A stretch of 64,000 bases of DNA from Natronomonas salina (GTDB lineage Archaea > Halobacteriota > Halobacteria > Halobacteriales > Haloarculaceae). Below are positions 1-64,000 of the stretch, one piece after another; positions within the stretch are counted from its first letter, which is position 1; each line of letters begins with the position of its first letter. The notes below the pieces were generated by a model. That model worked only from the letters and a program-made list of their open reading frames with translations. It was not told where the DNA came from and did not search any database. The DNA lies in assembly GCF_013391105.1 (NCBI RefSeq), contig NZ_CP058335.1:868001-932000 (forward strand). Reading direction: 5' to 3'. The translations under genes were made by a program, and so were the position numbers.

Positions 1-405
1 CGCCGCGCGGCGGAGGACGCCGGCGAAGGCGTCGCTGATGTAGGTGGCGTACTCGCGGGCGGGGGTGTGGTAGGAGGCGACCAGCGGCACGTCGTGGTCG
101 GCGGCGAGCCGCCGACCGGCCAGCCCGAGCGTGAAGGGGGTGTGCGTGTGGACGACGTCGAGGTCCGCGTCGGCGACCGCCTCGGGGACCCGCGGCCAGC
201 CGAAGCGGAACCCCTGGTAGAACGGGAATGGGACGCTCGGTACGGGGTGCTCCTCGGCGGTCGGCGCGTACTCGCCGTCCTCCGGGTAGACGACCGGCAT
301 CCGACCGCCGCGGTCCGTCCAGGCGTCGCGCCAGGTGCTGACCGTGTAGGTCACGCCGTTGACCGTCGGGAGGTACGTATCCGTGAATACCGCGACGGTC
401 TCCAT
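1..405 (-). CDS. Glycosyltransferase family 4, N-terminal part (gene runs off the left edge)
   Basis: The visible 135 residues form the N-terminal Rossmann half of a GT4 enzyme. They open with METVAVFTDTYLPTVNGV, the acceptor-side loop typical of glycolipid and mannosyl transferases, and contain HTHTPFTLGLAG. The ATG at 405 is 39 bp downstream of another GT4 gene on the same strand, so the two are probably one operon. Adjacent GT4 pairs with these N-termini make mono- then diglycosyl diacylglycerols in Firmicutes; a similar role on archaeal lipids is inference. The C-terminal nucleotide-sugar domain lies outside the window, so donor specificity cannot be judged. Confidence 0.85.
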   Translation of the reverse strand, partial: METVAVFTDTYLPTVNGVTYTVSTWRDAWTDRGGRMPVVYPEDGEYAPTAEEHPVPSVPFPFYQGFRFGWPRVPEAVADADLDVVHTHTPFTLGLAGRRLAADHDVPLVASYHTPAREYATYISDAFAGVLRRAA

Positions 406-444
406 GACCGGGGATTCGACCACAGGGGTCTAATGGGTTGTGAC

Positions 445-1509
445 TTACTCGCCAGAATGAAGCCGACGAGCCGTCGCGTAGGCGTCCCTGAGTTCGTCGG
501 CAACGCGGTCCAGGCCGTGCTCGCGAGCGGTCTCCCGGGCGTTCTCGCCGAGTCGCTCTCGGAGGTCGGGGTCGTCGGCGAGTCGCTCCAGGGCCTCGTG
601 GAACTCCGCGACGGTCTCGCACTTCAGGCAGTCCTCGCCGTCGGTGAAGAACTCCTCGAAGACGGGGATGTCCCGCAGCAGCACCGCCTTCCCGCAGGCC
701 ATCGCCTCGAGCACAGCGATGCCCTGGTTCTCGTTCTTCGTCGGGAAGCAGTAGACGTCGCCGGCGCCGTACGCGCCGCGGACGTCCTCGATCCAGCCGG
801 TGAAGGTCACGTTCGCCGGCGGGTCCCGCACCCACCGCCGGACCGTCGGCGAGGCGTGCGGCCCGGTGTCGTAGGGGCCGAACCACGCGAAGTCGTGGTC
901 GGTCAGTTCGGCGAGCCGGCAGAAGTCGGTCAACCCCTTCCGCTCGAAGACGTTGCCGACCGCGAAGACGACCAGCCCGTCGAGGTCGTACCGTCCCCGG
1001 TACTCGTCGCGGAACGACTCGAACCCCTCCAGCGACGCCAGGTCGACGCCGTTCGTCACCGGCCGGATCGGCGCCTCGACCGGGTAGGACTCCAGCAGCC
1101 CCTTCGTGTACTCGCTGGGGCAGAGCACGAGGTCGGCCTGCGAGTAGAACCACCGGAGGTAGCGCCCGAGCGCCGGCGCGACCGTCGTCGACCCGCGGAA
1201 GCTCTCGGCGAAGTCCTCCCGCGTCACGTGGGCGTGCAACACGAGCGGCACGTCGTGCCGTCGGGCGTGGCGGGCGACCGCGAGGCTCCCCGGTCCCGCG
1301 AGGTTGCAGTGGGCGACGTCGCAGTCCGCGAACAGCGGGTCGCCGACCGCGCGCTTGGCGGCCGCCTTCGCCAGCGACCCGCCGTTCCACGGCGACGTGA
1401 GTAGTTCGACCTCCGTGTCCGCGAGGGCCATCCGCTGGTGGCGGGCCGAGGTGCCGATGCCACTGCGCTGCAGCTGCCCTTCGAGTTCGAGGTAGTTCAG
1501 GACGCGCAC
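445..1509 (-). CDS. Glycosyltransferase family 4
   Basis: A 354-residue GT-B enzyme. The C-terminal half has the GT4 nucleotide-sugar motif NENQGIAVLEAMACGKAV (a variant E-x7-E), preceded by VFAVGNVFERKGLTDF, the usual start of the donor domain. I chose the GTG at 1509, giving MRVLNYLELEGQLQRSGIG. The open frame continues 58 codons upstream, but that part has no family resemblance, and a TATA-like CTATTTGTG (about 1535-1543, minus strand) lies about 30 bp before the GTG. It is the first gene of a pair with the partial GT4 downstream. Substrates are unknown; glycolipid synthesis is the likeliest job by analogy with bacterial GT4 pairs. Confidence 0.85.
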   Translation of the reverse strand: MRVLNYLELEGQLQRSGIGTSARHQRMALADTEVELLTSPWNGGSLAKAAAKRAVGDPLFADCDVAHCNLAGPGSLAVARHARRHDVPLVLHAHVTREDFAESFRGSTTVAPALGRYLRWFYSQADLVLCPSEYTKGLLESYPVEAPIRPVTNGVDLASLEGFESFRDEYRGRYDLDGLVVFAVGNVFERKGLTDFCRLAELTDHDFAWFGPYDTGPHASPTVRRWVRDPPANVTFTGWIEDVRGAYGAGDVYCFPTKNENQGIAVLEAMACGKAVLLRDIPVFEEFFTDGEDCLKCETVAEFHEALERLADDPDLRERLGENARETAREHGLDRVADELRDAYATARRLHSGE

Positions 1510-1618
1510 TCGACTCACGCTGGGTGCGTGCGGCACAAATAGGTGGCCGTCCCGCGGCCGGACGAGGCCGCGAGGCGGAAACGAAGCGACCAAAGCGGCG
1601 GCACCCCAAGACCGCCCC

Positions 1619-2221
1619 ATGTCGACAGTTCGCGGGCCGCAGTTCGCGAAGGAACACCCCCGTGCCCTCACCGCCCTCCTCACCGTCGTCGGTTACGTGG
1701 TCGTGATCGGGACGCTGTACGGCGACGTCGGCCTCTACCCACAGATATCGGAGTCGACCGTCGACCTGTTCTCGGCGATCATCGCGGTCGTCAACTCCGC
1801 GACGGTCGCCTGCCTCGTCGCCGGGTGGTACTGGATCCGTAACGACGAGGTCGACCGCCACCGGCTGGCGATGACCGCCGCGTTCGCGCTCATCATGCTG
1901 TTCCTCGTCTTCTACCTCCTGAAGACTGGCGGCGGCGGCCGGAAGGAGATCGTCGAAGGGGCGCCGCTCCGGGGGCTGTACCTCGGGATGCTGGCCGTCC
2001 ACATCGTCCTCTCCGTGCTGGCGGTGCCGCTGGTCCTGTACGCCATCACGCTCGGGGTGACGCACACGACGGCCGAACTCCGGGAGACCGCCCACGCCCG
2101 CGTCGGCCGCATCGCGGTCTCCGTCTGGCTGGTCAGCCTCGTCCTGGGCGTCGTCGCCTACCTGATGCTGGCGTTCTACTACGGTCCCGAACAGGTCGAG
2201 TTCGTCCGCGGGATGGCCTAG
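1619..2221 (+). CDS. DUF420 family membrane protein
   Basis: A 200-residue protein with about five hydrophobic helices, matching the DUF420 (YozB/CtaM-like) architecture, including the conserved middle helix ending FYLLKTGGGGRKE. DUF420 proteins are often found near heme-copper oxidase genes and have been linked in bacteria to oxidase maturation. Here the oxidase island starts about 4 kb downstream, which fits but does not prove that role. The promoter looks leaderless: a TATA-like ACCAAAGCG at about 1589 is 26 bp from the ATG. Transcription is divergent from the glycosyltransferase pair. Confidence 0.8.
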   Translation: MSTVRGPQFAKEHPRALTALLTVVGYVVVIGTLYGDVGLYPQISESTVDLFSAIIAVVNSATVACLVAGWYWIRNDEVDRHRLAMTAAFALIMLFLVFYLLKTGGGGRKEIVEGAPLRGLYLGMLAVHIVLSVLAVPLVLYAITLGVTHTTAELRETAHARVGRIAVSVWLVSLVLGVVAYLMLAFYYGPEQVEFVRGMA

Positions 2222-2245
2222 CGGTCCGGAGGTGACACACCAGAG

Positions 2246-2953
2246 ATGACCGACAAACAGGAGATCCGCGAGCGAGTCTGGGACCACCTGGAAGCAGAAG
2301 GGTACGCCCGGTTCCCGTTCCCGCCGCACGGCCGCATCCCGAACTTCGAGGACGCCGACGCGGCGGCCGAGCGAGCGATGGCCCTCCCCGAACTCGCCGA
2401 GGCGGACGCGGTGAAGGCCAACCCCGACTCCCCGCAGCTGCCGCTCCGGCGGACACTGCTGGAGCAGGGGACGACCGTCTACATGGCCGTCCCGCGGCTC
2501 GCCGAGGAGCGGTGCTTCGTCGAACTCGACCCCGCGGAGGTCGCCGACATCGAGGCCGCGCCGACCGTCTCGCACATGGACGAGTACGGCCGACAGGTCG
2601 CCCCGGAGGCGGTGCCCGAACTCGACGCCATCGTCGTCGGTAGCGTCGCCGTGACCGACGACGGGGCACGAATCGGGAAGGGCGAGGGCTACAGCGATCT
2701 GGAGTACGCGATTCTTCGGGAACTCGGCCTGGTCGACGACGAGACCACCGTCGTCACGACCGTCCACGATTCGCAAATCGTCGACGACGAGGTGGACGTC
2801 GGGCGCCACGACGTACCGATGGACGTCGTCTGTACACCCTCCCGGACCATCCGGACCGACGCCGCCCCCGAGAAACCGGCCGGTATCTTCTGGGAGGACG
2901 TCGACGACGAGCGAATCGAGGAGATCCCGGTGCTGGACGGCCTCCGGGAGTAG
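2246..2953 (+). CDS. 5-formyltetrahydrofolate cyclo-ligase family protein
   Basis: A 235-residue protein. Family traits are the N-terminal helix MTDKQEIRERVWDHLEAE followed by PFPPHGRIPNF, and a C-terminal segment with RIGKGEGYSDLEYAILRELG, the phosphate-binding glycine-rich region. The family makes 5,10-methenyl-THF from 5-formyl-THF using ATP. In many archaea the homologue lacks parts of the canonical site, so folate versus another substrate is not settled here. A good Shine-Dalgarno GGAGGTGA at 2227-2234 fixes the ATG at 2246, 24 bp after the DUF420 stop, so the two may be cotranscribed. Confidence 0.8.
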   Translation: MTDKQEIRERVWDHLEAEGYARFPFPPHGRIPNFEDADAAAERAMALPELAEADAVKANPDSPQLPLRRTLLEQGTTVYMAVPRLAEERCFVELDPAEVADIEAAPTVSHMDEYGRQVAPEAVPELDAIVVGSVAVTDDGARIGKGEGYSDLEYAILRELGLVDDETTVVTTVHDSQIVDDEVDVGRHDVPMDVVCTPSRTIRTDAAPEKPAGIFWEDVDDERIEEIPVLDGLRE

Positions 2954-2957
2954 TCTC

Positions 2958-3734
2958 TCAGTCCGTCCGGGGGAGGGCGTACGCGCCGGCGGCGAAGAAG
3001 CCGACCGCGAGGGCGGCCAGCACCGCGAGGTCGAGGTACGGCCCCGAGCCGACGAGCCCGGAGCGGGCAGGGTCCCAGCCAGGGAACGTCGCCGCGCGCA
3101 CGCCGCGGGCGAAGTACGTCAGCGGCGAGAGGCTCATCAGCGGGACGAACCAGCCCGGCAGCATCGACGGCGGGACGAACGTTTCCGAGAGGAAGAGCAG
3201 CGGGAGCGCCACGCCGTTCGATGCCGCGACGACGCCGTCCTGTGAGTCCGCCAGCCGTCCGAGGACCGCGCCGAAGCCGCAGAACAGCGCGACGCCGAGG
3301 ACGAGGTAGGGGACCAGCAACGCGGAGAACTCGAAGGCCGCGTCTGTGACGAGCAGGACGAGTCCTCCGATGAGCAGCGACGCGAGGCCGACGACGACGA
3401 CGTTGACGAGCGTCTGGGCGAGCAGCCACTCGGGGCGGGTCAGCGGCGTGGTCGCGAGCTTCTCGAAGCGGTTGCCCTCGCGGTGGCGGGCGACCTCGTG
3501 GCCGACCCGAGACAGCGGCGTGAACAGCACGACGACCGCCAGGTAGCCGGCGACGTAGTAGCCCGGCGGCTCGGCAAAGAGGCCGCCGCCGGTCGGGTCC
3601 GTCTGCACCAGTGCCCCGAAGATGAGGATGATGATGACGGGGAAGAAGAACGTGAAGAAGACCGCCGTCCGGCGGCGGGTGAAACCGTGCCAGGCCGCCC
3701 GCGTCTCGGCGGCGATCCGTCCGAGGCGGCTCAC
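2958..3734 (-). CDS. ABC-2 type transporter permease
   Basis: A 258-residue inner-membrane component with six predicted helices, starting VSRLGRIAAETRAAWHGFTR and then FFTFFFPVIIILIFGALVQ, typical of ABC-2 exporters (DrrB/NodJ-like). The GTG at 3734 overlaps the stop of the ATPase gene (GTGA), so the two are translationally coupled. A longer open frame upstream merely reads through the antisense-like frame of the ATPase and is not coding. With the ATPase it should form a 2+2 exporter; the cargo is unknown. Confidence 0.9.
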   Translation of the reverse strand: MSRLGRIAAETRAAWHGFTRRRTAVFFTFFFPVIIILIFGALVQTDPTGGGLFAEPPGYYVAGYLAVVVLFTPLSRVGHEVARHREGNRFEKLATTPLTRPEWLLAQTLVNVVVVGLASLLIGGLVLLVTDAAFEFSALLVPYLVLGVALFCGFGAVLGRLADSQDGVVAASNGVALPLLFLSETFVPPSMLPGWFVPLMSLSPLTYFARGVRAATFPGWDPARSGLVGSGPYLDLAVLAALAVGFFAAGAYALPRTD

Positions 3735-4651
3735 GGCCGACCACCCTCGATGGGGTCGCCGCCTGCTGTCACGTCCGTTCCCGTCAGCGCGACATAGACG
3801 TCGTCGAGGCTCGGCTGCCGCCAGACGAGCCCGCCGTACTCGACGTCGGCGGCCTCCAGCATCTCGACGACCGCAGGGATCTCCTCGGGCCCGACAGGGA
3901 CCGCGACGTGGCGCTCGTCTGGCAGGAGGTCGTAGCCCGCGGATTCGAGCGCCCGCGAGGCGGCCATCTCGTCCTCCGCTTCGACGACGAGTCGGCTGTC
4001 GCCGCCGTGCCGGGCGACGAGTTCGCCGGGCGAGCCGAGCGTGACGAGGCGGCCGTCGGCGAGCAGCCCCACCCGGTCGGCGAGTTCCTCCGCCTCCTCC
4101 ATGTAGTGGGTCGTCAGCAGGACCGTCGTCCCGCCGTCGGCGAGCCGCTCGACCAGTCGCCAGAGGTCGCGGCGGCCGGTGGGGTCGATGCCGGTCGTCG
4201 GTTCGTCGAGGACGAGCAGTTCGGGGTCGTTGACCAGCGCGGTCCCGACGCAGGCGCGGCGCTTCTGGCCGCCCGAGAGGTTCTCGTACCACGTTCCGGC
4301 GCTGTCCTCGAGGCCGACGTCGGAGAGGACCGCGTCGACGTCCCGCGACTCGTCGTAGAGGCCGGCGTAGTAGGCGACGAGTTCGCGGGCGGTGAGCCGC
4401 CCGGCGGGGGAGAACTCCTGGGGCAGGAGGCCGATGCGGTGGCGGGCGACGTCGGTCGGCGGCGCGCCGAAGAGTTCGACGGTCCCCTCGGCGTCCGTCG
4501 TCCCGGTCAGCGCGCGGATGAGCGTCGTCTTCCCGGCCCCGTTGGGGCCGATGAGGGCGAACACCTCGCCGGCCTCGACGGAGAAGGAGACGCCGTCCAG
4601 CGCCACCGTCTCGCCGTAGCTGCGGCGGACGTCCTCGGCACGGATGACCAT
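3731..4651 (-). CDS. ABC-2 exporter ATPase (DrrA-like)
   Basis: A 306-residue ATP-binding subunit. Walker A is GPNGAGKTT, the signature is LSGGQKRR, and Walker B is LLVLDEPTTGID followed by the H-loop TTHYMEE. The roughly 80-residue C-terminal extension matches drug/polysaccharide exporter ATPases of the DrrA type. A TATA-like GGCTTTACC at 4676-4684 on the minus strand sits about 29 bp before the ATG, so the transcript is probably leaderless. The permease gene overlaps its stop codon. Substrate cannot be told from sequence. Confidence 0.92.
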   Translation of the reverse strand: MVIRAEDVRRSYGETVALDGVSFSVEAGEVFALIGPNGAGKTTLIRALTGTTDAEGTVELFGAPPTDVARHRIGLLPQEFSPAGRLTARELVAYYAGLYDESRDVDAVLSDVGLEDSAGTWYENLSGGQKRRACVGTALVNDPELLVLDEPTTGIDPTGRRDLWRLVERLADGGTTVLLTTHYMEEAEELADRVGLLADGRLVTLGSPGELVARHGGDSRLVVEAEDEMAASRALESAGYDLLPDERHVAVPVGPEEIPAVVEMLEAADVEYGGLVWRQPSLDDVYVALTGTDVTAGGDPIEGGRP

Positions 4652-4699
4652 GCGTGGACGGCCGCCGGCGGGCGGGTAAAGCCTGCCGTTCTCGTCCGA

Positions 4700-4930
4700 C
4701 TAGATGGCGTCTCTGACCTCGCGGGTGATCGCGTCGACGTCGTAGTCGTCCTCGTCCTTGTCGAAGACGACGTCGCCGTCGACGGTGACGCGGAAGACGC
4801 CGTGGTCGCCGGTCACCAGCGACACCCGGTCGAGGTCGTCGCCGAACGCCGACAGCAGCGCCTCCGCGAGGTCCGACGCGCGATTCAGGAAGCCACACGG
4901 GACGCAGTACTCTATCTCGACGTCGGTCAT
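4700..4930 (-). CDS. SelT/SelW/SelH (Rdx) family thioredoxin-like protein
   Basis: A 76-residue protein beginning MTDVEIEYCVPCGFLNRASD. The CxxC (Cys9, Cys12) directly after the first strand and the later GDHGVFRVTVDGDVVFDK fit the Rdx thioredoxin-like fold, where the first Cys can be selenocysteine in other organisms. Probable redox role; partner unknown. I used the internal ATG at 4930 rather than 4972 because the family starts just before the first strand. Confidence 0.8.
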   Translation of the reverse strand: MTDVEIEYCVPCGFLNRASDLAEALLSAFGDDLDRVSLVTGDHGVFRVTVDGDVVFDKDEDDYDVDAITREVRDAI

Positions 4931-5012
4931 AGCGCGGTCGTACGGCCACGCGCGTGAAAGTCCTGACGGCAAGTTCCGTAGCGGCGAACGGCGGGCGGAA
5001 CGCCGAGTCCTC

Positions 5013-5522
5013 TCAGACGATCGGCTCGGAGCGGTTGCCGAAGTAGTCGAGGACGGCGCCGAGACAGAACCCGTAGACGAGGTGGCCGATCAGGGTGAAC
5101 AGGACGTAGACGCCCAGTTCGAGCCCGGTGTAGTCGACGTAGAACGCCAGGACGAACCCCGTCCAGAGGACGAACCCGAGGAAGAGGCCCTGCTTGGGGT
5201 TGGTGTCCCCGGGGAGGTAGTGGCCGATGGAGGCGAACAGCAGCGGCCACGTCACCATCCCGCCGGCCAGGAACAGCAGGTAGCCGATGAGCGTCGCGTA
5301 CCCGGGCGCGATGGCCTGGATGCCCGTCATCTCGCCGAGCATCGCCAGCGACTCCAGTTCGAAGCCGCCCAGCGTCTGGGCGACCAGTAGCACCATCGTC
5401 ATCCCGGCGACGCCGACGGCGCCGGCCACGGCGCCGATGATGCCGTCGAAGACGATGCTCATCATGGAGTCGCCGCTCCGCTCGGGGGTGCCGAACGCGT
5501 TCGCCGAGTCGTCGGATGCCAT
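5013..5522 (-). CDS. Haloarchaeal membrane protein of unknown function
   Basis: A 169-residue protein with four or five hydrophobic helices, beginning MASDDSANAFGTPERSGDSM. The first helix is very glycine/alanine-rich (FDGIIGAVAGAVGVAGMTM). It resembles the DUF6789-like proteins common in haloarchaea, but I cannot confirm the family. The ATG at 5522 is supported by a strong TATA-like TTATTTATA about 27 bp upstream; an alternative GTG lies 15 bp earlier. No catalytic motif is visible. Confidence 0.7.
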   Translation of the reverse strand: MASDDSANAFGTPERSGDSMMSIVFDGIIGAVAGAVGVAGMTMVLLVAQTLGGFELESLAMLGEMTGIQAIAPGYATLIGYLLFLAGGMVTWPLLFASIGHYLPGDTNPKQGLFLGFVLWTGFVLAFYVDYTGLELGVYVLFTLIGHLVYGFCLGAVLDYFGNRSEPIV

Positions 5523-5543
5523 GTGTACACATAACACCCGCTC

Positions 5544-5554
5544 GGTATAAATAA
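5544..5554 (-). promoter_or_regulatory. TATA-like promoter element
   Basis: TTATTTATACC on the minus strand, centred about 27 bp before the ATG at 5522. This is the archaeal spacing for a leaderless transcript and decides that start against the upstream GTG. Confidence 0.6.
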
Positions 5555-5634
5555 CCTCGTCGTGGCCGTCGCGACGGCCGACGAGCGGCCGAGGGGCGGG
5601 AAAGACGTATGCGCCTGTGCCCGTAGCCAGGGGT

Positions 5635-5823
5635 ATGGAGGCGAAGACGGCGCTGCTCGTCGCCCTCGGGGTCGCCGTCGGGCTCCCCTACGTCACCGTC
5701 TTGCTGCTCAGGAGCGGTCGCTTCGGGCTCGCCGTCTTCGCCGCGCTGTTCGTCGCAGTCTGTCTCCTGGTCGTGGGCAGCGACCTCCGGGAGGGCGACG
5801 AGTCGCCGCCCGAACGGGAGTGA
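5635..5823 (+). CDS. Small membrane protein (62 aa)
   Basis: Two hydrophobic helices (ALLVALGVAVGLPYVTVLLL and FGLAVFAALFVAVCLLVVG) followed by a short acidic tail ending SPPERE. It ends one base before the convergent CVSC membrane-protein gene, at the edge of the oxidase island. No family recognised. The ATG at 5635 was preferred because residues upstream in the frame are not hydrophobic and add nothing. Confidence 0.55.
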   Translation: MEAKTALLVALGVAVGLPYVTVLLLRSGRFGLAVFAALFVAVCLLVVGSDLREGDESPPERE

Positions 5824-5824
5824 C

Positions 5825-6499
5825 TCAGTCGCCGAACCCGGGGCGCCAGTAGAGGAGCGCCACGGTGGCGAGGAAGACCGCCGTCGAGAGGTCGTAAGAG
5901 AGCTGCATCGCCGACGTGGACAGGAAGCCGGCGCCGCCGACGAACGTCGATCCGACGGCGGCGACGACGGGCCACGTACATGAGACGCAGGAGAGCAATC
6001 CGAGGACGCCGCCGACGGCCGACCGCGTCGTCTCGAGCAGCGCGGCGTAGACCAGGTAGGCCAGCGCCGTGTAGCCGACCACGTAAGCCGGCATCAGCAC
6101 GAACGAGACGGTCGAGCCCGCGTAGACGAGGGCCGGCCCCCATCCAGGCGTCAGCCACGCGACGCGGAGGCCGCCGGCGCTCTCGATGCCGGTCCCGACC
6201 AGCCCGCCGGTGACGGCCAGGAGCCCGAAGTACGCCGTCGCCACCGCGAGCGCCCGGCGGCGCGTCCGGAACGGGATCCCCGACGGGATGCTGCGGCCGC
6301 GGACCGCGAGCAGTCCGACGTCGATCCACAGCAGGCCGAAGAGCACGTACCGGGGCTCGGTGAGCCGGAGGCCCGAGAAGGAGTAGTACAGCACCACCGC
6401 GACGAGCTGGACGTTCAGGACGAGACCGTAGCGGAGGAGCTGGTCGGACGGCGGGAGCGGAATAGGCAGTCGGTCGAGCGAGCGTGTCCGGGGAATCAT
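5825..6499 (-). CDS. Polytopic membrane protein with CVSC motif, oxidase-associated
   Basis: A 224-residue protein with about six helices. Near the C-terminus it has VGGVLGLLSCVSCTWPVVAA, then GGAGFLS, and it ends LYWRPGFGD. A paralogue with the same landmarks (GLFSCVSCTLPVVAS, GGAG, YRPGFG) is at 11616-12302 beside the heme-synthesis fusion gene. The paired cysteines in or near a membrane helix could bind copper or act in thiol exchange during oxidase assembly; that is inference. It belongs to a haloarchaeal family of uncharacterised membrane proteins (possibly DUF7546). Confidence 0.75.
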   Translation of the reverse strand: MIPRTRSLDRLPIPLPPSDQLLRYGLVLNVQLVAVVLYYSFSGLRLTEPRYVLFGLLWIDVGLLAVRGRSIPSGIPFRTRRRALAVATAYFGLLAVTGGLVGTGIESAGGLRVAWLTPGWGPALVYAGSTVSFVLMPAYVVGYTALAYLVYAALLETTRSAVGGVLGLLSCVSCTWPVVAAVGSTFVGGAGFLSTSAMQLSYDLSTAVFLATVALLYWRPGFGD

Positions 6500-6554
6500 G
6501 GGTGGGCCGACGGTCGAAGGGCGCGAGGCCGTCCGGTCGTGGGTCGGCCGCGGT

Positions 6555-6824
6555 TCACGAGATGGAGTACGACGCCGCGACCATCAGCAGGAGGGCGAGT
6601 GCGAGCGCCTGCGCCATGAGCGCGGTCAGCGAGCGGTTCTCCCAGCGGAGGTGCTGGTAGTAGCCGACGATGAGCCCGGTCTTCAGCGCCGCGGCGGTCA
6701 TCGTCGCGGCGAAGGCCTGCCAGTAGCTGAAGAACTCGAAGTGAAAGAAGACGAACTTCGACGTCGCCAGCCCCACGAGCGCGAGGTAGATGAGCGCGTA
6801 GAGCTTCACTGAGTCGCTCGCCAT
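6555..6824 (-). CDS. Cytochrome c oxidase subunit IV family protein
   Basis: An 89-residue protein with three helices, opening MASDSVKLYALIYLALVGLA, with LKTGLIVGYYQHLRWENRS between helices two and three. The LK...YMHL/YQHL-type segment is the hallmark of prokaryotic subunit IV (CtaF/CoxD-like), an accessory subunit of A-type oxidases. It lies in the same direction as coxB-coxAC upstream and probably belongs to oxidase 1. Confidence 0.85.
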   Translation of the reverse strand: MASDSVKLYALIYLALVGLATSKFVFFHFEFFSYWQAFAATMTAAALKTGLIVGYYQHLRWENRSLTALMAQALALALLLMVAASYSIS

Positions 6825-6883
6825 GTGTCGTGGGAACGATAGACACGCACCTACTAAACGTTAACCCCCGTGGCCGGACTCCG

Positions 6884-7024
6884 CTACGGCCCCGTCTCGT
6901 CGTCCCTGAAGTAGTTCCAGACCCAGTTGAAGAAGAGCAGCCCGGCCACCCAGATCCCGACGCCGATCAGGCCGAACAGGACCCCGCGGAGCAGCGGCAC
7001 GTCGGCGAGCGGTTCCAGCACCAT
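6884..7024 (-). CDS. Small single-helix membrane protein (46 aa)
   Basis: Translation starts MVLEPLADVPLLRGVLFGLI and continues through one long hydrophobic segment to an aromatic/charged end (FFNWVWNYFRDDETGP). A TATA-like GTATTTGTTC at about 7050 precedes the ATG by 30 bp. It lies between the subunit IV gene and another oxidase-region membrane protein, so it may be a tiny accessory subunit of oxidase 1. No named family recognised. Confidence 0.6.
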   Translation of the reverse strand: MVLEPLADVPLLRGVLFGLIGVGIWVAGLLFFNWVWNYFRDDETGP

Positions 7025-7092
7025 GGCGAGTGAGACGCCGGCGCGAACAAATACCTACCGCCGGAGCGACGTGACCCCGATCCGGGCGCCGG

Positions 7093-7548
7093 TCAGCCGT
7101 CCACCCGGACGAGCACCACGAGACAGACCAGCAGCACGAGTTCCGCGAGCTTCGAGACGAGGGCCAGCGGGTCGCCGAGCAGGTGTTCGACGGCGACGAT
7201 CAGCGGATTACCCCCGTGGACGTTCGGCTCGAGGTGCGGCCAGAAGGCCCCGTGGTCGAGGGCGGTGTGCCAGACGACGAAGCCGACGAGGAAGCACAAC
7301 GTGACGAGGATGCCGCCGAGGTACAGCCCCCGCCCGGCGAAGCCGTTGTACCCCAGGAGGACGCCGGAGATCAGCGCGAACGCGCCCAGGGTGAAGACCA
7401 GCGGTCGCGGGTCGCCGAGGTAGCCGGCGTTCGCGTAGACGAGCAGCGCGACGCCGCCCTGCGAGGGGTGCAGCAGGTGGACGACGGCGGTGAACAGGGC
7501 GAGTCCGCCGGCGAGGAGTCGCAGTCGGGCGAGGGTCGCGTCGTCCAT
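7093..7548 (-). CDS. Membrane protein of unknown function, downstream of coxAC
   Basis: A 151-residue protein with four helices, starting MDDATLARLRLLAGGLALFT. Conserved-looking polar positions in or near helices are HLLHPSQGG near the start, VVWHTALDHGAFWPH in the middle and VEHLLGD later. The histidines suggest metal or quinol interaction, but nothing proves it. It begins 52 bp after the coxAC stop and is probably cotranscribed with coxB-coxAC. Confidence 0.7.
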   Translation of the reverse strand: MDDATLARLRLLAGGLALFTAVVHLLHPSQGGVALLVYANAGYLGDPRPLVFTLGAFALISGVLLGYNGFAGRGLYLGGILVTLCFLVGFVVWHTALDHGAFWPHLEPNVHGGNPLIVAVEHLLGDPLALVSKLAELVLLVCLVVLVRVDG

Positions 7549-7600
7549 GAGCGGGAGTTTCGGTGGTCCGACGTAGGTGTTCGGGTCGGAGTCGGAAGCG

Positions 7601-10084
7601 TCAGAAGAGGTAGAACAGCGGGAAGAGGAACACCCACACGATGTCGACGAAGTGCCAGTAGAGGCCGAAGTACTCCACGGGCCGCTGGTCGGTCATGTAG
7701 TGGCCCCGCCAGGTGCGGACGAAGAGGAACCCGGCGACGAGGAGGCCGAGGATGACGTGGATGCCGTGCAGCCCGGTCGTCACGTAGTAGATGGTCGCCT
7801 GGATCGGCGGGCCGTGGGGGTTCTGGGTCAGCGTGATGCCGACGTCGTAGATCTCGTGGTGCCACTCCCAGCCCTTGATGCCGAGGAACGTGAATCCGAG
7901 CAGCATCGTCGCTCCGAGGCCGCCGAGCAGTCCCTTCCGGCTCTGCCGTCGCGCGGCCACGAGCGCCAGGATGACGGTGAACGACGAGGTCAGCAGGACG
8001 AACGTGTTGATGAGTCCGGGGAAGGAGTCCGGCAGCGGGTGCCAGCTCCGCCAGCCGGCGTTGGCGCGGATGAACACCGCCGCGGAGATGAACGCGCCGA
8101 AGACGATGACGTCGGAGGCCAGGAAGAACCACATCCCGAGCTTGTTCTTCTCGACGTGGTCGAAGGGCCACCGGCTGGCCACCTCGGCGGGCGGCGCGTA
8201 GAAGTCCTCCCGCCCCCACTCGATGCCGGAGTACAGCATCCCGACCGCGCCGAGGACCAGCAGCGTCGGGTAGATGGGGTTCGCCACAGAGACGCCCGTC
8301 CCCAGCAGCGTCTCGGCGGCGTCGACCGAGACCGCCGAACGGACGCCGGAGAGCCCCAGCAGCGCAAAGAACGTCGCCAGGCTGAGCGCGAACGGCCAGA
8401 TGCTCGCGTGCGAGGGGTGCTTGTCGCCGAGGACGTAGTCGCTGGCCTCGTTCCCTTCGGCGGCGTGTCCCCCATCAGCGGCTGCGTGTGCGCCGTCGTC
8501 GGAGCCGTGTCCGTGGCGGTCGACGAACTCCAGGCGGCCGGAGGCGTAGGTGGGTCGGCCGTCCCAGTTCTCCAGCGGCGGCGGCGAGGAGACGGCCCAC
8601 TCGGCGGTCCGGGTGTACGCCCAGGGGTTGTCGCCGGCGTCCTCGCCGGAGACGTAGCTCTTCGCGAAGTTGTAGAACATCAGCAGGAACGAGAACCCGA
8701 GCAGGAAGCCCCCGACGGTGCCGACCTGGTGGATGGCGACGTAGTCCTGGCTGTACCGGAAGACGCGCCGCGGGGTCTCCCAGGCCATGAACATCGAGAA
8801 GTACAGCATGTTGAACGAGACGAAGAAGATCGCGAAGTGGACCTTCCCGAGGAACTCGTCGTAGAGCTTCCCGGTCATCTTGGGGAACCAGTAGTAGGCC
8901 CCGCCGATGAGCGCGGTCGCGCCGCCGAACATGACGTAGTGGAAGTGCGCGACGACCCAGTAGGTGCCGCGGAACTCGTAGTCGAGGACGATGGCGCCGA
9001 GGAAGACGCCGGTGATGCCGCCGAGGATGAACAGCAGGAGTGCGCCGAAGGCGAAGAGGAACGGCGTCTCGAAGCGGATGCGACCCTTGATGAGCGTGTA
9101 GATCATCGCGAACACGAGCAGGTCGAACGGCAGCGAGATGCCGATGGTCGTCGCCATCATCAGCGTCTTCGTCTGGAGGTTGATCGTCGTCAGGAACATG
9201 TGGTGCATCCAGACGAGGAACGACTGGATGGCGATGAGGACGATGGCGATGATGACCCACTTCCGGCCGACGAGGCGGTTCCCCGAGAACGACTGGAACA
9301 ACTCGAGCATGATGCCCAGTGCCGGGAAGAACACGATGTACACCTCCGGGTGGCCGAAGAACCAGAATAGGTGGCCCCACAGCAGCGACCCGCCCTCGAC
9401 GGCCTGGAAGTAGAGGCTGCCCAGCACCCGGTCGGACCCGAGGATGAGCAGCGCGGCGAGGAACGCGGCGAAGGCGAACAGCATCATCCAGACGGTCGCG
9501 AGGATCGACCAGGTGAACATCGGCATGTCCATCAGGCCCATCCCCTCGGCGCGGGAGTGGTGGATGGTCGTCAGGAAGTTGATGGTCGAGGCGGTGACCG
9601 CCACGACGAACATCGCCAGCGCGAGCACCGCGCCGGTCCCGCCGACGCTCGGGGTGTAAGCCGGGACGTTCAGCGGCGCGTAGATCGTCCACCCGGTCGC
9701 CAGCGTCTCCCCTTGGAAGAAGGAGATGCCGAGCAGAACGCCGGAGAGGAGGTACATCCAGTAGGAGAGCGCGTTCAGCCGGGGGAACGCGAGGTCGTCG
9801 GCGCCGATCTGCAGCGGCACGAGGTAGTTCGCGAACCCGAAGGCGAACGGCGAGAGGAACCAGAACACCATGATCAGCCCGTGGGCGGTGACCGTCTCGT
9901 TGTAGGCCATCCCGGTAAGGACCTGCGCGCCGGGTTCGAGCAGCTGGAGGCGGAGCAGCAGCGCCAGCACGCCACCGAACAGCAGGAAGAACAGCGACGT
10001 CACCAGATAGAGGATGCCGACGTCCTTGTGGTTCGTCGTGACCAGCCAGCGGCGGACCGACGTCGACGGCGGCAGGTCGCTCAT
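7601..10084 (-). CDS. coxAC: Cytochrome c oxidase subunits I and III fused (CoxAC)
   Basis: An 827-residue terminal oxidase core. Subunit I spans about 1-500: heme a ligands His68 and His382, heme a3 ligand His380, CuB ligands His245, His294, His295, and Tyr249 in HPEVY. Subunit III spans about 560-827 and ends LYWHFVDIVWVFLFPLFYLF. A His-rich linker (about 520-560) joins them. The D-channel region is normal (IGADDLAFPRLNALSYW). The K-channel is not: an ungapped alignment with the second CoxA of this window puts Phe320 and Leu323 where that protein has Ser369 and Lys372. Its ATG overlaps the coxB stop (ATGA). Reduces O2 with electrons from CuA and pumps protons across the membrane. Confidence 0.95.
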   Translation of the reverse strand: MSDLPPSTSVRRWLVTTNHKDVGILYLVTSLFFLLFGGVLALLLRLQLLEPGAQVLTGMAYNETVTAHGLIMVFWFLSPFAFGFANYLVPLQIGADDLAFPRLNALSYWMYLLSGVLLGISFFQGETLATGWTIYAPLNVPAYTPSVGGTGAVLALAMFVVAVTASTINFLTTIHHSRAEGMGLMDMPMFTWSILATVWMMLFAFAAFLAALLILGSDRVLGSLYFQAVEGGSLLWGHLFWFFGHPEVYIVFFPALGIMLELFQSFSGNRLVGRKWVIIAIVLIAIQSFLVWMHHMFLTTINLQTKTLMMATTIGISLPFDLLVFAMIYTLIKGRIRFETPFLFAFGALLLFILGGITGVFLGAIVLDYEFRGTYWVVAHFHYVMFGGATALIGGAYYWFPKMTGKLYDEFLGKVHFAIFFVSFNMLYFSMFMAWETPRRVFRYSQDYVAIHQVGTVGGFLLGFSFLLMFYNFAKSYVSGEDAGDNPWAYTRTAEWAVSSPPPLENWDGRPTYASGRLEFVDRHGHGSDDGAHAAADGGHAAEGNEASDYVLGDKHPSHASIWPFALSLATFFALLGLSGVRSAVSVDAAETLLGTGVSVANPIYPTLLVLGAVGMLYSGIEWGREDFYAPPAEVASRWPFDHVEKNKLGMWFFLASDVIVFGAFISAAVFIRANAGWRSWHPLPDSFPGLINTFVLLTSSFTVILALVAARRQSRKGLLGGLGATMLLGFTFLGIKGWEWHHEIYDVGITLTQNPHGPPIQATIYYVTTGLHGIHVILGLLVAGFLFVRTWRGHYMTDQRPVEYFGLYWHFVDIVWVFLFPLFYLF

Positions 10085-11022
10085 ACCGCCGCCACCTCCG
10101 CGGGCCGGACGGCCGGCTGACGTCCGGTCGTATTGGACCCGTTGCTCTCACCGCCAGGCGTCGACCCAGTCTCGGTACCCTCGGGAGTCGACTCGCCGCC
10201 GCTCGCATTGGCCGTCGAGTTATCGGACGTCGAGTTCCCCGCCTCGGAGCCGTCGGACGTGGAGTTACCTGCCCCGGAGTCGTCCGAGGAGTTCTCCGAG
10301 GCCTGCGACTCGTACCACTCGTAGAACGCCTCGTTCTCCATGACGATCACCTCGCCGACCATGTCGGAGTGGCCCTGCCCGCAGAGCTCGTAGCAGTTGG
10401 CGGTGTAGTTGCCCGTCTCATCGGCGAGGAACCAGGTCTCCTGCTCCTGGCCGGGGATGGAGTCGGCCTTCACCCGTAGCTCGGGGATCCCGAAGTTGTG
10501 CCAGACGTCGTTCGACGTCACCGTCAACCGGATCACCTCCCCCTGCGGCACGCGGAGTTCGTCGTAGGTCTGGACGCCGTTGGGATAGACGAACTGCCAG
10601 CTGAACTGGACGCCGACGACCTGGACCTCGAGTTGCTCGGCCGAGTCACCCTCGACGTCGTGGGTCGGCCCCTCCTCGACGTACAGCAGCAGGAAGTATG
10701 AGTACGCGACGAGGCTGATGACGATGACGGCGCTGATGCCGAAGGAGACGAAGAGCTTCCGGCTCTTCGCCCCGGATTGCCCCGTCGGGAGTTCGCCGAG
10801 CACCGGCGGCTCGAAGCCGTCGTCGGCCTTCGCCGCGGTGTCGCGCCCCCTGTAGGCGTGGTACAGGGTGTACCCGACCACGACGACCCCCACGAGGGTG
10901 CCGATGACGAGGAACACCCAGAAGATCTCGCTGAACACCTCGGCCTGCGCCCGCCACTCCTCCGGCACCTGGTGCGATAATATGAGGGACCCCATCATGG
11001 TGAAGGATAGCTTGACAGTCAT
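10081..11022 (-). CDS. coxB: Cytochrome c oxidase subunit II (CuA), oxidase 1
   Basis: A 313-residue protein with two N-terminal helices (about 30-55 and 88-115) and an external cupredoxin domain. The CuA ligands are all present: His175 in DVWHNFGIP and Cys210, Cys214, His218, Met221 in CYELCGQGHSDM. From about 240 the protein becomes a Ser/Thr/Asn/Gly-rich tail with seven N-x-S/T sequons (N244, N253, N263, N268, N272, N294, N297), probably surface-exposed and possibly N-glycosylated. It accepts electrons from a blue-copper donor or cytochrome and passes them to CoxAC, whose start codon overlaps its stop. Confidence 0.95.
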   Translation of the reverse strand: MTVKLSFTMMGSLILSHQVPEEWRAQAEVFSEIFWVFLVIGTLVGVVVVGYTLYHAYRGRDTAAKADDGFEPPVLGELPTGQSGAKSRKLFVSFGISAVIVISLVAYSYFLLLYVEEGPTHDVEGDSAEQLEVQVVGVQFSWQFVYPNGVQTYDELRVPQGEVIRLTVTSNDVWHNFGIPELRVKADSIPGQEQETWFLADETGNYTANCYELCGQGHSDMVGEVIVMENEAFYEWYESQASENSSDDSGAGNSTSDGSEAGNSTSDNSTANASGGESTPEGTETGSTPGGESNGSNTTGRQPAVRPAEVAAV

Positions 11023-11167
11023 TGTCAGCCAAGCTCACTTAGCTCTTTGGTGGGATCCGGTCGCCCCGTCCGGGGTCCCGCCCGAGGGCACCGCCCCACC
11101 GGACCGAGATACGTCAAGACGTACCAAGGATATATGAGGGTCGGCGCGGATATGCGGCCAACGACTC

Positions 11168-11614
11168 ATGAGCACGCACCTGATCGCCAGCACGGTCCTG
11201 ATGGGGCTGGTCCTGGGGACGATCTACTTCGCCATCGCCCGCCTGGACAGACAGGAGCGACGGGAGACCGCTGCGGCGCTGCCGGCCACCCGGTCGGAGG
11301 CGACGGTTGGGCGGCTCTCGAAGACGGCCGACGACCCCGCCGAGCTCGGCGCCATCTTCGTCGTGCTCGTCCTGGCGGTCGGCGCGGTGACCCTGGCGTC
11401 CGTCGGCGGCGCTCCCGACCTGCTCCCGGGTGCGTTCGGCATCGTGGTGGTGCTGCTGGGGCTGCTGGTCACCGGATTCCTCTTCCTCGGGACCTACGTG
11501 GTCGTCCGCCAGCACGGCCTCGGGCCCGCCCACGGGGTCGCGGTCGGGCTGTTCGGCGTCGGCGGCGTCGGCATCCTCGTCGTCGCGGCGAACCTGGTCT
11601 TCGGATTCGTCTGA
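11168..11614 (+). CDS. Membrane protein of unknown function
   Basis: A 148-residue protein with four helices: one N-terminal (LIASTVLMGLVLGTIYFAIA), a polar loop of about 40 residues, then three (VVLVLAVGAVTLASVGG; GIVVVLLGLLVTGFLFLG; VAVGLFGVGGVGILVVAANL). It is transcribed divergently from coxB and ends 1 bp before the convergent CVSC paralogue. A TATA-like GGATATATG at about 11126 lies 38 bp upstream. The family is a haloarchaeal unknown found around oxidase genes; no catalytic residues visible. Confidence 0.65.
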   Translation: MSTHLIASTVLMGLVLGTIYFAIARLDRQERRETAAALPATRSEATVGRLSKTADDPAELGAIFVVLVLAVGAVTLASVGGAPDLLPGAFGIVVVLLGLLVTGFLFLGTYVVVRQHGLGPAHGVAVGLFGVGGVGILVVAANLVFGFV

Positions 11615-11615
11615 G

Positions 11616-12302
11616 TTACCGCCCGTCGCGCTGGAGCAATCCGAATCCCGGCCGGTAGGAGAGCAGGAGAACCGTCACGACGAAGACGACCGTCCCTGCG
11701 CCGTAGGTCAGCGACGACGCGGCCGCGGTGAGCGCGCCCGCCCCGCCGACGAAGCCGCCGAGCACCGACGCCACGACCGGGAGCGTACAGGAGACGCAGG
11801 AGAACAGACCCAGCAGCCCGCCCGCGACCGCGCTCTTCGCCTCGATGGCCGTCGCGTAGACGAGGTACGAGAGGACCGCGTAGCCGAACGCCATGTACGG
11901 GATGAACGCGAACTGGACGGTCTCGCCGCCGTAGAGGACCGCCGGGTTCCAGCCCGGGGGGAGGTCGGTGACCTGGACCGTGAGCCCGGTGGCGATACCC
12001 TGGGAGGGGCCGAACAGGCCGCCGACGAACCCCAGCAGAAGGTAGTAGCCGACGGCGACGACCGCGGCGACGCGCCTCGTCCGGGCGTCGGTCGGCGCCG
12101 GCGACGTTCGGAGCAGCGCCCACGCGCCAACGGTGATCCAGACGACCGGGTACGCCCAGAGGCTGGTCACCGGTCGGCCGGAGTAGATGGCGTAGGCCAG
12201 GACCAGGAGGACGAGCGTGTTCGCGACGACGGCGGTGTACAGCAGCGTCCGTCGGTCGCCGTCACCGAGCGCGTCGACGCGACGCGTCGCGCGGTCGAAC
12301 AT
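11616..12302 (-). CDS. Polytopic membrane protein with CVSC motif, paralogue of 5825-6499
   Basis: A 228-residue, about six-helix protein beginning MFDRATRRVDALGDGDRR. It shares AVLYGGETVQFAFIPYMAFG, GLLGLFSCVSCTLPVVAS, GGAG and SYRPGFG with its paralogue at 5825-6499. Its ATG overlaps the stop of the ctaA/ctaB fusion by one base (TGATG), tying it to heme O/A biogenesis. An assembly or copper-delivery role for the oxidases is a reasonable guess, not shown. A longer frame through the fusion gene (to 13541) is a shadow. Confidence 0.8.
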   Translation of the reverse strand: MFDRATRRVDALGDGDRRTLLYTAVVANTLVLLVLAYAIYSGRPVTSLWAYPVVWITVGAWALLRTSPAPTDARTRRVAAVVAVGYYLLLGFVGGLFGPSQGIATGLTVQVTDLPPGWNPAVLYGGETVQFAFIPYMAFGYAVLSYLVYATAIEAKSAVAGGLLGLFSCVSCTLPVVASVLGGFVGGAGALTAAASSLTYGAGTVVFVVTVLLLSYRPGFGLLQRDGR

Positions 12303-13690
12303 CAGAACGCCAGGGCGTCGACGACGACGGCGACGAGCAACAGGCCGAGGTAGGCGTTCGAGGCGTGGAACGCCCGGAACGCCGCCGACTCGGTCTGCTC
12401 GCGGTGCAGCCTGACGACCGTCCAGAGGAAGACCGCGCCGAGGGCGACCGTCGTGACCGCGTAGAGCCACCCGAGGTCGGTCAGCGCCGTCAGGGCGCTC
12501 GCGCCCAGCAGCGTCGCCCCGAGGTACAGCACGATGTGCTTCCGGGTCTCCGTTTCGCCGCGGACGACCGGCATCATCGGGAAGCCGCCGCGCTCGTAGT
12601 CGTCCCGGTAGGCGAGCGCGAGGTTGTAGAAGTGCGCCGGCGTCCACAGGAAGATCACCAGCGCCAGGACGGCGCCTGGCAGCCCGAACGTCCCGGTGAC
12701 GGCCGCGTAGCCGATGAGCGCCGGGAGCGCGCCGGCCGCGCCGCCGATGACCGTGTTCTGGACGGTGTTGGGCTTCAGCACGAGCGTGTAGACGACGCTG
12801 TAGAAGACGATGGCGGCCAGCCCGAGCGCCGCCGTCAGGAGGTTGACGCTGAGGAACGCCGCCAGCGAGGCGACCGTCAGCAGGCCGCCGAAGGCCAGCG
12901 CGTTCCGGACCGGCACCCGGTGGGTCGCGACGGGGCGGTCGGCGGTCCGCTCCATCCGCTGGTCGATGTCGCGCTCGAGGACGTGGTTGTAGGTGCCCGA
13001 GGCGCCGATGGCGAGGACGCCGCCGCCGAGCGTGGCGACGACCGTCCGGATCGTCGGCGTCCCGGCCAGCGCCATGCCGGCCCCGGCGACGAGACAGAGC
13101 AGCCACATCAGCCGTGGCTTCATGAGCTGGAAGTACGCCCACGCGGTCGCCTTCGCGCGCTCGATACCGGCGAGGTCCGGCGATTGGGCCGGCCCGACGG
13201 GTTCGTCGGCGAGGTCGGGCTCCGGGACCGCCCCGGGGGCGTCGTCGCTGCCGGTCTCGGTCTCGAGGTGCCAGGCCAGCGCCAGGACGAGCGACCCGAA
13301 GATCGCCATCCCGACGAGGAGGTGGAGGCCGGCGAAGTCGACGCCGTTGGCGACCAGGGCGCCGAACCCGGCCTGGACCGGGTAGAGGACCAGCGCCACG
13401 GCGAGTGCGGCGCGGGCCCGGGATCCGAGGTCGCTCCAGCCGAAGACGGCCAGGGCGACGATCAGGAGGCCGACGAGCGCCGCGGCGGCGCGGTGGAGGA
13501 GGACGACGAGGACGGCGGGGTCGGCGATCGGACCGGCGCACGTCGGCCAGCCCGAGCAGGCCGCGGCGGCGTCGGCCAGCGCCGCGGTCGCGCCCACGAC
13601 GACGAGCGCGTACACGGAGACGACCGCCGACGCGAGCAGGGTGGTGGTCGAGGGCTGGCGAACCATGGCGGAGGATTCGTCCACGGGCAC
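12302..13690 (-). CDS. ctaB: Heme O synthase (CtaB) with N-terminal half-CtaA domain
   Basis: A 462-residue fusion. Residues 1-145 resemble one four-helix half of heme A synthase CtaA: the loop cysteine pair C45SGWPTC51, a helix with His66-Arg67, and His123 in GLHLLVG. Residues 180-462 are the UbiA prenyltransferase CtaB: NHVLERDIDQRMERTADRPV for Mg-diphosphate binding, and a second motif YRDDYERGGFPMMPV. CtaB farnesylates heme b to heme o; CtaA oxidises it to heme a. The GTG start at 13690 is supported by AGGAGGT five bases upstream. The Glu three residues before the first His of active CtaA is Val63 here. Confidence 0.88.
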   Translation of the reverse strand: MPVDESSAMVRQPSTTTLLASAVVSVYALVVVGATAALADAAAACSGWPTCAGPIADPAVLVVLLHRAAAALVGLLIVALAVFGWSDLGSRARAALAVALVLYPVQAGFGALVANGVDFAGLHLLVGMAIFGSLVLALAWHLETETGSDDAPGAVPEPDLADEPVGPAQSPDLAGIERAKATAWAYFQLMKPRLMWLLCLVAGAGMALAGTPTIRTVVATLGGGVLAIGASGTYNHVLERDIDQRMERTADRPVATHRVPVRNALAFGGLLTVASLAAFLSVNLLTAALGLAAIVFYSVVYTLVLKPNTVQNTVIGGAAGALPALIGYAAVTGTFGLPGAVLALVIFLWTPAHFYNLALAYRDDYERGGFPMMPVVRGETETRKHIVLYLGATLLGASALTALTDLGWLYAVTTVALGAVFLWTVVRLHREQTESAAFRAFHASNAYLGLLLVAVVVDALAF

Positions 13691-13732
13691 TTAGACCTCC
13701 TGTTTCCGGTCCCGTCGGCTGGAAGTCAGCAA

Positions 13733-13740
13733 CTATTTAG
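13733..13740 (+). promoter_or_regulatory. TATA-like element in the divergent ctaB/coxB2 promoter region
   Basis: CTATTTAG is centred 27 bp before the coxB2 ATG at 13764. The same A/T patch, read on the minus strand as CTAAATAG, lies 43-50 bp before the ctaB GTG, so the two divergent units share 73 bp of regulatory DNA. Confidence 0.55.
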
Positions 13741-13763
13741 TTCGGTGCATCCAACCGCCGACA

Positions 13764-14714
13764 ATGAGAGTCACGCGCCTCGCCACGGCGGCCCTCGGCG
13801 GGTTCCTCTTGCTCGCGCTGGCCGCGGACCCCGTGCTGGCACAGTCGCGCAACGCGAACCTGATCAACGACCTCAACACGACGCTGCTGTACGCCGCCGT
13901 CCCGATCACGATCCTCGTCGAGGGGATCCTCATCTACACCGTCCTGAAGTACCGGAACAACGACGAGCCCACGCCGACCCAGGAGAACCGACGCCTGGAG
14001 ATCACGTGGACCGTCGCGACGGCCATCGTCCTCCTCTTCGTCGGCTTCGCCTCCTACCAGGTGCTGGCCGTCGAGGTCGTCGGCGACCCCGTCCCCGGCG
14101 AGGACCGCATCGAGCCGACGGTCTCGGAGGACTTCGAGGGCGCGGTCGGCCCGAAGGAGACCGAGGATAACGCGGTCGAACTCGAGGTGCAGGCGTTCAC
14201 CTACGGCTGGGAGACCACCTACGAGGGGACCAACGTGACGACGAACAACCAGATACGGATACCGACCGACCGGCCCGTGTACCTCCACATCACCTCCCGG
14301 GACTGGCTGCACATGCTCCACCAGCCCGACCTCGGGCTGAAGCAGCAGGCCCAGCCTGGCCAGTACAACACCATCAAGACGGTCGCCTACGAGGAGGGGA
14401 GCCACCAGTTCTACTGCACGGAGTACTGCGGCGTCGGCCACTCGCAGATGAACGGCGAGTTCATCGTCATGAGCGGCGACGACTACGACCAGTGGCTCCA
14501 GGAACAACAGCAGGCCGAGCAGCAAGAGGGCGAGGGCGGCGGCTCCGGTGGCCAGCAGAACGGGACCAACGACCAGCAGAACTCGACCGGCGGAACGCAG
14601 AACCAGACCGGCGGAACGCAGAACGAGACGGCAGGCGGCTCCGGCGGCCAGCAGAACGGGACCGCAGGCCAGCAGAACGCGACCGGCGCACAGCAGAACG
14701 AGACCGAGGCGTAA
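13764..14714 (+). CDS. coxB: Cytochrome c oxidase subunit II (CuA), oxidase 2
   Basis: A 316-residue protein: cleavable-looking signal (ending LAADPVLAQ), two membrane helices, then the CuA domain with His183 in DWLHML and Cys218, Cys222, His226, Met229 in CTEYCGVGHSQM. Residues 246-316 are a Gln/Asn/Gly/Thr tail with seven N-x-T/S sequons at 266, 273, 280, 287, 298, 305 and 312, six of them in seven-residue register. It starts the plus-strand oxidase 2 cluster (coxB, coxC, accessory genes, coxA). A TATA-like box 27 bp upstream implies a leaderless mRNA. Confidence 0.95.
   Translation: MRVTRLATAALGGFLLLALAADPVLAQSRNANLINDLNTTLLYAAVPITILVEGILIYTVLKYRNNDEPTPTQENRRLEITWTVATAIVLLFVGFASYQVLAVEVVGDPVPGEDRIEPTVSEDFEGAVGPKETEDNAVELEVQAFTYGWETTYEGTNVTTNNQIRIPTDRPVYLHITSRDWLHMLHQPDLGLKQQAQPGQYNTIKTVAYEEGSHQFYCTEYCGVGHSQMNGEFIVMSGDDYDQWLQEQQQAEQQEGEGGGSGGQQNGTNDQQNSTGGTQNQTGGTQNETAGGSGGQQNGTAGQQNATGAQQNETEA
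14538..14711 (+). repeat. Imperfect 21-bp coding repeats in the coxB2 tail
   Basis: Degenerate 21-bp units centred on CAGCAGAAC or ACGCAGAAC followed by xxxACC encode QQN-x-T or TQN-x-T. Seven units place asparagines 7 residues apart, with one 11-residue step between N287 and N298. Such in-frame repeats can expand or contract by slippage. Confidence 0.8.
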
Positions 14715-14790
14715 CGAGTTCGTCTTCTCCGAGTTTTCCAGCGCCGAGCGACGGCGCCGTTGGCGGCGGCCTCCGTCGACTTTGGGCAGG

Positions 14791-14798
14791 TTTTTACT
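14791..14798 (+). promoter_or_regulatory. TATA-like element before coxC2
   Basis: TTTTTACT is centred 26 bp before the ATG at 14821, so coxC can be transcribed separately from coxB2 as a leaderless mRNA. Confidence 0.5.
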
Positions 14799-14820
14799 GT
14801 TCCACTCAGAACGCTGGCGT

Positions 14821-15693
14821 ATGAGCGTCGACCACGACGACGAACATCACGGTGGCCACGAACACCACCTCCCGGCGGTCGATGACTGGCCGCACGGGTT
14901 CGGCGAGGCCTCCTGGTGGCCGTTCATCGCGGCCATCGGTGCGGGTGGCATCTACCTGGGCGCGGCGCTGTTCATCATGGGACAGCCCGACTACGGGATC
15001 GTCGGTCCCTCGGTCGGACCGGCCGTCTTCGTAGTGAGCACACTCGGGTTCCTCACCGGCCTCTACGGCTGGCTGTACCACGCCTTCATCGTCAACTTCT
15101 GGGAGGGCGAGGCCGAGGACCACGGCTTCCCCCTGAAGTTCACGATGCTGCTGTTCCTGGTGACGGAGGTCGCGACCTTCGGCGCGGGCTTCGTCTACTA
15201 CTTCTTCATCCGGGCGGGCGCCTGGGAGAACCTCCCCGAGCTCGTCACCTCGGGGAACGTCCTCGGGTCGCTCGTCATCGTGAACACCCTGATACTGATC
15301 GCCAGCTCCTTCACGATGCACTTCGCCCACCACGCGCTGCTGGAGGACAACCACTCGCGGTTCCGGACGCTCCTCGGCGTCACGCTCCTGCTCGGGCTGA
15401 TCTTCCTCGGCGGGCAGGTCTACGAGTACTACGAGTTCATCCTCCACGAGGGCTTCACCCTCACCGAGGGCGCCTACGGGAGCGCCTTCTACGGGCTGAC
15501 CGGCCTCCACGGCCTCCACGTCAGCCTCGGCGCCGTCATGCTGGCCATCCTCTTCGTCCGCGCGCTGTTCGGCCAGTACTCCTCCGAGAAGCACACCTCC
15601 GTCAGCACGGTCTCGATGTACTGGCACTTCGTCGACGTCGTCTGGATCTTCCTCGTCGTCGTGCTGTACGCGGGCGCCATCATCAACATCTGA
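14821..15693 (+). CDS. coxC: Cytochrome c oxidase subunit III, oxidase 2
   Basis: A 290-residue, seven-helix subunit III. It has the family landmarks TMLLFLVTEVATFGAGFVYY (helix with the conserved Glu), GLTGLHGLHVSLGAVML and SMYWHFVDVVWIFLVVVLY. The cytoplasmic N-terminus is His-rich (MSVDHDDEHHGGHEHHLP, six histidines in 16 residues). The frame is open upstream into the coxB2 tail, but that part encodes an Arg/Thr-rich shadow. It stabilises the oxidase and proton uptake. Confidence 0.95.
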   Translation: MSVDHDDEHHGGHEHHLPAVDDWPHGFGEASWWPFIAAIGAGGIYLGAALFIMGQPDYGIVGPSVGPAVFVVSTLGFLTGLYGWLYHAFIVNFWEGEAEDHGFPLKFTMLLFLVTEVATFGAGFVYYFFIRAGAWENLPELVTSGNVLGSLVIVNTLILIASSFTMHFAHHALLEDNHSRFRTLLGVTLLLGLIFLGGQVYEYYEFILHEGFTLTEGAYGSAFYGLTGLHGLHVSLGAVMLAILFVRALFGQYSSEKHTSVSTVSMYWHFVDVVWIFLVVVLYAGAIINI

Positions 15694-15817
15694 CAGCGCG
15701 CTTTCCCCGACGTTCTCGAAATCCGGATAGCACGGGCTGGGTCGAATCGCCGCTCCCGACTGCGGTCCCGTCCCGATTCCGCAAGCTACTCCACGTCCTG
15801 CTCCGTAGCGCCGACCC

Positions 15818-17185
15818 ATGCAACTCAGGGGGCGCCGACTGGTGCTCGTCGCCGCGGGTCTCCTCGCGCTGGCGGGCACCGCGACGGCCCACGGCGGCGG
15901 GCTCTCGAGCGCCCCGGACCGCTCCTCGTCGATCCCGACGTGGCTGTTCCTCACGACCGGCGGCGGCGTCATCGGGGCCTCGTTCATCCTGGCGTCGTTC
16001 GTCACCGACCGGGCGTTCATCCGCCGGATCCACGGGTGGCGCCGCGGGGGCGAGGTGGTCGCCGCGGACGCGCTCGCGCTCGTCGGCCGGGTCGTCGGCG
16101 TCCTCGTGCTGCTGTTCGTGCTGGCCGTCGGCTTCCTCGGGCCGCGCGACCCGACGTACAACGCCGCCGTCCTGGTCGTCTGGGCCGGGTGGTGGTCCGG
16201 CTACGCGATGACGACCTACCTCGTCGGCAACACCTGGCCGGTGCTGAACCCGTGGCGGAGCGTCGCCCGCGCCCTCCCGTCGCTGGACCGCTCGTACCCC
16301 GAGCGCCTCGGCGCGTGGCCGAGCGTGGTCGGTCTCCTGGCGCTCATCTGGCTGGAGGTCGTCAGCCCGCTGGCCGACGACCCGCGGCTGCTCGCCTGGG
16401 TCGTCGTGGGGTACTCCGTCGTCACGCTCGCCGGCGCGGTCGCCTTCGGCGAGGCGACGTGGTTCGAGACCGTCGACCCGGTCTCCCGGGTGTTCCGCTA
16501 CTTCGGCCGGGTGGCGCCGCTGTACGACGACGACGGCGTCCGCCTCCGCCTCCCGGGCGCCGGCCTCGACGAGGCGAAGTTCGTCACCACCCGTGCGGAG
16601 GTCGGGTTCGTCGTCGCCGTGCTGTGGGTGACCACCTTCGACGGACTGGTCGCGACGCCGCTGTGGCGGGGCTTCGCCGTCGACGTCGTCGAGTCGGGCG
16701 TGCCCGCCCACCTGCTGTACCCCCTCGCGGAGGTCGTCGGCTACCTCGTCTTCCTCGGGATCTACTGGGCTGCCGCCCGCTACAGCAAGCGCCACGCGCG
16801 CACGTACGTGCCCGTCGAGTCGCTGGCGTACCGCTTCGCGCCGCCGCTTTTGGCCATCGCCGCGGGCTACCACCTGGCGCACTTCCTCGGGTACTTCGTC
16901 GAACTGTCCCCGACGCTGGTCGGGACCGTGCTCGCGCCGCTGTCGCCGCCCGCGCCGGTGGCCGTCGTCCTGCCCGGCTGGTTCGGCGGCCTCGAACTCG
17001 CCTTCGTCATCCTGGGACACCTGCTGGCCATCTGGGTGGCACACGCCGCCGCCTACGAGGTCTTCCCGGGGAAGCTCCAGGCCGTCCGCAGCCAGTACGC
17101 AATCGTCCTCGCGATGGTCCTCTACACCATGTTCAGCCTCTGGATCGTCTCCCAACCGTACAGCGCACCCCCCTACGTCTCATGA
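15818..17185 (+). CDS. Large polytopic membrane protein of unknown function in the oxidase 2 cluster
   Basis: A 455-residue protein with a signal-like N-terminus (MQLRGRRLVLVAAGLLALAG, then TATAHGGG) and about ten helices. Features include VWAGWWSGYAMTTYLVGNTW followed by PVLNPWRSVARALPSLD, and histidines in late helices (AAGYHLAHFLGYF, ILGHLLAIWVAHAA) that could bind heme or metal. It resembles multi-helix proteins of actinobacteria sometimes labelled fenitrothion hydrolase, a label I doubt is functional. Its stop overlaps the start of the next gene (ATGA), and it lies between coxC and coxA, so an oxidase-related role is likely. Confidence 0.7.
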   Translation: MQLRGRRLVLVAAGLLALAGTATAHGGGLSSAPDRSSSIPTWLFLTTGGGVIGASFILASFVTDRAFIRRIHGWRRGGEVVAADALALVGRVVGVLVLLFVLAVGFLGPRDPTYNAAVLVVWAGWWSGYAMTTYLVGNTWPVLNPWRSVARALPSLDRSYPERLGAWPSVVGLLALIWLEVVSPLADDPRLLAWVVVGYSVVTLAGAVAFGEATWFETVDPVSRVFRYFGRVAPLYDDDGVRLRLPGAGLDEAKFVTTRAEVGFVVAVLWVTTFDGLVATPLWRGFAVDVVESGVPAHLLYPLAEVVGYLVFLGIYWAAARYSKRHARTYVPVESLAYRFAPPLLAIAAGYHLAHFLGYFVELSPTLVGTVLAPLSPPAPVAVVLPGWFGGLELAFVILGHLLAIWVAHAAAYEVFPGKLQAVRSQYAIVLAMVLYTMFSLWIVSQPYSAPPYVS

Positions 17186-17481
17186 CCGGAGAGATCACAT
17201 CACAGTCCGGCGACGGCCTCGAGCGGCAGACGCCGCCTGAGGACGCCCCGGCGGAGCCGGCCGTCTGCTCGTACTGCGGGGCCAGATTCGCCGACGACGA
17301 GCTGCTCGCCCTCCACCGGGGGCTCGAGCACGAATCGGAACTCACCGAGGCGGAACGCGAGGCGTACGTGGAGGCGGTGGCGTCGGAACGCGAGGACGTC
17401 AAGCTGTTCCGGCTGAAGGCGCTGGTCGCGCTGCTGGTGCTGTACTTCGGGTTCATCTTCGTCTACGCGTTCGTGCTGTAG
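17182..17481 (+). CDS. C2H2 zinc-finger protein with C-terminal membrane anchor
   Basis: A 99-residue protein. After an acidic leader comes a single C2H2 finger, CSYCGARFADDELLALHRGL-EH (C-x2-C-x12-H-x4-H), a charged helix, and a final hydrophobic helix ALVALLVLYFGFIFVYAFVL. The ATG at 17182 overlaps the stop of the upstream membrane protein, so the two are coupled. A tail-anchored zinc finger is more likely to bind protein or sense zinc at the membrane than to bind DNA. Haloarchaeal relatives are annotated only as C2H2 zinc-finger proteins. Confidence 0.75.
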   Translation: MTGEITSQSGDGLERQTPPEDAPAEPAVCSYCGARFADDELLALHRGLEHESELTEAEREAYVEAVASEREDVKLFRLKALVALLVLYFGFIFVYAFVL

Positions 17482-17555
17482 CGGGCGGCTCCGGCCGTCG
17501 AACTCCGTCGACCGGGAACCGACGCCCCTTTGAGGAGCCGCGCCGTCGTTCCGGT

Positions 17556-17957
17556 ATGGAAGGCGAACCGCAGCCGGGGCTCTCCGAGGAGTACACCAAG
17601 TCGAGCCCGTGGCACATCGTCGTCGTCATGGGGCTCGTCCTCAGCGAGGTCGGCATCCTGTTCAACCTCTACCCGCTGTCGGTCGGCGGCCTCGTACTGT
17701 TCGTCGGCGGCGTCTCCGGCATCGTCGACGAGGTGGGGTACGTCGACTCGCCGTGGCGACTGGCCGGGGGGCTGAGCGTCGCGCTCGTCGTCCTCGGGTT
17801 GCTCGTCGTCTCGACGCAGGTCGACGGCGGCCTCGCGGCGTTCCGCTCGCAGGTCGCCGCGAACAACGGCGTCTCCCAGCGCGGGTTCACCGTCGCCGCG
17901 ACCGGCGCCATCATGGCGGTGGCCGCCCTCGTCGTCCCTCGCGTCCGGAATCAGTAA
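17556..17957 (+). CDS. Membrane protein of unknown function, oxidase 2 cluster
   Basis: A 133-residue protein with a soluble N-terminus (MEGEPQPGLSEEYTKSSPWH) and four helices, ending VVPRVRNQ. The segment SEEYTKSSPWHIVVVMGLVLSE is typical of haloarchaeal genes beside coxA that carry DUF numbers only (possibly DUF7541). Same direction as the flanking oxidase genes. No active-site residues seen. Confidence 0.65.
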   Translation: MEGEPQPGLSEEYTKSSPWHIVVVMGLVLSEVGILFNLYPLSVGGLVLFVGGVSGIVDEVGYVDSPWRLAGGLSVALVVLGLLVVSTQVDGGLAAFRSQVAANNGVSQRGFTVAATGAIMAVAALVVPRVRNQ

Positions 17958-17989
17958 CCTCTTAGTATCGGTCACCGAACCCACGACCA

Positions 17990-18259
17990 ATGAGCGAACG
18001 ACTGTTCGACCGCGAGACGCTTTTGGACATCTCGGTCAACGTCATCCCGCTGGGGATCATCCTGTTCTTCGTCGTCGTCTACACCGTCGTCGGAGACTAC
18101 CCCAGCGCGCCGATCATCACCCTCGTCCAGATGTCGATCATGGGCCTGACCGCCATCGGCCTCCTCGTCCTGACGTACTACTCCGGGAAGGCCATCGCGG
18201 GCGCCGAGGCCGCAGAGGACCGCGAGGGCGAGGTCGGCCTCGAACCGGACGCCGAGTGA
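17990..18259 (+). CDS. DUF6684-like small membrane protein
   Basis: An 89-residue, two-helix protein: MSERLFDRETLLDISVNVIP leads into the first helix (LGIILFFVVVYTVVG), then the second (SIMGLTAIGLLVLTYYSG), and an acidic tail. The family is conserved just upstream of coxA in haloarchaea, suggesting an accessory subunit or assembly factor. A TATA-like CTCTTAGTATC about 25 bp upstream of the ATG supports a leaderless start. Confidence 0.7.
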   Translation: MSERLFDRETLLDISVNVIPLGIILFFVVVYTVVGDYPSAPIITLVQMSIMGLTAIGLLVLTYYSGKAIAGAEAAEDREGEVGLEPDAE

Positions 18260-18377
18260 CGCCCGCCGCTCCGGGGGTTCTACCCGTCCGTTAGCGGCCG
18301 CGACCGGCCCCCGGAAACACGTCTCGGGCGAGCGAATACGCAACCTTTCTTAACCCGTAGTCCGTCGACTCAGGTAC

Positions 18378-20165
18378 ATGGCTGCTGAACAGCTTGCGCT
18401 AACAGTTCTCATGGGGGCCATCCTCATCGCGGTCTTCGCTATGGTCGCCCGCATGGAGAACTGGCGCACGTACACTCCGCTCGTCGGTGGGGACGGCGCC
18501 GGCGCGACGGGGCACGGACACGGACACAAACCGTCGGGTATCGCCCGCTGGCTGACGACCGTCGATCACAAGGACATCGGCATCCTCTACGGGGTCTTCG
18601 CGACCCTCTCCTTCGCCTGGGGCGGCATCGCCGTACTGGTGATGCGGTTCGAGTTGCTCACCCCCGGGGAGATGCTCATTAACCCCAACACGTACAACGC
18701 ACTGTTGACCACGCACGGCATCACGATGCTGTTCCTGTTCGGGACGCCGATCATCTCGGCCTTCGCGAACTACTTCATCCCGCTGCTCATCGGCGCCGAC
18801 GACATGGCGTTCCCACGGATCAACGCCATCGCGTTCTGGCTGCTCCCGCCGTCGGCGCTGCTCATCTGGTCGGGCGTCATCGCGATGCCGCTGCCGATCG
18901 ACATCGCCCCGGCGGAGACGGCCTGGACGATGTACACGCCGCTGTCGGCCGAACAGGCCAACGTCGGCATCGACCTGATGCTGCTCGGCCTCCACCTCAG
19001 CGGGATCTCCGCGACGATAGGCGCCATCAACTTCATCGCGACCATCTTCACCGAACGCGGCGACGACGTCAACTGGGCCAACCTCGACATCTTCAGCTGG
19101 ACGATGCTCACGCAGTCGGGGCTCATCATCTTCGCGTTCCCGCTGCTCGGCAGCGCCCTCATCATGCTGCTGCTCGACCGCAACTTCGGGACGACGTTCT
19201 TCGCCGTGGAGGGCGGCGGCCCGCTGCTGTGGCAGCACCTCTTCTGGTTCTTCGGCCACCCCGAGGTCTACATCCTCGTGCTGCCGCCCATGGGTCTGGT
19301 CTCGTGGATCCTGCCGAAGTTCTCCGGCCGGAAGCTCTTCGGCTTCAAGTTCGTCGTCTACTCGACGCTCGCCATCGGCGTCCTCTCCTTCGGCGTCTGG
19401 GCCCACCACATGTTCGCCAGCGGGATGGACCCCCGCATCCGCGCGAGCTTCATGGCGACGTCCCTGGCCATCGCCATACCGTCGGCCGTCAAGACGTTCA
19501 ACTGGATCACGACGATGTGGAACGGCCGGATCCGCCTGACCGCCCCGATGCTGTTCTGCATCGGCTTCATCTCGAACTTCGTCATCGGCGGCATCACGGG
19601 CGTCTTCCTGGCGTCCATCCCGGTCGACCGCCTGCTCCACGAGACGTACTACGTGGTCGGGCACTTCCACTACATCGTCATGGGGATGATCACCTTCGCC
19701 GGCTTCGGCGCCGCCTACTACTGGTTCCCCATCGTCACCGGCCGGATGTACCAGCGCACGCTCGCGAAGTGGCACTTCTGGCTGTCGATGATCGGCGTCA
19801 ACATCACGTTCTTCGCGATGCTGATCGTCGGCTACCTGGAGATGCCGCGCCGCTACGCCACCTACGAGTTCGACCCCGCGCTGGCGCCGCTGGCCTCCGT
19901 CCAGCTGCTCCACCAGGCGATGACGGTCGGCGCCCTCCTCATCGGCATCGGGACGCTCATCTGGATCTGGAACATGGCCCAGTCGTGGATCGAGGGCCCG
20001 GAGGTCACCGACCCCGACCCCTGGAACACGAAGGAGTACGGCCTCCACGGCCGCGAGTTCTCCTGGTTCGAGGAGCAGCTCGCCGACCGCGACGACGACC
20101 TCGTGGCGGCCGACGGCGGCAGCGACGACGTCGCCACCGACGGCGGGACGGCCGAAGACGAGTAA
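18378..20165 (+). CDS. coxA: Cytochrome c oxidase subunit I, oxidase 2
   Basis: A 595-residue, A-type subunit I with an extra N-terminal helix and a His-rich loop (GHGHGHK, 45-51). Ligands: heme a His113 and His431, heme a3 His429, CuB His294, His343, His344, with Tyr298 in HPEVY. D-channel Asp is in IGADDMAFPRINA, and the K-channel lysine is present (Lys372 in AIPSAVKTFNW). The C-terminus is acidic. A TATA-like TTTCTTAAC at about 18346 is 28 bp from the ATG. With CoxB and CoxC of the same strand it makes the second O2-reducing proton pump. Confidence 0.95.
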   Translation: MAAEQLALTVLMGAILIAVFAMVARMENWRTYTPLVGGDGAGATGHGHGHKPSGIARWLTTVDHKDIGILYGVFATLSFAWGGIAVLVMRFELLTPGEMLINPNTYNALLTTHGITMLFLFGTPIISAFANYFIPLLIGADDMAFPRINAIAFWLLPPSALLIWSGVIAMPLPIDIAPAETAWTMYTPLSAEQANVGIDLMLLGLHLSGISATIGAINFIATIFTERGDDVNWANLDIFSWTMLTQSGLIIFAFPLLGSALIMLLLDRNFGTTFFAVEGGGPLLWQHLFWFFGHPEVYILVLPPMGLVSWILPKFSGRKLFGFKFVVYSTLAIGVLSFGVWAHHMFASGMDPRIRASFMATSLAIAIPSAVKTFNWITTMWNGRIRLTAPMLFCIGFISNFVIGGITGVFLASIPVDRLLHETYYVVGHFHYIVMGMITFAGFGAAYYWFPIVTGRMYQRTLAKWHFWLSMIGVNITFFAMLIVGYLEMPRRYATYEFDPALAPLASVQLLHQAMTVGALLIGIGTLIWIWNMAQSWIEGPEVTDPDPWNTKEYGLHGREFSWFEEQLADRDDDLVAADGGSDDVATDGGTAEDE

Positions 20166-20214
20166 CCCGTTCCGTTCTCCCTGCGCGCGCTTCTCCGTTC
20201 TCCCGCGCCCCGAG

Positions 20215-20328
20215 CTACAGCGCCGTGACGACGAGGATGACGCCGGTGGTGGCCATCAGGAGTGCGACGCCGGCGAGGACGAGGAGGAAGTACTCCTTCT
20301 CCTCGAAGGTGCGGCTCTGGTTGGACAT
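20215..20328 (-). CDS. Small single-helix membrane protein (37 aa)
   Basis: Encodes MSNQSRTFEEKEYFLLVLAG and a hydrophobic run ending ILVVTAL. A charged N-terminus (EEKEY) followed by one transmembrane helix fits a mini oxidase subunit or stabilising peptide. It sits directly after coxA on the opposite strand, its stop 47 bp from the coxA stop. No named family recognised; coding nature rests on clean hydrophobicity and position. Confidence 0.5.
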   Translation of the reverse strand: MSNQSRTFEEKEYFLLVLAGVALLMATTGVILVVTAL

Positions 20329-20427
20329 GGTCGGGGGTAGGTGCGACGGCGGCAAAAGGGTTTCAGAGTCGACCGCGGCGGCCGCGTTTCAAAAGGCTAT
20401 TCGAGGGGGTGGCCGTATCGCCCGGAC

Positions 20428-20697
20428 GTGACGGACGGAGACGACGCTGCCGGCTTCGGCGGACATCGCGTCATCATCACGCTGTACGTCATCGTCGTCG
20501 CCATCGCGGGAACGATGGGCGGCGTCATCGGCAGCATCGGGCTCCGCGACGCCGAGCCGGTGACGTTCCTGGGGCTGGTGACGTTCCAGCCGACGTCGTT
20601 CGGACTGGCGATGTTCGGCATGACGACAGTCGGGACGATGCTCGGCGTCATCCTGTTGCTCGTCGTGTACGTCTCGCGGCGCTACGCCGACGAGTAA
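20428..20697 (+). CDS. Small membrane protein of unknown function
   Basis: An 89-residue protein from a GTG start (VTDGDDAAGFGGHRVIITLY), two helices, and a short basic/acidic end (SRRYADE). I chose the GTG because the frame upstream (from 20341) is Arg-rich and non-hydrophobic and contains a TATA-like TTCAAAAGG about 33 bp before the GTG. Gly/Met-rich second half (FGLAMFGMTTVGTMLGV). Borders the oxidase island; function unknown. Confidence 0.6.
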   Translation: MTDGDDAAGFGGHRVIITLYVIVVAIAGTMGGVIGSIGLRDAEPVTFLGLVTFQPTSFGLAMFGMTTVGTMLGVILLLVVYVSRRYADE

Positions 20698-20728
20698 GAC
20701 ACTTATCGGAGTGGTCCGACCACGGGGT

Positions 20729-21136
20729 ATGTACCACGTGGCGCTGGGCGTCGCTCCCGAGGACGACCAGCTCCGGGACAAGGTGGAGGCGATCGCGGGC
20801 CTGCCGCAGGCCTCCGAGTCGGTCCGCGTGACCGTCGTGCACTTCCACGACGGCGAGACACCGATCGAGGAGGTCCCCGTCGTCGCGGAGGCCCTCGAGT
20901 TGCTCGACGGTGCCGGTCTCTCCCGCGAGGTCCACGACACCGATCGGCGGAACGCCTCCCGCGGGCTCGTCGAGACGGCCGAGGACCTGGACGTCGACCT
21001 GCTGTGCATCGGCGGCCGGCACCGCTCGCCGGCCGGGAAGCTCCAGCTGAAGACCGGCGCCCAGGAGGTCGTCCTCCGGGCGGCGGTGCCGGTGCTCGTC
21101 GCCGGCGACGTCGAGAGCCGAGAGCCGCGGACGTGA
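20729..21136 (+). CDS. Universal stress protein family (UspA-like)
   Basis: A 135-residue UspA-fold protein starting MYHVALGVAPEDDQLRDK. The second half carries DVDLLCIGGRHRSPAGKLQL and ends EVVLRAAVPVLVAGD, corresponding to the G-x2-G-x9-G(S/T) nucleotide-binding region, though the usual pattern is imperfect, so ATP binding is uncertain. A TATA-like CACTTATC 25 bp upstream supports the ATG at 20729. Role in stress response is inferred from the family only. Confidence 0.82.
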   Translation: MYHVALGVAPEDDQLRDKVEAIAGLPQASESVRVTVVHFHDGETPIEEVPVVAEALELLDGAGLSREVHDTDRRNASRGLVETAEDLDVDLLCIGGRHRSPAGKLQLKTGAQEVVLRAAVPVLVAGDVESREPRT

Positions 21137-21225
21137 CGCCACCGGGGCGAGTTCGCACCAGCGTCTCTCGAACCGCGCTTTCAGATATCGGAAGATACAC
21201 TCCGACCACGGGCGAGTGATGCCGT

Positions 21226-22968
21226 ATGCGTCTCGACCGAGCCCGACTCGACGATCGCACGCTCCTGGTCGTCGTCGCCGTCGCGGTGGTGGGGCTCCTC
21301 GCCCGCCTCGTCTTCCTCGGCGCCCGCATCTCGCACTTCGACGAGGCGCGGGTCGCCTTCTGGGTGCTCCGCTACGCCGAGACCGGCGAGATCCACTACC
21401 GCTACGGCATCCACGGCCCCTGGGTCCGCTACGTCGCCCGGTGGACGTACGCGCTGTTCGGCGCGACCGACTTCGCCGCCCGCCTCCCGGTGGCGATCGT
21501 CGGCGGAGTGCTGCCGCTCGTCGCGCTGTGGTTCCGCCACCGGCTGTCCGACAGCGAGGTCGTCGCCCTCGCCGTCCTTCTGGCGGCGAACCCGCTGTTG
21601 CTCTACTACTCGCGGTTCATGCGGTCGACGCTGCTCGTCGCCGCGTTCTGTTTCGCCGCGTTCGCCGCGTTCCTCCGCGCCTACGACGGGTTCGGGGCCT
21701 GGTACCTCTACGTCGGCGTCGTCCTGCTGGGCTTCGGCCTCGCCGCCAAGGAGAACGCCGTCGTCTACGTCCTCTGCTGGCTGGGCGCGGCGGCGCTGCT
21801 CGTCGACACGGCCCTCTTCCGCCCCCGCAACTTCGGCAGCGGCCGCGAGCGAGCGGTCGCGCTAGCCGGTCGAGTCCGGGACCGCTATCGGGAGCACCCG
21901 CGACGGGCCCGCCGCCGCGCCGGGTGGTACGTCGGCCACCTCCTCGGCGCCGCGGGCGTGTTCGCCCTGGTCGTGTTCTTCTTCTACGCGCCGCGCGGCG
22001 GCGAGGCGGGGCTGTGGTCCGGCAACCTCGGCCTGACCGTCGACCGGACGATCGAGGACCTCCGGACGGGCTTCGAGTACTGGTTCGGCCACGGCGAGGA
22101 GAAGTCAATCGCCGAGTACCGCGACACCCTGGATCGGTTCGTCTCGACGACGCTGGGCTACGCCGGCCCGCTGTTCGTTCTGTCCATCGCGGGGTTCCTC
22201 CTCGACCGGTGGGGGCGCCTCCGGCAACGCGGACTCGTCGCCTTCTGTTCGTACTGGGGCTTCGCCAGCGTCGTCGGCTACCCCCTCGGCACGGACATCT
22301 GGGGCGCCTGGATCATCGTCAACGCGCTCGTCCCGCTGGCGGTGCCCGCCGCCGTCGCCCTCGCGGCGCTCTTCGAGGTGGGCCGCGACGCCTACGCGGA
22401 CGACGACCGGATCAGCGCCGGCATCGTGGCCGCCCTGCTGGTCCTCGTCGCCGGCCAGGTCGCCGTCGTCGGCGCCACCGGCGTCTACGCCTCGCCGACC
22501 AGCCCCGACAACGAGATGGTGCAGTTCGCCCAGCCCCAACAGGAGATGCGGCCGGCCGTCGACGCGACCGTCGCCGCCGCCGATGCGAACGCCGAGGGCC
22601 CCGACGCGCTGTTCTACGGCGGCGAGGCGTTCGTGGACATGCAGGAGAACCAGATACACACCCCCTCCTGCATCGACTGGTTCAACACGCTCCCCTGGGG
22701 GTGGTATATCGAGGCCAACGACGTCTCGGTGACCTGCGCGCAACCCGCCGGCGGTCTGCCGGAATCGCCGCCGCCGGTCGTCGTCGCCGAGGCCGAGTGC
22801 ACCCTCGAGCGACCCGTCGACTGCCGGGAGCAAACCGAGGCGCTCAGTGCGGTCGACAACCTCGACGCGCGGCTGGGCGACTCCTACGAGCGGTACGGCT
22901 TCCTCCACCGGACGACCGGCGGGAACGACTTCCACGGGATGGTCGTCTTCGTCGAGGAGGAGCGCTGA
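21226..22968 (+). CDS. Agl23-like (TIGR03663 family) membrane protein
   Basis: A 580-residue, about eleven-helix protein with GT-C (PMT/GT39-like) topology. The acidic pair Asp39-Glu40 in HFDEARVAFW follows the first helix, as in the catalytic loop of GT-C enzymes. LLYYSRFMRSTLL and GLAAKENAVVYVL are further family marks. In Haloferax a relative (Agl23) is reported as flippase-activity-associated in N-glycosylation. A second member is at 41145-42893. The C-terminal third is soluble and probably extracellular, with four cysteines. Confidence 0.8.
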   Translation: MRLDRARLDDRTLLVVVAVAVVGLLARLVFLGARISHFDEARVAFWVLRYAETGEIHYRYGIHGPWVRYVARWTYALFGATDFAARLPVAIVGGVLPLVALWFRHRLSDSEVVALAVLLAANPLLLYYSRFMRSTLLVAAFCFAAFAAFLRAYDGFGAWYLYVGVVLLGFGLAAKENAVVYVLCWLGAAALLVDTALFRPRNFGSGRERAVALAGRVRDRYREHPRRARRRAGWYVGHLLGAAGVFALVVFFFYAPRGGEAGLWSGNLGLTVDRTIEDLRTGFEYWFGHGEEKSIAEYRDTLDRFVSTTLGYAGPLFVLSIAGFLLDRWGRLRQRGLVAFCSYWGFASVVGYPLGTDIWGAWIIVNALVPLAVPAAVALAALFEVGRDAYADDDRISAGIVAALLVLVAGQVAVVGATGVYASPTSPDNEMVQFAQPQQEMRPAVDATVAAADANAEGPDALFYGGEAFVDMQENQIHTPSCIDWFNTLPWGWYIEANDVSVTCAQPAGGLPESPPPVVVAEAECTLERPVDCREQTEALSAVDNLDARLGDSYERYGFLHRTTGGNDFHGMVVFVEEER

Positions 22969-22986
22969 GGCGGGTCCCGGCGGGCT

Positions 22987-24684
22987 TCAGGCCAGCCCGA
23001 CGGTCTCCTGGTAGGCGCCGTAGTGGTCCTCGAAGACGGCCATGATCTCGCCCATCGTGGCGTAGACCTTCACGGCGTCGACGATCGGCGGCATCACGTT
23101 CTCGTCGTTCTCGATGGCCTCGTCGATGGCCTCGAGGGCCCCCTCGACGGCCGCGTCGTCGCGCTCGGCCTTGACCGCCTCGAGGCGGTCGAGCTGCCGT
23201 CGCTCGGTCTCCTCGTCGACCTTCAGGACGTCGGGGGAGGGGTCCTCCTCGATGCTGTACTCGTTGACGCCGACGACGACCTCCTCGCCGGCGTCGACGC
23301 GCTTCTGGTACTCGTAGGAGGCGTCCTGGATCTCGCGGTGGAAGTACCCCTGCGTGATGCCGTCCAGCACCCCGTCGCGGACGGAGCCGTCGCCGATCTC
23401 CCGTATCTCCTCGATGTAGGCCATGATCTCCGCTTCGGCCTCGTTGGTGAGCTTCTCGATGGCGAAGCTACCGCCCATCGGGTCGACGATGTCGGCGGCG
23501 CCGGACTCCTCGGCGATGATCTGCTGGGTTCGCAAGGCGACCCGGACGGCTTCCTCGCTGGGCAGCGCCCAGGCCTCGTCGTAGCTGTTCGTGTGGAGGC
23601 TCTGGGTGCCGCCCATCACCGCCGCCAGGGCCTGGATGGTCGTCCGGACGACGTTGTTCAGCGGCTGCTGGGCGGTCAGCGACTGCCCCGCCGTCTGGGT
23701 GTGGAACTTCAGCCGCTTCGACTCGGGCTTCTCGGCGTCGTACCACTCCTCCATCACGCGGGCGTAGACGCGCCGGGACGCGCGGAACTTCGCGATCTCC
23801 TCGAAGATGGAGTTGTGCGAGTTGAAGAAGAAGGAGAGCAGCGGCGCGAACTCGTCGACGTCCATGCCACGGTCGAGACAGTCCTCGACGTACGCGAACC
23901 CGTCGGCCAGCGTGAACGCCGCTTCCTGGATAGCGGTGGAGCCGGCCTCGCGGATGTGGTACCCCGAGACGGAGACGGGGTGGAACTTCGGCGTCTCCTC
24001 GACGGCGAACTCGATGGTGTCCGTGACGACGTCGAGGGAGGGCTCCGGCGGGATGACCCACTCCTTCTGGGCGATGAACTCCTTGAGCATGTCGTTCTGG
24101 AGGGTCCCGCGGACCTCCTCGCGCGGAACGCCCTGCTGGTCGGCCAGGGCGACGTACATCGCGTAGATGACCGGCGCCGAGGGGTTGATGGTGAAACTCG
24201 TGGAGATCTCGCCGACGTCGATGCCGTCGAAGAGGATCTCCATGTCCCGCAGCGTGTCCACCGCGACGCCCTCCTTGCCGACCTCCCCCTCGCTCATCGG
24301 CGCGTCGGAGTCGATCCCCATCAGCGTCGGCATGTCGAAGGCCGTCGACAGCCCGGTCTGGCCCTCGTCGATGAGGTAGTGGAACCGCTCGTTGGTCTCC
24401 TCGGCGGTGCCGAAGCCGGCGAACTGCCGCATCGTCCACGTTCGCCCCCGGTACATCGTCGGGTACGGCCCGCGGGTATAGGGCTCCTCACCCGGGAATC
24501 CGAGATCCTCCTCGTAGTCCATGTCCTCGATGTCCTCGGGCGTGTACAGCCGGTCGACCTCGTGGTTCGAGACCGTCACGAACTCGTCTTTGCGTTCCCC
24601 CCGCTCGAGGAACGGCTCCAGGGTCTCCTGTTCCCAGCGTTCGCGTCCCTCCCGGATCGCCGAGAGGTCCTCCTCGTCGAACAT
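22987..24684 (-). CDS. Methylmalonyl-CoA mutase large (alpha) subunit
   Basis: A 565-residue catalytic subunit without the B12-binding domain, which in haloarchaea is a separate small protein. Landmarks: YPTMYRGRTWTMRQFAGF (substrate/radical Tyr and Arg), STAFDMPTLMGIDSDAP, and SGYHIREAGS with the active-site His. It interconverts (R)-methylmalonyl-CoA and succinyl-CoA for propionate or odd-chain use and for carbon assimilation in haloarchaea. I used the ATG at 24684, preceded by GGGGTGACC and by a TATA-like GGTTGATACTC about 27 bp upstream. Confidence 0.93.
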   Translation of the reverse strand: MFDEEDLSAIREGRERWEQETLEPFLERGERKDEFVTVSNHEVDRLYTPEDIEDMDYEEDLGFPGEEPYTRGPYPTMYRGRTWTMRQFAGFGTAEETNERFHYLIDEGQTGLSTAFDMPTLMGIDSDAPMSEGEVGKEGVAVDTLRDMEILFDGIDVGEISTSFTINPSAPVIYAMYVALADQQGVPREEVRGTLQNDMLKEFIAQKEWVIPPEPSLDVVTDTIEFAVEETPKFHPVSVSGYHIREAGSTAIQEAAFTLADGFAYVEDCLDRGMDVDEFAPLLSFFFNSHNSIFEEIAKFRASRRVYARVMEEWYDAEKPESKRLKFHTQTAGQSLTAQQPLNNVVRTTIQALAAVMGGTQSLHTNSYDEAWALPSEEAVRVALRTQQIIAEESGAADIVDPMGGSFAIEKLTNEAEAEIMAYIEEIREIGDGSVRDGVLDGITQGYFHREIQDASYEYQKRVDAGEEVVVGVNEYSIEEDPSPDVLKVDEETERRQLDRLEAVKAERDDAAVEGALEAIDEAIENDENVMPPIVDAVKVYATMGEIMAVFEDHYGAYQETVGLA

Positions 24685-24851
24685 GGTCACCCCTTGGGGA
24701 GGTGCGAGTATCAACCTTGGCGTGGGTGGGCGTGGACCAGGGACCCACTCGGACGCCGGGTGCCCCTCCCTTACGCGGTTCTCGCTCCCCAGTCGTCGAT
24801 CGAGACGCGTGCTTCGGTCGGGTCTCGCCCCCGTTCCGAACCGCGCTACTC

Positions 24852-24898
24852 ACGGACAGCGAAGTTGTCCGTTCGTTCGTGGGACCTTCGGTCCCACG
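24852..24898. terminator. Two adjacent hairpins after the CBS-ParB gene
   Basis: ACGGACA/TGTCCGT (7-bp stem, 24852-24872) and CGTGGGACC/GGTCCCACG (perfect 9-bp stem, three-base loop, 24878-24898) lie directly after the stop of the minus-strand gene at 24899. They probably end or stabilise its transcript, although neither has a long T-tract. Confidence 0.45.
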
Positions 24899-25714
24899 CT
24901 ACTCCCCTTCCTGGAGTCGCTTCGTCGTCTCGACGAGGGGGTGGTGTGCGTAGTCGACCTCCTCGATGTCGGCGATGGTCTCGAGGTCGCTCTTCCGGGC
25001 GGTCTCGGCCATCCCGAGTTCGACCCGTTCGTCGAGGACGATGACGTAGGCGTCCATCTCGTCGACGTCGAGGCGGTCGGCGGCCTTCACGCGGTGGTGG
25101 CCGTCGGCCAGGAGGAGCTCGCCGGCGTTGTCGATGACGACGAGCGGCTCGGCCAGCCCGTTCTCCAGTTCGTAAGCGCGGCCCTCCAGTTCGTCGGTGT
25201 ACACCTTCGTCTGCGTCGGCGTCAGGTCCGCGAGTTTCACCTCGCGGCGCTCCTCGGTCGCGCCGACGCCGTGGATGCTCTCGAGGGTCTGCTGCAGTTT
25301 GCCGACCTTCTCGGGGGTCGCCCGCTCGATCTGGCTGCGGATGACGTCGGCGTTCGAGATGATGCCGACGAGGTTGCCCGCGTCGTCGACGACCGGCAGC
25401 CGCTGGATGCCCGACCGCAGGATGACGCGCGCGGCGTCGCTGAGCTTCATGTCCGGGTGGGCGACGATGATGTCCTTGGTCATCACCTTGAATATCGGGT
25501 CGCCCTCGTCGGCCAGCAGCAGATCGCGGGCGCTGATGAACCCGTCGACGCGGCGGCCGTCACAGACCGGGAAGCCGCTGTGGGCGTCGCTGTCGGCGAC
25601 GCGCTCGGCGACGGAGCCGACGGTGTCGTCCGGCGACACCGTCTCGACGTCGCGGGTCATGTAGTCCTTCACCGTCGCGCGCCGCAGGTTGAGCGGATCG
25701 TCGTCGTCTCCCAT
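24899..25714 (-). CDS. CBS-pair protein with ParB-like nuclease domain
   Basis: A 271-residue protein. Residues 15-130 are two CBS motifs (VKDYMTRDVETVSPDDTVGS and VMTKDIIVAHPDMKLSDAAR), which usually bind adenosine nucleotides. Residues about 155-230 are a ParB/Srx-like domain with LLLADGHHRVKAADRLDVDE, the DGHHR box that binds CTP or acts on phosphoesters in relatives. The combination is common in haloarchaea and its substrate is unknown. Two tiny overlapping reading frames lie immediately upstream (25718-25797). Confidence 0.8.
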   Translation of the reverse strand: MGDDDDPLNLRRATVKDYMTRDVETVSPDDTVGSVAERVADSDAHSGFPVCDGRRVDGFISARDLLLADEGDPIFKVMTKDIIVAHPDMKLSDAARVILRSGIQRLPVVDDAGNLVGIISNADVIRSQIERATPEKVGKLQQTLESIHGVGATEERREVKLADLTPTQTKVYTDELEGRAYELENGLAEPLVVIDNAGELLLADGHHRVKAADRLDVDEMDAYVIVLDERVELGMAETARKSDLETIADIEEVDYAHHPLVETTKRLQEGE

Positions 25715-25737
25715 GCGTTACCACCGCTCGAACGTCG

Positions 25738-25797
25738 TCATGTGTTCATCCCCCGCGGTCCGTTCCGAGCGAGCGCCTCCTCCGGGTCCTCGACCAT
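25738..25797 (-). CDS. Possible 19-codon leader peptide upstream of the CBS-ParB gene
   Basis: ATG at 25797 encodes MVEDPEEALARNGPRGMNT. Its stop overlaps a second ATG (25741) of a 7-residue frame, MTTFERW, which ends 3 bp before the CBS-ParB ATG. A TATA-like TTTTTGTC sits about 26-30 bp before the first ATG, where a leaderless message would begin. This could be chance or a translational relay to the main gene. Confidence 0.3.
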   Translation of the reverse strand: MVEDPEEALARNGPRGMNT

Positions 25798-25832
25798 TGT
25801 GATACGGGACGGGGCCGAGCGACAAAAAGGGT

Positions 25833-27293
25833 TCAGTCGAGCGCGCCGTCCGTCCCGAGGAAGTCGCCGTAGACCATCGCGGCGGCGCGGTCGAGTTCGA
25901 TGCCGAGCGTCTCGAAGAACCGCTCGGTGACGATCTCCTCGATGACCGACTCCCGGTCGGCCTCGTCGGTCTCCTCGACGAGGATGCCGACCGGGATCTG
26001 GGCGCCGGCCATGTCCGCGTGCCCGCCCGCGCTGCCGATCTGGCCGAAGGCGTCCCTGAGGGCCTCCCCCAAATCGAGCTCCGTCCCCCGCGAGCGCGCG
26101 GATACGTAGACGACGTCGTCGGTGTAGCCGAACACGAGGGTCGTGTCGACCCCCTCCATCTCGAGGAGGCGGTCGGCCGCCTGCGCGAGCGCGTCGCGGT
26201 CCGAGATGGCGCCGACGCCTGTCGTCAGCACGTCGTCCTCGATGCGGCGGTTCCCGATGGCGCCGGCGACGATGTCGAGGGTCTCCGCGGTGACGCTGGG
26301 CGACTCGATGCGCTCTATGGCGCCGCTGTCGACGTGCTCGACGAGCCTCGCCGCCGCCTCGAAGTCCGGTCGCGAGACCTCGCGGCTGAACCCCTGGGTG
26401 TCGGTCAGGATGCCGTACAGCAGGCCGGTCGCGAGGTCGGCGGCCGGCTCGACGCCCAGCTGGTCGAGGTAGCCGGTGACGAGCGTGCTCGTCGCGCCGA
26501 CGTCGCTCCGGAGGTCGACGAACCGCGCTTCCACCGGCGCCCGCGGCGGGTGGTGGTCGATGACGACGTCGATCGGCGTCTCTCGCGGCAGGCCGTCGTT
26601 GATGCCCGGCCGCGAGTGGTCGACGAGCGCGAACCCGGCGAACGACGAGAGGTCCTCGCCCGGCGACAGGTTCCGGAGGTCGTACTCCAGGAGGTTCACG
26701 AGCGCGCGGTTCTCCTGGTGGCTGATCTCGCCGTAGTAGCAGACCTCGGCCTCGGTGCCGGCGGCCTCGGCGACCCGCTGGAGGCCGACCGCCGAGGCGA
26801 TGGCGTCCGGGTCGGGGTTGTCGTGGGCGACGACCGCCAGCGTCCCCTCGAGGTTCCGGAGGACGCTCTGGAGCTTCCGGGTGCGGATCCCCCTGTCGCC
26901 GGCCCGCTCGTCGAGGTACGCCGCCGACTCGCCCGCGACGTCGACAGTCCGGTCGGCGTACTCGGCGACCGCCGTGCGGTGGGCCTCGGTCGCGTCGTAG
27001 CCGAGGCACGCGAGGACGAACGCGCCGGGGTAGGTCTCCCGGGCGACGCGGGCGAGTTCCCGCGCCCGGTCGCTGCCGTCCGGCGCCACGACGACGCTGT
27101 CGGCGTCACCGGCGACGGCGCGGATCGCCGCCCCGTCGGTGACGTCGACGTCCCTGGCGTCGACGCCCTCCTCACGGAGCGACGCCACCCGGTGCTCGTC
27201 GTCGACGAGCACGAGGAGCGACCCCGGCCGCCCGGCCAGCCGCTCGACGAGCGACAGCCCGATCGTCCCACAGCCCAGCACCAGCCGGTCCAT
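25833..27293 (-). CDS. TrkA-N/DHH phosphoesterase fusion
   Basis: A 486-residue protein. Residues 1-130 form a Rossmann TrkA-N domain (LGCGTIGLSLV, acidic end of strand 2 at Asp31/Asp32). Residues 150-486 form a DHH phosphoesterase (RecJ/NrnA-like): His157, Asp161, Asp163 in HDNPDPDA, Asp225-His226 in DHSRPG, Asp246-His-His in DHHPPR, and the DHHA1 part with SAGGHADMAGAQ. Members degrade nano-RNA, pAp or cyclic dinucleotides; the N-terminal domain may sense NAD(H) or a nucleotide. A TATA-like GCTTTAGACG 26 bp upstream supports the ATG. Confidence 0.85.
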   Translation of the reverse strand: MDRLVLGCGTIGLSLVERLAGRPGSLLVLVDDEHRVASLREEGVDARDVDVTDGAAIRAVAGDADSVVVAPDGSDRARELARVARETYPGAFVLACLGYDATEAHRTAVAEYADRTVDVAGESAAYLDERAGDRGIRTRKLQSVLRNLEGTLAVVAHDNPDPDAIASAVGLQRVAEAAGTEAEVCYYGEISHQENRALVNLLEYDLRNLSPGEDLSSFAGFALVDHSRPGINDGLPRETPIDVVIDHHPPRAPVEARFVDLRSDVGATSTLVTGYLDQLGVEPAADLATGLLYGILTDTQGFSREVSRPDFEAAARLVEHVDSGAIERIESPSVTAETLDIVAGAIGNRRIEDDVLTTGVGAISDRDALAQAADRLLEMEGVDTTLVFGYTDDVVYVSARSRGTELDLGEALRDAFGQIGSAGGHADMAGAQIPVGILVEETDEADRESVIEEIVTERFFETLGIELDRAAAMVYGDFLGTDGALD

Positions 27294-27385
27294 ACACGCG
27301 GATGAGAGACGGACCGTCTAAAGCGTGCTGGGAGCGCGGCGGAAGTAGCGTCGCGGAGAAGGGAATCGGCGGGTTCGAGTGCCGC

Positions 27386-28882
27386 TTACAGCAGCGCGGC
27401 GGCGGCGTCGAAGGCCGCGTTGTCGAAGACGACGAGGCCCGGCAGCAGGACGACCGTCACGACGGCCGCCGCCAGCACCGCGGCGTACAGCGCCGTCGGG
27501 TAGCTCTCGATCTCGACGGCCCCCTCGGCGGGGTCCTCGATCCACATCGCCTTGACGACGCGGCTGTAGTAGAACAGGCTCAGCGCGCTGTTGACCGCGC
27601 CGACGAGCGCGAGCCACCAGACGCCGGCGCCGACCGCGCCCGCGAAGAGGTAGTACTTCGAGATGAAGCCGCCGCCGACCGGGAGGCCGGCCAGCGAGAA
27701 CAGGAAGACGGTCATCGCGACGCAGGCCAGCGGCGCCTGCGTGGCGAGGCCGTTGTAGTCCTCGAAGGTGCGGCCGACGTCCCAGTACTCGGCCAGGGCG
27801 ATGAACAGGAACGCGCCCGTGTTCATGAAGCCGTAGACGAGCAGGTGGAGCATGCCGGCGCCGAGCACCGTCGAACCGGCGTCGGCCGATCCCGCGCCGC
27901 CGAGGGCGGCCAGCCCGATGAGGACGTAGCCGGCGTGGCCGATTGAGGAGTACGCCAGCATGCGCTTGACGTTCTCCTGGGTCGCCGCCGCGAAGTTGCC
28001 GACCGTCATCGTGACGACGGCGAGCACCTGGAAGGCGAGCACCCAGTCGACGCTCGTGGCGACGTCCGCGATGGGGAAGGCGACCGTGAACACGCGGAAG
28101 GCCACGACGAACCCGGCGGCCTTCGAGGCCGACGACAGGAACGCCGCGACCGGCGCGGGCGCGCCCTCGTAGGCGTCCGGCGCCCAGAAGTGGAACGGCA
28201 CCGAGGCGGTCTTGAACGCGACGCCGGCGAGCACCATCAGGATGCCGACGCCGAGGACGCCGGGGTAGGTGTTGGCCGCCTCGCCGGCCGCCGACGCGAC
28301 GTCGGGCAGCAGCAGGCTGCCCGTCGCGGCGTACACCAGCGAGATGCCGTAGACGAGGATGCTCGAGGACAGCGCCCCGATGAGGAAGTACTTCAGGCCC
28401 GCCTCGACGGAGCCGCGGTTCTGCTTGAGGTACGCGACCAGCGCGTACGAGGGCAGCGACGACAGCTCCAGGGCGATGAACACGACGGCCAGGCTGTTGG
28501 CGGAGGCCATCAGCGCCATCCCGGTCGCCGCCAGCAGCGCCAGCAGGTAGTACTCGGACTTGTGGGGCAGCCCCTTCAGGTAGTCCGCGGAGGCGACGGC
28601 GACCAGCGCCGTCACGCTGCCGAAGATGAACGTGAACAGCAGGCTCATGCCGTCGACGACCAGCTGGCCGTCGAACAGCTCGACGCCGCCCTCGGCGACG
28701 CCGGCGAGCAGCAGGACGCCGGACAGCGCCATCGCGACGACCGAGCCGGCGGTCGCGATGGCCGACAGCACGGTACCGCTCGCGTCCTCCGGACTGATCG
28801 AGTCGACCACGAACAGCAGCAGCGCCGCGACGACGAACGCGCCGGTCGGCGCCAGCAGCAGCCAGTTACTCGCGCTCACCAT
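27386..28882 (-). CDS. nuoN: NADH-quinone oxidoreductase-like subunit N
   Basis: A 498-residue antiporter-like subunit of complex I, fourteen helices. The family signature FKTASVPFHFWAPDAYEGAP, with the helix-7 lysine and broken-helix region, is intact, as is the following SSASKAAGFVVAFRVF. Last gene of the nuo operon; its start overlaps the nuoM stop by one base (TGATG). It forms one proton-translocating channel in the membrane arm. Confidence 0.95.
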   Translation of the reverse strand: MVSASNWLLLAPTGAFVVAALLLFVVDSISPEDASGTVLSAIATAGSVVAMALSGVLLLAGVAEGGVELFDGQLVVDGMSLLFTFIFGSVTALVAVASADYLKGLPHKSEYYLLALLAATGMALMASANSLAVVFIALELSSLPSYALVAYLKQNRGSVEAGLKYFLIGALSSSILVYGISLVYAATGSLLLPDVASAAGEAANTYPGVLGVGILMVLAGVAFKTASVPFHFWAPDAYEGAPAPVAAFLSSASKAAGFVVAFRVFTVAFPIADVATSVDWVLAFQVLAVVTMTVGNFAAATQENVKRMLAYSSIGHAGYVLIGLAALGGAGSADAGSTVLGAGMLHLLVYGFMNTGAFLFIALAEYWDVGRTFEDYNGLATQAPLACVAMTVFLFSLAGLPVGGGFISKYYLFAGAVGAGVWWLALVGAVNSALSLFYYSRVVKAMWIEDPAEGAVEIESYPTALYAAVLAAAVVTVVLLPGLVVFDNAAFDAAAALL

Positions 28883-30411
28883 CAGAGGTCACCTCCGAAG
28901 TCGACGACGTCGATTGTAGCCTCTTCGATCATCCCGAAGAAGATGTCGGGGGCGGTTCCCAGCGCGACGATGAGCAGCACCAGCGTCACGATGGGGACGA
29001 TGTCGTGGACGGGCGCCCGCCCGAGTTCGTAGTCGGTCTCGAGGCGGTACGGGCCGAACAGCGAGCGCTGCATCGCCCACAGCAGGTAGCCGGCGACGAT
29101 GACGATGCCGAACATCGCGATCGCCGTGAACACCGGCGCGGCGGTCAGCACCGTCGACTGGAAGGCGCCGATGAAGATGAACAGCTCCGCGGCGAAGCCG
29201 GCCATCAGCGGCAGCCCCATGTAGGCGAAGGCGCCGGCGACGAAGACGCCCGCGGTGACGGGCATCCGGTCGGCCAGCCCCGCCATGTCGCCGACCATCC
29301 GGGTGTGCGTCGCGTTGTAGAAGACGCCCACCGTCATGAACAGCAGCCCCGAGATGAGGCCGTGGGCGACCATCTGGAACGTCGCGCCGCCGACGCCGTA
29401 GACGGTGTAGGCGACGAGGCCGAGGATGACGTAGCCCATCGACGACACCGAGGAGTACGCGACGATGCGCTTGAGGTCCTGCTGGGCCAGCGCGAGCAGC
29501 GCGCCGTAGATGACCGACAGGACCGCGATGGCCGCGATGGGGACCGCGAGCGTCGCCGCGACCTCCGGCAGCATCGTGAAGTTGAACCGCAGCAGCGCGT
29601 AGGTCCCCATCTTCAGGAGGACGCCCGCGAGCATCACCGACGCCGGCGTCGGCGCCTCGACGTGGGCGTCCGGCAGCCACGTGTGGAACGGGACGATGGG
29701 CACCTTCACCGCGAAGCCGATGAACATCGCGAGGAACGCCAGCAGCGCCAGCATGTCGGGACCGACGATTCCGAGGCCGCCGAGCTGGCCGGCGCGCAGC
29801 GCCTGCGCGATCTCCGGCAGGCCCGTCGACGTGACGGCGTCGCCGAGCCCGAACACCAGCGCGAAGAAGCCGACGAACATCAGCAGCGACGCGATGTTCG
29901 TGTAGACGAAGAACTTGATCGCGGCGTACTTCCGGCGCGGGCCGCCCCAGACGCCGATGAGGAAGTACATCGGGACGAGGACGGCCTCCCAGAAGACGAA
30001 CCACAGCAGGAAGTCCAGCGCCGCGAAGACGCCGATCAGGGCGGCCTCCATGAACAGCATGAGGCCGTAGAACTGGCTCTGGCGGGTGTCGACGGGCGTC
30101 CACGCGCTGAGGATGGCCAGCGACGTCAGCACCGTCGAGAGGACGACCAGCGGCAGCGAGATGCCGTCCAGCCCCATGTGGTAGTTCACCGAGTAGACGC
30201 CGAGGGTGAGCCACTCGGCGAACGTCTCGAAGGCGATGTCTCCGCCGAGCAGAGCGTTGCCGCTGCCGTCGAAGACCGCGTACATGTACAGCGAGACGAC
30301 GACGGGCAGCAGCGAGACCGCGAAGGCGGCCTTGTGGGCGAAGCGGTTCGGCACCAGCCAGACGGCCAGCGCGCCGACGAGACAGATGGCGATGAGGGCC
30401 TCGACTAACAT
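28882..30411 (-). CDS. nuoM: NADH-quinone oxidoreductase-like subunit M
   Basis: A 509-residue antiporter-like subunit. FAVKVPIVPFHTWLPDAHVE and APTPASVMLAGVLLKMGTYA are the conserved TM7-TM8 blocks, and FVFWEAVLVPMYFLIG holds the TM5 glutamate. Placed one base after nuoL in the same operon. Provides the middle proton channel of the membrane arm. Confidence 0.95.
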   Translation of the reverse strand: MLVEALIAICLVGALAVWLVPNRFAHKAAFAVSLLPVVVSLYMYAVFDGSGNALLGGDIAFETFAEWLTLGVYSVNYHMGLDGISLPLVVLSTVLTSLAILSAWTPVDTRQSQFYGLMLFMEAALIGVFAALDFLLWFVFWEAVLVPMYFLIGVWGGPRRKYAAIKFFVYTNIASLLMFVGFFALVFGLGDAVTSTGLPEIAQALRAGQLGGLGIVGPDMLALLAFLAMFIGFAVKVPIVPFHTWLPDAHVEAPTPASVMLAGVLLKMGTYALLRFNFTMLPEVAATLAVPIAAIAVLSVIYGALLALAQQDLKRIVAYSSVSSMGYVILGLVAYTVYGVGGATFQMVAHGLISGLLFMTVGVFYNATHTRMVGDMAGLADRMPVTAGVFVAGAFAYMGLPLMAGFAAELFIFIGAFQSTVLTAAPVFTAIAMFGIVIVAGYLLWAMQRSLFGPYRLETDYELGRAPVHDIVPIVTLVLLIVALGTAPDIFFGMIEEATIDVVDFGGDL

Positions 30412-32445
30412 CTAGAACCACCCCCCGAGCAGCGCGAAGCCGACGAGCAGCGCCAGCAGGCTCAGCGCGATCGCGGCGGCGTAGTTCGTGACTGTGCCGG
30501 TCTGGATGCGACGCAGGCGGTCGCCGGAGAACAGGCTCACGCTGGAGACCGCGTTGACCCCACCGTCGATGACGCCCTGGTCGAACGTGTCGGCTGCGCG
30601 GGAGACGCGGACGGTGAGCCCCTCGGCGAGCCAGACCTGGTACTCGTCCTGGTAGTAGTTGTGCATGAGAAGCGTGTGTAGACCGCCAAGTTTCTCCGTG
30701 TGCCGGGCCGGAGCGGCACCGCGGTAGAGCGCGAACGCGGCGAGCGCGCCGGCGACCGCCAGCCCGAGGCTGAGCCCGGCGCTGACCAGCAGGGTGACGG
30801 TCTCGCCGCCACCGACGTAGCCGCTCGAGTAGCCGGCGAACTCGCCGGTGAGGTCGCCGTAGTGGTGGGCGCTCGTCAGCAGCTCCTCGGCGCCCTCGCT
30901 GTCGAGGAAGTCGTGCAGGAACTCGGTGTGGACGCCGGTGAGCTTCTGGATCGGCACCGGGTTGATGAAGCCGGCGACGACCGCGAGGACCCCGAGGACG
31001 CTCAGCGGGAACTTGACGTTCCAGCGGACGGCGTGGGGGTTCTCGGCGGTGTCGGTCCGTGGGTCGCCGTGGAACGTGAGCAGGACCATCCGGATGGTGT
31101 AGAACCCGGTGACGAAGACGGCGAGCAGGCCCATCGCCCACGCACCGAGCAGCAGCGGGCTCCCGCCCAGGCCGTGGACGAGCGACTCGTAGAGCACCTC
31201 GTCCTTCGACCAGAAGCCGGCGAACGGGAAGATGCCGGCGAGCGCGAGCGAGCCGGCGAGGAACGTGAGGTACGTCACGCGCATCTCGTCCTTCAACCCG
31301 CCCATGTTCCACATGTCCTCGTCGTGGTGCATCGCGATGATGACCGAGCCGGCACCGAGGAACAGCAGCGCCTTGAAGATGGCGTGGGTGGTGAGGTGGA
31401 AGAACGCGGCGACGTAGCCGCCCGACCCGAGCGCGAGCATCATGTAGCCGTACTGGCTGATCGTCGAGTACGCCAGCACCTGCTTGATCTCGTTCTTCAC
31501 GATGCCCATCGTCGCGGCGAACAGCGCGGTGAAGCCGCCGACGAAGGCGATGATCGCCAGTACCGTCGGCAGCAGCGCGTAGAAGCCGTACATCCGCGCG
31601 ACGAGGAAGACGCCGGCGGCGACCATCGTCGCGGCGTGGATGAGCGCGGAGACGGGGGTCGGACCCTCCATGGCGTCCGGCAGCCACGTGTGGAACGGGA
31701 ACTGCGCGGACTTGCCCATCACCCCGCCCAGCACTAGCAGCCCGAGGACCGAGAACCACGTCTGGGCGTCGAGGCCGAAGAAGGACTCACCGCCGCCAAG
31801 GGCCTCCTCGGCGAGCGCCGGGAAGCCCTCCGGCCCCGCGAACTGCGCGGTGCCGAAGGTCACGAGGACGCCGACGACGCCGATGAGGAAGAAGTAGTCA
31901 CCGAACCGGGTGACCAGGAACGCCTTCTTCGCGGCCGACGGCGGCGCGTCCTCGCGGAACCAGAAGCCGATGAGGAGGAACGAGCACAGCCCCACCAGCT
32001 CGAAGAACATGAACGCCATCAGGAGGTTGTCCGAGAAGACGAAGGCGAGCATGCTCGCGGTGAACAGCCCGAGGCCGGCGTAGTAGCGGGGCAGCCCCGT
32101 CTCGCCCTCGTCGTTCATGTAGCCCAGCGAGAAGATGTGGACGAGGAACGCGATGAGCGAGACGATGACCAGCATCGCGGCCGACAGCGGGTCGATCAGC
32201 AGGCCGAACGTCAGGTCGAACGCCTCGCTGGCGTCCACGAACGTGTACAGCGTCTCGTTGTACGTCTCCCCGGTCAGGACGACGGTGCCGAGGACGACCA
32301 AGGAGAGCCCCAGCGACATCGCCGTCGCGATGATCCCCGAGAGGGCCCCCCGCTTCGGCAGCCACTTGCCCGCGAGCAGTGCGACCAGGAACGACGCGAA
32401 CGGCAGCGCGGCGATCGCCGGCGCGTATGCGAATACTCCTGCCAT
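30412..32445 (-). CDS. nuoL: NADH-quinone oxidoreductase-like subunit L
   Basis: A 677-residue distal antiporter-like subunit. GVMGKSAQFPFHTWLPDAME, GPTPVSALIHAATMVAAGVF and FFELVGLCSFLLIGFW give the conserved Lys and Glu positions. The C-terminal part contains the long lateral-helix region, about residues 500-600. It follows nuoK and precedes nuoM with no gap. It carries the outermost proton channel. Confidence 0.95.
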   Translation of the reverse strand: MAGVFAYAPAIAALPFASFLVALLAGKWLPKRGALSGIIATAMSLGLSLVVLGTVVLTGETYNETLYTFVDASEAFDLTFGLLIDPLSAAMLVIVSLIAFLVHIFSLGYMNDEGETGLPRYYAGLGLFTASMLAFVFSDNLLMAFMFFELVGLCSFLLIGFWFREDAPPSAAKKAFLVTRFGDYFFLIGVVGVLVTFGTAQFAGPEGFPALAEEALGGGESFFGLDAQTWFSVLGLLVLGGVMGKSAQFPFHTWLPDAMEGPTPVSALIHAATMVAAGVFLVARMYGFYALLPTVLAIIAFVGGFTALFAATMGIVKNEIKQVLAYSTISQYGYMMLALGSGGYVAAFFHLTTHAIFKALLFLGAGSVIIAMHHDEDMWNMGGLKDEMRVTYLTFLAGSLALAGIFPFAGFWSKDEVLYESLVHGLGGSPLLLGAWAMGLLAVFVTGFYTIRMVLLTFHGDPRTDTAENPHAVRWNVKFPLSVLGVLAVVAGFINPVPIQKLTGVHTEFLHDFLDSEGAEELLTSAHHYGDLTGEFAGYSSGYVGGGETVTLLVSAGLSLGLAVAGALAAFALYRGAAPARHTEKLGGLHTLLMHNYYQDEYQVWLAEGLTVRVSRAADTFDQGVIDGGVNAVSSVSLFSGDRLRRIQTGTVTNYAAAIALSLLALLVGFALLGGWF

Positions 32446-32446
32446 C

Positions 32447-32761
32447 TTACCACCTCAGTGTAGTCGCTTCGGTCACGTCGACGTTATCGAAGTTGCGGTG
32501 CAGCACCAGGATGATACCGATGCCGATGGCGACCTCGGCGGCGGCCAGCGCCATCGTGAACAGGGCGAACACCTGCCCGGTGATGTTCTCCCAGTAGAAG
32601 GCGAACGCGACGAGGTTGATGTTCGCCGCGTTCAGCATGAGCTCGACGCTCATCAGGAACATCAGGGCGTTCCGGCGGGTCAGCACGCCGAAGAGCCCGG
32701 TGCAGAAGACGGCCGCCGACAGCACGAGGTAGTACTCGGCCGGGACGGTTCCGAGCACCAT
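32447..32761 (-). CDS. nuoK: NADH-quinone oxidoreductase-like subunit K
   Basis: A 104-residue, three-helix subunit: YYLVLSAAVFCTGLFGVLTR, RRNALMFLMSVELMLNAANI (conserved membrane Glu in SVELML) and FTMALAAAEVAIGIGIILVL (second Glu). It links the quinone site to the antiporter subunits. Start overlaps the nuoJ2 stop. Confidence 0.95.
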   Translation of the reverse strand: MVLGTVPAEYYLVLSAAVFCTGLFGVLTRRNALMFLMSVELMLNAANINLVAFAFYWENITGQVFALFTMALAAAEVAIGIGIILVLHRNFDNVDVTEATTLRW

Positions 32762-33051
32762 CAGGAATCACCCTCCTCGTCCCGCGTGGCGAGCATGACG
32801 GCGCCGTCGAGGGCCGCGTCCAGCACGACGGCGATGGTGATGAACGCCACCAGGAAGCCCTCGCTCGCGATGTCGGCGCCCGGGAGGTTGAACATCGCGT
32901 AGCCGATCGAGCGCGTGATCGACCCGTCGGCGAACCCCTCGGCGGTCCCGAAGCCGCTCGTGAGGAACACCGCCGCGAGGAAGCCGAACAGGCCGAGCGC
33001 CAGGACGCCGACGACCTTGTTCCCCCCGTAGAGTCGCGGTCGCGTCGTCAT
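32761..33051 (-). CDS. nuoJ2: Complex I subunit J, C-terminal half (NuoJ2)
   Basis: A 96-residue protein starting MTTRPRLYGGNKVVGVLALG, with two or three helices. It ends DAALDGAVMLATRDEEGDS. It matches the C-terminal part of bacterial NuoJ, which is split into two genes here. The ATG at 33051 overlaps the nuoJ1 stop (ATGA), ensuring equimolar translation. The longer open frame upstream is a shadow of nuoJ1. Confidence 0.85.
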   Translation of the reverse strand: MTTRPRLYGGNKVVGVLALGLFGFLAAVFLTSGFGTAEGFADGSITRSIGYAMFNLPGADIASEGFLVAFITIAVVLDAALDGAVMLATRDEEGDS

Positions 33052-33326
33052 GGTAGTGCCTCCTGCTCGGGTGCTTGATCCCGGCGGACGAACATGACGG
33101 CGAAGGTGATCAGGACGAGCACCCCACCGACGTACACGAGCACCTGCATCGCCGCCAGGAACTCGGCTTGCAACATCACGTAGTGGACCGCGACGGAGAG
33201 CAGCGCGACGCCCAGCAGGAGCGCCGAGTGCCACACGTCCCGGACCAACACGACGCCCAGCGCCGCCCCGACCGTCACCAGAGCGAACAGCAGGAACGCC
33301 AGTGTCTCGTACGGTACTACAGCCAT
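33048..33326 (-). CDS. nuoJ1: Complex I subunit J, N-terminal half (NuoJ1)
   Basis: A 92-residue protein with three helices: the N-terminal part of NuoJ, including VRDVWHSALLLGVALLSVAV, EFLAAMQVLVYVGGVLVLI and FAVMFVRRDQ, where the pi-bulge helix lies in intact NuoJ. First gene after a 328-bp gap in the operon. A TATA-like CTTCAAAGG about 25 bp upstream of the ATG may start a second transcript (J1-J2-K-L-M-N). Confidence 0.9.
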   Translation of the reverse strand: MAVVPYETLAFLLFALVTVGAALGVVLVRDVWHSALLLGVALLSVAVHYVMLQAEFLAAMQVLVYVGGVLVLITFAVMFVRRDQAPEQEALP

Positions 33327-33654
33327 TGTTTACCCCTGCAGTCGGGTTCCCTTTGAAGATTTCCTTATGCTCTCGAGTTCCGGGGGCTTTCAGGGTGTCC
33401 GTGCGCGCGTGGCGCGGTGCTGAACAGGTCGTAAGTTCGTCTCGGTGACACTTACCGCGAAGTAGTCACGCGCATCCGCACCGAGCGGTAGCGAGGCGCG
33501 GGTTCCGGCGGCGAACGAAGTGAGTCGCCGTAGCGCGCGCGGACTGGAGCGGCGCGACCGAAGGGAGCGCCGTAGAAGGAGCACGCGCGCATATTTTCCC
33601 CAAGTTTTTGCCGGCCCCCGAGCGCAGCGAGGGGGCCGTGTAAAAAGTGGGTTG
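33327..33654. other. 328-bp non-coding gap inside the nuo cluster
   Basis: No gene is supported here. On the nuo strand it starts with a T-tract after the nuoI stop (TTTTT, 33642-33646), then a GGCCCCC/GGGGGCC hairpin (33613-33637), several short GC-rich inverted repeats of the kind scattered in haloarchaeal spacers (for example GGCGA..TCGCC near 33510), and a GTAAGT/ACTTAC inverted repeat (33431-33455). It probably ends the nuoA-I transcript and holds a promoter for nuoJ1-N. Confidence 0.6.
33613..33637 (-). terminator. Hairpin after nuoI
   Basis: A 7-bp GGCCCCC/GGGGGCC stem with an 11-base loop, flanked by TTTTT on the nuoI side and AAAAA on the other. Archaeal termination mainly needs the T-tract, so this may be termination or partial attenuation within the cluster. 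Confidence 0.4.
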
Positions 33655-34116
33655 CTACTGGTAGTCGACTTCGCCCTCGCCCTCGCCGATCCAGGCGCCG
33701 CGGTCGGGTTCGCGGGAGGCGAGAGGGTCGATGTCCTTGTACCACGGGACGTTCTTCAGCTGCTCCTTGTTGTACGCCATCTCGTGTTTCGTGTCCGCGG
33801 TGAACTCGAAGTTCTGGGTGAGCAGGATGGCGTCGACGGGGCAGACCTCCTCGCAGAGCCGGCAGTAGATGCACTGGCCGACGTGGAGGTTGTACTGCTC
33901 GCCGTTGCGCTGCTCGTCGGTGACGATCTGGATGGTGTCGTTCGGGCAGACGTTCTCGCACTGGCGACACCAGATGCAGCGCTCCTGGGAGAACTTGTGG
34001 ACGCCGCGGAACCGCGGGGAGACGTCCGGCGTGTCCTCGGGGTACTGGACGGTGAACTTCTCGCCGTCAAGGGCGTGTTTCATGGTCGTTGCCATCGATT
34101 TGAGCATTCCGATCAT
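33655..34116 (-). CDS. nuoI: NADH-quinone oxidoreductase-like subunit I (two 4Fe-4S)
   Basis: A 153-residue ferredoxin-like subunit with CIWCRQCENVCP and CIYCRLCEEVCP, which bind clusters N6a and N6b and carry electrons to NuoB. Start ATG 34116 overlaps the nuoH stop (TAATG). The longer open frame upstream is a shadow of nuoH. Confidence 0.95.
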   Translation of the reverse strand: MIGMLKSMATTMKHALDGEKFTVQYPEDTPDVSPRFRGVHKFSQERCIWCRQCENVCPNDTIQIVTDEQRNGEQYNLHVGQCIYCRLCEEVCPVDAILLTQNFEFTADTKHEMAYNKEQLKNVPWYKDIDPLASREPDRGAWIGEGEGEVDYQ

Positions 34117-35183
34117 TATGCGATCACTCCGACGATGACGGCAGTCAGCAGGAGGTTCGCGAACGCGAGCACGAGCATCCCCTTCCAGCCGATCTCGATC
34201 GCCTGGTCGACGCGGACGCGCGGCAGCGCCGAGCGGGCCCACTGCGTGAACAGGAACACCGCCCAGATCTTGATAATGAACCACAGGATGCCCGGCAGGA
34301 CGGGCCCGGCGGGGCCGCCGAGGAACAGCGTCGCGATGATGGCGCCCCCGAGGAAGATGTGGATGAACTCCCCGAGGTACACCAGCACGAAGTAGACGCT
34401 GGAGTACTCCGTCTGGTATCCGGCGACGATCTCGGTCGGCGCCTCCGGCGTGTCGAAGGGGTTCCGGCCGATCTCCATGAGGTTCGCGACCAGGAACAGC
34501 ACGAACGCGAAGGGGTTGACGAAGGCGAACCACGCCGGGATGGCGACGCCGCCGACGGTGAACAGGGTCTCCGCCTGCGCCGCGACGATCTCGCTCATCT
34601 GCAGCGACCCGGCGAACAGGACGACCGAGGCGGCGATGAGGACCAGCGGGATCTCGTAGGCGAGGTTCTGCGCGACGGCGCGGAGCCCGCCCAGCAGCGA
34701 GTACTTGTTGTTCGACGCGTACCCGGCCATCACGAGGCCGAGCGATGCCATCGAGGCGACGGCGAAGACGTAGACGAGGCCGATCTCGGGGTCGGCCAGA
34801 TGGATGCCGTTGCCCATCGGGATGACGGCGAAGCCGAGCAGCGCCGTGCTGGCGATGACGACCGGCGCGAGGTCCCAGGCTGGGCGGTCGACGTCCTCCG
34901 GGACGATGAGCTCCTTCGAGAGCATCCGGAGGGCGTCGGCGACGATGATGAGTAACCCGGCGGGGCCGAGCCGATTGACCGCGTAGCGGTCGGTGAAGGC
35001 AGCGGTGATCTTCCGCTTGGCCCACGGCCCGGCCACCGCGGTCATCGCGAGCATCAGGGTGCCGACGAGGGCGGCGCCGAGCAGCGAGGTCAGTATCTCC
35101 TGGCCGGTCGTCATCTCGGTCCCGAACCCGAGCAGGTCGCCGATGGCGTCGGGCAGCGGCGTTCGCGTCTGCGCCGGGATCAT
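34116..35183 (-). CDS. nuoH: NADH-quinone oxidoreductase-like subunit H
   Basis: A 355-residue, eight-helix subunit forming the quinone chamber with NuoB and NuoD. RYAVNRLGPAGLLIIVADAL and the loop NPFDTPEAPTEIVAGYQTEY (family mark E-x-E region) are intact. It overlaps nuoCD by four bases (ATGA). Confidence 0.95.
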   Translation of the reverse strand: MIPAQTRTPLPDAIGDLLGFGTEMTTGQEILTSLLGAALVGTLMLAMTAVAGPWAKRKITAAFTDRYAVNRLGPAGLLIIVADALRMLSKELIVPEDVDRPAWDLAPVVIASTALLGFAVIPMGNGIHLADPEIGLVYVFAVASMASLGLVMAGYASNNKYSLLGGLRAVAQNLAYEIPLVLIAASVVLFAGSLQMSEIVAAQAETLFTVGGVAIPAWFAFVNPFAFVLFLVANLMEIGRNPFDTPEAPTEIVAGYQTEYSSVYFVLVYLGEFIHIFLGGAIIATLFLGGPAGPVLPGILWFIIKIWAVFLFTQWARSALPRVRVDQAIEIGWKGMLVLAFANLLLTAVIVGVIA

Positions 35184-36889
35184 CGATCCACCTCCCCGAG
35201 GACGATGTCGAGGCTACCGAGCGAGGCGACGAGGTCGGGGATGAACTCGCCCTCGACCATGTCCCGCAGCGTGTGGAGGTTGTGGTAGCAGGGGCTCCGG
35301 ATCTTGAACCGCGCCGGCTGGTCCGTGCCGTCCGAGCGGATGTAGACGCCGAGTTCACCCTTTGCGTTCTCGACGGCCTTGTAGACCTCCTTGTCGGCCT
35401 CCGGCTTCAGCGTCCGCGGGACGTTCGACTGGATGTTGCGCTCCTCCTCGGGCCACTCCTCGAGGAGGTCGATACACTGCGAGACGATCTTCGCGGACTC
35501 CTCGACCTCGCGCATCCGCACGAGGACGCGGCTGTAGTTGTCGGCACCGTCCTCGGTGACGACGTCCCAGTCGAGTTCGGGGTAGTAGCCGTAGGGGTCG
35601 TCGCGACGGACGTCGTAGTCGACGCCGGAGCCGCGTGCCACCGGGCCGGTGGCGCCGTACTGCTTGGCGACCTCCGGCGGCAGCTCGCCGGTGCCGACAC
35701 AGCGCAGCTGGAAGATCTCGTTGGACGTCAGGAGGTTGTGGTACTCCTTGACCTTCTCCGGCAGGTCGTCGAGGAAGTCCCGCGTCTTCTCGAAGAACTC
35801 CTCGCGGGGCTCCGGGATGTCCCAGGCGACCCCGCCGAGCCGGAAGTAGTTGTACATCATCCGCTGGCCCGTCAGGTCCTCGAGGATGTCCTGGGCGATC
35901 TCGCGGTCGCGGAACGAGTACTGGAACGTCGCGGTGAAGTCGCCGAAGACGTCCAGGGCGAACGTCCCGAGCGCCAAGAAGTGTCCGGTCATCCGGCTGA
36001 GCTCACAGCCCAGCGTCCGGAGGATCTTGGCGTACTCCGGGACCTCGATGTCGGCGAGCTCCTCGGCGGCGCGGGCGTACGCCCACTCGTTGGGCATGTT
36101 CGCCGTGTAGTCCCACCGGTCAGGGTACGGCATGATCTGGTGCCGGTAGGTGTTCTGCTCGCACATCTGCTCCTCGCAGCGGTGGAGGTAGCCGATGTCC
36201 GGCTCGACGTCGACGATCTGCTCGCCGTCGAGGACGGCCTCGATGTGGAGGACGCCGTGGGTGGCGGGGTGGTGCGGGCCGATGTTGATGAACATCGTGT
36301 CGGACTCCGCCTCGACCTCGCCGCCGGTCTGATCGGACTTCGCCTCGCCGGCGCGCTGGTCCGGTTCGATCGGGTTGGCGTGCTCGCGGTAGGCGACGAC
36401 CTGCGGCTGCTCGGGGTTGTAGTCCTGGGCGAGCGGGTGGCCCTGCCAGGTCTCCGGCAGGAGGATGCGCTCCATCTGCGGGTGGCCCTCGTAGTCGATG
36501 CCGACGAGGTCGTAGGCCTCGCGCTCGTGCCAGTCGGCCGTCCGGTAGACCGGCTCGGCCGTCTGGGAGACTGGGTCGTCCTTCGACGCGGGGACCACGA
36601 CGCCGACCTCCTGGGTCCGGTCGTCGTACTTCGTCAGGTGGTAGATGGACTCGTAGCGGTCGTCGTACTCCTGGGCCGTCAGACAGGAGAGGTGGTCGAA
36701 GCCGGCCTCGTCCCGGAGCGCGTACAGCGCGTCCTGGACCTCGTCGGGTCGGACGACGAACGCCTCGGCGTTGACGTGCGTCTCGCGGCCGATGACGGTA
36801 TCGCCCAGCAGGTCCGCGAGCTCCTCGTAGTCGACCTGTCCCTCCTCGGTCTCGCCGACGTCCGTGGGACGGGGTTTCTCCAGGCTCAT
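35180..36889 (-). CDS. nuoCD: NADH-quinone oxidoreductase-like subunits C and D fused
   Basis: A 569-residue fusion. Residues 1-180 are NuoC, with DWHEREAYDLVGIDYEGHPQ and ILLPETWQGHPLAQDY. After an acidic linker, residues 200-569 are NuoD, opening with INIGPHHPATHGVLHIEAVL and closing LVASLGSLDIVLGEVDR. NuoD residues line the quinone site. Fusion of C and D is known in enterobacteria and in haloarchaea. Overlaps nuoB by four bases. Confidence 0.95.
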   Translation of the reverse strand: MSLEKPRPTDVGETEEGQVDYEELADLLGDTVIGRETHVNAEAFVVRPDEVQDALYALRDEAGFDHLSCLTAQEYDDRYESIYHLTKYDDRTQEVGVVVPASKDDPVSQTAEPVYRTADWHEREAYDLVGIDYEGHPQMERILLPETWQGHPLAQDYNPEQPQVVAYREHANPIEPDQRAGEAKSDQTGGEVEAESDTMFINIGPHHPATHGVLHIEAVLDGEQIVDVEPDIGYLHRCEEQMCEQNTYRHQIMPYPDRWDYTANMPNEWAYARAAEELADIEVPEYAKILRTLGCELSRMTGHFLALGTFALDVFGDFTATFQYSFRDREIAQDILEDLTGQRMMYNYFRLGGVAWDIPEPREEFFEKTRDFLDDLPEKVKEYHNLLTSNEIFQLRCVGTGELPPEVAKQYGATGPVARGSGVDYDVRRDDPYGYYPELDWDVVTEDGADNYSRVLVRMREVEESAKIVSQCIDLLEEWPEEERNIQSNVPRTLKPEADKEVYKAVENAKGELGVYIRSDGTDQPARFKIRSPCYHNLHTLRDMVEGEFIPDLVASLGSLDIVLGEVDR

Positions 36890-37572
36890 GGCGAGTCGAC
36901 CCAGTTGTACCGCATGACGAGGTCGTCCTCGTCGATCTGGTCTGCGAGGTGCTGTACCAGTTCGTCGCGGTCGAGGTCGCCGAACTGCTCGAGCTCGTAG
37001 GACTTCACCACGACCGGCGAGGACTCGCCGTTGGCGATGCGCTCCTGGAGCTTCGCGATGCCGTAGATCAGCGCCTCCGGCCGGGGCGGACAGCCCGGGA
37101 CCTGGATGTCGACCGGGATGATCTGTTCGGCGCCCTTGACGACGTTGTACCCCTCGTGGAAGGGGCCGCCGGACGCCGTGCAGTTGCCCATCCCGACGAC
37201 GAACTTGGGTTCGGGCATCTGGTCGTACACGCGCTTCATCCGCGGGCCGAACTTCGAGACGATCGTCCCGGGGACGATCATCACGTCGGCCTGCCGCGGC
37301 GACGCCCGGGGGACGCCGGCACCGAAGCGATCGAGGTCGTGTTTGATCGCGTAGGTGTGCATCATCTCGATGCTGCAGCAGGCGATCCCGAACTGCATCA
37401 TGAACATCGACGAGCTCCGCACCCAGTTCATGAACTTGTCGAACTTCGTGAGGATGAACGGCGTCGAGCCGAACGCCTCACGCAGCTTCGAGTTGAACCG
37501 GTTGTCGACACCCTTCCCCATCCGGGATTCCTGCGTCGATACTGTGTCGTGGAGTTCCTGTTCGCTGCTCAT
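36886..37572 (-). CDS. nuoB: NADH-quinone oxidoreductase-like subunit B (cluster N2)
   Basis: A 228-residue subunit carrying the last Fe-S cluster. The ligands are visible: the tandem Cys in FGIACCSIEMM, GNCTASGG and VPGCPPRPEAL. The first 40 residues form an acidic, haloarchaea-style extension. Passes electrons from NuoI to quinone. Confidence 0.95.
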   Translation of the reverse strand: MSSEQELHDTVSTQESRMGKGVDNRFNSKLREAFGSTPFILTKFDKFMNWVRSSSMFMMQFGIACCSIEMMHTYAIKHDLDRFGAGVPRASPRQADVMIVPGTIVSKFGPRMKRVYDQMPEPKFVVGMGNCTASGGPFHEGYNVVKGAEQIIPVDIQVPGCPPRPEALIYGIAKLQERIANGESSPVVVKSYELEQFGDLDRDELVQHLADQIDEDDLVMRYNWVDSP

Positions 37573-37973
37573 AGTTCACTCTTGATTTCCGCCCGCTCGC
37601 TCCTGACCCAGCGAACGGCACCGTTCCGCCACGCCCACACGAGCCCGACCAGCAGGATGACGAGGAAGACGAGCATCGGACCCAGCACCCGCGTCAGTCC
37701 GAACTCGGCAACCGCGTCGCTGTAAATCAGCGCCCACGGGAAGATGAGCACCGTCTCGATGTCGAAGACGAGGAACAGCAGCGCGATCATGTAGTACTGG
37801 ATGTTGAACCTGATGCGCGTCGTCCCCGTCGGTATCTCACCGGACTCGTAGGTGGCGCGTTTCCCTTGCTCGGCGACGCTTGGGCGGAGGAGACTCGACA
37901 CCGCGATCATCGAGAGCGGGATCGCGACTCCCACCACCGCCAGCGCGCCGACAGCGATCCATGGATTGCTCAT
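37569..37973 (-). CDS. nuoA: NADH-quinone oxidoreductase-like subunit A
   Basis: A 134-residue, three-helix subunit with YESGEIPTGTTRIRFNIQYY and LFLVFDIETVLIFPWA, the conserved NuoA core. First gene of the operon; its stop overlaps nuoB. A TATA-like CTTATGTA (about 38005-38012) precedes it by about 35 bp. No E, F or G genes follow anywhere in the cluster. Confidence 0.95.
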   Translation of the reverse strand: MSNPWIAVGALAVVGVAIPLSMIAVSSLLRPSVAEQGKRATYESGEIPTGTTRIRFNIQYYMIALLFLVFDIETVLIFPWALIYSDAVAEFGLTRVLGPMLVFLVILLVGLVWAWRNGAVRWVRSERAEIKSEL

Positions 37974-38139
37974 CGCGTCTATATCGTCCGAGGGTTAGAG
38001 GCACCGGTACATAAGAGTTGATTTGTGTCCCCGACGGCCGTTACGGATAGGCTTCTCCGTGGTCGGTGTTACGGCCGAATTACGTGTCGACCCAGGGGAG
38101 TTGCGTGAACTTACTTGAACCCGAGCCGGACCGACGCCA

Positions 38140-38763
38140 TCACTCCATCTCGTCGTGGTAGCGTTCGGTCCCCTTCGTGTGCAGCCCCATCGAATCGGCG
38201 CCGACGCCGTCCTGCAGGTCGTCGTGGTACTCGTCCAGTCGAGTCTCCAGTTCCGGATGCGCACGCGAGAGAATCTGTACGGCGGAGAGCGCGGCGTTGA
38301 ACGACTTGCCCGCGTCGACGGCGACGATCGGTGCGCCGGTCGGCATCCCGATGACGCTGTCGACGGACTTCTCCTGGACGGGGACGCCGACGACCGGGAT
38401 CGGGTAGGCGATGGAGGCGGTCATGTTCGGCAGGTCCGCGGACTTGCCGCCGGCGCCCGCGATAATCACGTCGAGCCCGCGGTCGCGGGCGGTCTCGCCG
38501 TAGACGTACATCAGTTCGGGGGTGCGGTGGGCCGAGACGACGAAGGTCTCGAAGGTGAACCCCGCCTCCGGGGGGTCGTCGTAGTCGGTGACCTCCTCGA
38601 AGCCGAGTTCGGTGAGCGCCTCGTAGGCGCCGTACATCGTCTCGAGGTCCGAGTCCGAACCCATCACGATGCCGACGTCGGGAGTGGCTTCGGGGGCGCG
38701 GTCCGCCTCGGCCTCGGCCTCCAGCAGGTCGATGACGTCCTGGACTGCCTGCGAGCGGGTCAT
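38140..38763 (-). CDS. purE: N5-carboxyaminoimidazole ribonucleotide mutase (PurE)
   Basis: A 207-residue class I PurE: MGSDSD, SAHRTPE and AGAGGKSADLPNMTAS form the active site that moves CO2 from N5-CAIR to give CAIR in purine synthesis. A 28-residue acidic N-terminal extension and a C-terminal tail of about 25 residues are longer than bacterial enzymes. Downstream of purK, 87 bp apart, same strand. Confidence 0.93.
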   Translation of the reverse strand: MTRSQAVQDVIDLLEAEAEADRAPEATPDVGIVMGSDSDLETMYGAYEALTELGFEEVTDYDDPPEAGFTFETFVVSAHRTPELMYVYGETARDRGLDVIIAGAGGKSADLPNMTASIAYPIPVVGVPVQEKSVDSVIGMPTGAPIVAVDAGKSFNAALSAVQILSRAHPELETRLDEYHDDLQDGVGADSMGLHTKGTERYHDEME

Positions 38764-38850
38764 GTAGGGGTTCCCGGACGGTGGCGGCTTCGTCCTTGCG
38801 GTGTCCGGGAGCCGCGAACGGCCTCGCCGCGGGTCAGCCCTCCGCGTCGG

Positions 38851-40008
38851 TCACTGGAAGGACAGCCCGTCGCGTAGTTCTCGCGCGTGCGCAAGTAGCT
38901 CTTCGCCGTCCTCGGCCGACCCGTCGACCAGCGTCACGTGCCCCATCTTCCGGAGCGGCCGGACCTCCCGCTTGCCGTACCAGTGCAGCGACGCCCGGGA
39001 CGACTGCAGGACCGCCTCGGTGCCGGCCAGCGACGCGGGCTCGGGCTCGTCGACGTCGCCGAGGATGTTCGTCGTCACCGAAGGGGCCCGCCGGTCGGTG
39101 CTGCCGAGGGGCCACCCCAGGACCGCGCGGACGTGCTGCTCGAACTGCGACGTTCGCGCACCCTCGATGGTCCAGTGCCCGGAGTTGTGCGGCCGTGGGG
39201 CGATCTCGTTGACGAGGATCTCCCCGTCGCTCGTCTCGAAGAGCTCGATGCCGTAGACGCCGCGCCCGTCGAGCATCTCCTCGAGGACGTCGAAGGCCAC
39301 CTCGCGCGCGCGTTCGCGCACCTCGGGGGCGGTCCGCGCCGGCGTGACCAGCTCCCGGAGGATCTCCTCCTCGTGGATCGTCTCTGTGACGGGGAACGCG
39401 CGGGTCTCGTCAACACCCTTCACGCCCATGACGGCGAGTTCGCGCTCGAAGTCGACCATCTCCTCGGCGAGCGCCGGACCTCCGAGCTGCTCGAGGACCG
39501 ACTCGGCCTCTCCGGGGCCCTCGCAGGGCATGTTCCCGCGGCCGTCGTAGCCGCCCTCGCGGGCCTTGCACATCAGCGGCCAGCCGAGCTCCTCGCCGGC
39601 GGCCCGGAGGTCGTCGGTGTCGTCGACCCGCCGGAACTCCGGGACCGGGACGCCGGCGTCGGCGAGCGCGCGGTTCTGGACGAGCTTGTCCTGGATGGTC
39701 CGGAGGGTGTCGGGGTCGGGGTGGACCGGCGTGTCCGTCTCCTCGCCGACCCGTTCCATCTCGTCGGGGTCCGCGAGCTCGATCTCGAAGGTCAGGACGT
39801 CCACCTGTTCGGCGAGTTCGCGGACGGCCTCGTAGTCGTCGAAGTCGCCGACGACCTGGTCGCGGACGACCGGCGCAGCGGGACAGTCGGGCGTCGGGTC
39901 GGAGACGACGAGCTCGACGCCGAGGGGGCCGGCGGCCTCGCCCATCATCCGGCCGAGCTGGCCGCCCCCGACGACGCCGAGCGTCGCGGCTGGCGTGGCG
40001 TGATTCAT
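38851..40008 (-). CDS. purK: 5-(carboxyamino)imidazole ribonucleotide synthase (PurK)
   Basis: A 385-residue ATP-grasp enzyme beginning MNHATPAATLGVVGGGQLGR. Further marks are KAREGGYDGRGN in the ATP-grasp hinge and VNEIAPRPHNSGHWTIEGA at the substrate/Mg site. It converts AIR, ATP and bicarbonate to N5-CAIR, which PurE then uses. I chose the ATG at 40008, since the frame from 40047 only adds a non-conserved segment. Confidence 0.93.
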   Translation of the reverse strand: MNHATPAATLGVVGGGQLGRMMGEAAGPLGVELVVSDPTPDCPAAPVVRDQVVGDFDDYEAVRELAEQVDVLTFEIELADPDEMERVGEETDTPVHPDPDTLRTIQDKLVQNRALADAGVPVPEFRRVDDTDDLRAAGEELGWPLMCKAREGGYDGRGNMPCEGPGEAESVLEQLGGPALAEEMVDFERELAVMGVKGVDETRAFPVTETIHEEEILRELVTPARTAPEVRERAREVAFDVLEEMLDGRGVYGIELFETSDGEILVNEIAPRPHNSGHWTIEGARTSQFEQHVRAVLGWPLGSTDRRAPSVTTNILGDVDEPEPASLAGTEAVLQSSRASLHWYGKREVRPLRKMGHVTLVDGSAEDGEELLAHARELRDGLSFQ

Positions 40009-40112
40009 GGTGGAGGGTGGTTCGCCGGGGGCCGAGAAGGTTACCATTCGCGGCGGACCGCCGCTCGGCCGACCGGCCCTCGGGACTGTGGATTGTTAGT
40101 CTGTCCCCGATG

Positions 40113-40946
40113 TCACTCGGTCGAGGATTCGCCGTCCTCGCCGCCCGACTGGATCGCCTCGAGGGCCGACCACTCCACGCACCCTTTGTCGACGATAGCG
40201 TCCGGTTCCAGCGCCGGGTCGGTCAACACCCGTCGGGCGAACCCGACCGGTCCCGCCCTGGGTTGCGGCAGTTGGTCGGCGTCCGAGGTCTCGAACGCCG
40301 CGTCGGTCTCGTCGCCGACGACGACACGCATCGCCATCCCGTAGGCCTCGTGGGGCGCGCACTCGAGGTCGTACACCCCCGGCGTCTCGAAGGCGTACAG
40401 CCACGTGCTCGGGACGGGACCGCCCCCGTCGTCGCCATTGTCGGCTCCGTCACCTTCGTCGCCCTCCTCGGCCCCGGGGCCGCCGGAACCGGGCTCTGCC
40501 GGTGGTTCGGTGACATCGTCCGGAAGTGAGTCCGGGTCCCAGCCCATGATCGGCGACGAGAACGGCCGGACGCCCGCCGGAATCCGCCGCTGCATCCCGA
40601 ATGCGGGGTGGTAGGAGGTCACGTTGTGGTCCGGCGTCTCGAAGACGAACCTGACCACGTCGCCCGGCTCGACGTGGAGCCCGGTCGGCTGGTAGAAGAA
40701 GTCCGCCGGCCGGTCCGGGCTGGTCGACTCCCCGATGAGCGTCCGAACCGTGTGGACCGTCGACGTCGCCGGCTCCGCCGGAGCCCCGTCGTCGGTCATC
40801 CCTCCCGGGGTCCCGTCGTCGTGTTCGTTCGCCGTCGCCGTACCGCCGAGGGCACCCAGCGCACCCCCGGCCCCCACGACTTTCATCACGTCACGCCGCA
40901 GCGTCCCGATCCCACTCCGCCCGTCCCGCTGGTCGCCATCTGACAT
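40113..40946 (-). CDS. Tat-exported cupredoxin (plastocyanin/halocyanin-like)
   Basis: A 277-residue protein with a twin-arginine signal (RRDVMKVVGAGGALGALGG). The blue-copper fold shows His107 in DHNV and Cys196, His199, Met204 in CAPHEAYGM. An acidic Gly-rich insertion (about 145-178) interrupts the domain before the Cys loop. Such proteins carry electrons to terminal oxidases in haloarchaea, so it could feed either CuA subunit of this window; inference. A TATA-like AACAATATC 28 bp upstream supports the ATG. Confidence 0.85.
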   Translation of the reverse strand: MSDGDQRDGRSGIGTLRRDVMKVVGAGGALGALGGTATANEHDDGTPGGMTDDGAPAEPATSTVHTVRTLIGESTSPDRPADFFYQPTGLHVEPGDVVRFVFETPDHNVTSYHPAFGMQRRIPAGVRPFSSPIMGWDPDSLPDDVTEPPAEPGSGGPGAEEGDEGDGADNGDDGGGPVPSTWLYAFETPGVYDLECAPHEAYGMAMRVVVGDETDAAFETSDADQLPQPRAGPVGFARRVLTDPALEPDAIVDKGCVEWSALEAIQSGGEDGESSTE

Positions 40947-41144
40947 GCGGTGGTCGATGAATCGGGGGAGATATTGTTATTGACTACCACAGGGAAGGGT
41001 ACGCCGGGATTTCGGGGAGCGCGCCGCCGAATGGGCGAGCGTACTGCTGAGTAACGTTTGCGTGACTCCGAGTTCGGAAACCGTACCTGACAACCGAGTA
41101 ACCAGCCCGGTGGCCCTCCTCTCCGCCGGTAGCGCTCTGCGGCC

Positions 41145-42893
41145 TCACTCCAGGCGCGCCACGTCGACGTAGTAGACGAACGGCTCGGCCGTCGTCCGCA
41201 TCCTGAACTCCCGGCGTTCGTAGCGGTCGTCGATCCGCTCGTCGACGGCGCTGGCGTTCTTCCGGTGGGCGATCACCACCGGCGGGTCGGCGGCGAGCGC
41301 GTCCTCGAGGGCGGTCTCCTCGGGCGCGCAGTCGACGTCCATCTCGCCCGATTCGAAGTACCAGGGCAGCGGGAGCGCGTTGAACCAGTCCGCACAGGTC
41401 GGGCGCCGCTCCAGTTCCTCGTCGCCGGTCGGGTCGTGGAGGTGGCCGCCGTAGAGGACGACGTCGGTGCCGTCGTTGCGGTCGGCGAGGGTGCGCATCT
41501 CCGCGAGCGTCGGCTCGACGTCGCCGGAGGGCTGTGCGTACTGGACGAGCGAGTTGTCGTCGGACTTCGGGTCGGCGAAGCTGGTCGCGTAACCGGTCCA
41601 GGCCATCGACCCGACCACGAGGACGGCGAGGGCCACCGCCAGCGCGACGCTGACCGTGTCCCCGTCGACCCGCGCGTCCCCGCCCCAACGGTAGAGGACG
41701 CCGATGCCGAACGCCGCCGGAACCGCCAGCGGCAGGACGATGTGGACGACCAGCCACGCCGCCCCGCCGATGTCGGTGATGACGGGGTAGCCGACCATCG
41801 ACGCGGCGCCCCAGTAGAAGCAGAACGCCACCAGGTCGTCGGGGCGGTCGTACGGGAACTCCGAGGCGTACATCGTCGCCAGGAAGCCGACGACGGCGAG
41901 GGCGACGAGCGCCGCGGAGGCCTCCGCCGTGATGAGCGACATCTCGCCGAGGAACTCCAGGTACGGGTTGGGGTCCTCCTGGCGCGGGGTGATCCACTGG
42001 CAGGCGTACAGCTCCCCGGTCGACCCGAGCGTGAAGTAGACCAGCCGCGGGAGCTGCAGCGGATTCGCGAGCGCCTCCCCGAGCGTCGGCTGGGCCGCAA
42101 CGTCGAAGTGGCCCTCGTAGTCCAGACAGGAGAAGTAGTACAGCCGCTTCGAGGGCAGCGACCCCCGCGGCGCGTAGAGGTAGGTGAACGTCGCGAGGAA
42201 CAGTACCGCGCTGCCGACGATCGAGCGCCCGTGCCGGACGACCCCGCCGAGGGTCCGGGCGGCGTAGCTCTTGAACGCCTCCGCGGGCGAGCCGTCGGTG
42301 ACCCAGGAGACGACGATGCGGTGGCCCAGCAGCAGGCCGGTCGCGCCGACGAACGCCAGGAGGTACGCCAGGGCGTTCTCCTTGGCGCCGAAGCCGACCG
42401 CGAGGGCGAACGACGCGGGGTAGAGGTAGCGGCCGTCGTCGAAGTCGACGGCGCGGACGAGGCAGGCGAACGCGACGAAGCAGGCGGCGGCGACAGGGAC
42501 GTCGCTCCGCATGAACCGCGAGTAGTAGAGGAGGACGGGGTCCAGCGCCAGGAACAGCGCGAGGCCGACGACCGAGGCGTCGCGGAGCCGGTGGCGGAAC
42601 AGCAGCGCCGTCAGCGGAAGCAGGCCGCCCAGCAGCGCCGGGACGAGCCGCATCACGGTGTCCGTCGCCCCGAGGACCTTGAACAGCGGCGCGTTGACGA
42701 GGTGGAGCAACGGCCCGTGGATGATGGGCCGGTAGAACAGGACGCCGGTCGCCGCGTAGTCGGCGATCCAGTAGGCGACGCGCCCCTCGTCCCAGTGGGC
42801 GACCCGGGAGCCGAGGAAGGCGAGTCGGAGCGCGAGCGCGACGGCGGCGAGTCCGACGACGGCGAGGAGCGTCCGGTCCCGACGATCGTTCAT
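41145..42893 (-). CDS. Agl23-like (TIGR03663 family) membrane protein, second copy
   Basis: A 582-residue paralogue of 21226-22968. Shared marks: HWDEGRVAYW (Asp35-Glu36), IIHGPLLHLVN, LLYYSRFMRSDVP, GFGAKENALAYLL and a C-terminal soluble part with cysteines. GT-C topology suggests it handles a lipid-linked sugar or glycan acceptor at the outer membrane face. A TATA-like TCTAATCC about 28 bp upstream suggests its own promoter. Confidence 0.8.
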   Translation of the reverse strand: MNDRRDRTLLAVVGLAAVALALRLAFLGSRVAHWDEGRVAYWIADYAATGVLFYRPIIHGPLLHLVNAPLFKVLGATDTVMRLVPALLGGLLPLTALLFRHRLRDASVVGLALFLALDPVLLYYSRFMRSDVPVAAACFVAFACLVRAVDFDDGRYLYPASFALAVGFGAKENALAYLLAFVGATGLLLGHRIVVSWVTDGSPAEAFKSYAARTLGGVVRHGRSIVGSAVLFLATFTYLYAPRGSLPSKRLYYFSCLDYEGHFDVAAQPTLGEALANPLQLPRLVYFTLGSTGELYACQWITPRQEDPNPYLEFLGEMSLITAEASAALVALAVVGFLATMYASEFPYDRPDDLVAFCFYWGAASMVGYPVITDIGGAAWLVVHIVLPLAVPAAFGIGVLYRWGGDARVDGDTVSVALAVALAVLVVGSMAWTGYATSFADPKSDDNSLVQYAQPSGDVEPTLAEMRTLADRNDGTDVVLYGGHLHDPTGDEELERRPTCADWFNALPLPWYFESGEMDVDCAPEETALEDALAADPPVVIAHRKNASAVDERIDDRYERREFRMRTTAEPFVYYVDVARLE

Positions 42894-43021
42894 CGCCGTG
42901 AACCTGTCACGGAGGGATTAGAACAGTTCTGGTCCGCGGTCGGGGAGGCGGACGGCGAGGTCACGACGGAAGTTGGGACGGGACGGTCGAACGCGGCCAT
43001 CGTGGGCCCGTTCCGGCACTT

Positions 43022-43029
43022 CTTTTACC
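43022..43029 (+). promoter_or_regulatory. TATA-like element before ribH
   Basis: CTTTTACC centred 25 bp before the ATG at 43051, setting that start as leaderless against the longer frame from 42973. Confidence 0.5.
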
Positions 43030-43050
43030 GCCCGTCGCCGACCCGCTCGT

Positions 43051-43464
43051 ATGGTAGCGCTCGGACTGGTGGTCGCGCAGTTCAACAAGGAGCGGCCGAT
43101 CACCCACGAGATGGCCGAACGGGGGCGGGAGGCGGCCGCCGAGGCGGGCGCGGAGATCGTCGAGACCCTGGAGGTTCCGGGCTCGTACGACACGCCGCTG
43201 GCCGCCGACCGCCTGGCCCGGCGAGAGGACGTCGACGCCGTCGCGGTGCTCGGCGCCATCGTCACCGGCGACACCGACCACGACGAGGTCATCGCCGACG
43301 CCGCCGCCCAGGGGCTCACCGACGTCTCCCTGGAGCGCGACACGCCGGTCACCTTCGGCGTCATCGGCCCCGGGATGAGCCAGGCCGAGGCCGAAGAGCG
43401 GATCGACTACGGCGCGACCGCCGTCGAGAGCGCTATTTCACTCGCCGAGGAACTCGAATCATGA
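43051..43464 (+). CDS. ribH: 6,7-dimethyl-8-ribityllumazine synthase
   Basis: A 137-residue lumazine synthase starting MVALGLVVAQFNKERPITHE. GSYDTP for the substrate loop and VLGAIVTGDTDHDEV for the phosphate site (family GxxIxGxTxH) are present. It joins ArP and dihydroxybutanone phosphate in riboflavin synthesis; its product supports flavins for complex I and dehydrogenases. Stop overlaps the aminotransferase start (ATGA). Confidence 0.92.
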   Translation: MVALGLVVAQFNKERPITHEMAERGREAAAEAGAEIVETLEVPGSYDTPLAADRLARREDVDAVAVLGAIVTGDTDHDEVIADAAAQGLTDVSLERDTPVTFGVIGPGMSQAEAEERIDYGATAVESAISLAEELES

Positions 43465-44609
43465 CCATGGACTTCGCGGACCGCGTCGAACGGGTCGAAC
43501 CGAGCGCGACGCTGGCGATCAGCAACCTCGCGTCGCAACTGGAAGCCGACGGCGTCGACGTCGTCGACCTCTCCGTCGGGGAGCCGGACTTCCCCACGCC
43601 GGAGAACGTCGTCGAGGCCGGCAAGCAGGCGATGGACGACGGCCACACGGGCTACGCGCCCTCCAACGGCATCCCGCCGCTGAAGGAGGCTATCGTCGAG
43701 AAACTCGACGGCGACGGCCTCGACTACGGCACCGACGAGATCATCGTCACGCCGGGCGCCAAGCAGGCCCTCTACGAGACGTTCCAGGCGCTCGTCGAGG
43801 ACGGCGACGAGGTCGTGCTGCTCGACCCCGCCTGGGTGAGCTACGAGGCGATGGCGAAGATGGCCGGCGCCGACCTCTCGCGGGTCGACCTCTCGGCCCA
43901 CGACTTCCAGCTGGCGCCCGCCCTCGACGAGCTCGAGGCGACCGTCTCCGACGAGACGGAACTGCTCGTCGTCAACTCGCCGTCGAACCCCTCCGGGGCG
44001 GTGTTCACCGACGAGGCCCTCGAGGGCGTCCGCGACCTCGCCGTCGAGCACGACGTGACCGTCATCGCCGACGAGATCTACGACGCCATCACCTACGACA
44101 CCGAGCAGACGTCGCTCGGCTCCCTGGACGGGATGGGCGACCGCACCGTCACCATCAACGGCTTCTCGAAGGCCTACTCGATGACGGGCTGGCGGCTCGG
44201 CTACCTCGCCGCGCCGCAGGCCCTCGTCGACCAGGCCGGGAAGCTCCACTCACACTCCGTCTCCTGTGCGACCCACTTCGTCCAGTACGCGGGCATCGAG
44301 GCGCTGCAGAACACCGACGAGGCCGTCACGGAGATGCGCGAGGCCTTCGAGGAGCGCCGCGACATGCTCGTGGACCTCTTCGCCGACCACGGCAAGGACG
44401 TCCCCGTCCCGACCGGCGCCTTCTACATGATGCTCCCGGTCGATGACGACGATCAGGCGTGGTGCGAGGGCGCCATCGAGGAGGCCCACGTGGCGACGGT
44501 TCCGGGCAGCGCCTTCGGCACGCCGGGCTACGCGCGGCTCTCCTACGCGGCCAGCGAGGAACGGCTGCGAGAGGGCGTCGAGCGGCTCGCCGACGCTGGC
44601 TTCCTGTAA
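43461..44609 (+). CDS. PLP-dependent aminotransferase (aspartate-type, class I)
   Basis: A 382-residue fold-type I aminotransferase. NSPSNPSGAVF, the Asp/Tyr region VIADEIYDAITYD, the Schiff-base lysine in NGFSKAYSMTGWRLGY, and the C-terminal Arg in YARLSYA are all visible. Substrate is probably aspartate or a related amino acid with 2-oxoglutarate; aromatic specificity is possible. ATG 43461 overlaps ribH, so they are cotranscribed. Confidence 0.9.
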   Translation: MTMDFADRVERVEPSATLAISNLASQLEADGVDVVDLSVGEPDFPTPENVVEAGKQAMDDGHTGYAPSNGIPPLKEAIVEKLDGDGLDYGTDEIIVTPGAKQALYETFQALVEDGDEVVLLDPAWVSYEAMAKMAGADLSRVDLSAHDFQLAPALDELEATVSDETELLVVNSPSNPSGAVFTDEALEGVRDLAVEHDVTVIADEIYDAITYDTEQTSLGSLDGMGDRTVTINGFSKAYSMTGWRLGYLAAPQALVDQAGKLHSHSVSCATHFVQYAGIEALQNTDEAVTEMREAFEERRDMLVDLFADHGKDVPVPTGAFYMMLPVDDDDQAWCEGAIEEAHVATVPGSAFGTPGYARLSYAASEERLREGVERLADAGFL

Positions 44610-44922
44610 CGGCGGCTAGCCGTCGTTCGGTCGGCAGGCGCCGGCGAACCGACGCTCGCCGCGGCGCGTCGTCCCGACGCGCCGACGGGTGGCAGGTGCA
44701 TCCCCACACCAGCGGTACGGACGTCGCGACCGGCCCCCGGCCGTCGAGGGGCTTTCGCGACGGCCTCGGGGGCCGACGACGTCAGCGGGTGAAGCCGCGG
44801 TCGATGGCGGGCACCGAGTGACGGCAGCGCCGTTCCGGTCGGACCGACCGACGGCGGTACCGCCTGATCCATCGACGGGCTTCCGGTCGAATCTGATGCC
44901 GCGGTGAGTATCAACGGTCCCT
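44610..44922. other. 313-bp intergenic stretch between convergent genes
   Basis: It separates the aminotransferase (plus) from the Bat-type regulator (minus). It is GC-rich with short inverted repeats. The open frames crossing it are Arg-rich shadows. I see no RNA gene, promoter or credible small gene. Confidence 0.5.
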
Positions 44923-46512
44923 CTAGTCGTCTAGATGCTCGAGGAACGCGTCGACCAGGGCCCGCTGGGCGTGCCGGAGGTGGTAGTGGAACGTCGGGGA
45001 ACTGACGTCCATCCGGTCGGCGACCTCCTCGGCGGTCGCGTCCCGGGGCCACGAGAAGTAGCCGCCGAAGTAGGCGTGCCGCAGCGCCGCCAGCTGCTGG
45101 TCAGAGAGGCGGTCGGCGACGGCGTCGAAGAACTCGTCGGTCGTCCTGACCGGACGCTCCAGCTCGCGCTTCGAGACGAGTTCGACGTCGTACAGCTCGT
45201 TGGCCGCCTCGACGACCCGCCGGGCGTCCGCATCGCCGGCGAGCTCCGCGACGATGACGGTCTCGCCGTCGCGGGCGACCATCGACGTCGGGCTCGCGCC
45301 GACGTCCAGCAACCGCCGGGTGAACGAGTCGCTCGTGACCACGTCGAAGACGTGCTCGTCGCCGTTGTCGCCGATGTGCTCGATGGACTCGACGGTCGAA
45401 CGCTCCGCGGCCATCTCGCGGACCCGCTCGGGGTCGATCCCTTTCACGGTGACGTAGTGGCGGTAGTTGCCGTCGCCGCCCTCGACGGCGGTCGACCACT
45501 CCTTGCGACAGGGGCCGTCGGCCTCCGACGAGACCGACGCGAGCAGTGCCTCGGGTCCGGAGACCCGGAACGTCAGTTCCGTCGCCGTATCCGAGAGCAG
45601 GAGCCGCTCGGTCCGGACGGCGTTGGTGGCGAAACCGAGCACCTCGCCCAGCCGTTCGAAGGCGGCCTGCTCCCGCGGGCTGAAGGCGTCCGGCCGCGAG
45701 GAGTAGACGCTCAGCACGCCCTCGACGGTCCCGCGGTGGACGATGGGCACGGACGCCCCCGCGTGGACGTCCAGGGACTCCGCGACCTCCTTCGCGCGGT
45801 CCGGGATGCTTGAGTCCGCGAACCCCTGGATGACCTGTACTTCGCCGGTCTCGACGGCGATCTCGGCGGGTCGCTTCCAGTCGAGGCCGTTCAGTTCGGC
45901 GATCGTCTCCACGAAGTCGTCGGTGGCCGCCACGCCGGCCACGGGGTCGACGGTGCCGCCCGGGTCGTTGCGCGCGATCCAGACGGCCTGGTAGAGCTCC
46001 GAGGCGGCCAGGCGGTCGCAGACGGCCTGCTCGATCTCCTCGCGGGTCGCCGCGTCGATCACGGACTGGATCACCTCGTAGACCGTCTCGCTGAGTCGGT
46101 GCAAGGTCTCCAGTTCGTCCCGCTGCCGGCGGATCTCCCGGTCTCGCTCGCGTCTGGCGGTTACGTCGCGGGCGACCGACGTGACCAGGGTCCGACCGTC
46201 GACTTCGATGACGGAGCCGTTGAACTCGTGGGGGATGCGGTCGCCATCGCTCGTGAGGACGTCGAACTCCATCGTGGTCTCCGGGTCGTAGGTCCCGACC
46301 TGCGAGAACGCCGCGACGGCGGCCTCACGCTGATCGTCCGGGATCAGTTCGAAGGGGTCCAGTTCGGCGATGGTGTCGTCGTCGTAGCCGGCCACCTCGT
46401 TCAGGCGGTCGTTCCACCAGACGAGTCGCCCGTCCGCGTCGACGATGTAGACGAGATCGGGGAGCGACTGCAGCAGGCTCGTAGCTATCTCTCCGGGGTC
46501 GAATTCCGACAT
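44923..46512 (-). CDS. PAS-GAF-Bat regulator with HTH-10 domain
   Basis: A 529-residue bacterio-opsin-activator-type regulator. PAS at about 10-125 (LVYIVDADGRLVWWNDRLNE), GAF at about 145-300 (HAGASVPIVHRGTVEGVLSV), a Bat domain at about 310-460, then the HTH-10 at 465-525 (LSDQQLAALRHAYFGGYFSW, VADRMDVSSPTFHYHLRHAQ). These respond to light, oxygen or redox; no heme-binding His is certain here. Targets unknown. Confidence 0.9.
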   Translation of the reverse strand: MSEFDPGEIATSLLQSLPDLVYIVDADGRLVWWNDRLNEVAGYDDDTIAELDPFELIPDDQREAAVAAFSQVGTYDPETTMEFDVLTSDGDRIPHEFNGSVIEVDGRTLVTSVARDVTARRERDREIRRQRDELETLHRLSETVYEVIQSVIDAATREEIEQAVCDRLAASELYQAVWIARNDPGGTVDPVAGVAATDDFVETIAELNGLDWKRPAEIAVETGEVQVIQGFADSSIPDRAKEVAESLDVHAGASVPIVHRGTVEGVLSVYSSRPDAFSPREQAAFERLGEVLGFATNAVRTERLLLSDTATELTFRVSGPEALLASVSSEADGPCRKEWSTAVEGGDGNYRHYVTVKGIDPERVREMAAERSTVESIEHIGDNGDEHVFDVVTSDSFTRRLLDVGASPTSMVARDGETVIVAELAGDADARRVVEAANELYDVELVSKRELERPVRTTDEFFDAVADRLSDQQLAALRHAYFGGYFSWPRDATAEEVADRMDVSSPTFHYHLRHAQRALVDAFLEHLDD

Positions 46513-46579
46513 GACCGGCTCTTGGGATGAGAACGGTCGCCCGGGTGAAAAATCAACAGGTCGCCGACGCGGACCGAAC

Positions 46580-46990
46580 TCAGTCCTCGAGGGCGTCGCC
46601 GATGCGCTCGAGTTCGCGGCGGATGTCGTGGAGTTCGTCGCGGACCTTCCGCACCTCGCGGGTCAGTTCCTCGTTGTCGCTGCCGCCCTCGCCGCGGCCG
46701 CCGGGGGAGCCGCCCATGGCGCCGCCGGGACCGCCGCCGCCCATCATGCCGCCCATCATCTGCGCGAAGGGGCTGCCGCCCATGCCGCCGCCACCGGGAC
46801 CGCCGCCGGGGCCGCCGGGACCGCCGCCGCCCATCATCTCCTCCATCTTCTCCTCGCGACTCAGGCCCTCGCCCTCCTCGCCCTCGCGGTCCTCCGCGCG
46901 CTGTTGGCGGATCTCCTCGACCCGCTCGCGGAACGACTTCTCCTCGCCGCTGTCGTCGCCCTCCTCGGGCGCGTCTTCTTCGTCCGTCAT
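46580..46990 (-). CDS. Gly/Met-rich low-complexity protein with flanking charged helices
   Basis: A 136-residue protein starting MTDEEDAPEEGDDSGEEKSF. Residues 18-50 are a charged helix. Residues 50-103 are almost only Gly, Met and Pro (GGGMGGSPFAQMMGGMMGGG). Residues 106-134 are a heptad-like coiled coil (ELTREVRKVRDELHDIRREL). Probably an oligomer with a flexible Met-rich core; soft-metal binding through Met is possible. No family recognised. The frame upstream of 46990 is a DUF2797 shadow. Confidence 0.65.
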   Translation of the reverse strand: MTDEEDAPEEGDDSGEEKSFRERVEEIRQQRAEDREGEEGEGLSREEKMEEMMGGGGPGGPGGGPGGGGMGGSPFAQMMGGMMGGGGPGGAMGGSPGGRGEGGSDNEELTREVRKVRDELHDIRRELERIGDALED

Positions 46991-47039
46991 ACCCCCCCAT
47001 TTCGGCTCCCCGCAGAAAAGTCCCAAGGTCTCACGGGCG

Positions 47040-47807
47040 TCAGCCGAACGCGCCGAGGCTCGACTGCAGTTCCCGGGAGGACGTCCCCTCCCGGAGTTCG
47101 TAGCCGACCAGGTCGCGCATGTCGACGGCGTAGACCCCGCCGTCGCGCTCGAGGACGAGCACCCGGCCCTTCGTGCCGCGGACCGTCCCCGAGGCGAGCG
47201 TCTCGGCGACCGGCGCGGCATCGAGGTCGAACCCGTAGTCGAACGCGTAGGTGTCCTTCACGTCGAACTCGGCGAGGAGGTCCTCCCAGGCGGCCTCGTC
47301 GACCGTCCGGGCCATGCCGTCGACCTTGGTCGGCACCCGGACGGCGTCCGGCAGCGGCGTCTCCGCGGCGATCTCGGCCTCGATCTCCCGGGCGATCCGG
47401 CCGTCGGCGACCGTGTAGATGTGGGCGCCGCGGTCGGCGCCCTGCTCGCGGAACCGCGTCTCCAGCCGCCGGCGCTTCGTCACGCCCACCTTGAACGTGT
47501 CCGGCGCGAACGCCGCGAGGTAGACCGCGTGCTCCTGGTGGCAGTCCATCTCGGCCTTCAGGCACGTCCCGGTACAGCGGGCGCAGATCCACGTCGAGTC
47601 GTGGGCCTCGCAGTAGGGGGCGCGGGCGGCCTCGCAGGCGACGTGGTCGGCGCCGTCGAACGTGCCGGCACAGCGGCGCTCCCCGAGGGTGTAGGAGAGT
47701 TCCCGACCGACCGCAAGGGGCTCCCGATCGACGGCTCCGTCCACGGCGACCAGCAGCGCCGCTGGGTCGTCCGTCCCGGCGCCCGTCTCGTAGCCGACGA
47801 CCTGCAC
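47040..47807 (-). CDS. DUF2797 family protein
   Basis: A 255-residue protein. The N-terminal third holds a zinc-type Cys cluster (ERRCAGTF, HVACEAARAPYCEAH, ICARCTGTCL, DCHQEH). Residues 94-125 (VYLAAFAPDTFKVGVTKRRR) look like a GIY-YIG-type core, consistent with the DUF2797 assignment. A nucleic-acid role is possible; activity not known. It precedes the Gly/Met-rich gene by 49 bp. Confidence 0.8.
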   Translation of the reverse strand: MQVVGYETGAGTDDPAALLVAVDGAVDREPLAVGRELSYTLGERRCAGTFDGADHVACEAARAPYCEAHDSTWICARCTGTCLKAEMDCHQEHAVYLAAFAPDTFKVGVTKRRRLETRFREQGADRGAHIYTVADGRIAREIEAEIAAETPLPDAVRVPTKVDGMARTVDEAAWEDLLAEFDVKDTYAFDYGFDLDAAPVAETLASGTVRGTKGRVLVLERDGGVYAVDMRDLVGYELREGTSSRELQSSLGAFG

Positions 47808-47932
47808 GGACCCGGGTAGGGGAGCCCCCGGTATAGACCTCTCGCCGTCGGACTCGTCAGATTACCAACCCGTCTTCAACCCCGGGGAATATCCGGGGGA
47901 AGTGACATCCCGCAGACCACAGATTTCGCACC

Positions 47933-49069
47933 ATGGAAGACGGGAGCAAGGTAACGCGTCGCACTGCGCTCAGACTGGCCGGCGGCTCCGTCGCCGCCGG
48001 CGGCCTCGTCGGCGTCGTCGGCGCCGACGACGGCCTGGTCGGCGGGGACGACGAGCGCGTCCGGGTGAACGTCGGCTACCGGACCGCCGGCGGCCGCAGC
48101 GTGGCCGAGGACGCCGCCGGGACGGTCATCCACGACCACCCGACCGGCATCCTGACCCTCGAGGTCGACCGGAAGGTCCTCTCACCGCTCCGCCGGAGCC
48201 CCGGAATCCGGTTCGTCGAGCGGGACGTCGAACTCGAGACCGTCCAGACCGTCCCTTACGGCATCGAACGGGTGAACGCGCCCGACGCCCACGCCGCCGG
48301 CGAGACCGGCGACGGCGCCGACGTCGCGGTCATCGACACCGGCATCCAGGGCGACCACCCCGACCTCCAGGCCAACGTCGGCGAGGGCCGCGCCTTCCTG
48401 CTCGGCCTGAGCCACGGCCACTGGGAGGACTCGAACGGCCACGGCACCCACTGTGCCGGCACCATCGGCGCCGTCGACGACGACCAGGGCGTCGTCGGCG
48501 TCGCCCCGGAGGTCACCCTCCACGCGGTGAAGGTGATGAACTCCATCGGCACCGGCTTCACCTCCGACATCGCCGCCGGCATCGAGTGGGCGGCCGACCA
48601 GGGCCACGACATCGCGAACCTCTCGCTGGGCGGCAGCGGGTCGAACACCCTCCGGGAGTCCTGCCAGTACGCCGCCGACCGGGGGATGCTGCTCGTCGCC
48701 GCCGCCGGCAACGACGGCCCCTGCACCGACTGCGTCTCCGCGCCGGCGACCTACCCGGAGTGCTTCGCCGTCGCGGCGACCGACGAGAACGACGACGCCG
48801 CGTCGTTCTCCTCGACCGGCGCCGAGATCGAGATCGCCGCCCCCGGCGCGAACGTCGAGTCGACGTACACGGGCGGCGGCTACCAGACCCTCTCGGGGAC
48901 GTCGATGGCCGCCCCGCACGTCGCCGGCGGCGCCGCCCAGCTGGTCGCGAACGGCTACAGCGCCGACGAGGCCCGACAGCGTCTCAAAGACACCGCCGAG
49001 GACGTCGGGCTCCCGGAGACCGACCAGGGCGAGGGCCGCATGGACGTCGCCGCCGCGCTCGGGGTCTGA
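47933..49069 (+). CDS. Tat-exported subtilisin-like serine protease (halolysin type, S8)
   Basis: A 378-residue protease. Twin-arginine signal VTRRTALRLAGG (9-10), an inhibitor-like propeptide to about 108, then the S8 domain: Asp135 in VAVIDTGIQ, His170 in NGHGTHCAGT, oxyanion Asn260 in AAAGN, Ser324 in SGTSMAAPH. Five cysteines (174, 244, 264, 267, 277) suggest two disulfides after folded export. It lacks the C-terminal extension of many halolysins. The next gene, on the same strand, encodes a BsuPI-like inhibitor domain. Confidence 0.92.
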   Translation: MEDGSKVTRRTALRLAGGSVAAGGLVGVVGADDGLVGGDDERVRVNVGYRTAGGRSVAEDAAGTVIHDHPTGILTLEVDRKVLSPLRRSPGIRFVERDVELETVQTVPYGIERVNAPDAHAAGETGDGADVAVIDTGIQGDHPDLQANVGEGRAFLLGLSHGHWEDSNGHGTHCAGTIGAVDDDQGVVGVAPEVTLHAVKVMNSIGTGFTSDIAAGIEWAADQGHDIANLSLGGSGSNTLRESCQYAADRGMLLVAAAGNDGPCTDCVSAPATYPECFAVAATDENDDAASFSSTGAEIEIAAPGANVESTYTGGGYQTLSGTSMAAPHVAGGAAQLVANGYSADEARQRLKDTAEDVGLPETDQGEGRMDVAAALGV

Positions 49070-49107
49070 CGGGGTAGTTCTATGCGTGTGGGGGCCGAAG
49101 GCGGGGT

Positions 49108-49446
49108 ATGCTCGACTCGGCGCTGGAGGTGACCGTCGGCGACGGCGTGCAGTTCCAGTTCACCGTCGTCAACGGGAGCGACAGGCCCGTCGAACTCACG
49201 TTCCGGGACGCCTGCAAGGTCGACTACGCGGTCTACGAGGGCGACGACGAGGTGGGTGCGGAGGTGTGGCGCTACAGCGACGACCGGATGTTCGCACAGG
49301 TCCTCACGAACGCCGACCTCCAGCCCGGCGAGACGGCCACCTTCGAGGAGACCTGGCCGAATCCCGATCCAGGCGACTACACCGCGGAGGCGACCCTCCG
49401 CGTCGTGGAGCACGACGTCTCGGCGCGGACGCCGTTTTCGGTCTGA
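49108..49446 (+). CDS. BsuPI-like intracellular proteinase inhibitor domain protein
   Basis: A 112-residue all-beta protein. The pattern VQFQFTVVNGSDRPVELTF, AEVWRYSDDRMFAQVL and LQPGETATFEETWPN is that of the BsuPI family, first known as an inhibitor of intracellular serine protease in Bacillus. There is no signal peptide, so it should stay in the cytoplasm. Being 38 bp after the subtilisin stop suggests cotranscription and control of unexported protease; inference. The ATG at 49108 follows a TATA-poor spacer. Confidence 0.7.
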   Translation: MLDSALEVTVGDGVQFQFTVVNGSDRPVELTFRDACKVDYAVYEGDDEVGAEVWRYSDDRMFAQVLTNADLQPGETATFEETWPNPDPGDYTAEATLRVVEHDVSARTPFSV

Positions 49447-49512
49447 GGTACGAGACGGTCCGCACGACCGTCTCGGTCGGAGGTACGAGACGGTCCGCAC
49501 GACCGCCTCGGT
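49445..49512. repeat. Two tandem 35-bp palindromic units, likely bidirectional terminator
   Basis: Copy 1 (49445-49479) contains a perfect 9-bp inverted repeat GAGACGGTC/GACCGTCTC with a five-base loop (49452-49474). Copy 2 (49480-49512) repeats it with one stem change (GACCGCCTC). They fill the gap between the convergent inhibitor gene and the epimerase gene, reaching to 6 bp before the latter's stop. Confidence 0.75.
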
Positions 49513-49517
49513 ATAGG

Positions 49518-50453
49518 TTACGAGAAGTCCTGTTCCAGCAGTTCCCGGACCGCCCGCCGGACCGCGTCGTCCGACGACCCGTCCGGCTCCCAGCCCAGCC
49601 CGGCCAGCTTCTCGACGGAGAGCCGCATCCGCGGGACGTCGCCCACCCAGCCGCGGTCGCCGCCCGTGAACTCGTAGGCGGGGTCGACGCCCATCTCGTC
49701 GGCGACGATGTCCGCGATGGTCCGCACCGAGGTCGTCGTCCGCGTCCCCAGGTTGTACGTGTTCATCGCGTCGTCGGCGTGCTCGACGGCGTAGGCCATC
49801 GCGTCGAGGCAGTCCTCGATGTGCATGTAGGACTTCTCCTGGCGGCCGTCGCCGAGGATCTCCAGGGTCGAGGGGTCCGCCCGGAGCTTCTGGATGAAGT
49901 CCGGGACCACCGCGCCCAGCTGGAGCCGCGGGCCGACGATGTTCGCGAACCGGAAGTTCCAGACCCGGAAGCCGTGGCTGTGGGCGTACACCGACAGCAG
50001 CGACTCCTCGGCGAGCTTCGCCGCGCCGTACATGCTGATCGGCTCCAGCGGCGCGTAGTCCTCCGGCGTCGGCCGCGGCGCCTCGCCGTAGACGGTCGAC
50101 GACGAGGTGAAGGCGATGCGGTCGCAGCCGACCGCCTGCATCCGCTCGGCGACGTTCGCCGTCAGGTCCGTGTTCAGGCGGAACTGCTCGTTCGGGTCGT
50201 CGCTGTTGACCGCCTTGTCCGCCGCGAAGTGGAAGACCGCGTCGGTCGACCCGTCGATCGCCTCGGCGACGACGGCGGGGTCCTGCAGGTCTCCCTCGAC
50301 GACCTCTGCTTCGTCCGGGACCCACTCCCGTCGCCCGTTGTCGAACCGGTCGGCGACGACGACCTCGTTGTCCTCGACCAGCCGATCCGCGAGGTGCGAC
50401 CCCACGAACCCGCCGCCGCCCGTCACGCAGATCCGCTTGCCGGAGAGCTTCAT
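49518..50453 (-). CDS. NAD-dependent nucleotide-sugar epimerase/dehydratase (GalE-like)
   Basis: A 311-residue extended SDR: TGGGGFVGSH (11-20), Ser118/Ser119 in FTSSSTVYGE, and the Tyr142-x3-Lys146 pair in MYGAAK. Likely a UDP-glucose 4-epimerase or related enzyme supplying sugars for glycosylation; exact substrate open. A TATA-like ACTTACG about 26 bp upstream supports the ATG at 50453. Confidence 0.85.
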   Translation of the reverse strand: MKLSGKRICVTGGGGFVGSHLADRLVEDNEVVVADRFDNGRREWVPDEAEVVEGDLQDPAVVAEAIDGSTDAVFHFAADKAVNSDDPNEQFRLNTDLTANVAERMQAVGCDRIAFTSSSTVYGEAPRPTPEDYAPLEPISMYGAAKLAEESLLSVYAHSHGFRVWNFRFANIVGPRLQLGAVVPDFIQKLRADPSTLEILGDGRQEKSYMHIEDCLDAMAYAVEHADDAMNTYNLGTRTTTSVRTIADIVADEMGVDPAYEFTGGDRGWVGDVPRMRLSVEKLAGLGWEPDGSSDDAVRRAVRELLEQDFS

Positions 50454-50583
50454 TGGTGGCGGTGCGGACGGCGCTCGTAAGTCCGTTTCGACGCCCGGCG
50501 AGCGGCCCCGGACGCGTTTAGACGTCCTCGCAGCGCGGCCGCCAAGCGAAACCCCCTAACCCGCACGGCCAGAACGCCACGCC

Positions 50584-51141
50584 ATGCAGGACGAACACGA
50601 GGTGTGCGTCCTCCGGCTGGGCCACCGCCCGGGACGGGACCACCGGATGACGACGCACGTCGGGCTCACGGCGCGGGCGCTCGGCGCCGACCGGGTCGTC
50701 ATCGCGGGCGACGCCTCGAAGTCGCGGTCGACGATCGAGGACATCACGGATCGCTTCGGCGGTCCCTTCGACGTCGAACTCACCGACAGCCACCGCCAGC
50801 TGCTCCGGGAGTGGGAGGGCGCGGTCGTCCACCTGACAATGTACGGGCTGCCGATCCAGGAGGTCGAAGGCGACGTCCGCGCCGATCACGCGGATGGTCC
50901 GCTGCTCGTCGTCGTCGGCGCGGAGAAGGTGCCGTTCGACGTCTACGAGCACGCCGACTACAACGTCGGCGTGACGAACCAGCCGCACTCGGAGGTGGCG
51001 GGACTGGCGGTGTTCCTCGACCGGCTGTTCGAGGGCCGGGAACTGGACCGGGAGTGGGAGGCGGCGACCCACGAGGTGGTCCCGAAGGAGACGGGCAAGC
51101 AGGTCGAACCCCGCGAGCCCGACGACCAGGCGGAGGGGTAG
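50584..51141 (+). CDS. trm56: tRNA (cytidine-56-2'-O)-methyltransferase aTrm56
   Basis: A 185-residue SPOUT methyltransferase specific to archaea. CVLRLGHRPGRDHRMTTHVG is the N-terminal family block, and LLVVVGAEKVPFDVYEHADY followed by VGVTNQPHSEVAGLAVFLDR forms the knotted SAM site. It methylates C56 in the T-loop of tRNA. It sits upstream of tfe on the same strand, a conserved archaeal neighbourhood. Confidence 0.92.
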   Translation: MQDEHEVCVLRLGHRPGRDHRMTTHVGLTARALGADRVVIAGDASKSRSTIEDITDRFGGPFDVELTDSHRQLLREWEGAVVHLTMYGLPIQEVEGDVRADHADGPLLVVVGAEKVPFDVYEHADYNVGVTNQPHSEVAGLAVFLDRLFEGRELDREWEAATHEVVPKETGKQVEPREPDDQAEG

Positions 51142-51190
51142 CGGCCGCGGTCGGCGTGGCGCCGAGTGACCGAGACGGCCCTTTCGGAGC

Positions 51191-51198
51191 TTTTAAAC
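51191..51198 (+). promoter_or_regulatory. TATA element before tfe
   Basis: TTTTAAAC centred 28 bp before the ATG at 51223. This makes that ATG the leaderless start rather than the in-frame ATG-less extension from 51166. Confidence 0.6.
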
Positions 51199-51222
51199 GC
51201 GTTGCAGGTGCAAAATGACACA

Positions 51223-51756
51223 ATGGCTTTTGAGGAACTGCTGAACGACCCGGTGATTCAGAAGTACCTCCACGAGCTGGTCGGTCCGACGGGGATGCCC
51301 GTCGCCGCCGCGCCGCCGGACGGCGAGGTCACCGACGAGGAGCTCGCGGAGGAACTGGGGCTGGAGCTCAACGACGTCCGCCGGGCGCTGTTCATCCTCT
51401 ACGAGAACGACCTCGCCTCCTACCGGCGGCTCCGGGACGAGGACTCGGGGTGGCTGACGTACCTGTGGACCTTCCAGTACGAGAACATCCCGGAGCAACT
51501 CGAGGAGGAGATGCACCGGCTGCTCGACGCCCTGGAGTCCCGCCGCGACTACGAGCGGGACAACGAGTTCTACCTCTGCGGCAACTGCCAGCTCCGCTTC
51601 GAGTTCGGCGAGGCCATGGAGTTCGGCTTCGAGTGTCCGGACTGCGGCGGCCCGCTCGAGACGATGGACAACCAGCGGCTCATCAACGCGATGGACAGCC
51701 GCATCGAGGAACTGCGCGACGAACTGAACGTGGACGAGGAGCCCGCGGAAGCCTGA
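51223..51756 (+). CDS. tfe: Transcription factor E alpha subunit (TFE)
   Basis: A 177-residue TFIIE-alpha homologue. Residues 1-90 form the winged helix (DEELAEELGLELNDVRRALF), a linker helix follows, and residues 115-145 are a zinc ribbon with Cys119, Cys122, Cys138 and Cys141. It helps open promoters with TBP, TFB and RNA polymerase. The stop overlaps the next start (TGATG). Confidence 0.93.
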   Translation: MAFEELLNDPVIQKYLHELVGPTGMPVAAAPPDGEVTDEELAEELGLELNDVRRALFILYENDLASYRRLRDEDSGWLTYLWTFQYENIPEQLEEEMHRLLDALESRRDYERDNEFYLCGNCQLRFEFGEAMEFGFECPDCGGPLETMDNQRLINAMDSRIEELRDELNVDEEPAEA

Positions 51757-52430
51757 TGGTCGTCCTGGCAACCAAGGTCTACGTCAGAGGCGAGACCCGC
51801 CGCCGCGCGATGGACTCCCTCGAATCGCTCGTCGCCAACGACCTCGCGGACCTGGAGGTCGAGTTCACCCTCGGCCTCCGCGACGACGGCTTCCCGTCGG
51901 TGACGATCACCGGCGAGGACGCGCCGGTCGCACGCAACCTCCTGGAGGAGGAGTGGGGCGCTATCACGCCGCACCGAGAGGCCGGCGAGGTCCACGTCGG
52001 GACGCTGGAGTCCTGGGACGACGACGGCGTCACCCTCGACGCAGGCGAGGACGTCCGGGTTCCCGCCGACGAACTCGGCCTCGGCCAGGGGACGCCGAGC
52101 CAGGTCCGCCGCCGGTTCGGCCTCGTCCAGCACATGCCGCTGCGGTTCGTCGAGGGCGGCGAGGGCGAGGAGAACCGGCTGGCCGACGCCGAGCGCGACC
52201 GCCTCTACGACTGGACGCGCGGCACCGGGCGAGTGAACGCCAACAGCGTCACCCGGGCGCAACTCCGCGCCACCGTCAACCGGGCGGGCCACGCCGACGA
52301 CATCGTCACCGTCGAGCGGCTCGGACTGCTCGAACAGAGCGTCGTCTGCAAGGAGGACACCGACGCGCCGGGGCTGCTCTCGGACGTCGGCCCCCACCTG
52401 GAGTCGGAACTGCTCGCCGTCGTCCCCTGA
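51756..52430 (+). CDS. DUF2110 family protein
   Basis: A 224-residue protein starting MVVLATKVYVRGETRRRAMD. The family is archaeal and usually sits directly after tfe, as here, with a one-base overlap that couples translation. Middle part EEWGAITPHREAGEVHVGTL and TPSQVRRRFGLVQHMPLRFV look like small beta-barrel nucleic-acid-binding modules, but no function is established. A link to transcription is inferred from the conserved neighbour. Confidence 0.8.
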   Translation: MVVLATKVYVRGETRRRAMDSLESLVANDLADLEVEFTLGLRDDGFPSVTITGEDAPVARNLLEEEWGAITPHREAGEVHVGTLESWDDDGVTLDAGEDVRVPADELGLGQGTPSQVRRRFGLVQHMPLRFVEGGEGEENRLADAERDRLYDWTRGTGRVNANSVTRAQLRATVNRAGHADDIVTVERLGLLEQSVVCKEDTDAPGLLSDVGPHLESELLAVVP

Positions 52431-52436
52431 CCAGCC

Positions 52437-53258
52437 ATGAACCGCCGACTGCTCGCCGCCCTCGCCCTCGTCCTCCTGGTCGGCCTGGCCGGCTGCTCAA
52501 CCATCTTCGGGAGCGGCGGCCCCGACCGCGAGGCGCTCTCCGAGGACGCGAACTACGAGTTCGACACCGACCGCGACGCCTACATCGAGGTCAACTCGGA
52601 CAACTACACCGCCGTCTACAACATCTCCGCGCGGGACGGCGACGACGAGAACCCGACCATCCAGCTGTACACGACCGACGCGCTGACACTGGAACAGCCG
52701 CTGGAGGTGCGGGCGGTCCAGTTCCGCCACCCGAACGGCACGGTCGACCGGTTCGTCGACGGCAACGCCACCCGGGTCCACGACGACGGGACGACAGAAC
52801 AGATCGACTCGCTGTCCGTGGAGACGAGCCGCGAACGGACCACCGTCAGTCTGCCGTCCGACGAGGGGCAACTGGCGTTCACCACCCCGAAGAGCGGCAA
52901 GGAGGTCCGGATCCGTGCGCCCGTCTCGGGCAGCTACGAGCTGGTTCTGCCGCCGAACACGGACGCGTCGCTGCCGCTGCTCTCGCAGGTCCAGCCCGCC
53001 AACGACGACCGCAGCGTCGAGGGCGACCGGGTCCACCTCACCTGGGAGGACCTCGACACCGAGGTGCTGATCGTCCGGTGGTACCTCGACCGCGACCTCT
53101 GGCTGTTCGGCGGCCTCGCCGCGGTCGCGATCGCCATCGGCACCGTCGGCGGCGTCTACTACTACCTGCAGATCCAGCAGGCGAAGCGCCGCCGCGAGGA
53201 CGAGGGCATCGACGTCGAGTACGACGACCGCGACGACCCGCCGCCGGGCATGCGTTAA
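52437..53258 (+). CDS. Lipoprotein-like protein with C-terminal helix (DUF5803-like)
   Basis: A 273-residue exported protein. The signal ends in a lipobox, LVGLAGCSTIFG, with Cys20 as the probable lipid site. The beta-rich ectodomain runs to about 215. A second hydrophobic helix (LWLFGGLAAVAIAIGTVGG) is near the C-terminus, leaving a charged cytoplasmic tail. It follows the DUF2110 gene by 6 bp. Matches the DUF5803 pattern of haloarchaea; role unknown. Confidence 0.75.
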   Translation: MNRRLLAALALVLLVGLAGCSTIFGSGGPDREALSEDANYEFDTDRDAYIEVNSDNYTAVYNISARDGDDENPTIQLYTTDALTLEQPLEVRAVQFRHPNGTVDRFVDGNATRVHDDGTTEQIDSLSVETSRERTTVSLPSDEGQLAFTTPKSGKEVRIRAPVSGSYELVLPPNTDASLPLLSQVQPANDDRSVEGDRVHLTWEDLDTEVLIVRWYLDRDLWLFGGLAAVAIAIGTVGGVYYYLQIQQAKRRREDEGIDVEYDDRDDPPPGMR

Positions 53259-53289
53259 GCGTTTTCCGCGGTCGGCACGTACGTCGGGT

Positions 53290-53976
53290 ATGGACGTCGC
53301 CTTGGTGTCCGTCGGCGACGAGATCCTCGCCGGCGACACCGTCAACACGAACGCCGCCTGGCTGGGCGGGCGACTGGCCGACCGCGGCGCGTCCGTCGAG
53401 CGCGTCTCGGTCGTCCCAGACCGCGTCGCCGACATCGCCCGCGTCGTCAACGAGCACGCCGCCGAGTTCGACGCCGTGGTCGTGACCGGCGGCCTCGGCC
53501 CGACCCACGACGACGTGACCATGGAGGGCGTCGCCGCCGCCGTCGGCCGGACCGTCACCACCAGCGAGACCGCCCTCGAGTGGCTGACCGGCGAGGGCGG
53601 CTACGCCCGCGACGACCTCGCGACCGGGACGGCCGACATCCCCGAGGGTGCCCGGCCGCTGCACAACGAGGAGGGCGTCGCGCCGGGGTGCGTCGTCGAG
53701 AACGTCTACGTCCTGCCGGGCGTCCCCGACGAGATGGAAGCGATGTTCGAGCAGATAGAACAGGAGTTCGACGGCGAGCGCCAGCACGTCGGCTTCGTGA
53801 CTGTCGACGAGCCGGAGAGCGCGCTCGTCGACCGGTTCGAGGAGCTCCAGGAACGCTTCGACGTCAAGGTGGGGAGCTACCCCGGCGACGGCGTCCGGGT
53901 GAAGCTCCAGAGCGCCGACGAAGAGGCGGTCGACGCCGCCGCGGCGTGGCTCCGGGCCAACGCCGACGCGGTCTAG
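53290..53976 (+). CDS. CinA-type molybdopterin-binding domain protein
   Basis: A 228-residue protein with only the N-terminal half of bacterial CinA. It has SVGDEILAGDTVNTNAAWLG and VVVTGGLGPTHDDVTMEGVA, the MoaB/Mog-type fold signature. ADP-ribose or FAD pyrophosphatase activity is reported for some relatives, so cofactor recycling is one option. It overlaps the convergent small gene by four bases at its end. Confidence 0.85.
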   Translation: MDVALVSVGDEILAGDTVNTNAAWLGGRLADRGASVERVSVVPDRVADIARVVNEHAAEFDAVVVTGGLGPTHDDVTMEGVAAAVGRTVTTSETALEWLTGEGGYARDDLATGTADIPEGARPLHNEEGVAPGCVVENVYVLPGVPDEMEAMFEQIEQEFDGERQHVGFVTVDEPESALVDRFEELQERFDVKVGSYPGDGVRVKLQSADEEAVDAAAAWLRANADAV

Positions 53977-54089
53977 CTGTAGAGGTGCCAGAGCCAGCCG
54001 ACCGTGACGAGGAGGCTGGCGACCAGCACGATCCACCCCGAGGTGCCGACGGCGAGTTCGTTGACGGACTCCTGCAGTGGGACGTACAT
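53973..54089 (-). CDS. Small single-helix membrane protein (38 aa)
   Basis: Encodes MYVPLQESVNELAVGTSGWI and a helix ending TVGWLWHLYS. A TATA-like CATTAAGAG centred about 27 bp before the ATG gives clear archaeal promoter support, which is why I accept this tiny gene. The stop overlaps the convergent CinA-type gene by four bases. Function unknown. Confidence 0.6.
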   Translation of the reverse strand: MYVPLQESVNELAVGTSGWIVLVASLLVTVGWLWHLYS

Positions 54090-54232
54090 GGGCGAGCGTT
54101 GCTCCGGCCGTCTCTTAATGGATTCCCTTTCCGGCGCCGCGGCGGAGGTCGGGCCACGACCCTCCACGGGACGACCCGACTGCAGAGCCGCGGTACCGCG
54201 CCGTTTTTGGGACCGGCGGTCCCCTAGTCGGT

Positions 54233-55351
54233 ATGCGACACGTTGGGCTGGTCGTCAACCCCATCGCGGGGATGGGCGGCCGCGTCGGGCTGAAGGGCAC
54301 CGACAACAAGGTCGAGGAGGCCCGACGCCGCGGCGCCGAACCCCGCGCGCCGGACCGCGCCAGGCAGGCCCTCGAGCACCTCCGCGAACAGCCCGTCGAG
54401 GTCGAACTCTACACCTACGGCGGCGTGATGGGGGAGGACGAGGCCGTCGCCGCCGGGTTCTCCCCGGTCGTCGTCGGCCACGCCGAGGGGGAGGACACCT
54501 CCCGGGAGGACACCCGCGAGGCGGTCCGCAGGTTCGTCCGCGTTCCGCCGGAGGCGGAACGGAACGGTCGAGCGGTCGGACCGCGAGACGAGGGCGTCGA
54601 CCTCATCCTCTTCGTCGGCGGCGACGGGACCGCCGTCGACGTCGCCGAGACGCTCGACGAACTCGACGCCGAGGTCCCCATCCTCGGCGTCCCCGGCGGC
54701 GTGAAGGTCTACTCGTCGGTCTTCGCCGTCACGCCGCGGGCCGCCGGCCGCATCGCGACCACCTTCGACCGCACCGAGACCCGCGAGGTCAACGACATCG
54801 ACGAGGACGCCTACCGCGGCGGCGACGTCAACACCGAACTCAAGGCGCTCGCGGAGGTCCCCGTCGGCGACGAGATCCAGACCTCAAAGCAGATCGGCGG
54901 CGGCACCGTCGAGGCGCTGGCCGACGCCGTCGCCGGCGACATCGCCGAGGACGACGCGACGTACGTCCTGGGTCCCGGCTCGACCGTCGACGCCGTCAAG
55001 ACCGAACTCGGGTTCAACGGCTCGCCGCTCGGCGTCGATGTCTGGCGCGACGGCGACCTCCTGGCGCGGGACGCCGGCGAGTCCGACATCCTCGAGAACC
55101 TGAGCGAGCGGAACGTCATCGTGGTCTCGCCGATCGGCGGCCAGGGGTTCATCTTCGGCCGCGGCAACGACCAGATCTCCCCGGCGGTCATCCGCCAGTC
55201 GGAGATCGAGGTCATCGCGTCGAAGCAGAAGCTCGACGACATCGGCGTGCTGCGCGTCGACACGGGCGACCCCGACCTGGACGAGGAGCTCAGAGGCTGG
55301 CAGCGGGTTCGGGTCGGGAAGTTCGAGCGGCGGCTGCTGAAGGTCGTCTGA
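54233..55351 (+). CDS. ATP-NAD kinase family protein (AcoX-like)
   Basis: A 372-residue member of the NAD/diacylglycerol kinase superfamily. The start MRHVGLVVNPIAGMGGRVGL and the catalytic GGDGT in LILFVGGDGTAVDVAETL are conserved, with ILGVPGGVKVYSSVFAVTP next. This branch (AcoX-type, PpnK-related) differs from the main archaeal NAD kinase, so the phosphoryl acceptor is uncertain. The C-terminal third holds GQGFIFGRGNDQISPAVIR. Confidence 0.85.
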   Translation: MRHVGLVVNPIAGMGGRVGLKGTDNKVEEARRRGAEPRAPDRARQALEHLREQPVEVELYTYGGVMGEDEAVAAGFSPVVVGHAEGEDTSREDTREAVRRFVRVPPEAERNGRAVGPRDEGVDLILFVGGDGTAVDVAETLDELDAEVPILGVPGGVKVYSSVFAVTPRAAGRIATTFDRTETREVNDIDEDAYRGGDVNTELKALAEVPVGDEIQTSKQIGGGTVEALADAVAGDIAEDDATYVLGPGSTVDAVKTELGFNGSPLGVDVWRDGDLLARDAGESDILENLSERNVIVVSPIGGQGFIFGRGNDQISPAVIRQSEIEVIASKQKLDDIGVLRVDTGDPDLDEELRGWQRVRVGKFERRLLKVV

Positions 55352-55646
55352 ACCCGCGTTTTGCACGCGAACGCTGGTCGCGGGCCGTCCGGCGCGCGTC
55401 AGTCGCTCGTCGCTACCGGCGGCGAAGCCGGCACGTCATTCGCTCGTGGGCCGACGGCCCGCAACCCACCGGGCCTACCCCGATTGTCGTTCTACTTTTC
55501 GCGGCGAGGGAAACCCGAACGGTCGACTGTGTGTACCGTTCGAGCATCTTTCGCCGGGTACTGAGAAGGCGATAACTTCGGCATCCACGAGCTCTGGGTA
55601 GCTCTGCGAAAAAAGATGATTCGGGGAACCGCGAGGGGCCCGATTA

Positions 55647-56225
55647 CTACGGATCGAGCAACCCAGCGACGGCACACAGCAAGTTCCCGAGCAGGTTGCC
55701 CGGGCCTGCCACAGCGGTAATATCGATCGCGATCGTTTCGGTCTCGATCTGGAGTCCGAGCAGATCCAGGAAGATCGGTTGGATGACGAGTTCGAGGATC
55801 GGACATTCTCCCGAGGAGTTCGGGCTGAGGAGGCCAAGAACATCCTCTAATAGTCCGAGCACCGTCTCGAAAGCCTGGTTTATCTGTTGGGTCGGGTTCT
55901 GGGTGAGTCTCCCCTGCAGTCGCCCGGCTGCAACCAATTCGCCGGCTTCGTTCACGTCAAGTTCGTCAATGACGAGTTTCCCGTCGAAAGTAGCTTCTTC
56001 GCCGGTCTCGAAGGCGTTATTGTCGACAACGTCGGTCTCTTCGGCTAGTGTACCGCTCCACTCGTCTTCGAAGACCAGCCTGTTGACGTTGGAGCCGTTG
56101 CCCTTTGCCGCGGCCGCGCCCGTGGTGGCAAACCCTCCGCCACCAATCGCACCTGCTGCGACGATTGTTTTGAGGAGTGTACGTCGACGACCGTCCGGTG
56201 ACCCGCTTTCTTCATTTCTGTCCAT
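55647..56225 (-). CDS. Tat-exported protein of unknown function with PGPGNLLGNLLC-type C-terminus
   Basis: A 192-residue protein with a twin-arginine signal (RRRTLLKTIVAAGAIGGGGF) and an Ala-rich cut region. The body has QLQGRL-like strands, and the end reads IDITAVAGPGNLLGNLLCAV then AGLLDP. I recognise this ending from many haloarchaeal and actinobacterial exported proteins of unknown role. Two cysteines (in GECPIL and LLCAV) may form a disulfide. Codon use is visibly less GC-rich than neighbours, consistent with transfer. Confidence 0.7.
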   Translation of the reverse strand: MDRNEESGSPDGRRRTLLKTIVAAGAIGGGGFATTGAAAAKGNGSNVNRLVFEDEWSGTLAEETDVVDNNAFETGEEATFDGKLVIDELDVNEAGELVAAGRLQGRLTQNPTQQINQAFETVLGLLEDVLGLLSPNSSGECPILELVIQPIFLDLLGLQIETETIAIDITAVAGPGNLLGNLLCAVAGLLDP

Positions 56226-56909
56226 TGTGTCGTGCCGCCTGGTGGCGACATCGGTCGTTGATTCGGGGTGGGTATTGTTAGCAGGTGACCCTTCTAACGT
56301 TTATTGCGTCGGCTGGGTATCAGACTCTAAGCAGTACCGAGTAAGGGCCGACGGGAGTGATCTGTTCGAGAGATATCGAGGATGTACTTCGAGCGACGCC
56401 AACCTACTCCTACGGTCGTATCCGGACTGCGTACCGCCGCTGCGTGAGGATACGTTTGCTTATCGGCCTTTTGCGTCCCCTTTCCAGCAGGGGTCTCGCT
56501 CAGATTGGAGAAATGCTAGTCCTGATTTGACTGGTACGAATACTGACTAGTAGCTGGGTGATCCGCTTCTACGTATCCGGTTAGAAGGTTGGCTGTCGGT
56601 GACAATTTACTGGCCATCTTCTCCCTGTTCAGCACTGGATTCCTGACGAGATGGGGCGTTATTCAGCGCGCTTTGTTGAACCCCCGGATCAACCGGATTG
56701 GTAGCGGAGCGATTCCAGTGCGACGAGACGGAACGGTTCGGGAGTCGAAGTCTGCCAACAGACCGGTTCGAACACGGTGGCCCCTGCTCCTGTTCTTTTC
56801 TCTCGTTCTCCTCACCTACCTGTACGGCACGGTGTCGTAGATGGTCCCCCCACGACGACCGATAGCTGGACCCCTGTACGGACAGGTTCGACAGGAGAAG
56901 CCCGGGTTT
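56226..56909. other. 684-bp AT-richer stretch with no convincing gene
   Basis: It lies between the Tat protein (start 56225) and the acyl-CoA dehydrogenase stop. Base composition is clearly lower in G+C than the rest of the window and no long ORF with protein-like composition is present. I found no inverted termini or transposase pieces. One short membrane-type frame near its right end is listed separately. It may be a decayed or recently gained segment. Confidence 0.5.
56718..56840 (+). CDS. Possible small tail-anchored membrane protein (40 aa)
   Basis: From a GTG at 56718 the frame encodes a basic, polar stretch (RRDGTVRESKSANRPVRTRW) followed by a single hydrophobic segment PLLLFFSLVLLTYLYGTVS. 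The frame stays open upstream to a TTG at 56589 without protein-like sequence. No clear TATA box or ribosome site. Weakly supported. Confidence 0.25.
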   Translation: MRRDGTVRESKSANRPVRTRWPLLLFFSLVLLTYLYGTVS

Positions 56910-58052
56910 CTAGAGCCCCAGTTCCCGCCCGAGTACGAGGTGCTGGATCTCGCTGGTCCCCTCGCCGATCTCCATCAGCTTCGCGTCGCGGTAGAACCGC
57001 TGCGGCGCGAAGTCGGTGGTGTAGCCGTAGCCGCCGAGCACCTGGACGGCGTCCTCGGCGACCTCCCGGCAGATCTCGGAGGCGTCCAGTTTGGCGAGCG
57101 AGGAGATGCGGGTGACGTCCTCGCCGTCGTCGTACTTGACGGCGGCCTTGTGGGTGAGCAGGCGGGCCCGCTCGATCTTGCGGTCCATCGAGACGATCAT
57201 GTCCCGGACGGCGTCGAACTTCGAGATCGGACTGCCGAACTGCTCGCGCTCGGTGGCGTACTCGCGGGCGGCCTCGAAGGCGCCCTGACCGAGGCCGGTC
57301 GAGAGCGCGGCGATGGAGATGCGGCCGCCGTCGAGGGTCTTCTTGGTCTGCTCCCAGCCCTCGCCCTCCTCGCCGAGGAGGCGGTCCTCGGGGATGCGGA
57401 CGTCGTTCAGCTGGAGCTCGCAGGTCGGGGAGGCGTTGAGGCCCATCTTGTCCCAGATGGTCGAGACCTCGAAGCCGTCGTCGTCCTCCGGGTCGACGAT
57501 GAACGTCGAGATGCCGTCGTAGCCCGCGCCCGGTTCGGTGACGGCCTTCACGAGGACGCTGTTGGCCTCGCTGGCGTTCGTGATGAACTGCTTGGTGCCG
57601 TTCAGGACGTACTCGTCGCCGTCCTTCTCGGCCATCGTGTCCATGTCGGAGGCGTCGGAACCGGAGCCGGGTTCGGTGAGCGCCCACGCGCCGATGCCCT
57701 CGCCTTCCGCGAGCGGGCGGGCCCACTCCTCCTTCTGTTCCTCGGTACCGAACTTGATGATCGGCATCAGTCCCAGCGAGGTGTGGGCGACGTACGAGAG
57801 GCCCACCGAGCCGGAGACGCGGCCGAGTTCCTCGGCGACGAGGGCGTACATGAGGTAGTCGCCGCCGGCGCCGCCGTACTCCTCCGGGACGGGGACACCC
57901 ATCAGGTCGAGGTCCGCGAGCTCCTCGAAGATCTCCTCGGGGAACCGGTGCTCCTCCTCGATCTCCTGGGCGATGGGTTCGACCTCCGCCTCGCAGAAGT
58001 CCCGGACGACGTTCCGGGTCATCTCGTGTTCACCGGGGAGCGCGAAGTCCAT
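56910..58052 (-). CDS. Acyl-CoA dehydrogenase
   Basis: A 380-residue flavoenzyme. WALTEPGSGSDASDM is the FAD/substrate motif, and FGSPISKFDAVRDMI and QVLGGYGYTTDFAPQRFYRD lead to EIGEGTSEIQHLVLG with the catalytic-base Glu of short/medium-chain enzymes. It oxidises acyl-CoA to enoyl-CoA, handing electrons to ETF. I chose ATG 58052: a TATA-like CGTTTATCTGG is 27 bp upstream, while the 29 extra codons of the longer frame are not conserved. Confidence 0.93.
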   Translation of the reverse strand: MDFALPGEHEMTRNVVRDFCEAEVEPIAQEIEEEHRFPEEIFEELADLDLMGVPVPEEYGGAGGDYLMYALVAEELGRVSGSVGLSYVAHTSLGLMPIIKFGTEEQKEEWARPLAEGEGIGAWALTEPGSGSDASDMDTMAEKDGDEYVLNGTKQFITNASEANSVLVKAVTEPGAGYDGISTFIVDPEDDDGFEVSTIWDKMGLNASPTCELQLNDVRIPEDRLLGEEGEGWEQTKKTLDGGRISIAALSTGLGQGAFEAAREYATEREQFGSPISKFDAVRDMIVSMDRKIERARLLTHKAAVKYDDGEDVTRISSLAKLDASEICREVAEDAVQVLGGYGYTTDFAPQRFYRDAKLMEIGEGTSEIQHLVLGRELGL

Positions 58053-58073
58053 GCGACCGTCTTTGACGAGTCG

Positions 58074-58148
58074 CCAGATAAACGTGCCGCTACGAACGAC
58101 AACGAGTTTATCGTTTTCCGACAGCCGAGTGGCCGACACCTTTTAAGA
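58074..58148. promoter_or_regulatory. Divergent promoters for acyl-CoA dehydrogenase and the RIO-like kinase
   Basis: CGTTTATCTGG (58074-58084, minus strand) is centred 27 bp before the dehydrogenase ATG. TTTTAAGA (58141-58148, plus strand) is centred 28 bp before the kinase ATG. Both imply leaderless transcripts and a shared control region. Confidence 0.6.
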
Positions 58149-58172
58149 ATCCAGACGGCCTACCTCCAGAGG

Positions 58173-58985
58173 ATGGCATTCCGACGGTTCCTCCGGGCGA
58201 GCGTCCCCCAGTCGCGACTGGAGGCGGTCGCCGAGGAGGTCGCCCGCCGCTACGGCGGCTCGTCGGCGAGCCTGGAGTGTCTCGACGCCGACAACTGGCT
58301 GTCGGTCCCCTGCGTGGTCGACGACCGCTGGTTCGTGAAGATCATCGCCGACCAGCACACCCTCGTCCACGGCCTGCTGACGACCGGCCGGAACATCGGC
58401 GCCTTCTCGTCGGGCACCGAGGGGTTCTTCGAGCGGTTCTCGACTCCCGTCGAGATGGCCGAACACGAGCTGGCGGCGACCCGCCGGATGCGCGAACTCG
58501 GCGTCAGCGCGCCGGAGCCCGTCGAGGCGTTCGAGCACGACGGGCTGGGCGTGCTCGTCCTGGAGTACCTCCCTGACTTCCGGGCGCTCGACGAACTGCC
58601 GCCCGCCGACGTCGAGCGGTTCGCCCCCGACCTCTTCGAGAACCTCTCGCGGATGCACGACGCGGGCATCGCCCACGGGGACCTCCGCGCGGAGAACGTC
58701 CTCGTCGCGCCGAACCGGGCCGGCGAGCAGACGCTGTTCTTCATCGACGCGACGCGGGTCCGCGACGGGGCCATCGAGGACGCGACGGCGTACGACCTCG
58801 CGTGTGCGCTCGCGTCGCTGGCCCCGCACATCGGGGCCGCCGCGGCCGTCGCGGCCGCCCTGGAGCACTACTCGCTGGAGGAACTCCTGGCGGCGCGCAG
58901 ATTCCTCGACTTCGTCAACATGCGTCCCGACCACGACTTCGACAACGCGCGGGTGAAAGGCGAGATCGAGAAGGTCGCGACCTGA
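58173..58985 (+). CDS. RIO-like/Bud32-like protein kinase
   Basis: A 270-residue kinase-fold protein. Nucleotide-loop Lys is likely in RWFVKIIADQ, the hinge is LVLEYLPDFRALDELP, the catalytic loop is IAHGDLRAENVLV (Asp replaces the usual HRD pattern by HGD, as in RIO/Bud32), and the metal motif is FFIDATRV. RIO-type kinases act in ribosome maturation or protein phosphorylation; the target is not known. The 714-codon frame extending left from here is a shadow of the dehydrogenase. Confidence 0.82.
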   Translation: MAFRRFLRASVPQSRLEAVAEEVARRYGGSSASLECLDADNWLSVPCVVDDRWFVKIIADQHTLVHGLLTTGRNIGAFSSGTEGFFERFSTPVEMAEHELAATRRMRELGVSAPEPVEAFEHDGLGVLVLEYLPDFRALDELPPADVERFAPDLFENLSRMHDAGIAHGDLRAENVLVAPNRAGEQTLFFIDATRVRDGAIEDATAYDLACALASLAPHIGAAAAVAAALEHYSLEELLAARRFLDFVNMRPDHDFDNARVKGEIEKVAT

Positions 58986-59061
58986 GCGGGTGGTAGTCGC
59001 CCACCTCGAATCGAGCCGCAGCTATCCGGGTCCCCGGGTGGCGAGGCCGTCGGGTCGACTG

Positions 59062-59508
59062 TCACTCCTCTTCGTCGTCCTCGTCGTCCTCCAGTTTCTC
59101 GTCGATGAAGACGTGGGCCTCCTCGAGGATGTCCCGGGGGCCGTCCTGGGTGATGGTGTTGATCGCCTGCTCGTAGTCGCGCCACTGCAGGTCGCGGTGC
59201 TCCGACGAGAGCTCGGCGGACGCCTCGTAGGACCGGGCGATGAACAGGTGGACCGTCTTGTGGATGGTGTTGCCGTTCGCCTCGAACACGTAGTCGTAGT
59301 CTTCTCGGAAGCCGTCCAACAGCCGGAAGTCCTCGATCCCGGCCTCCTCTTTCACTTCGCGGATGGCGGTCTGCTGCAGTTCCTCCTCGCCCTCGACGCC
59401 GCCCTTGGGGAACTCCCAGTCGCCGGGGCGGGACTTCAACAGCAGGTACTCCCGCCGGCCACGCGTATCGCGAAAGAGGATGGCTCCCGCGCTCGTGGCC
59501 TCTATCAT
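59062..59508 (-). CDS. Nudix hydrolase (diadenosine tetraphosphatase-like)
   Basis: A 148-residue protein with a complete Nudix box GGVEGEEELQQTAIREVKEE-AGI (about 36-58) and the Ap4A-type pattern LLLKSRPGDWEFPKGG. It probably cleaves Ap4A or related dinucleotides. The tail is very acidic (DEKLEDDEDDEEE). A TATA-like CATTTACC 27 bp upstream supports the ATG. Confidence 0.9.
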   Translation of the reverse strand: MIEATSAGAILFRDTRGRREYLLLKSRPGDWEFPKGGVEGEEELQQTAIREVKEEAGIEDFRLLDGFREDYDYVFEANGNTIHKTVHLFIARSYEASAELSSEHRDLQWRDYEQAINTITQDGPRDILEEAHVFIDEKLEDDEDDEEE

Positions 59509-59625
59509 TACCCCGTTGTAAACAGCCGGGTGGTAAATGGGTATCGGACGGCGGTGAGCGTCCGGGACCGTCGGACGGCGGCCGCCCGCGGGACCGCCCC
59601 GCGCCGCTCGACCGACGGATAGGTG

Positions 59626-59634
59626 CGTTTTTGC
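59626..59634 (+). promoter_or_regulatory. TATA-like element before the S10-like gene
   Basis: CGTTTTTGC centred 28 bp before the ATG at 59658; it makes that ATG the start rather than the in-frame one at 59631, which would lie inside the promoter. Confidence 0.5.
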
Positions 59635-59657
59635 CCGTCCAGCCGCCAGGGACGTAC

Positions 59658-59987
59658 ATGCCCTTCGTCACCACCATGACGCTCCAGAGCGGGGACCGGG
59701 ACGTCCTCGAGCGCGTCGTCGGGGACATCAAGACCCGCGCGGAGCGCAAAGGCGTCGAGTTACGGGGGCCCCACGCGGAGTCGCCGAAGGACCGGTCGGT
59801 GCCGCAGTCCAGGCGGCTCGCCGCCGACGGCGGCCGGTACGCGCCCTGGCGCTACACCGTCTACGAGCGCCGGATGGAGATCGTCGGCCACGACGAGTTC
59901 GCCCGCGACGTCGCCGGCCAGTCGTTCCCGCCGGGCGTCCACGTCGACGTCGACGTCGAGCGCGTCTCGGCTCCCGGGAGTCGCTGA
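59658..59987 (+). CDS. uS10/mL48-like protein
   Basis: A 109-residue protein: MPFVTTMTLQSGDRDVLERV, LRGPHAESPKDRSVPQSRRL and a late RRMEIVGHDEFARDVAGQSF match the S10 fold (compare GPxPLPTxxxxxTVLRSPH). It is outside any ribosomal operon and is more divergent than true uS10, so it is probably a paralogue with an accessory or regulatory role. Confidence 0.75.
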   Translation: MPFVTTMTLQSGDRDVLERVVGDIKTRAERKGVELRGPHAESPKDRSVPQSRRLAADGGRYAPWRYTVYERRMEIVGHDEFARDVAGQSFPPGVHVDVDVERVSAPGSR

Positions 59988-60179
59988 CGGGGTCGCGTCC
60001 ACTCCGGTACCACTCGGCTCGGAACGACCCCGACCGCGCCACCCCCGCTCCATTCTCTCCCCCTCCTCGTCTGATCGCGCCCGGTCCCGCCGGTATGAAG
60101 ACCCGGTCATTCGAGCGCGTACGTTCATGCAGGTCCCCGCTCGTGTTAGTGATGGACTCGCACAGTCCGGAACCCGACC

Positions 60180-60905
60180 ATGAGCGCGACACAGCACACC
60201 CTGGCGGAGTACTTCCCGACGGAACCGTGGCTCGAGAAGTACCGGACGGCACTCGAGGAGAACGACGACCTCGCCGAGAGCGGGGACGGGTGGGGCGTCG
60301 GCTGGGAGGGCGCGATGGTCTTCGAGATCACCGACGTCCCGGTGGACGACCGCACGGTGGCCGACCTCCCGGAGGAACTCCGCGAGCAGGTCACGGAGCC
60401 GATCCGGTCGCTCCCCGAAGAGAAGGTCGAGTCGGTCCTGGAGGCCGCGCCGCCGGACGTCAGGGAGGCTGTGGAGGCCCGCGACGGGTCGCTGCGGGAA
60501 CGGGCCATCGCGGAGCTCGATGAGACGGTGCTCGAGGAGGCACCCGACCGGCTCTGGCCGGAGCTGACCGCGGAGCTCCCCGAGATACTCGTCGAACTGC
60601 TCGACCAGCTCGACGAGAGCGTCACCGCGGACCGGTCGGTGTACGCCTGGCTCGACGTCCACGACGGCGGCTGCCGGGAGGTGGCCGTCCTCGAGGAGCG
60701 GTCCGAGCGCGACCGCGGCTTCGTCATCGTCGGCGACTACGAGCAGTGGAAGCGGCTCGTCGCCGGCGAGGGCGAGGTCATCAACATGATCATGAGCGGC
60801 GAGCTGGAGCTGGAGGGCGACATGCAGAAGCTCCTCGAGTACACCCAGGCGGCGACCGACCTCGTCGACACCGCCGTCGAACTGGACTCGAAGTTCATCC
60901 TGTGA
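60180..60905 (+). CDS. SCP2-like (sterol-carrier fold) protein
   Basis: A 241-residue acidic protein. The C-terminal 100 residues resemble SCP2 domains: VYAWLDVHDGGCREVAVLEE, WKRLVAGEGEVINMIMSGEL and LEGDMQKLLEYTQAATDLV. The N-terminal part begins MSATQHTLAEYFPTEPWLEK and contains helical repeats rich in Glu. SCP2 folds bind lipids or acyl-CoA; ligand unknown. Confidence 0.65.
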   Translation: MSATQHTLAEYFPTEPWLEKYRTALEENDDLAESGDGWGVGWEGAMVFEITDVPVDDRTVADLPEELREQVTEPIRSLPEEKVESVLEAAPPDVREAVEARDGSLRERAIAELDETVLEEAPDRLWPELTAELPEILVELLDQLDESVTADRSVYAWLDVHDGGCREVAVLEERSERDRGFVIVGDYEQWKRLVAGEGEVINMIMSGELELEGDMQKLLEYTQAATDLVDTAVELDSKFIL

Positions 60906-60956
60906 CCCCCGTCGCGGTCTCTTGAAGCTTATACCCGTCCGGCGCCAGCAGAGGGT

Positions 60957-62231
60957 ATGAGCACGGACCGCCGCGACCGGCTGGTCGCGCTGCGTCGCGA
61001 CCTCCACCGCCACCCCGAACCCGCCTGGACGGAGTTCCGGACCACCGCCCGCATCGTCGAGGAACTCGAGGCCGTCGGCGTCGACGACCGCTACGTCGGC
61101 CGCGAGGCCCTGGCCGACGAGCGGCTCTCGGTCCCCGAGGAGAGCGAACTCGACGCGGAGCTGGAGCGCGCTCGCGAGGCCGGCGCCGACCCGGACCTGC
61201 TGGAGCAGATGTCTGGCGGCTGGACCGGTGCCGTCGCCGTCCTCGAGTGCGGCGAGGGCCCCACCGTCGGCCTCCGGGTCGACATCGACGGGTTGCCGAT
61301 CGAGGAGTCGACCGACGACGACCACCACCCCGCACGCGAGGGGTTCCGCTCCGAGACCGGGGCGATGCACGCCTGCGGGCACGATGCCCACGCGACCATC
61401 GGCATCGGCGTCCTCGAAGCGATAAAGGACAGCGACTTCTCGGGGACGCTGAAGGTGTTCTTCCAGCCCGCCGAGGAGGTCATCGGCGGCGGCAAACCGA
61501 TGGCCGAGTCCGGCCACCTCGACGACGTCGACTACCTCCTTGCGCTCCACGTCGGCCTCGACTTCCCGACCGGCGAGGTCGTCGCGGGCATCGAGGGCAT
61601 CCTCGCGGTGACGCAGTTCTACGCCACCTTCACCGGCTACCCGGGTCACGCGGGCGCACGCCCCGAGGAGGGTCGCAACGCCGTCCAGGCGATGGCGACC
61701 GCCGTCCAGAACCTCTACGGCATCCCGCGGCACAGCGAGGGCGCCTCGCGTGTCAACGCCGGCCGCGTCGGCGGCGGCACCGCGACGAACATCATCCCCG
61801 AGGAGGCGTTCGTCCACGGCGAGGTGCGCGGTCGGACCACCGAGGTCCGCGACTACACGTGGGACCGCGCCGTGAAGGCCCTGGAGGGGGCCGCCCTCTC
61901 CCACGACTGCGAGGTCGACGTCGAGGTGGAGGGCGAAGCGCCCTCCGCGAGGAGCGACGAGGAACTGGTGAGCGTCGTCCACGACGTCGCCTCGGCCCAC
62001 CCCGACGTCGACCGCCCGACCCGACGGGGCGAACTCGGCGGCAGCGAGGACGCCACGTTCCTCATGCAGTACGTCCAGGACAACGGCGGCCTCGCGACCT
62101 ACGTCAGCGTCGGCACCGACCACCCCGGCGGCCACCACACCGCCACCTTCGACGTCGACGAGGACTCCCTCGAGATCGGTGTCGACGTCCTGCGCGACGC
62201 CATCGTCTCGATCAGCAGAAACGAACCCTGA
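60957..62231 (+). CDS. M20-family amidohydrolase
   Basis: A 424-residue zinc amidohydrolase (IAA-amino-acid hydrolase/hippurate hydrolase type). RRDLHRHPEPAWTEFRT opens the family; RVDIDGLPI, MHACGHDAHATIGIG and FQPAEEVIGGGKPM carry the dinuclear metal ligands. HTATFDVDEDSL near the end completes the site. Substrate is probably an N-acyl or N-carbamoyl amino acid. It may be cotranscribed with the SCP2-like gene 51 bp upstream. Confidence 0.88.
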   Translation: MSTDRRDRLVALRRDLHRHPEPAWTEFRTTARIVEELEAVGVDDRYVGREALADERLSVPEESELDAELERAREAGADPDLLEQMSGGWTGAVAVLECGEGPTVGLRVDIDGLPIEESTDDDHHPAREGFRSETGAMHACGHDAHATIGIGVLEAIKDSDFSGTLKVFFQPAEEVIGGGKPMAESGHLDDVDYLLALHVGLDFPTGEVVAGIEGILAVTQFYATFTGYPGHAGARPEEGRNAVQAMATAVQNLYGIPRHSEGASRVNAGRVGGGTATNIIPEEAFVHGEVRGRTTEVRDYTWDRAVKALEGAALSHDCEVDVEVEGEAPSARSDEELVSVVHDVASAHPDVDRPTRRGELGGSEDATFLMQYVQDNGGLATYVSVGTDHPGGHHTATFDVDEDSLEIGVDVLRDAIVSISRNEP

Positions 62232-62375
62232 GCGTCGGTGCCCTGCCTGACTTATACGAGTCGGGCCCGGGCGAGACGTTGCCCGTCGAGGGCGACGATC
62301 GCGAGAAGGACGAGAACGGTCAGATCGAGCGTTCCTGCGATCCCGGCCAGCGGTTTCGGGTCGCGCGTGGAGAAC

Positions 62376-62546
62376 TCACGGTTCTGCGGGCTCCTCGATC
62401 AGGGTGAAGGACGCGTCGCCGCACTTCCCGTCTTTCTCGGTGCCGATGGGGACGATACTCCCGTCGGGCCAGACGCTCACGACGATGATCGCGCCGCAGT
62501 TCTCGCACTCGGCGACACCGCGGTTCTTGGCTGTTGCCTGGGACAT
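62376..62546 (-). CDS. Small zinc-ribbon-like protein (56 aa)
   Basis: Encodes MSQATAKNRGVAECENCGAI, then IVVSVWPDGSIVPIGTEKDG and KCGDASFTLIEEPAEP. The Cys14-x2-Cys17 knuckle is clear, but the second half has one Cys only (Cys42), so a full zinc ribbon is not certain unless it dimerises or uses another ligand. Haloarchaea have many such mini zinc proteins, mostly uncharacterised. Confidence 0.6.
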   Translation of the reverse strand: MSQATAKNRGVAECENCGAIIVVSVWPDGSIVPIGTEKDGKCGDASFTLIEEPAEP

Positions 62547-62777
62547 GGGTGGGCTCCCGACAGCGACTGTCGGCTACTGTACTAGTGCGGTCCCTCCGGG
62601 GAAAGGCTCCCGTCTAAATAATTTGGTCCGCCTAATCCTCACACCCTCTTGCCCCGAGCAGTTCGGACTGATTCCGGGCCTCGGACAAGTCTTTTTACTG
62701 ATATATTACTCGCCAAGTCGTCAGAGATGCGTGTTTGTGCCTGTTAACGTAGATATAGAATAACCTGAGCTCCGATA

Positions 62778-62786
62778 TGTATAAGC
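62778..62786 (+). promoter_or_regulatory. TATA-like element before the DUF4013 gene
   Basis: TGTATAAGC centred 27 bp before the ATG at 62810. It rules out the in-frame ATG at 62777, which lies inside the element. Confidence 0.6.
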
Positions 62787-62809
62787 TATCTGCGGCCGTA
62801 CGTATCTCC

Positions 62810-63505
62810 ATGTCCTCGATAGAAGACTCGTTGACGTACCCCATGGAGAGCGACGACTGGCTCGTGACCGTCCTCATCGGCGGGGTCCTCACGTTCCTGA
62901 GCTTCCTCGTCGTCCCGATGTTCCTCGTGTCCGGCTACCTCGTCCGCGCGATCCGCGCGAACCTCGACGGCGAACCGGAGCCGCCCGCCTTCGGCGACTG
63001 GGGCGAACTGCTCGTCGACGGCCTCAAGGCCACCGTCATAGGATTCGTCTACATGCTCGTCCCGCTGATCGTGATGTCCGTCACGGTCGGCGGCGCGGTG
63101 CTGGCGATGGCTACCGGCAGCGAGGCCGGAGCAGTGGCCGGGATCGGCGGGATGATGATCGGCCTGCTGCTCTCGTTCGTCCTGGTGCTGCTGTTCGGCT
63201 ACCTGTCGGCGGTCGGCATCGTCAACTTCGCCCGCGAGGAGCGCTTCGGCGCCGCCTTCGACGTCGCGGTCCTCCGCGACGTCGGCTTCGATATGAAGTT
63301 CGCGGTCCCGTACCTCGTCTCGGTCGGCGTCCTCGTCGTCGCCGGAATCGTCGCCTCAATCCCCGTGGTCGGGTTCGTCCTCGGCGTGTTCGTCAGCTTC
63401 TACGCGCTGATCGTCGCGGCCCGGCTGTGGACCGACGGCTTCACGCAGGCGCGCGACCCCGCCGGCTCGAACCGCCGGCGCGAACTCGACGAGACCGTCG
63501 CCTAG
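62810..63505 (+). CDS. DUF4013 family membrane protein
   Basis: A 231-residue protein with about six helices: MSSIEDSLTYPMESDDWLVT starts the DUF4013 pattern, with LTFLSFLVVPMFLVSGYLVR and RANLDGEPEPPAFGDWGELL, a conserved Pro/Asp-Trp loop. Ends in a short charged tail. Function unknown; widespread in haloarchaea and methanogens, usually as a lone gene. Confidence 0.85.
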   Translation: MSSIEDSLTYPMESDDWLVTVLIGGVLTFLSFLVVPMFLVSGYLVRAIRANLDGEPEPPAFGDWGELLVDGLKATVIGFVYMLVPLIVMSVTVGGAVLAMATGSEAGAVAGIGGMMIGLLLSFVLVLLFGYLSAVGIVNFAREERFGAAFDVAVLRDVGFDMKFAVPYLVSVGVLVVAGIVASIPVVGFVLGVFVSFYALIVAARLWTDGFTQARDPAGSNRRRELDETVA

Positions 63506-63541
63506 GGCGACGTCCCGTCTCGAAACCACGTTCTGACGACC

Positions 63542-64000
63542 TCAGAGGAGATACTGTTCTTCGTTCTCGTCCATGTCGACGAAGGAGTCCGCGGCCTCGA
63601 TCAACTCCTCGGCCGTCGAGGAGCCGAAGCCGAACACCTCCGTCCGGACGCCCTCGTGGCGGAGGTGCGTACAGAGGCGGGCGAAGTCGCCGTCGCCGCT
63701 GAACAGGACGAACGTGTCGATCTTCGGGGCGAGCGTCACCGCGTCGAGGCACATCCCGAGGTCCCAGTTGGCCTTCTTCGAGCCGTCGGCGAACGTCTTG
63801 ATGTCCTTGATCTTCGTCTCGAAGCCGATGTCGCGGAGCGCCTCGAAGAAGTCCTCCTCGGAGGGCGAGTCCGCGCGGATGACGTAGGCGATCGCCCGGA
63901 CGAGTTCGCGGTCGGCGACCGCCGCGTCGAGCAGCGCCGTGTAGTCGATGTTCCGGGAGTAGGTGCTGTGGGCCGTGTGATAGAGGTTCTGCGAATCGGC
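63542..64000 (-). CDS. NYN-domain (LabA/DUF88-like) protein, N-terminus beyond window
   Basis: The visible 153 residues are the C-terminal part of a NYN ribonuclease-type domain. ADSQNLYHTAHS, AYVIRADSPSEEDFFEALRD, SKKANWDLGMCLDAVTLAPK and LFSGDGDFARLCTHLRHEGV carry the conserved acidic residues that bind a metal (PIN-like fold). It likely cuts RNA. The frame is open to the right edge. Confidence 0.85.
   Translation of the reverse strand, partial: ADSQNLYHTAHSTYSRNIDYTALLDAAVADRELVRAIAYVIRADSPSEEDFFEALRDIGFETKIKDIKTFADGSKKANWDLGMCLDAVTLAPKIDTFVLFSGDGDFARLCTHLRHEGVRTEVFGFGSSTAEELIEAADSFVDMDENEEQYLL

Follow-up and report, generated by a model that had tools for sequence, protein, structure and literature searches.

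The best-known member of the protein family considered here is the intracellular proteinase inhibitor (IPI) of Bacillus subtilis (PF12690, PDB 3ISY), whose gene has a possible alternative start with a signal peptide. In the cited passages of the family's one structural paper (PMC3901451), docking of IPI to a model of the subtilisin Isp1 placed residues 62–68 in the active site, with a Gln at P1. The same passages describe the inhibitor role as disputed even for B. subtilis IPI, which was 'repressed' by casein and no longer stands in the MEROPS inhibitor list, given the doubt as to whether IPI inhibits proteases at all. They also state that in no species with a complete genome sequence is an IPI gene found in the vicinity of a subtilisin gene, an absence used to argue that IPI and subtilisin genes share no operon. 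On the protease side, the halolysins SptA, Nep and HlyR4 are Tat-exported haloarchaeal S8 enzymes with a propeptide and a C-terminal extension, the latter being part of the halolysin definition in the cited passages of PMC6085418; an inhibitor gene is not mentioned alongside these enzymes in the passages cited. According to PMC6085418, in the part cited, SptA activates itself within the cell, and when its Tat signal was mutated, active enzyme was present intracellularly and the cells died. Finally, Natrialba magadii has yielded, in purified form, an intracellular inhibitor of subtilisin termed NSI (Gimenez et al. 2003, cited in PMC3403918), which, according to the cited passages of the latter paper, was awaiting study at the molecular level as of 2012.

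The window analysed here (a stretch of 64,000 nt from Natronomonas salina) carries a subtilisin gene followed by a BsuPI-family gene on the same strand. An earlier note on this DNA had suggested that a cytosolic inhibitor, made from the same mRNA, would hold in check a protease that folds in the cytoplasm before Tat export. Both ORFs and the 38-bp gap between them were confirmed to the base (Table 1), and the hazard of cytosolic folding before Tat export, on which the suggestion turned, is documented for SptA (PMC6085418, cited passages).

Table 1. Features of the S8 subtilase–BsuPI locus (positions counted from the first nucleotide of the window)
Feature	Position	Strand	Basis
Divergent DUF2797 gene, a landmark conserved at BsuPI loci	47040..47807	-	PF10977, 72.9 bits
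Short-form S8 subtilase (378 aa), no C-terminal extension	47933..49069	+	PF00082 match, catalytic residues
Tat-type signal region (TRRTALRLAGG), residues about 1–30	47933..48022	+	Sequence; end of region is an estimate
Propeptide, residues 42–97, predicted beta-alpha-beta-beta-alpha-beta	48056..48223	+	AlphaFold2 model, block pLDDT 80–88
Catalytic domain; Asp135 (48335–48337), His170 (48440–48442), Ser324 (48902–48904)	48308..49030	+	PF00082, residues 126–366
TATA-like TTCTAT, -30 to -25 of the BsuPI ATG, in the 38-bp gap	49078..49083	+	A/T peak in paired and solo loci
BsuPI-family (IPI-like) inhibitor-like protein, 112 aa, no signal peptide	49108..49446	+	PF12690, E 3.8e-30
Putative inhibitory loop RMFAQVL, residues 60–66; putative P1 Gln64 (49297–49299)	49285..49305	+	Alignment to IPI residues 62–68
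NAD-dependent epimerase, convergent downstream; second landmark	49518..50453	-	PF01370, 173 bits

The upstream ORF, a subtilisin gene in the earlier note, encodes a complete S8 subtilase. The Pfam search returned Peptidase_S8 (PF00082) at 191 bits (cut-off 21.8), subtilisin Carlsberg was the best PDB match (E 1.6e-67) and the catalytic triad and the oxyanion Asn260 are all kept in the aligned columns. NCBIfam offered several S8 matches, anti-phage IteS among them, all of which fell below cut-off and were rejected as an identity for the protein. Its N-terminus, MEDGSKVTRRTALRLAGGS, bears a Tat-type motif, judged by eye and by regular expression rather than by a signal predictor, and R9 and R10 of this motif are invariant in 17 aligned BsuPI-linked S8 proteins. 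The predicted fold of the propeptide block is one that we take to be the fold class of subtilisin propeptides. The ORF stops right behind the catalytic domain and therefore lacks a C-terminal extension, a short form shared by 106 of the 112 full-length S8 proteins in BsuPI-linked loci. The description 'halolysin-type' thus holds for the Tat motif and for the predicted propeptide ahead of the catalytic domain, features shared with SptA, Nep and HlyR4, but not for the extension of the classic halolysins; the window protease may function as a halolysin does, but it belongs with the short-form relatives and not with the classic members. A Cys264-x-x-Cys267 pair (window 48722–48733) follows the oxyanion Asn, is invariant in all 17 aligned short proteins and could possibly form a disulphide or a metal site.

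The downstream ORF matched PF12690 at 104.3 bits (cut-off 22.9, residues 10–100), and its sequence also hit PDB 3isy (E 3.3e-11), while NCBIfam assigned no family to it. When its AlphaFold2 model (mean pLDDT 95.5) was compared with known structures, 3ISY ranked first (TM 0.88; Z 17.2, rmsd 1.3 Å over 109 residues, 28 % identity), followed by unrelated enzymes at Z about 9.7. The predicted structure is accordingly the IPI variant of the Ig fold, and the window BsuPI and B. subtilis IPI are of the same family and fold. The BsuPI frame comprises only 122 codons in all and so leaves no space for a signal peptide, in agreement with the signal-less BsuPI-type product that had been proposed; the short frame, together with the position of the TATA-like element, supports the called start.

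To our reading of the open-licence PMC papers, no description of an S8–BsuPI pair was found, in line with the earlier note, which knew of none in haloarchaea. The pair itself is widespread. Of 392 genomes in the order Halobacteriales, 219 gave a PF12690 match (218 above cut-off), and one BsuPI locus was taken from each of these, second places in G381 and G015 being left out; removal of the G010 locus (L246), which lay below the Pfam cut-off and was missed by our own profile, left 218 loci for analysis. An S8 gene lies near BsuPI in 63 of these, spanning 25 genera and nine families, and the remaining 155 are unlinked. In 57 loci, the S8 gene is directly upstream of BsuPI on the same strand; of the six further linked loci, three have long S8 ORFs that stop just short of BsuPI, two have three S8 genes immediately downstream of it, and in the last an S8 gene lies about 1 kb upstream. 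All 137 S8 ORFs in BsuPI neighbourhoods are on the BsuPI strand, and the S8 stop is separated from the BsuPI start by a median of 64 bp (46 of 59 measured gaps <150 bp). In 34 of the 63 linked loci there are between two and four S8 ORFs, a number that includes some split genes. Flanks of only ~1.5 kb were available in 39 of the 219 loci, and at least 4 kb on both sides in 108 of the 155 unlinked ones, so 63 is a lower bound.

Assuming 3,500 genes and about six S8 genes per BsuPI genome, a same-strand upstream S8 gene would be expected for roughly 0.1 % of random genes. As the genomes are related, the count of linkage changes on the tree outweighs such raw numbers: the BsuPI tree (214 proteins; L201 and L245 left out as outside the length limits) requires at least 23 changes, eight of them forced by well-supported (starred) branches, against a mean of 54 after shuffling. 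Among the six named relatives, two (L032 and L037) have S8 directly upstream of BsuPI and four do not. The pairing recurs far beyond chance, and these data, from a far larger genome set, contradict the absence of IPI–subtilisin linkage stated in the cited part of PMC3901451.

Two peculiarities of the linked S8 genes were noted. In 17 of the 112 full-length proteins, Gly replaces the oxyanion Asn, suggesting that these may be weakened or non-catalytic subtilases; in tandem arrays, the Gly-bearing member often adjoins BsuPI (e.g. L100:5203–6378, minus strand; L137:3710–4843, plus strand). In four loci (L113:3250–4420, L180:5261–6420, L195:5253–6436 and L189:3607–4466), the S8 gene nearest to an intact BsuPI is split over two frames, as if decaying, with sequencing error as the alternative.

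The BsuPI locus has recognizable landmarks. A divergent DUF2797 gene lies upstream in 167 of the 218 loci, and the epimerase is present in 82. The DUF2797–BsuPI distance has a median of 195 bp in unlinked loci and 1,799 bp where S8 is directly upstream of BsuPI, placing the protease between two fixed landmarks. S8 genes adjoin DUF2797 in 39 of the 167 loci with BsuPI and in none of the 30 loci examined from BsuPI-negative genomes, 46 of which were searched for DUF2797 (p 0.001). One of these 30, from genome G109, has a weak BsuPI-like frame next to DUF2797 (L269:1069–1248, minus strand; E 5e-6), and some 'negative' genomes may therefore carry diverged or broken copies. On the minus strand of the window, positions 46580–47221 contain an ORF that combines a low-complexity stretch rich in Gly and Met with a charged tail and has no Pfam match over cut-off. 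No BsuPI was found in the viral contigs searched.

A single S8 lineage beside BsuPI was considered and rejected, linkage changing eight times on the S8 tree (L284, a repeat of a linked locus, omitted). Most linked S8 proteins fall in one short-form group, together with unlinked S8 proteins of genomes with a solo BsuPI, and long-form S8 genes from other branches also adjoin BsuPI. We read this as repeated settling or loss of S8 genes beside BsuPI, between which the trees do not discriminate, rather than as one inherited operon.

Shared transcription does not appear to be essential to the arrangement. Among 216 loci (L041 and L200 were excluded, their start codons being uncalled), the A/T fraction peaks at -34 to -25 of the BsuPI ATG, where the background is near 0.3: its maximum is 0.92, at -28, in the linked loci (62) and 0.95, at -27, in the unlinked ones (154). 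Hexamers containing five or more A/T occur at -33 to -22 in 47 of the 62 linked loci, compared with 0–4 of 62 in five control stretches, and S8 genes have a separate A/T peak of their own at -33 to -27. With a promoter-like element present in paired loci too, near -28, the shared mRNA of the earlier note is not needed, and BsuPI could be transcribed on its own; read-through from the protease gene into BsuPI over the 38 bp is nonetheless likely. Whereas B. subtilis ipi has its possible signal-bearing start, neither a hydrophobic stretch nor a Tat-like motif was found in any of the 216 called haloarchaeal BsuPI N-termini (0/216 each), and in six of the 216 the frame ahead of the called start does include a hydrophobic stretch. 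BsuPI thus appears, from its sequence, to be cytosolic.

What such a protein might do is suggested by the stretch that aligns with the docked residues of IPI (KMFTQAF in IPI, RMFAQVL in the window). Of the paired BsuPI proteins 89 % retain the putative P1 Gln, as do 95 % of the solo ones, and Trp54, near the loop, is present in all of them. On these grounds, BsuPI probably blocks the active site of subtilisin that has matured prematurely in the cytosol. We also considered residue 61 (window 49288–49290) as a marker of linkage, Met being found in 56 of 62 paired and 98 of 152 solo proteins (p 9e-5, uncorrected), a suggestive difference that we do not claim: in eight phylogenetically independent pairs from starred branches only, changes averaged 3.7 in the same and 0.1 in the opposite direction (median p 0.125).

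Taken together, BsuPI is probably a cytosolic inhibitor of S8 proteases and a safety catch for Tat-exported subtilisins, the adjacent one included, although its inhibitory activity, its target and the role of the loop are all inferred. Under this reading, the protease precursor would have to fold in the cytosol ahead of Tat export, with its propeptide as a first, self-cleavable lock. BsuPI would be a second lock supplied in trans, its loop acting as a wedge in the active site of any protease that matures early or fails to be exported. Having no signal, it would never leave with the enzyme, and the secreted protease would be free. Its own promoter at a stable locus, between DUF2797 and the epimerase, would allow its synthesis to precede that of the protease and to be independent of it; it would be inherited there while S8 genes repeatedly settle beside it. 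That the protease already has a propeptide counts against the need for such a catch. The arrangement also differs from that in Bacillus, where the IPI target Isp1 is itself intracellular and, according to the passages cited from PMC3901451, IPI and subtilisin genes lie apart; here, BsuPI repeatedly adjoins S8, and the window neighbour is Tat-exported.

At the level of whole genomes, S8 genes are commoner where BsuPI is present. Among 99 genomes, S8 was found somewhere in 48 of the 50 that have BsuPI and in 30 of the 49 that lack it (p 1.7e-5, phylogeny ignored), with a mean of 6.0 and 1.2 S8 genes per genome, respectively; among genomes of 2.7–4.1 Mb only, the figures were 43 of 45 and 21 of 32 (p 0.001, phylogeny again ignored). 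The earlier note had counted an inhibitor gene commonly found without the protease against its proposal. This is the case for linkage (155/218 without a nearby S8) and mostly not for the genome as a whole. As linkage is often absent but S8 is mostly present elsewhere, BsuPI is more likely, on this distribution, to inhibit S8 proteases in general than to be dedicated to a single enzyme. The mirror-tree comparison of S8 and BsuPI likewise counts against a one-to-one partnership, showing no excess correlation when controlled by DUF2797 (partial r -0.001, p 0.53, 33 loci) or by the epimerase (partial r 0.06, p 0.25, 35 loci). Four genomes (G043, G244, G298 and G088) carry BsuPI and have no S8 at E<=0.01, indicating that BsuPI is able to persist without an S8 target. 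In all four, residue 61 is Ala, possibly a relaxation after loss of the target, which was not significant after phylogenetic pairing.

These data also bear on other explanations. BsuPI could be an export escort that holds the folded precursor Tat-competent, with active-site blocking secondary, a view that fits a protein cytosolic by sequence and linked on the same strand to S8 proteins of which all 112 full-length ones bear, by a lenient regular expression, a Tat-like RR motif. We consider it unlikely, as the 30 BsuPI-negative genomes with S8 manage without BsuPI, BsuPI occurs in genomes without S8 and its conserved surface takes in the loop docked at the active site in the cited part of PMC3901451. 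A similarly low probability is given to the proposal that BsuPI binds other cellular proteins or proteases, its linkage to S8 being a by-product of an integration-prone spot beside DUF2797. The four S8-free genomes, the predominance of unlinked BsuPI genes and the negative mirror-tree result would all suit this proposal, as would the Ig-like fold, a common binding module whose next-best structural matches are unrelated enzymes. Against it stand the uniform strand of the linked S8 ORFs, the absence of S8 beside DUF2797 in BsuPI-negative genomes and the co-occurrence of the two families at genome level.

A more speculative extension, which we hold to be rather improbable, is that subtilisin and BsuPI form a protease–antiprotease switch for stationary-phase death and lysis and that haloarchaeal BsuPI is the missing NSI gene. 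The separately promoted inhibitor would set a threshold, and failed Tat export or an end to inhibitor synthesis would let retained protease self-activate, lyse the cell and feed its kin. The likeness to a toxin–antitoxin pair is one of analogy only, with harm on the protease side documented in SptA (PMC6085418, cited passages). Least probable of all, and indeed very unlikely, is that BsuPI really acts on intracellular subtilases that lack a signal and have their genes elsewhere, the exported neighbour being no target: Isp1 is the reported IPI target and intracellular subtilisins are predicted in some haloarchaea (both in the cited part of PMC3901451), but the linked S8 proteins are of the exported, RR-bearing type.

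Returning to BsuPI as a probable safety catch, its pairing with S8 across 25 haloarchaeal genera overturns the reported absence of linkage, and the natural sets of protease and putative inhibitor offer a direct testing ground for whether the IPI family inhibits proteases. NSI is an intracellular subtilisin inhibitor of a haloarchaeon, as BsuPI is predicted to be, and BsuPI is proposed as a candidate gene for this biochemically known archaeal inhibitor. More broadly, the pair bears on a problem posed by Tat export, namely how a cell can live with a protease that is folded in its own cytosol and able to activate itself there.
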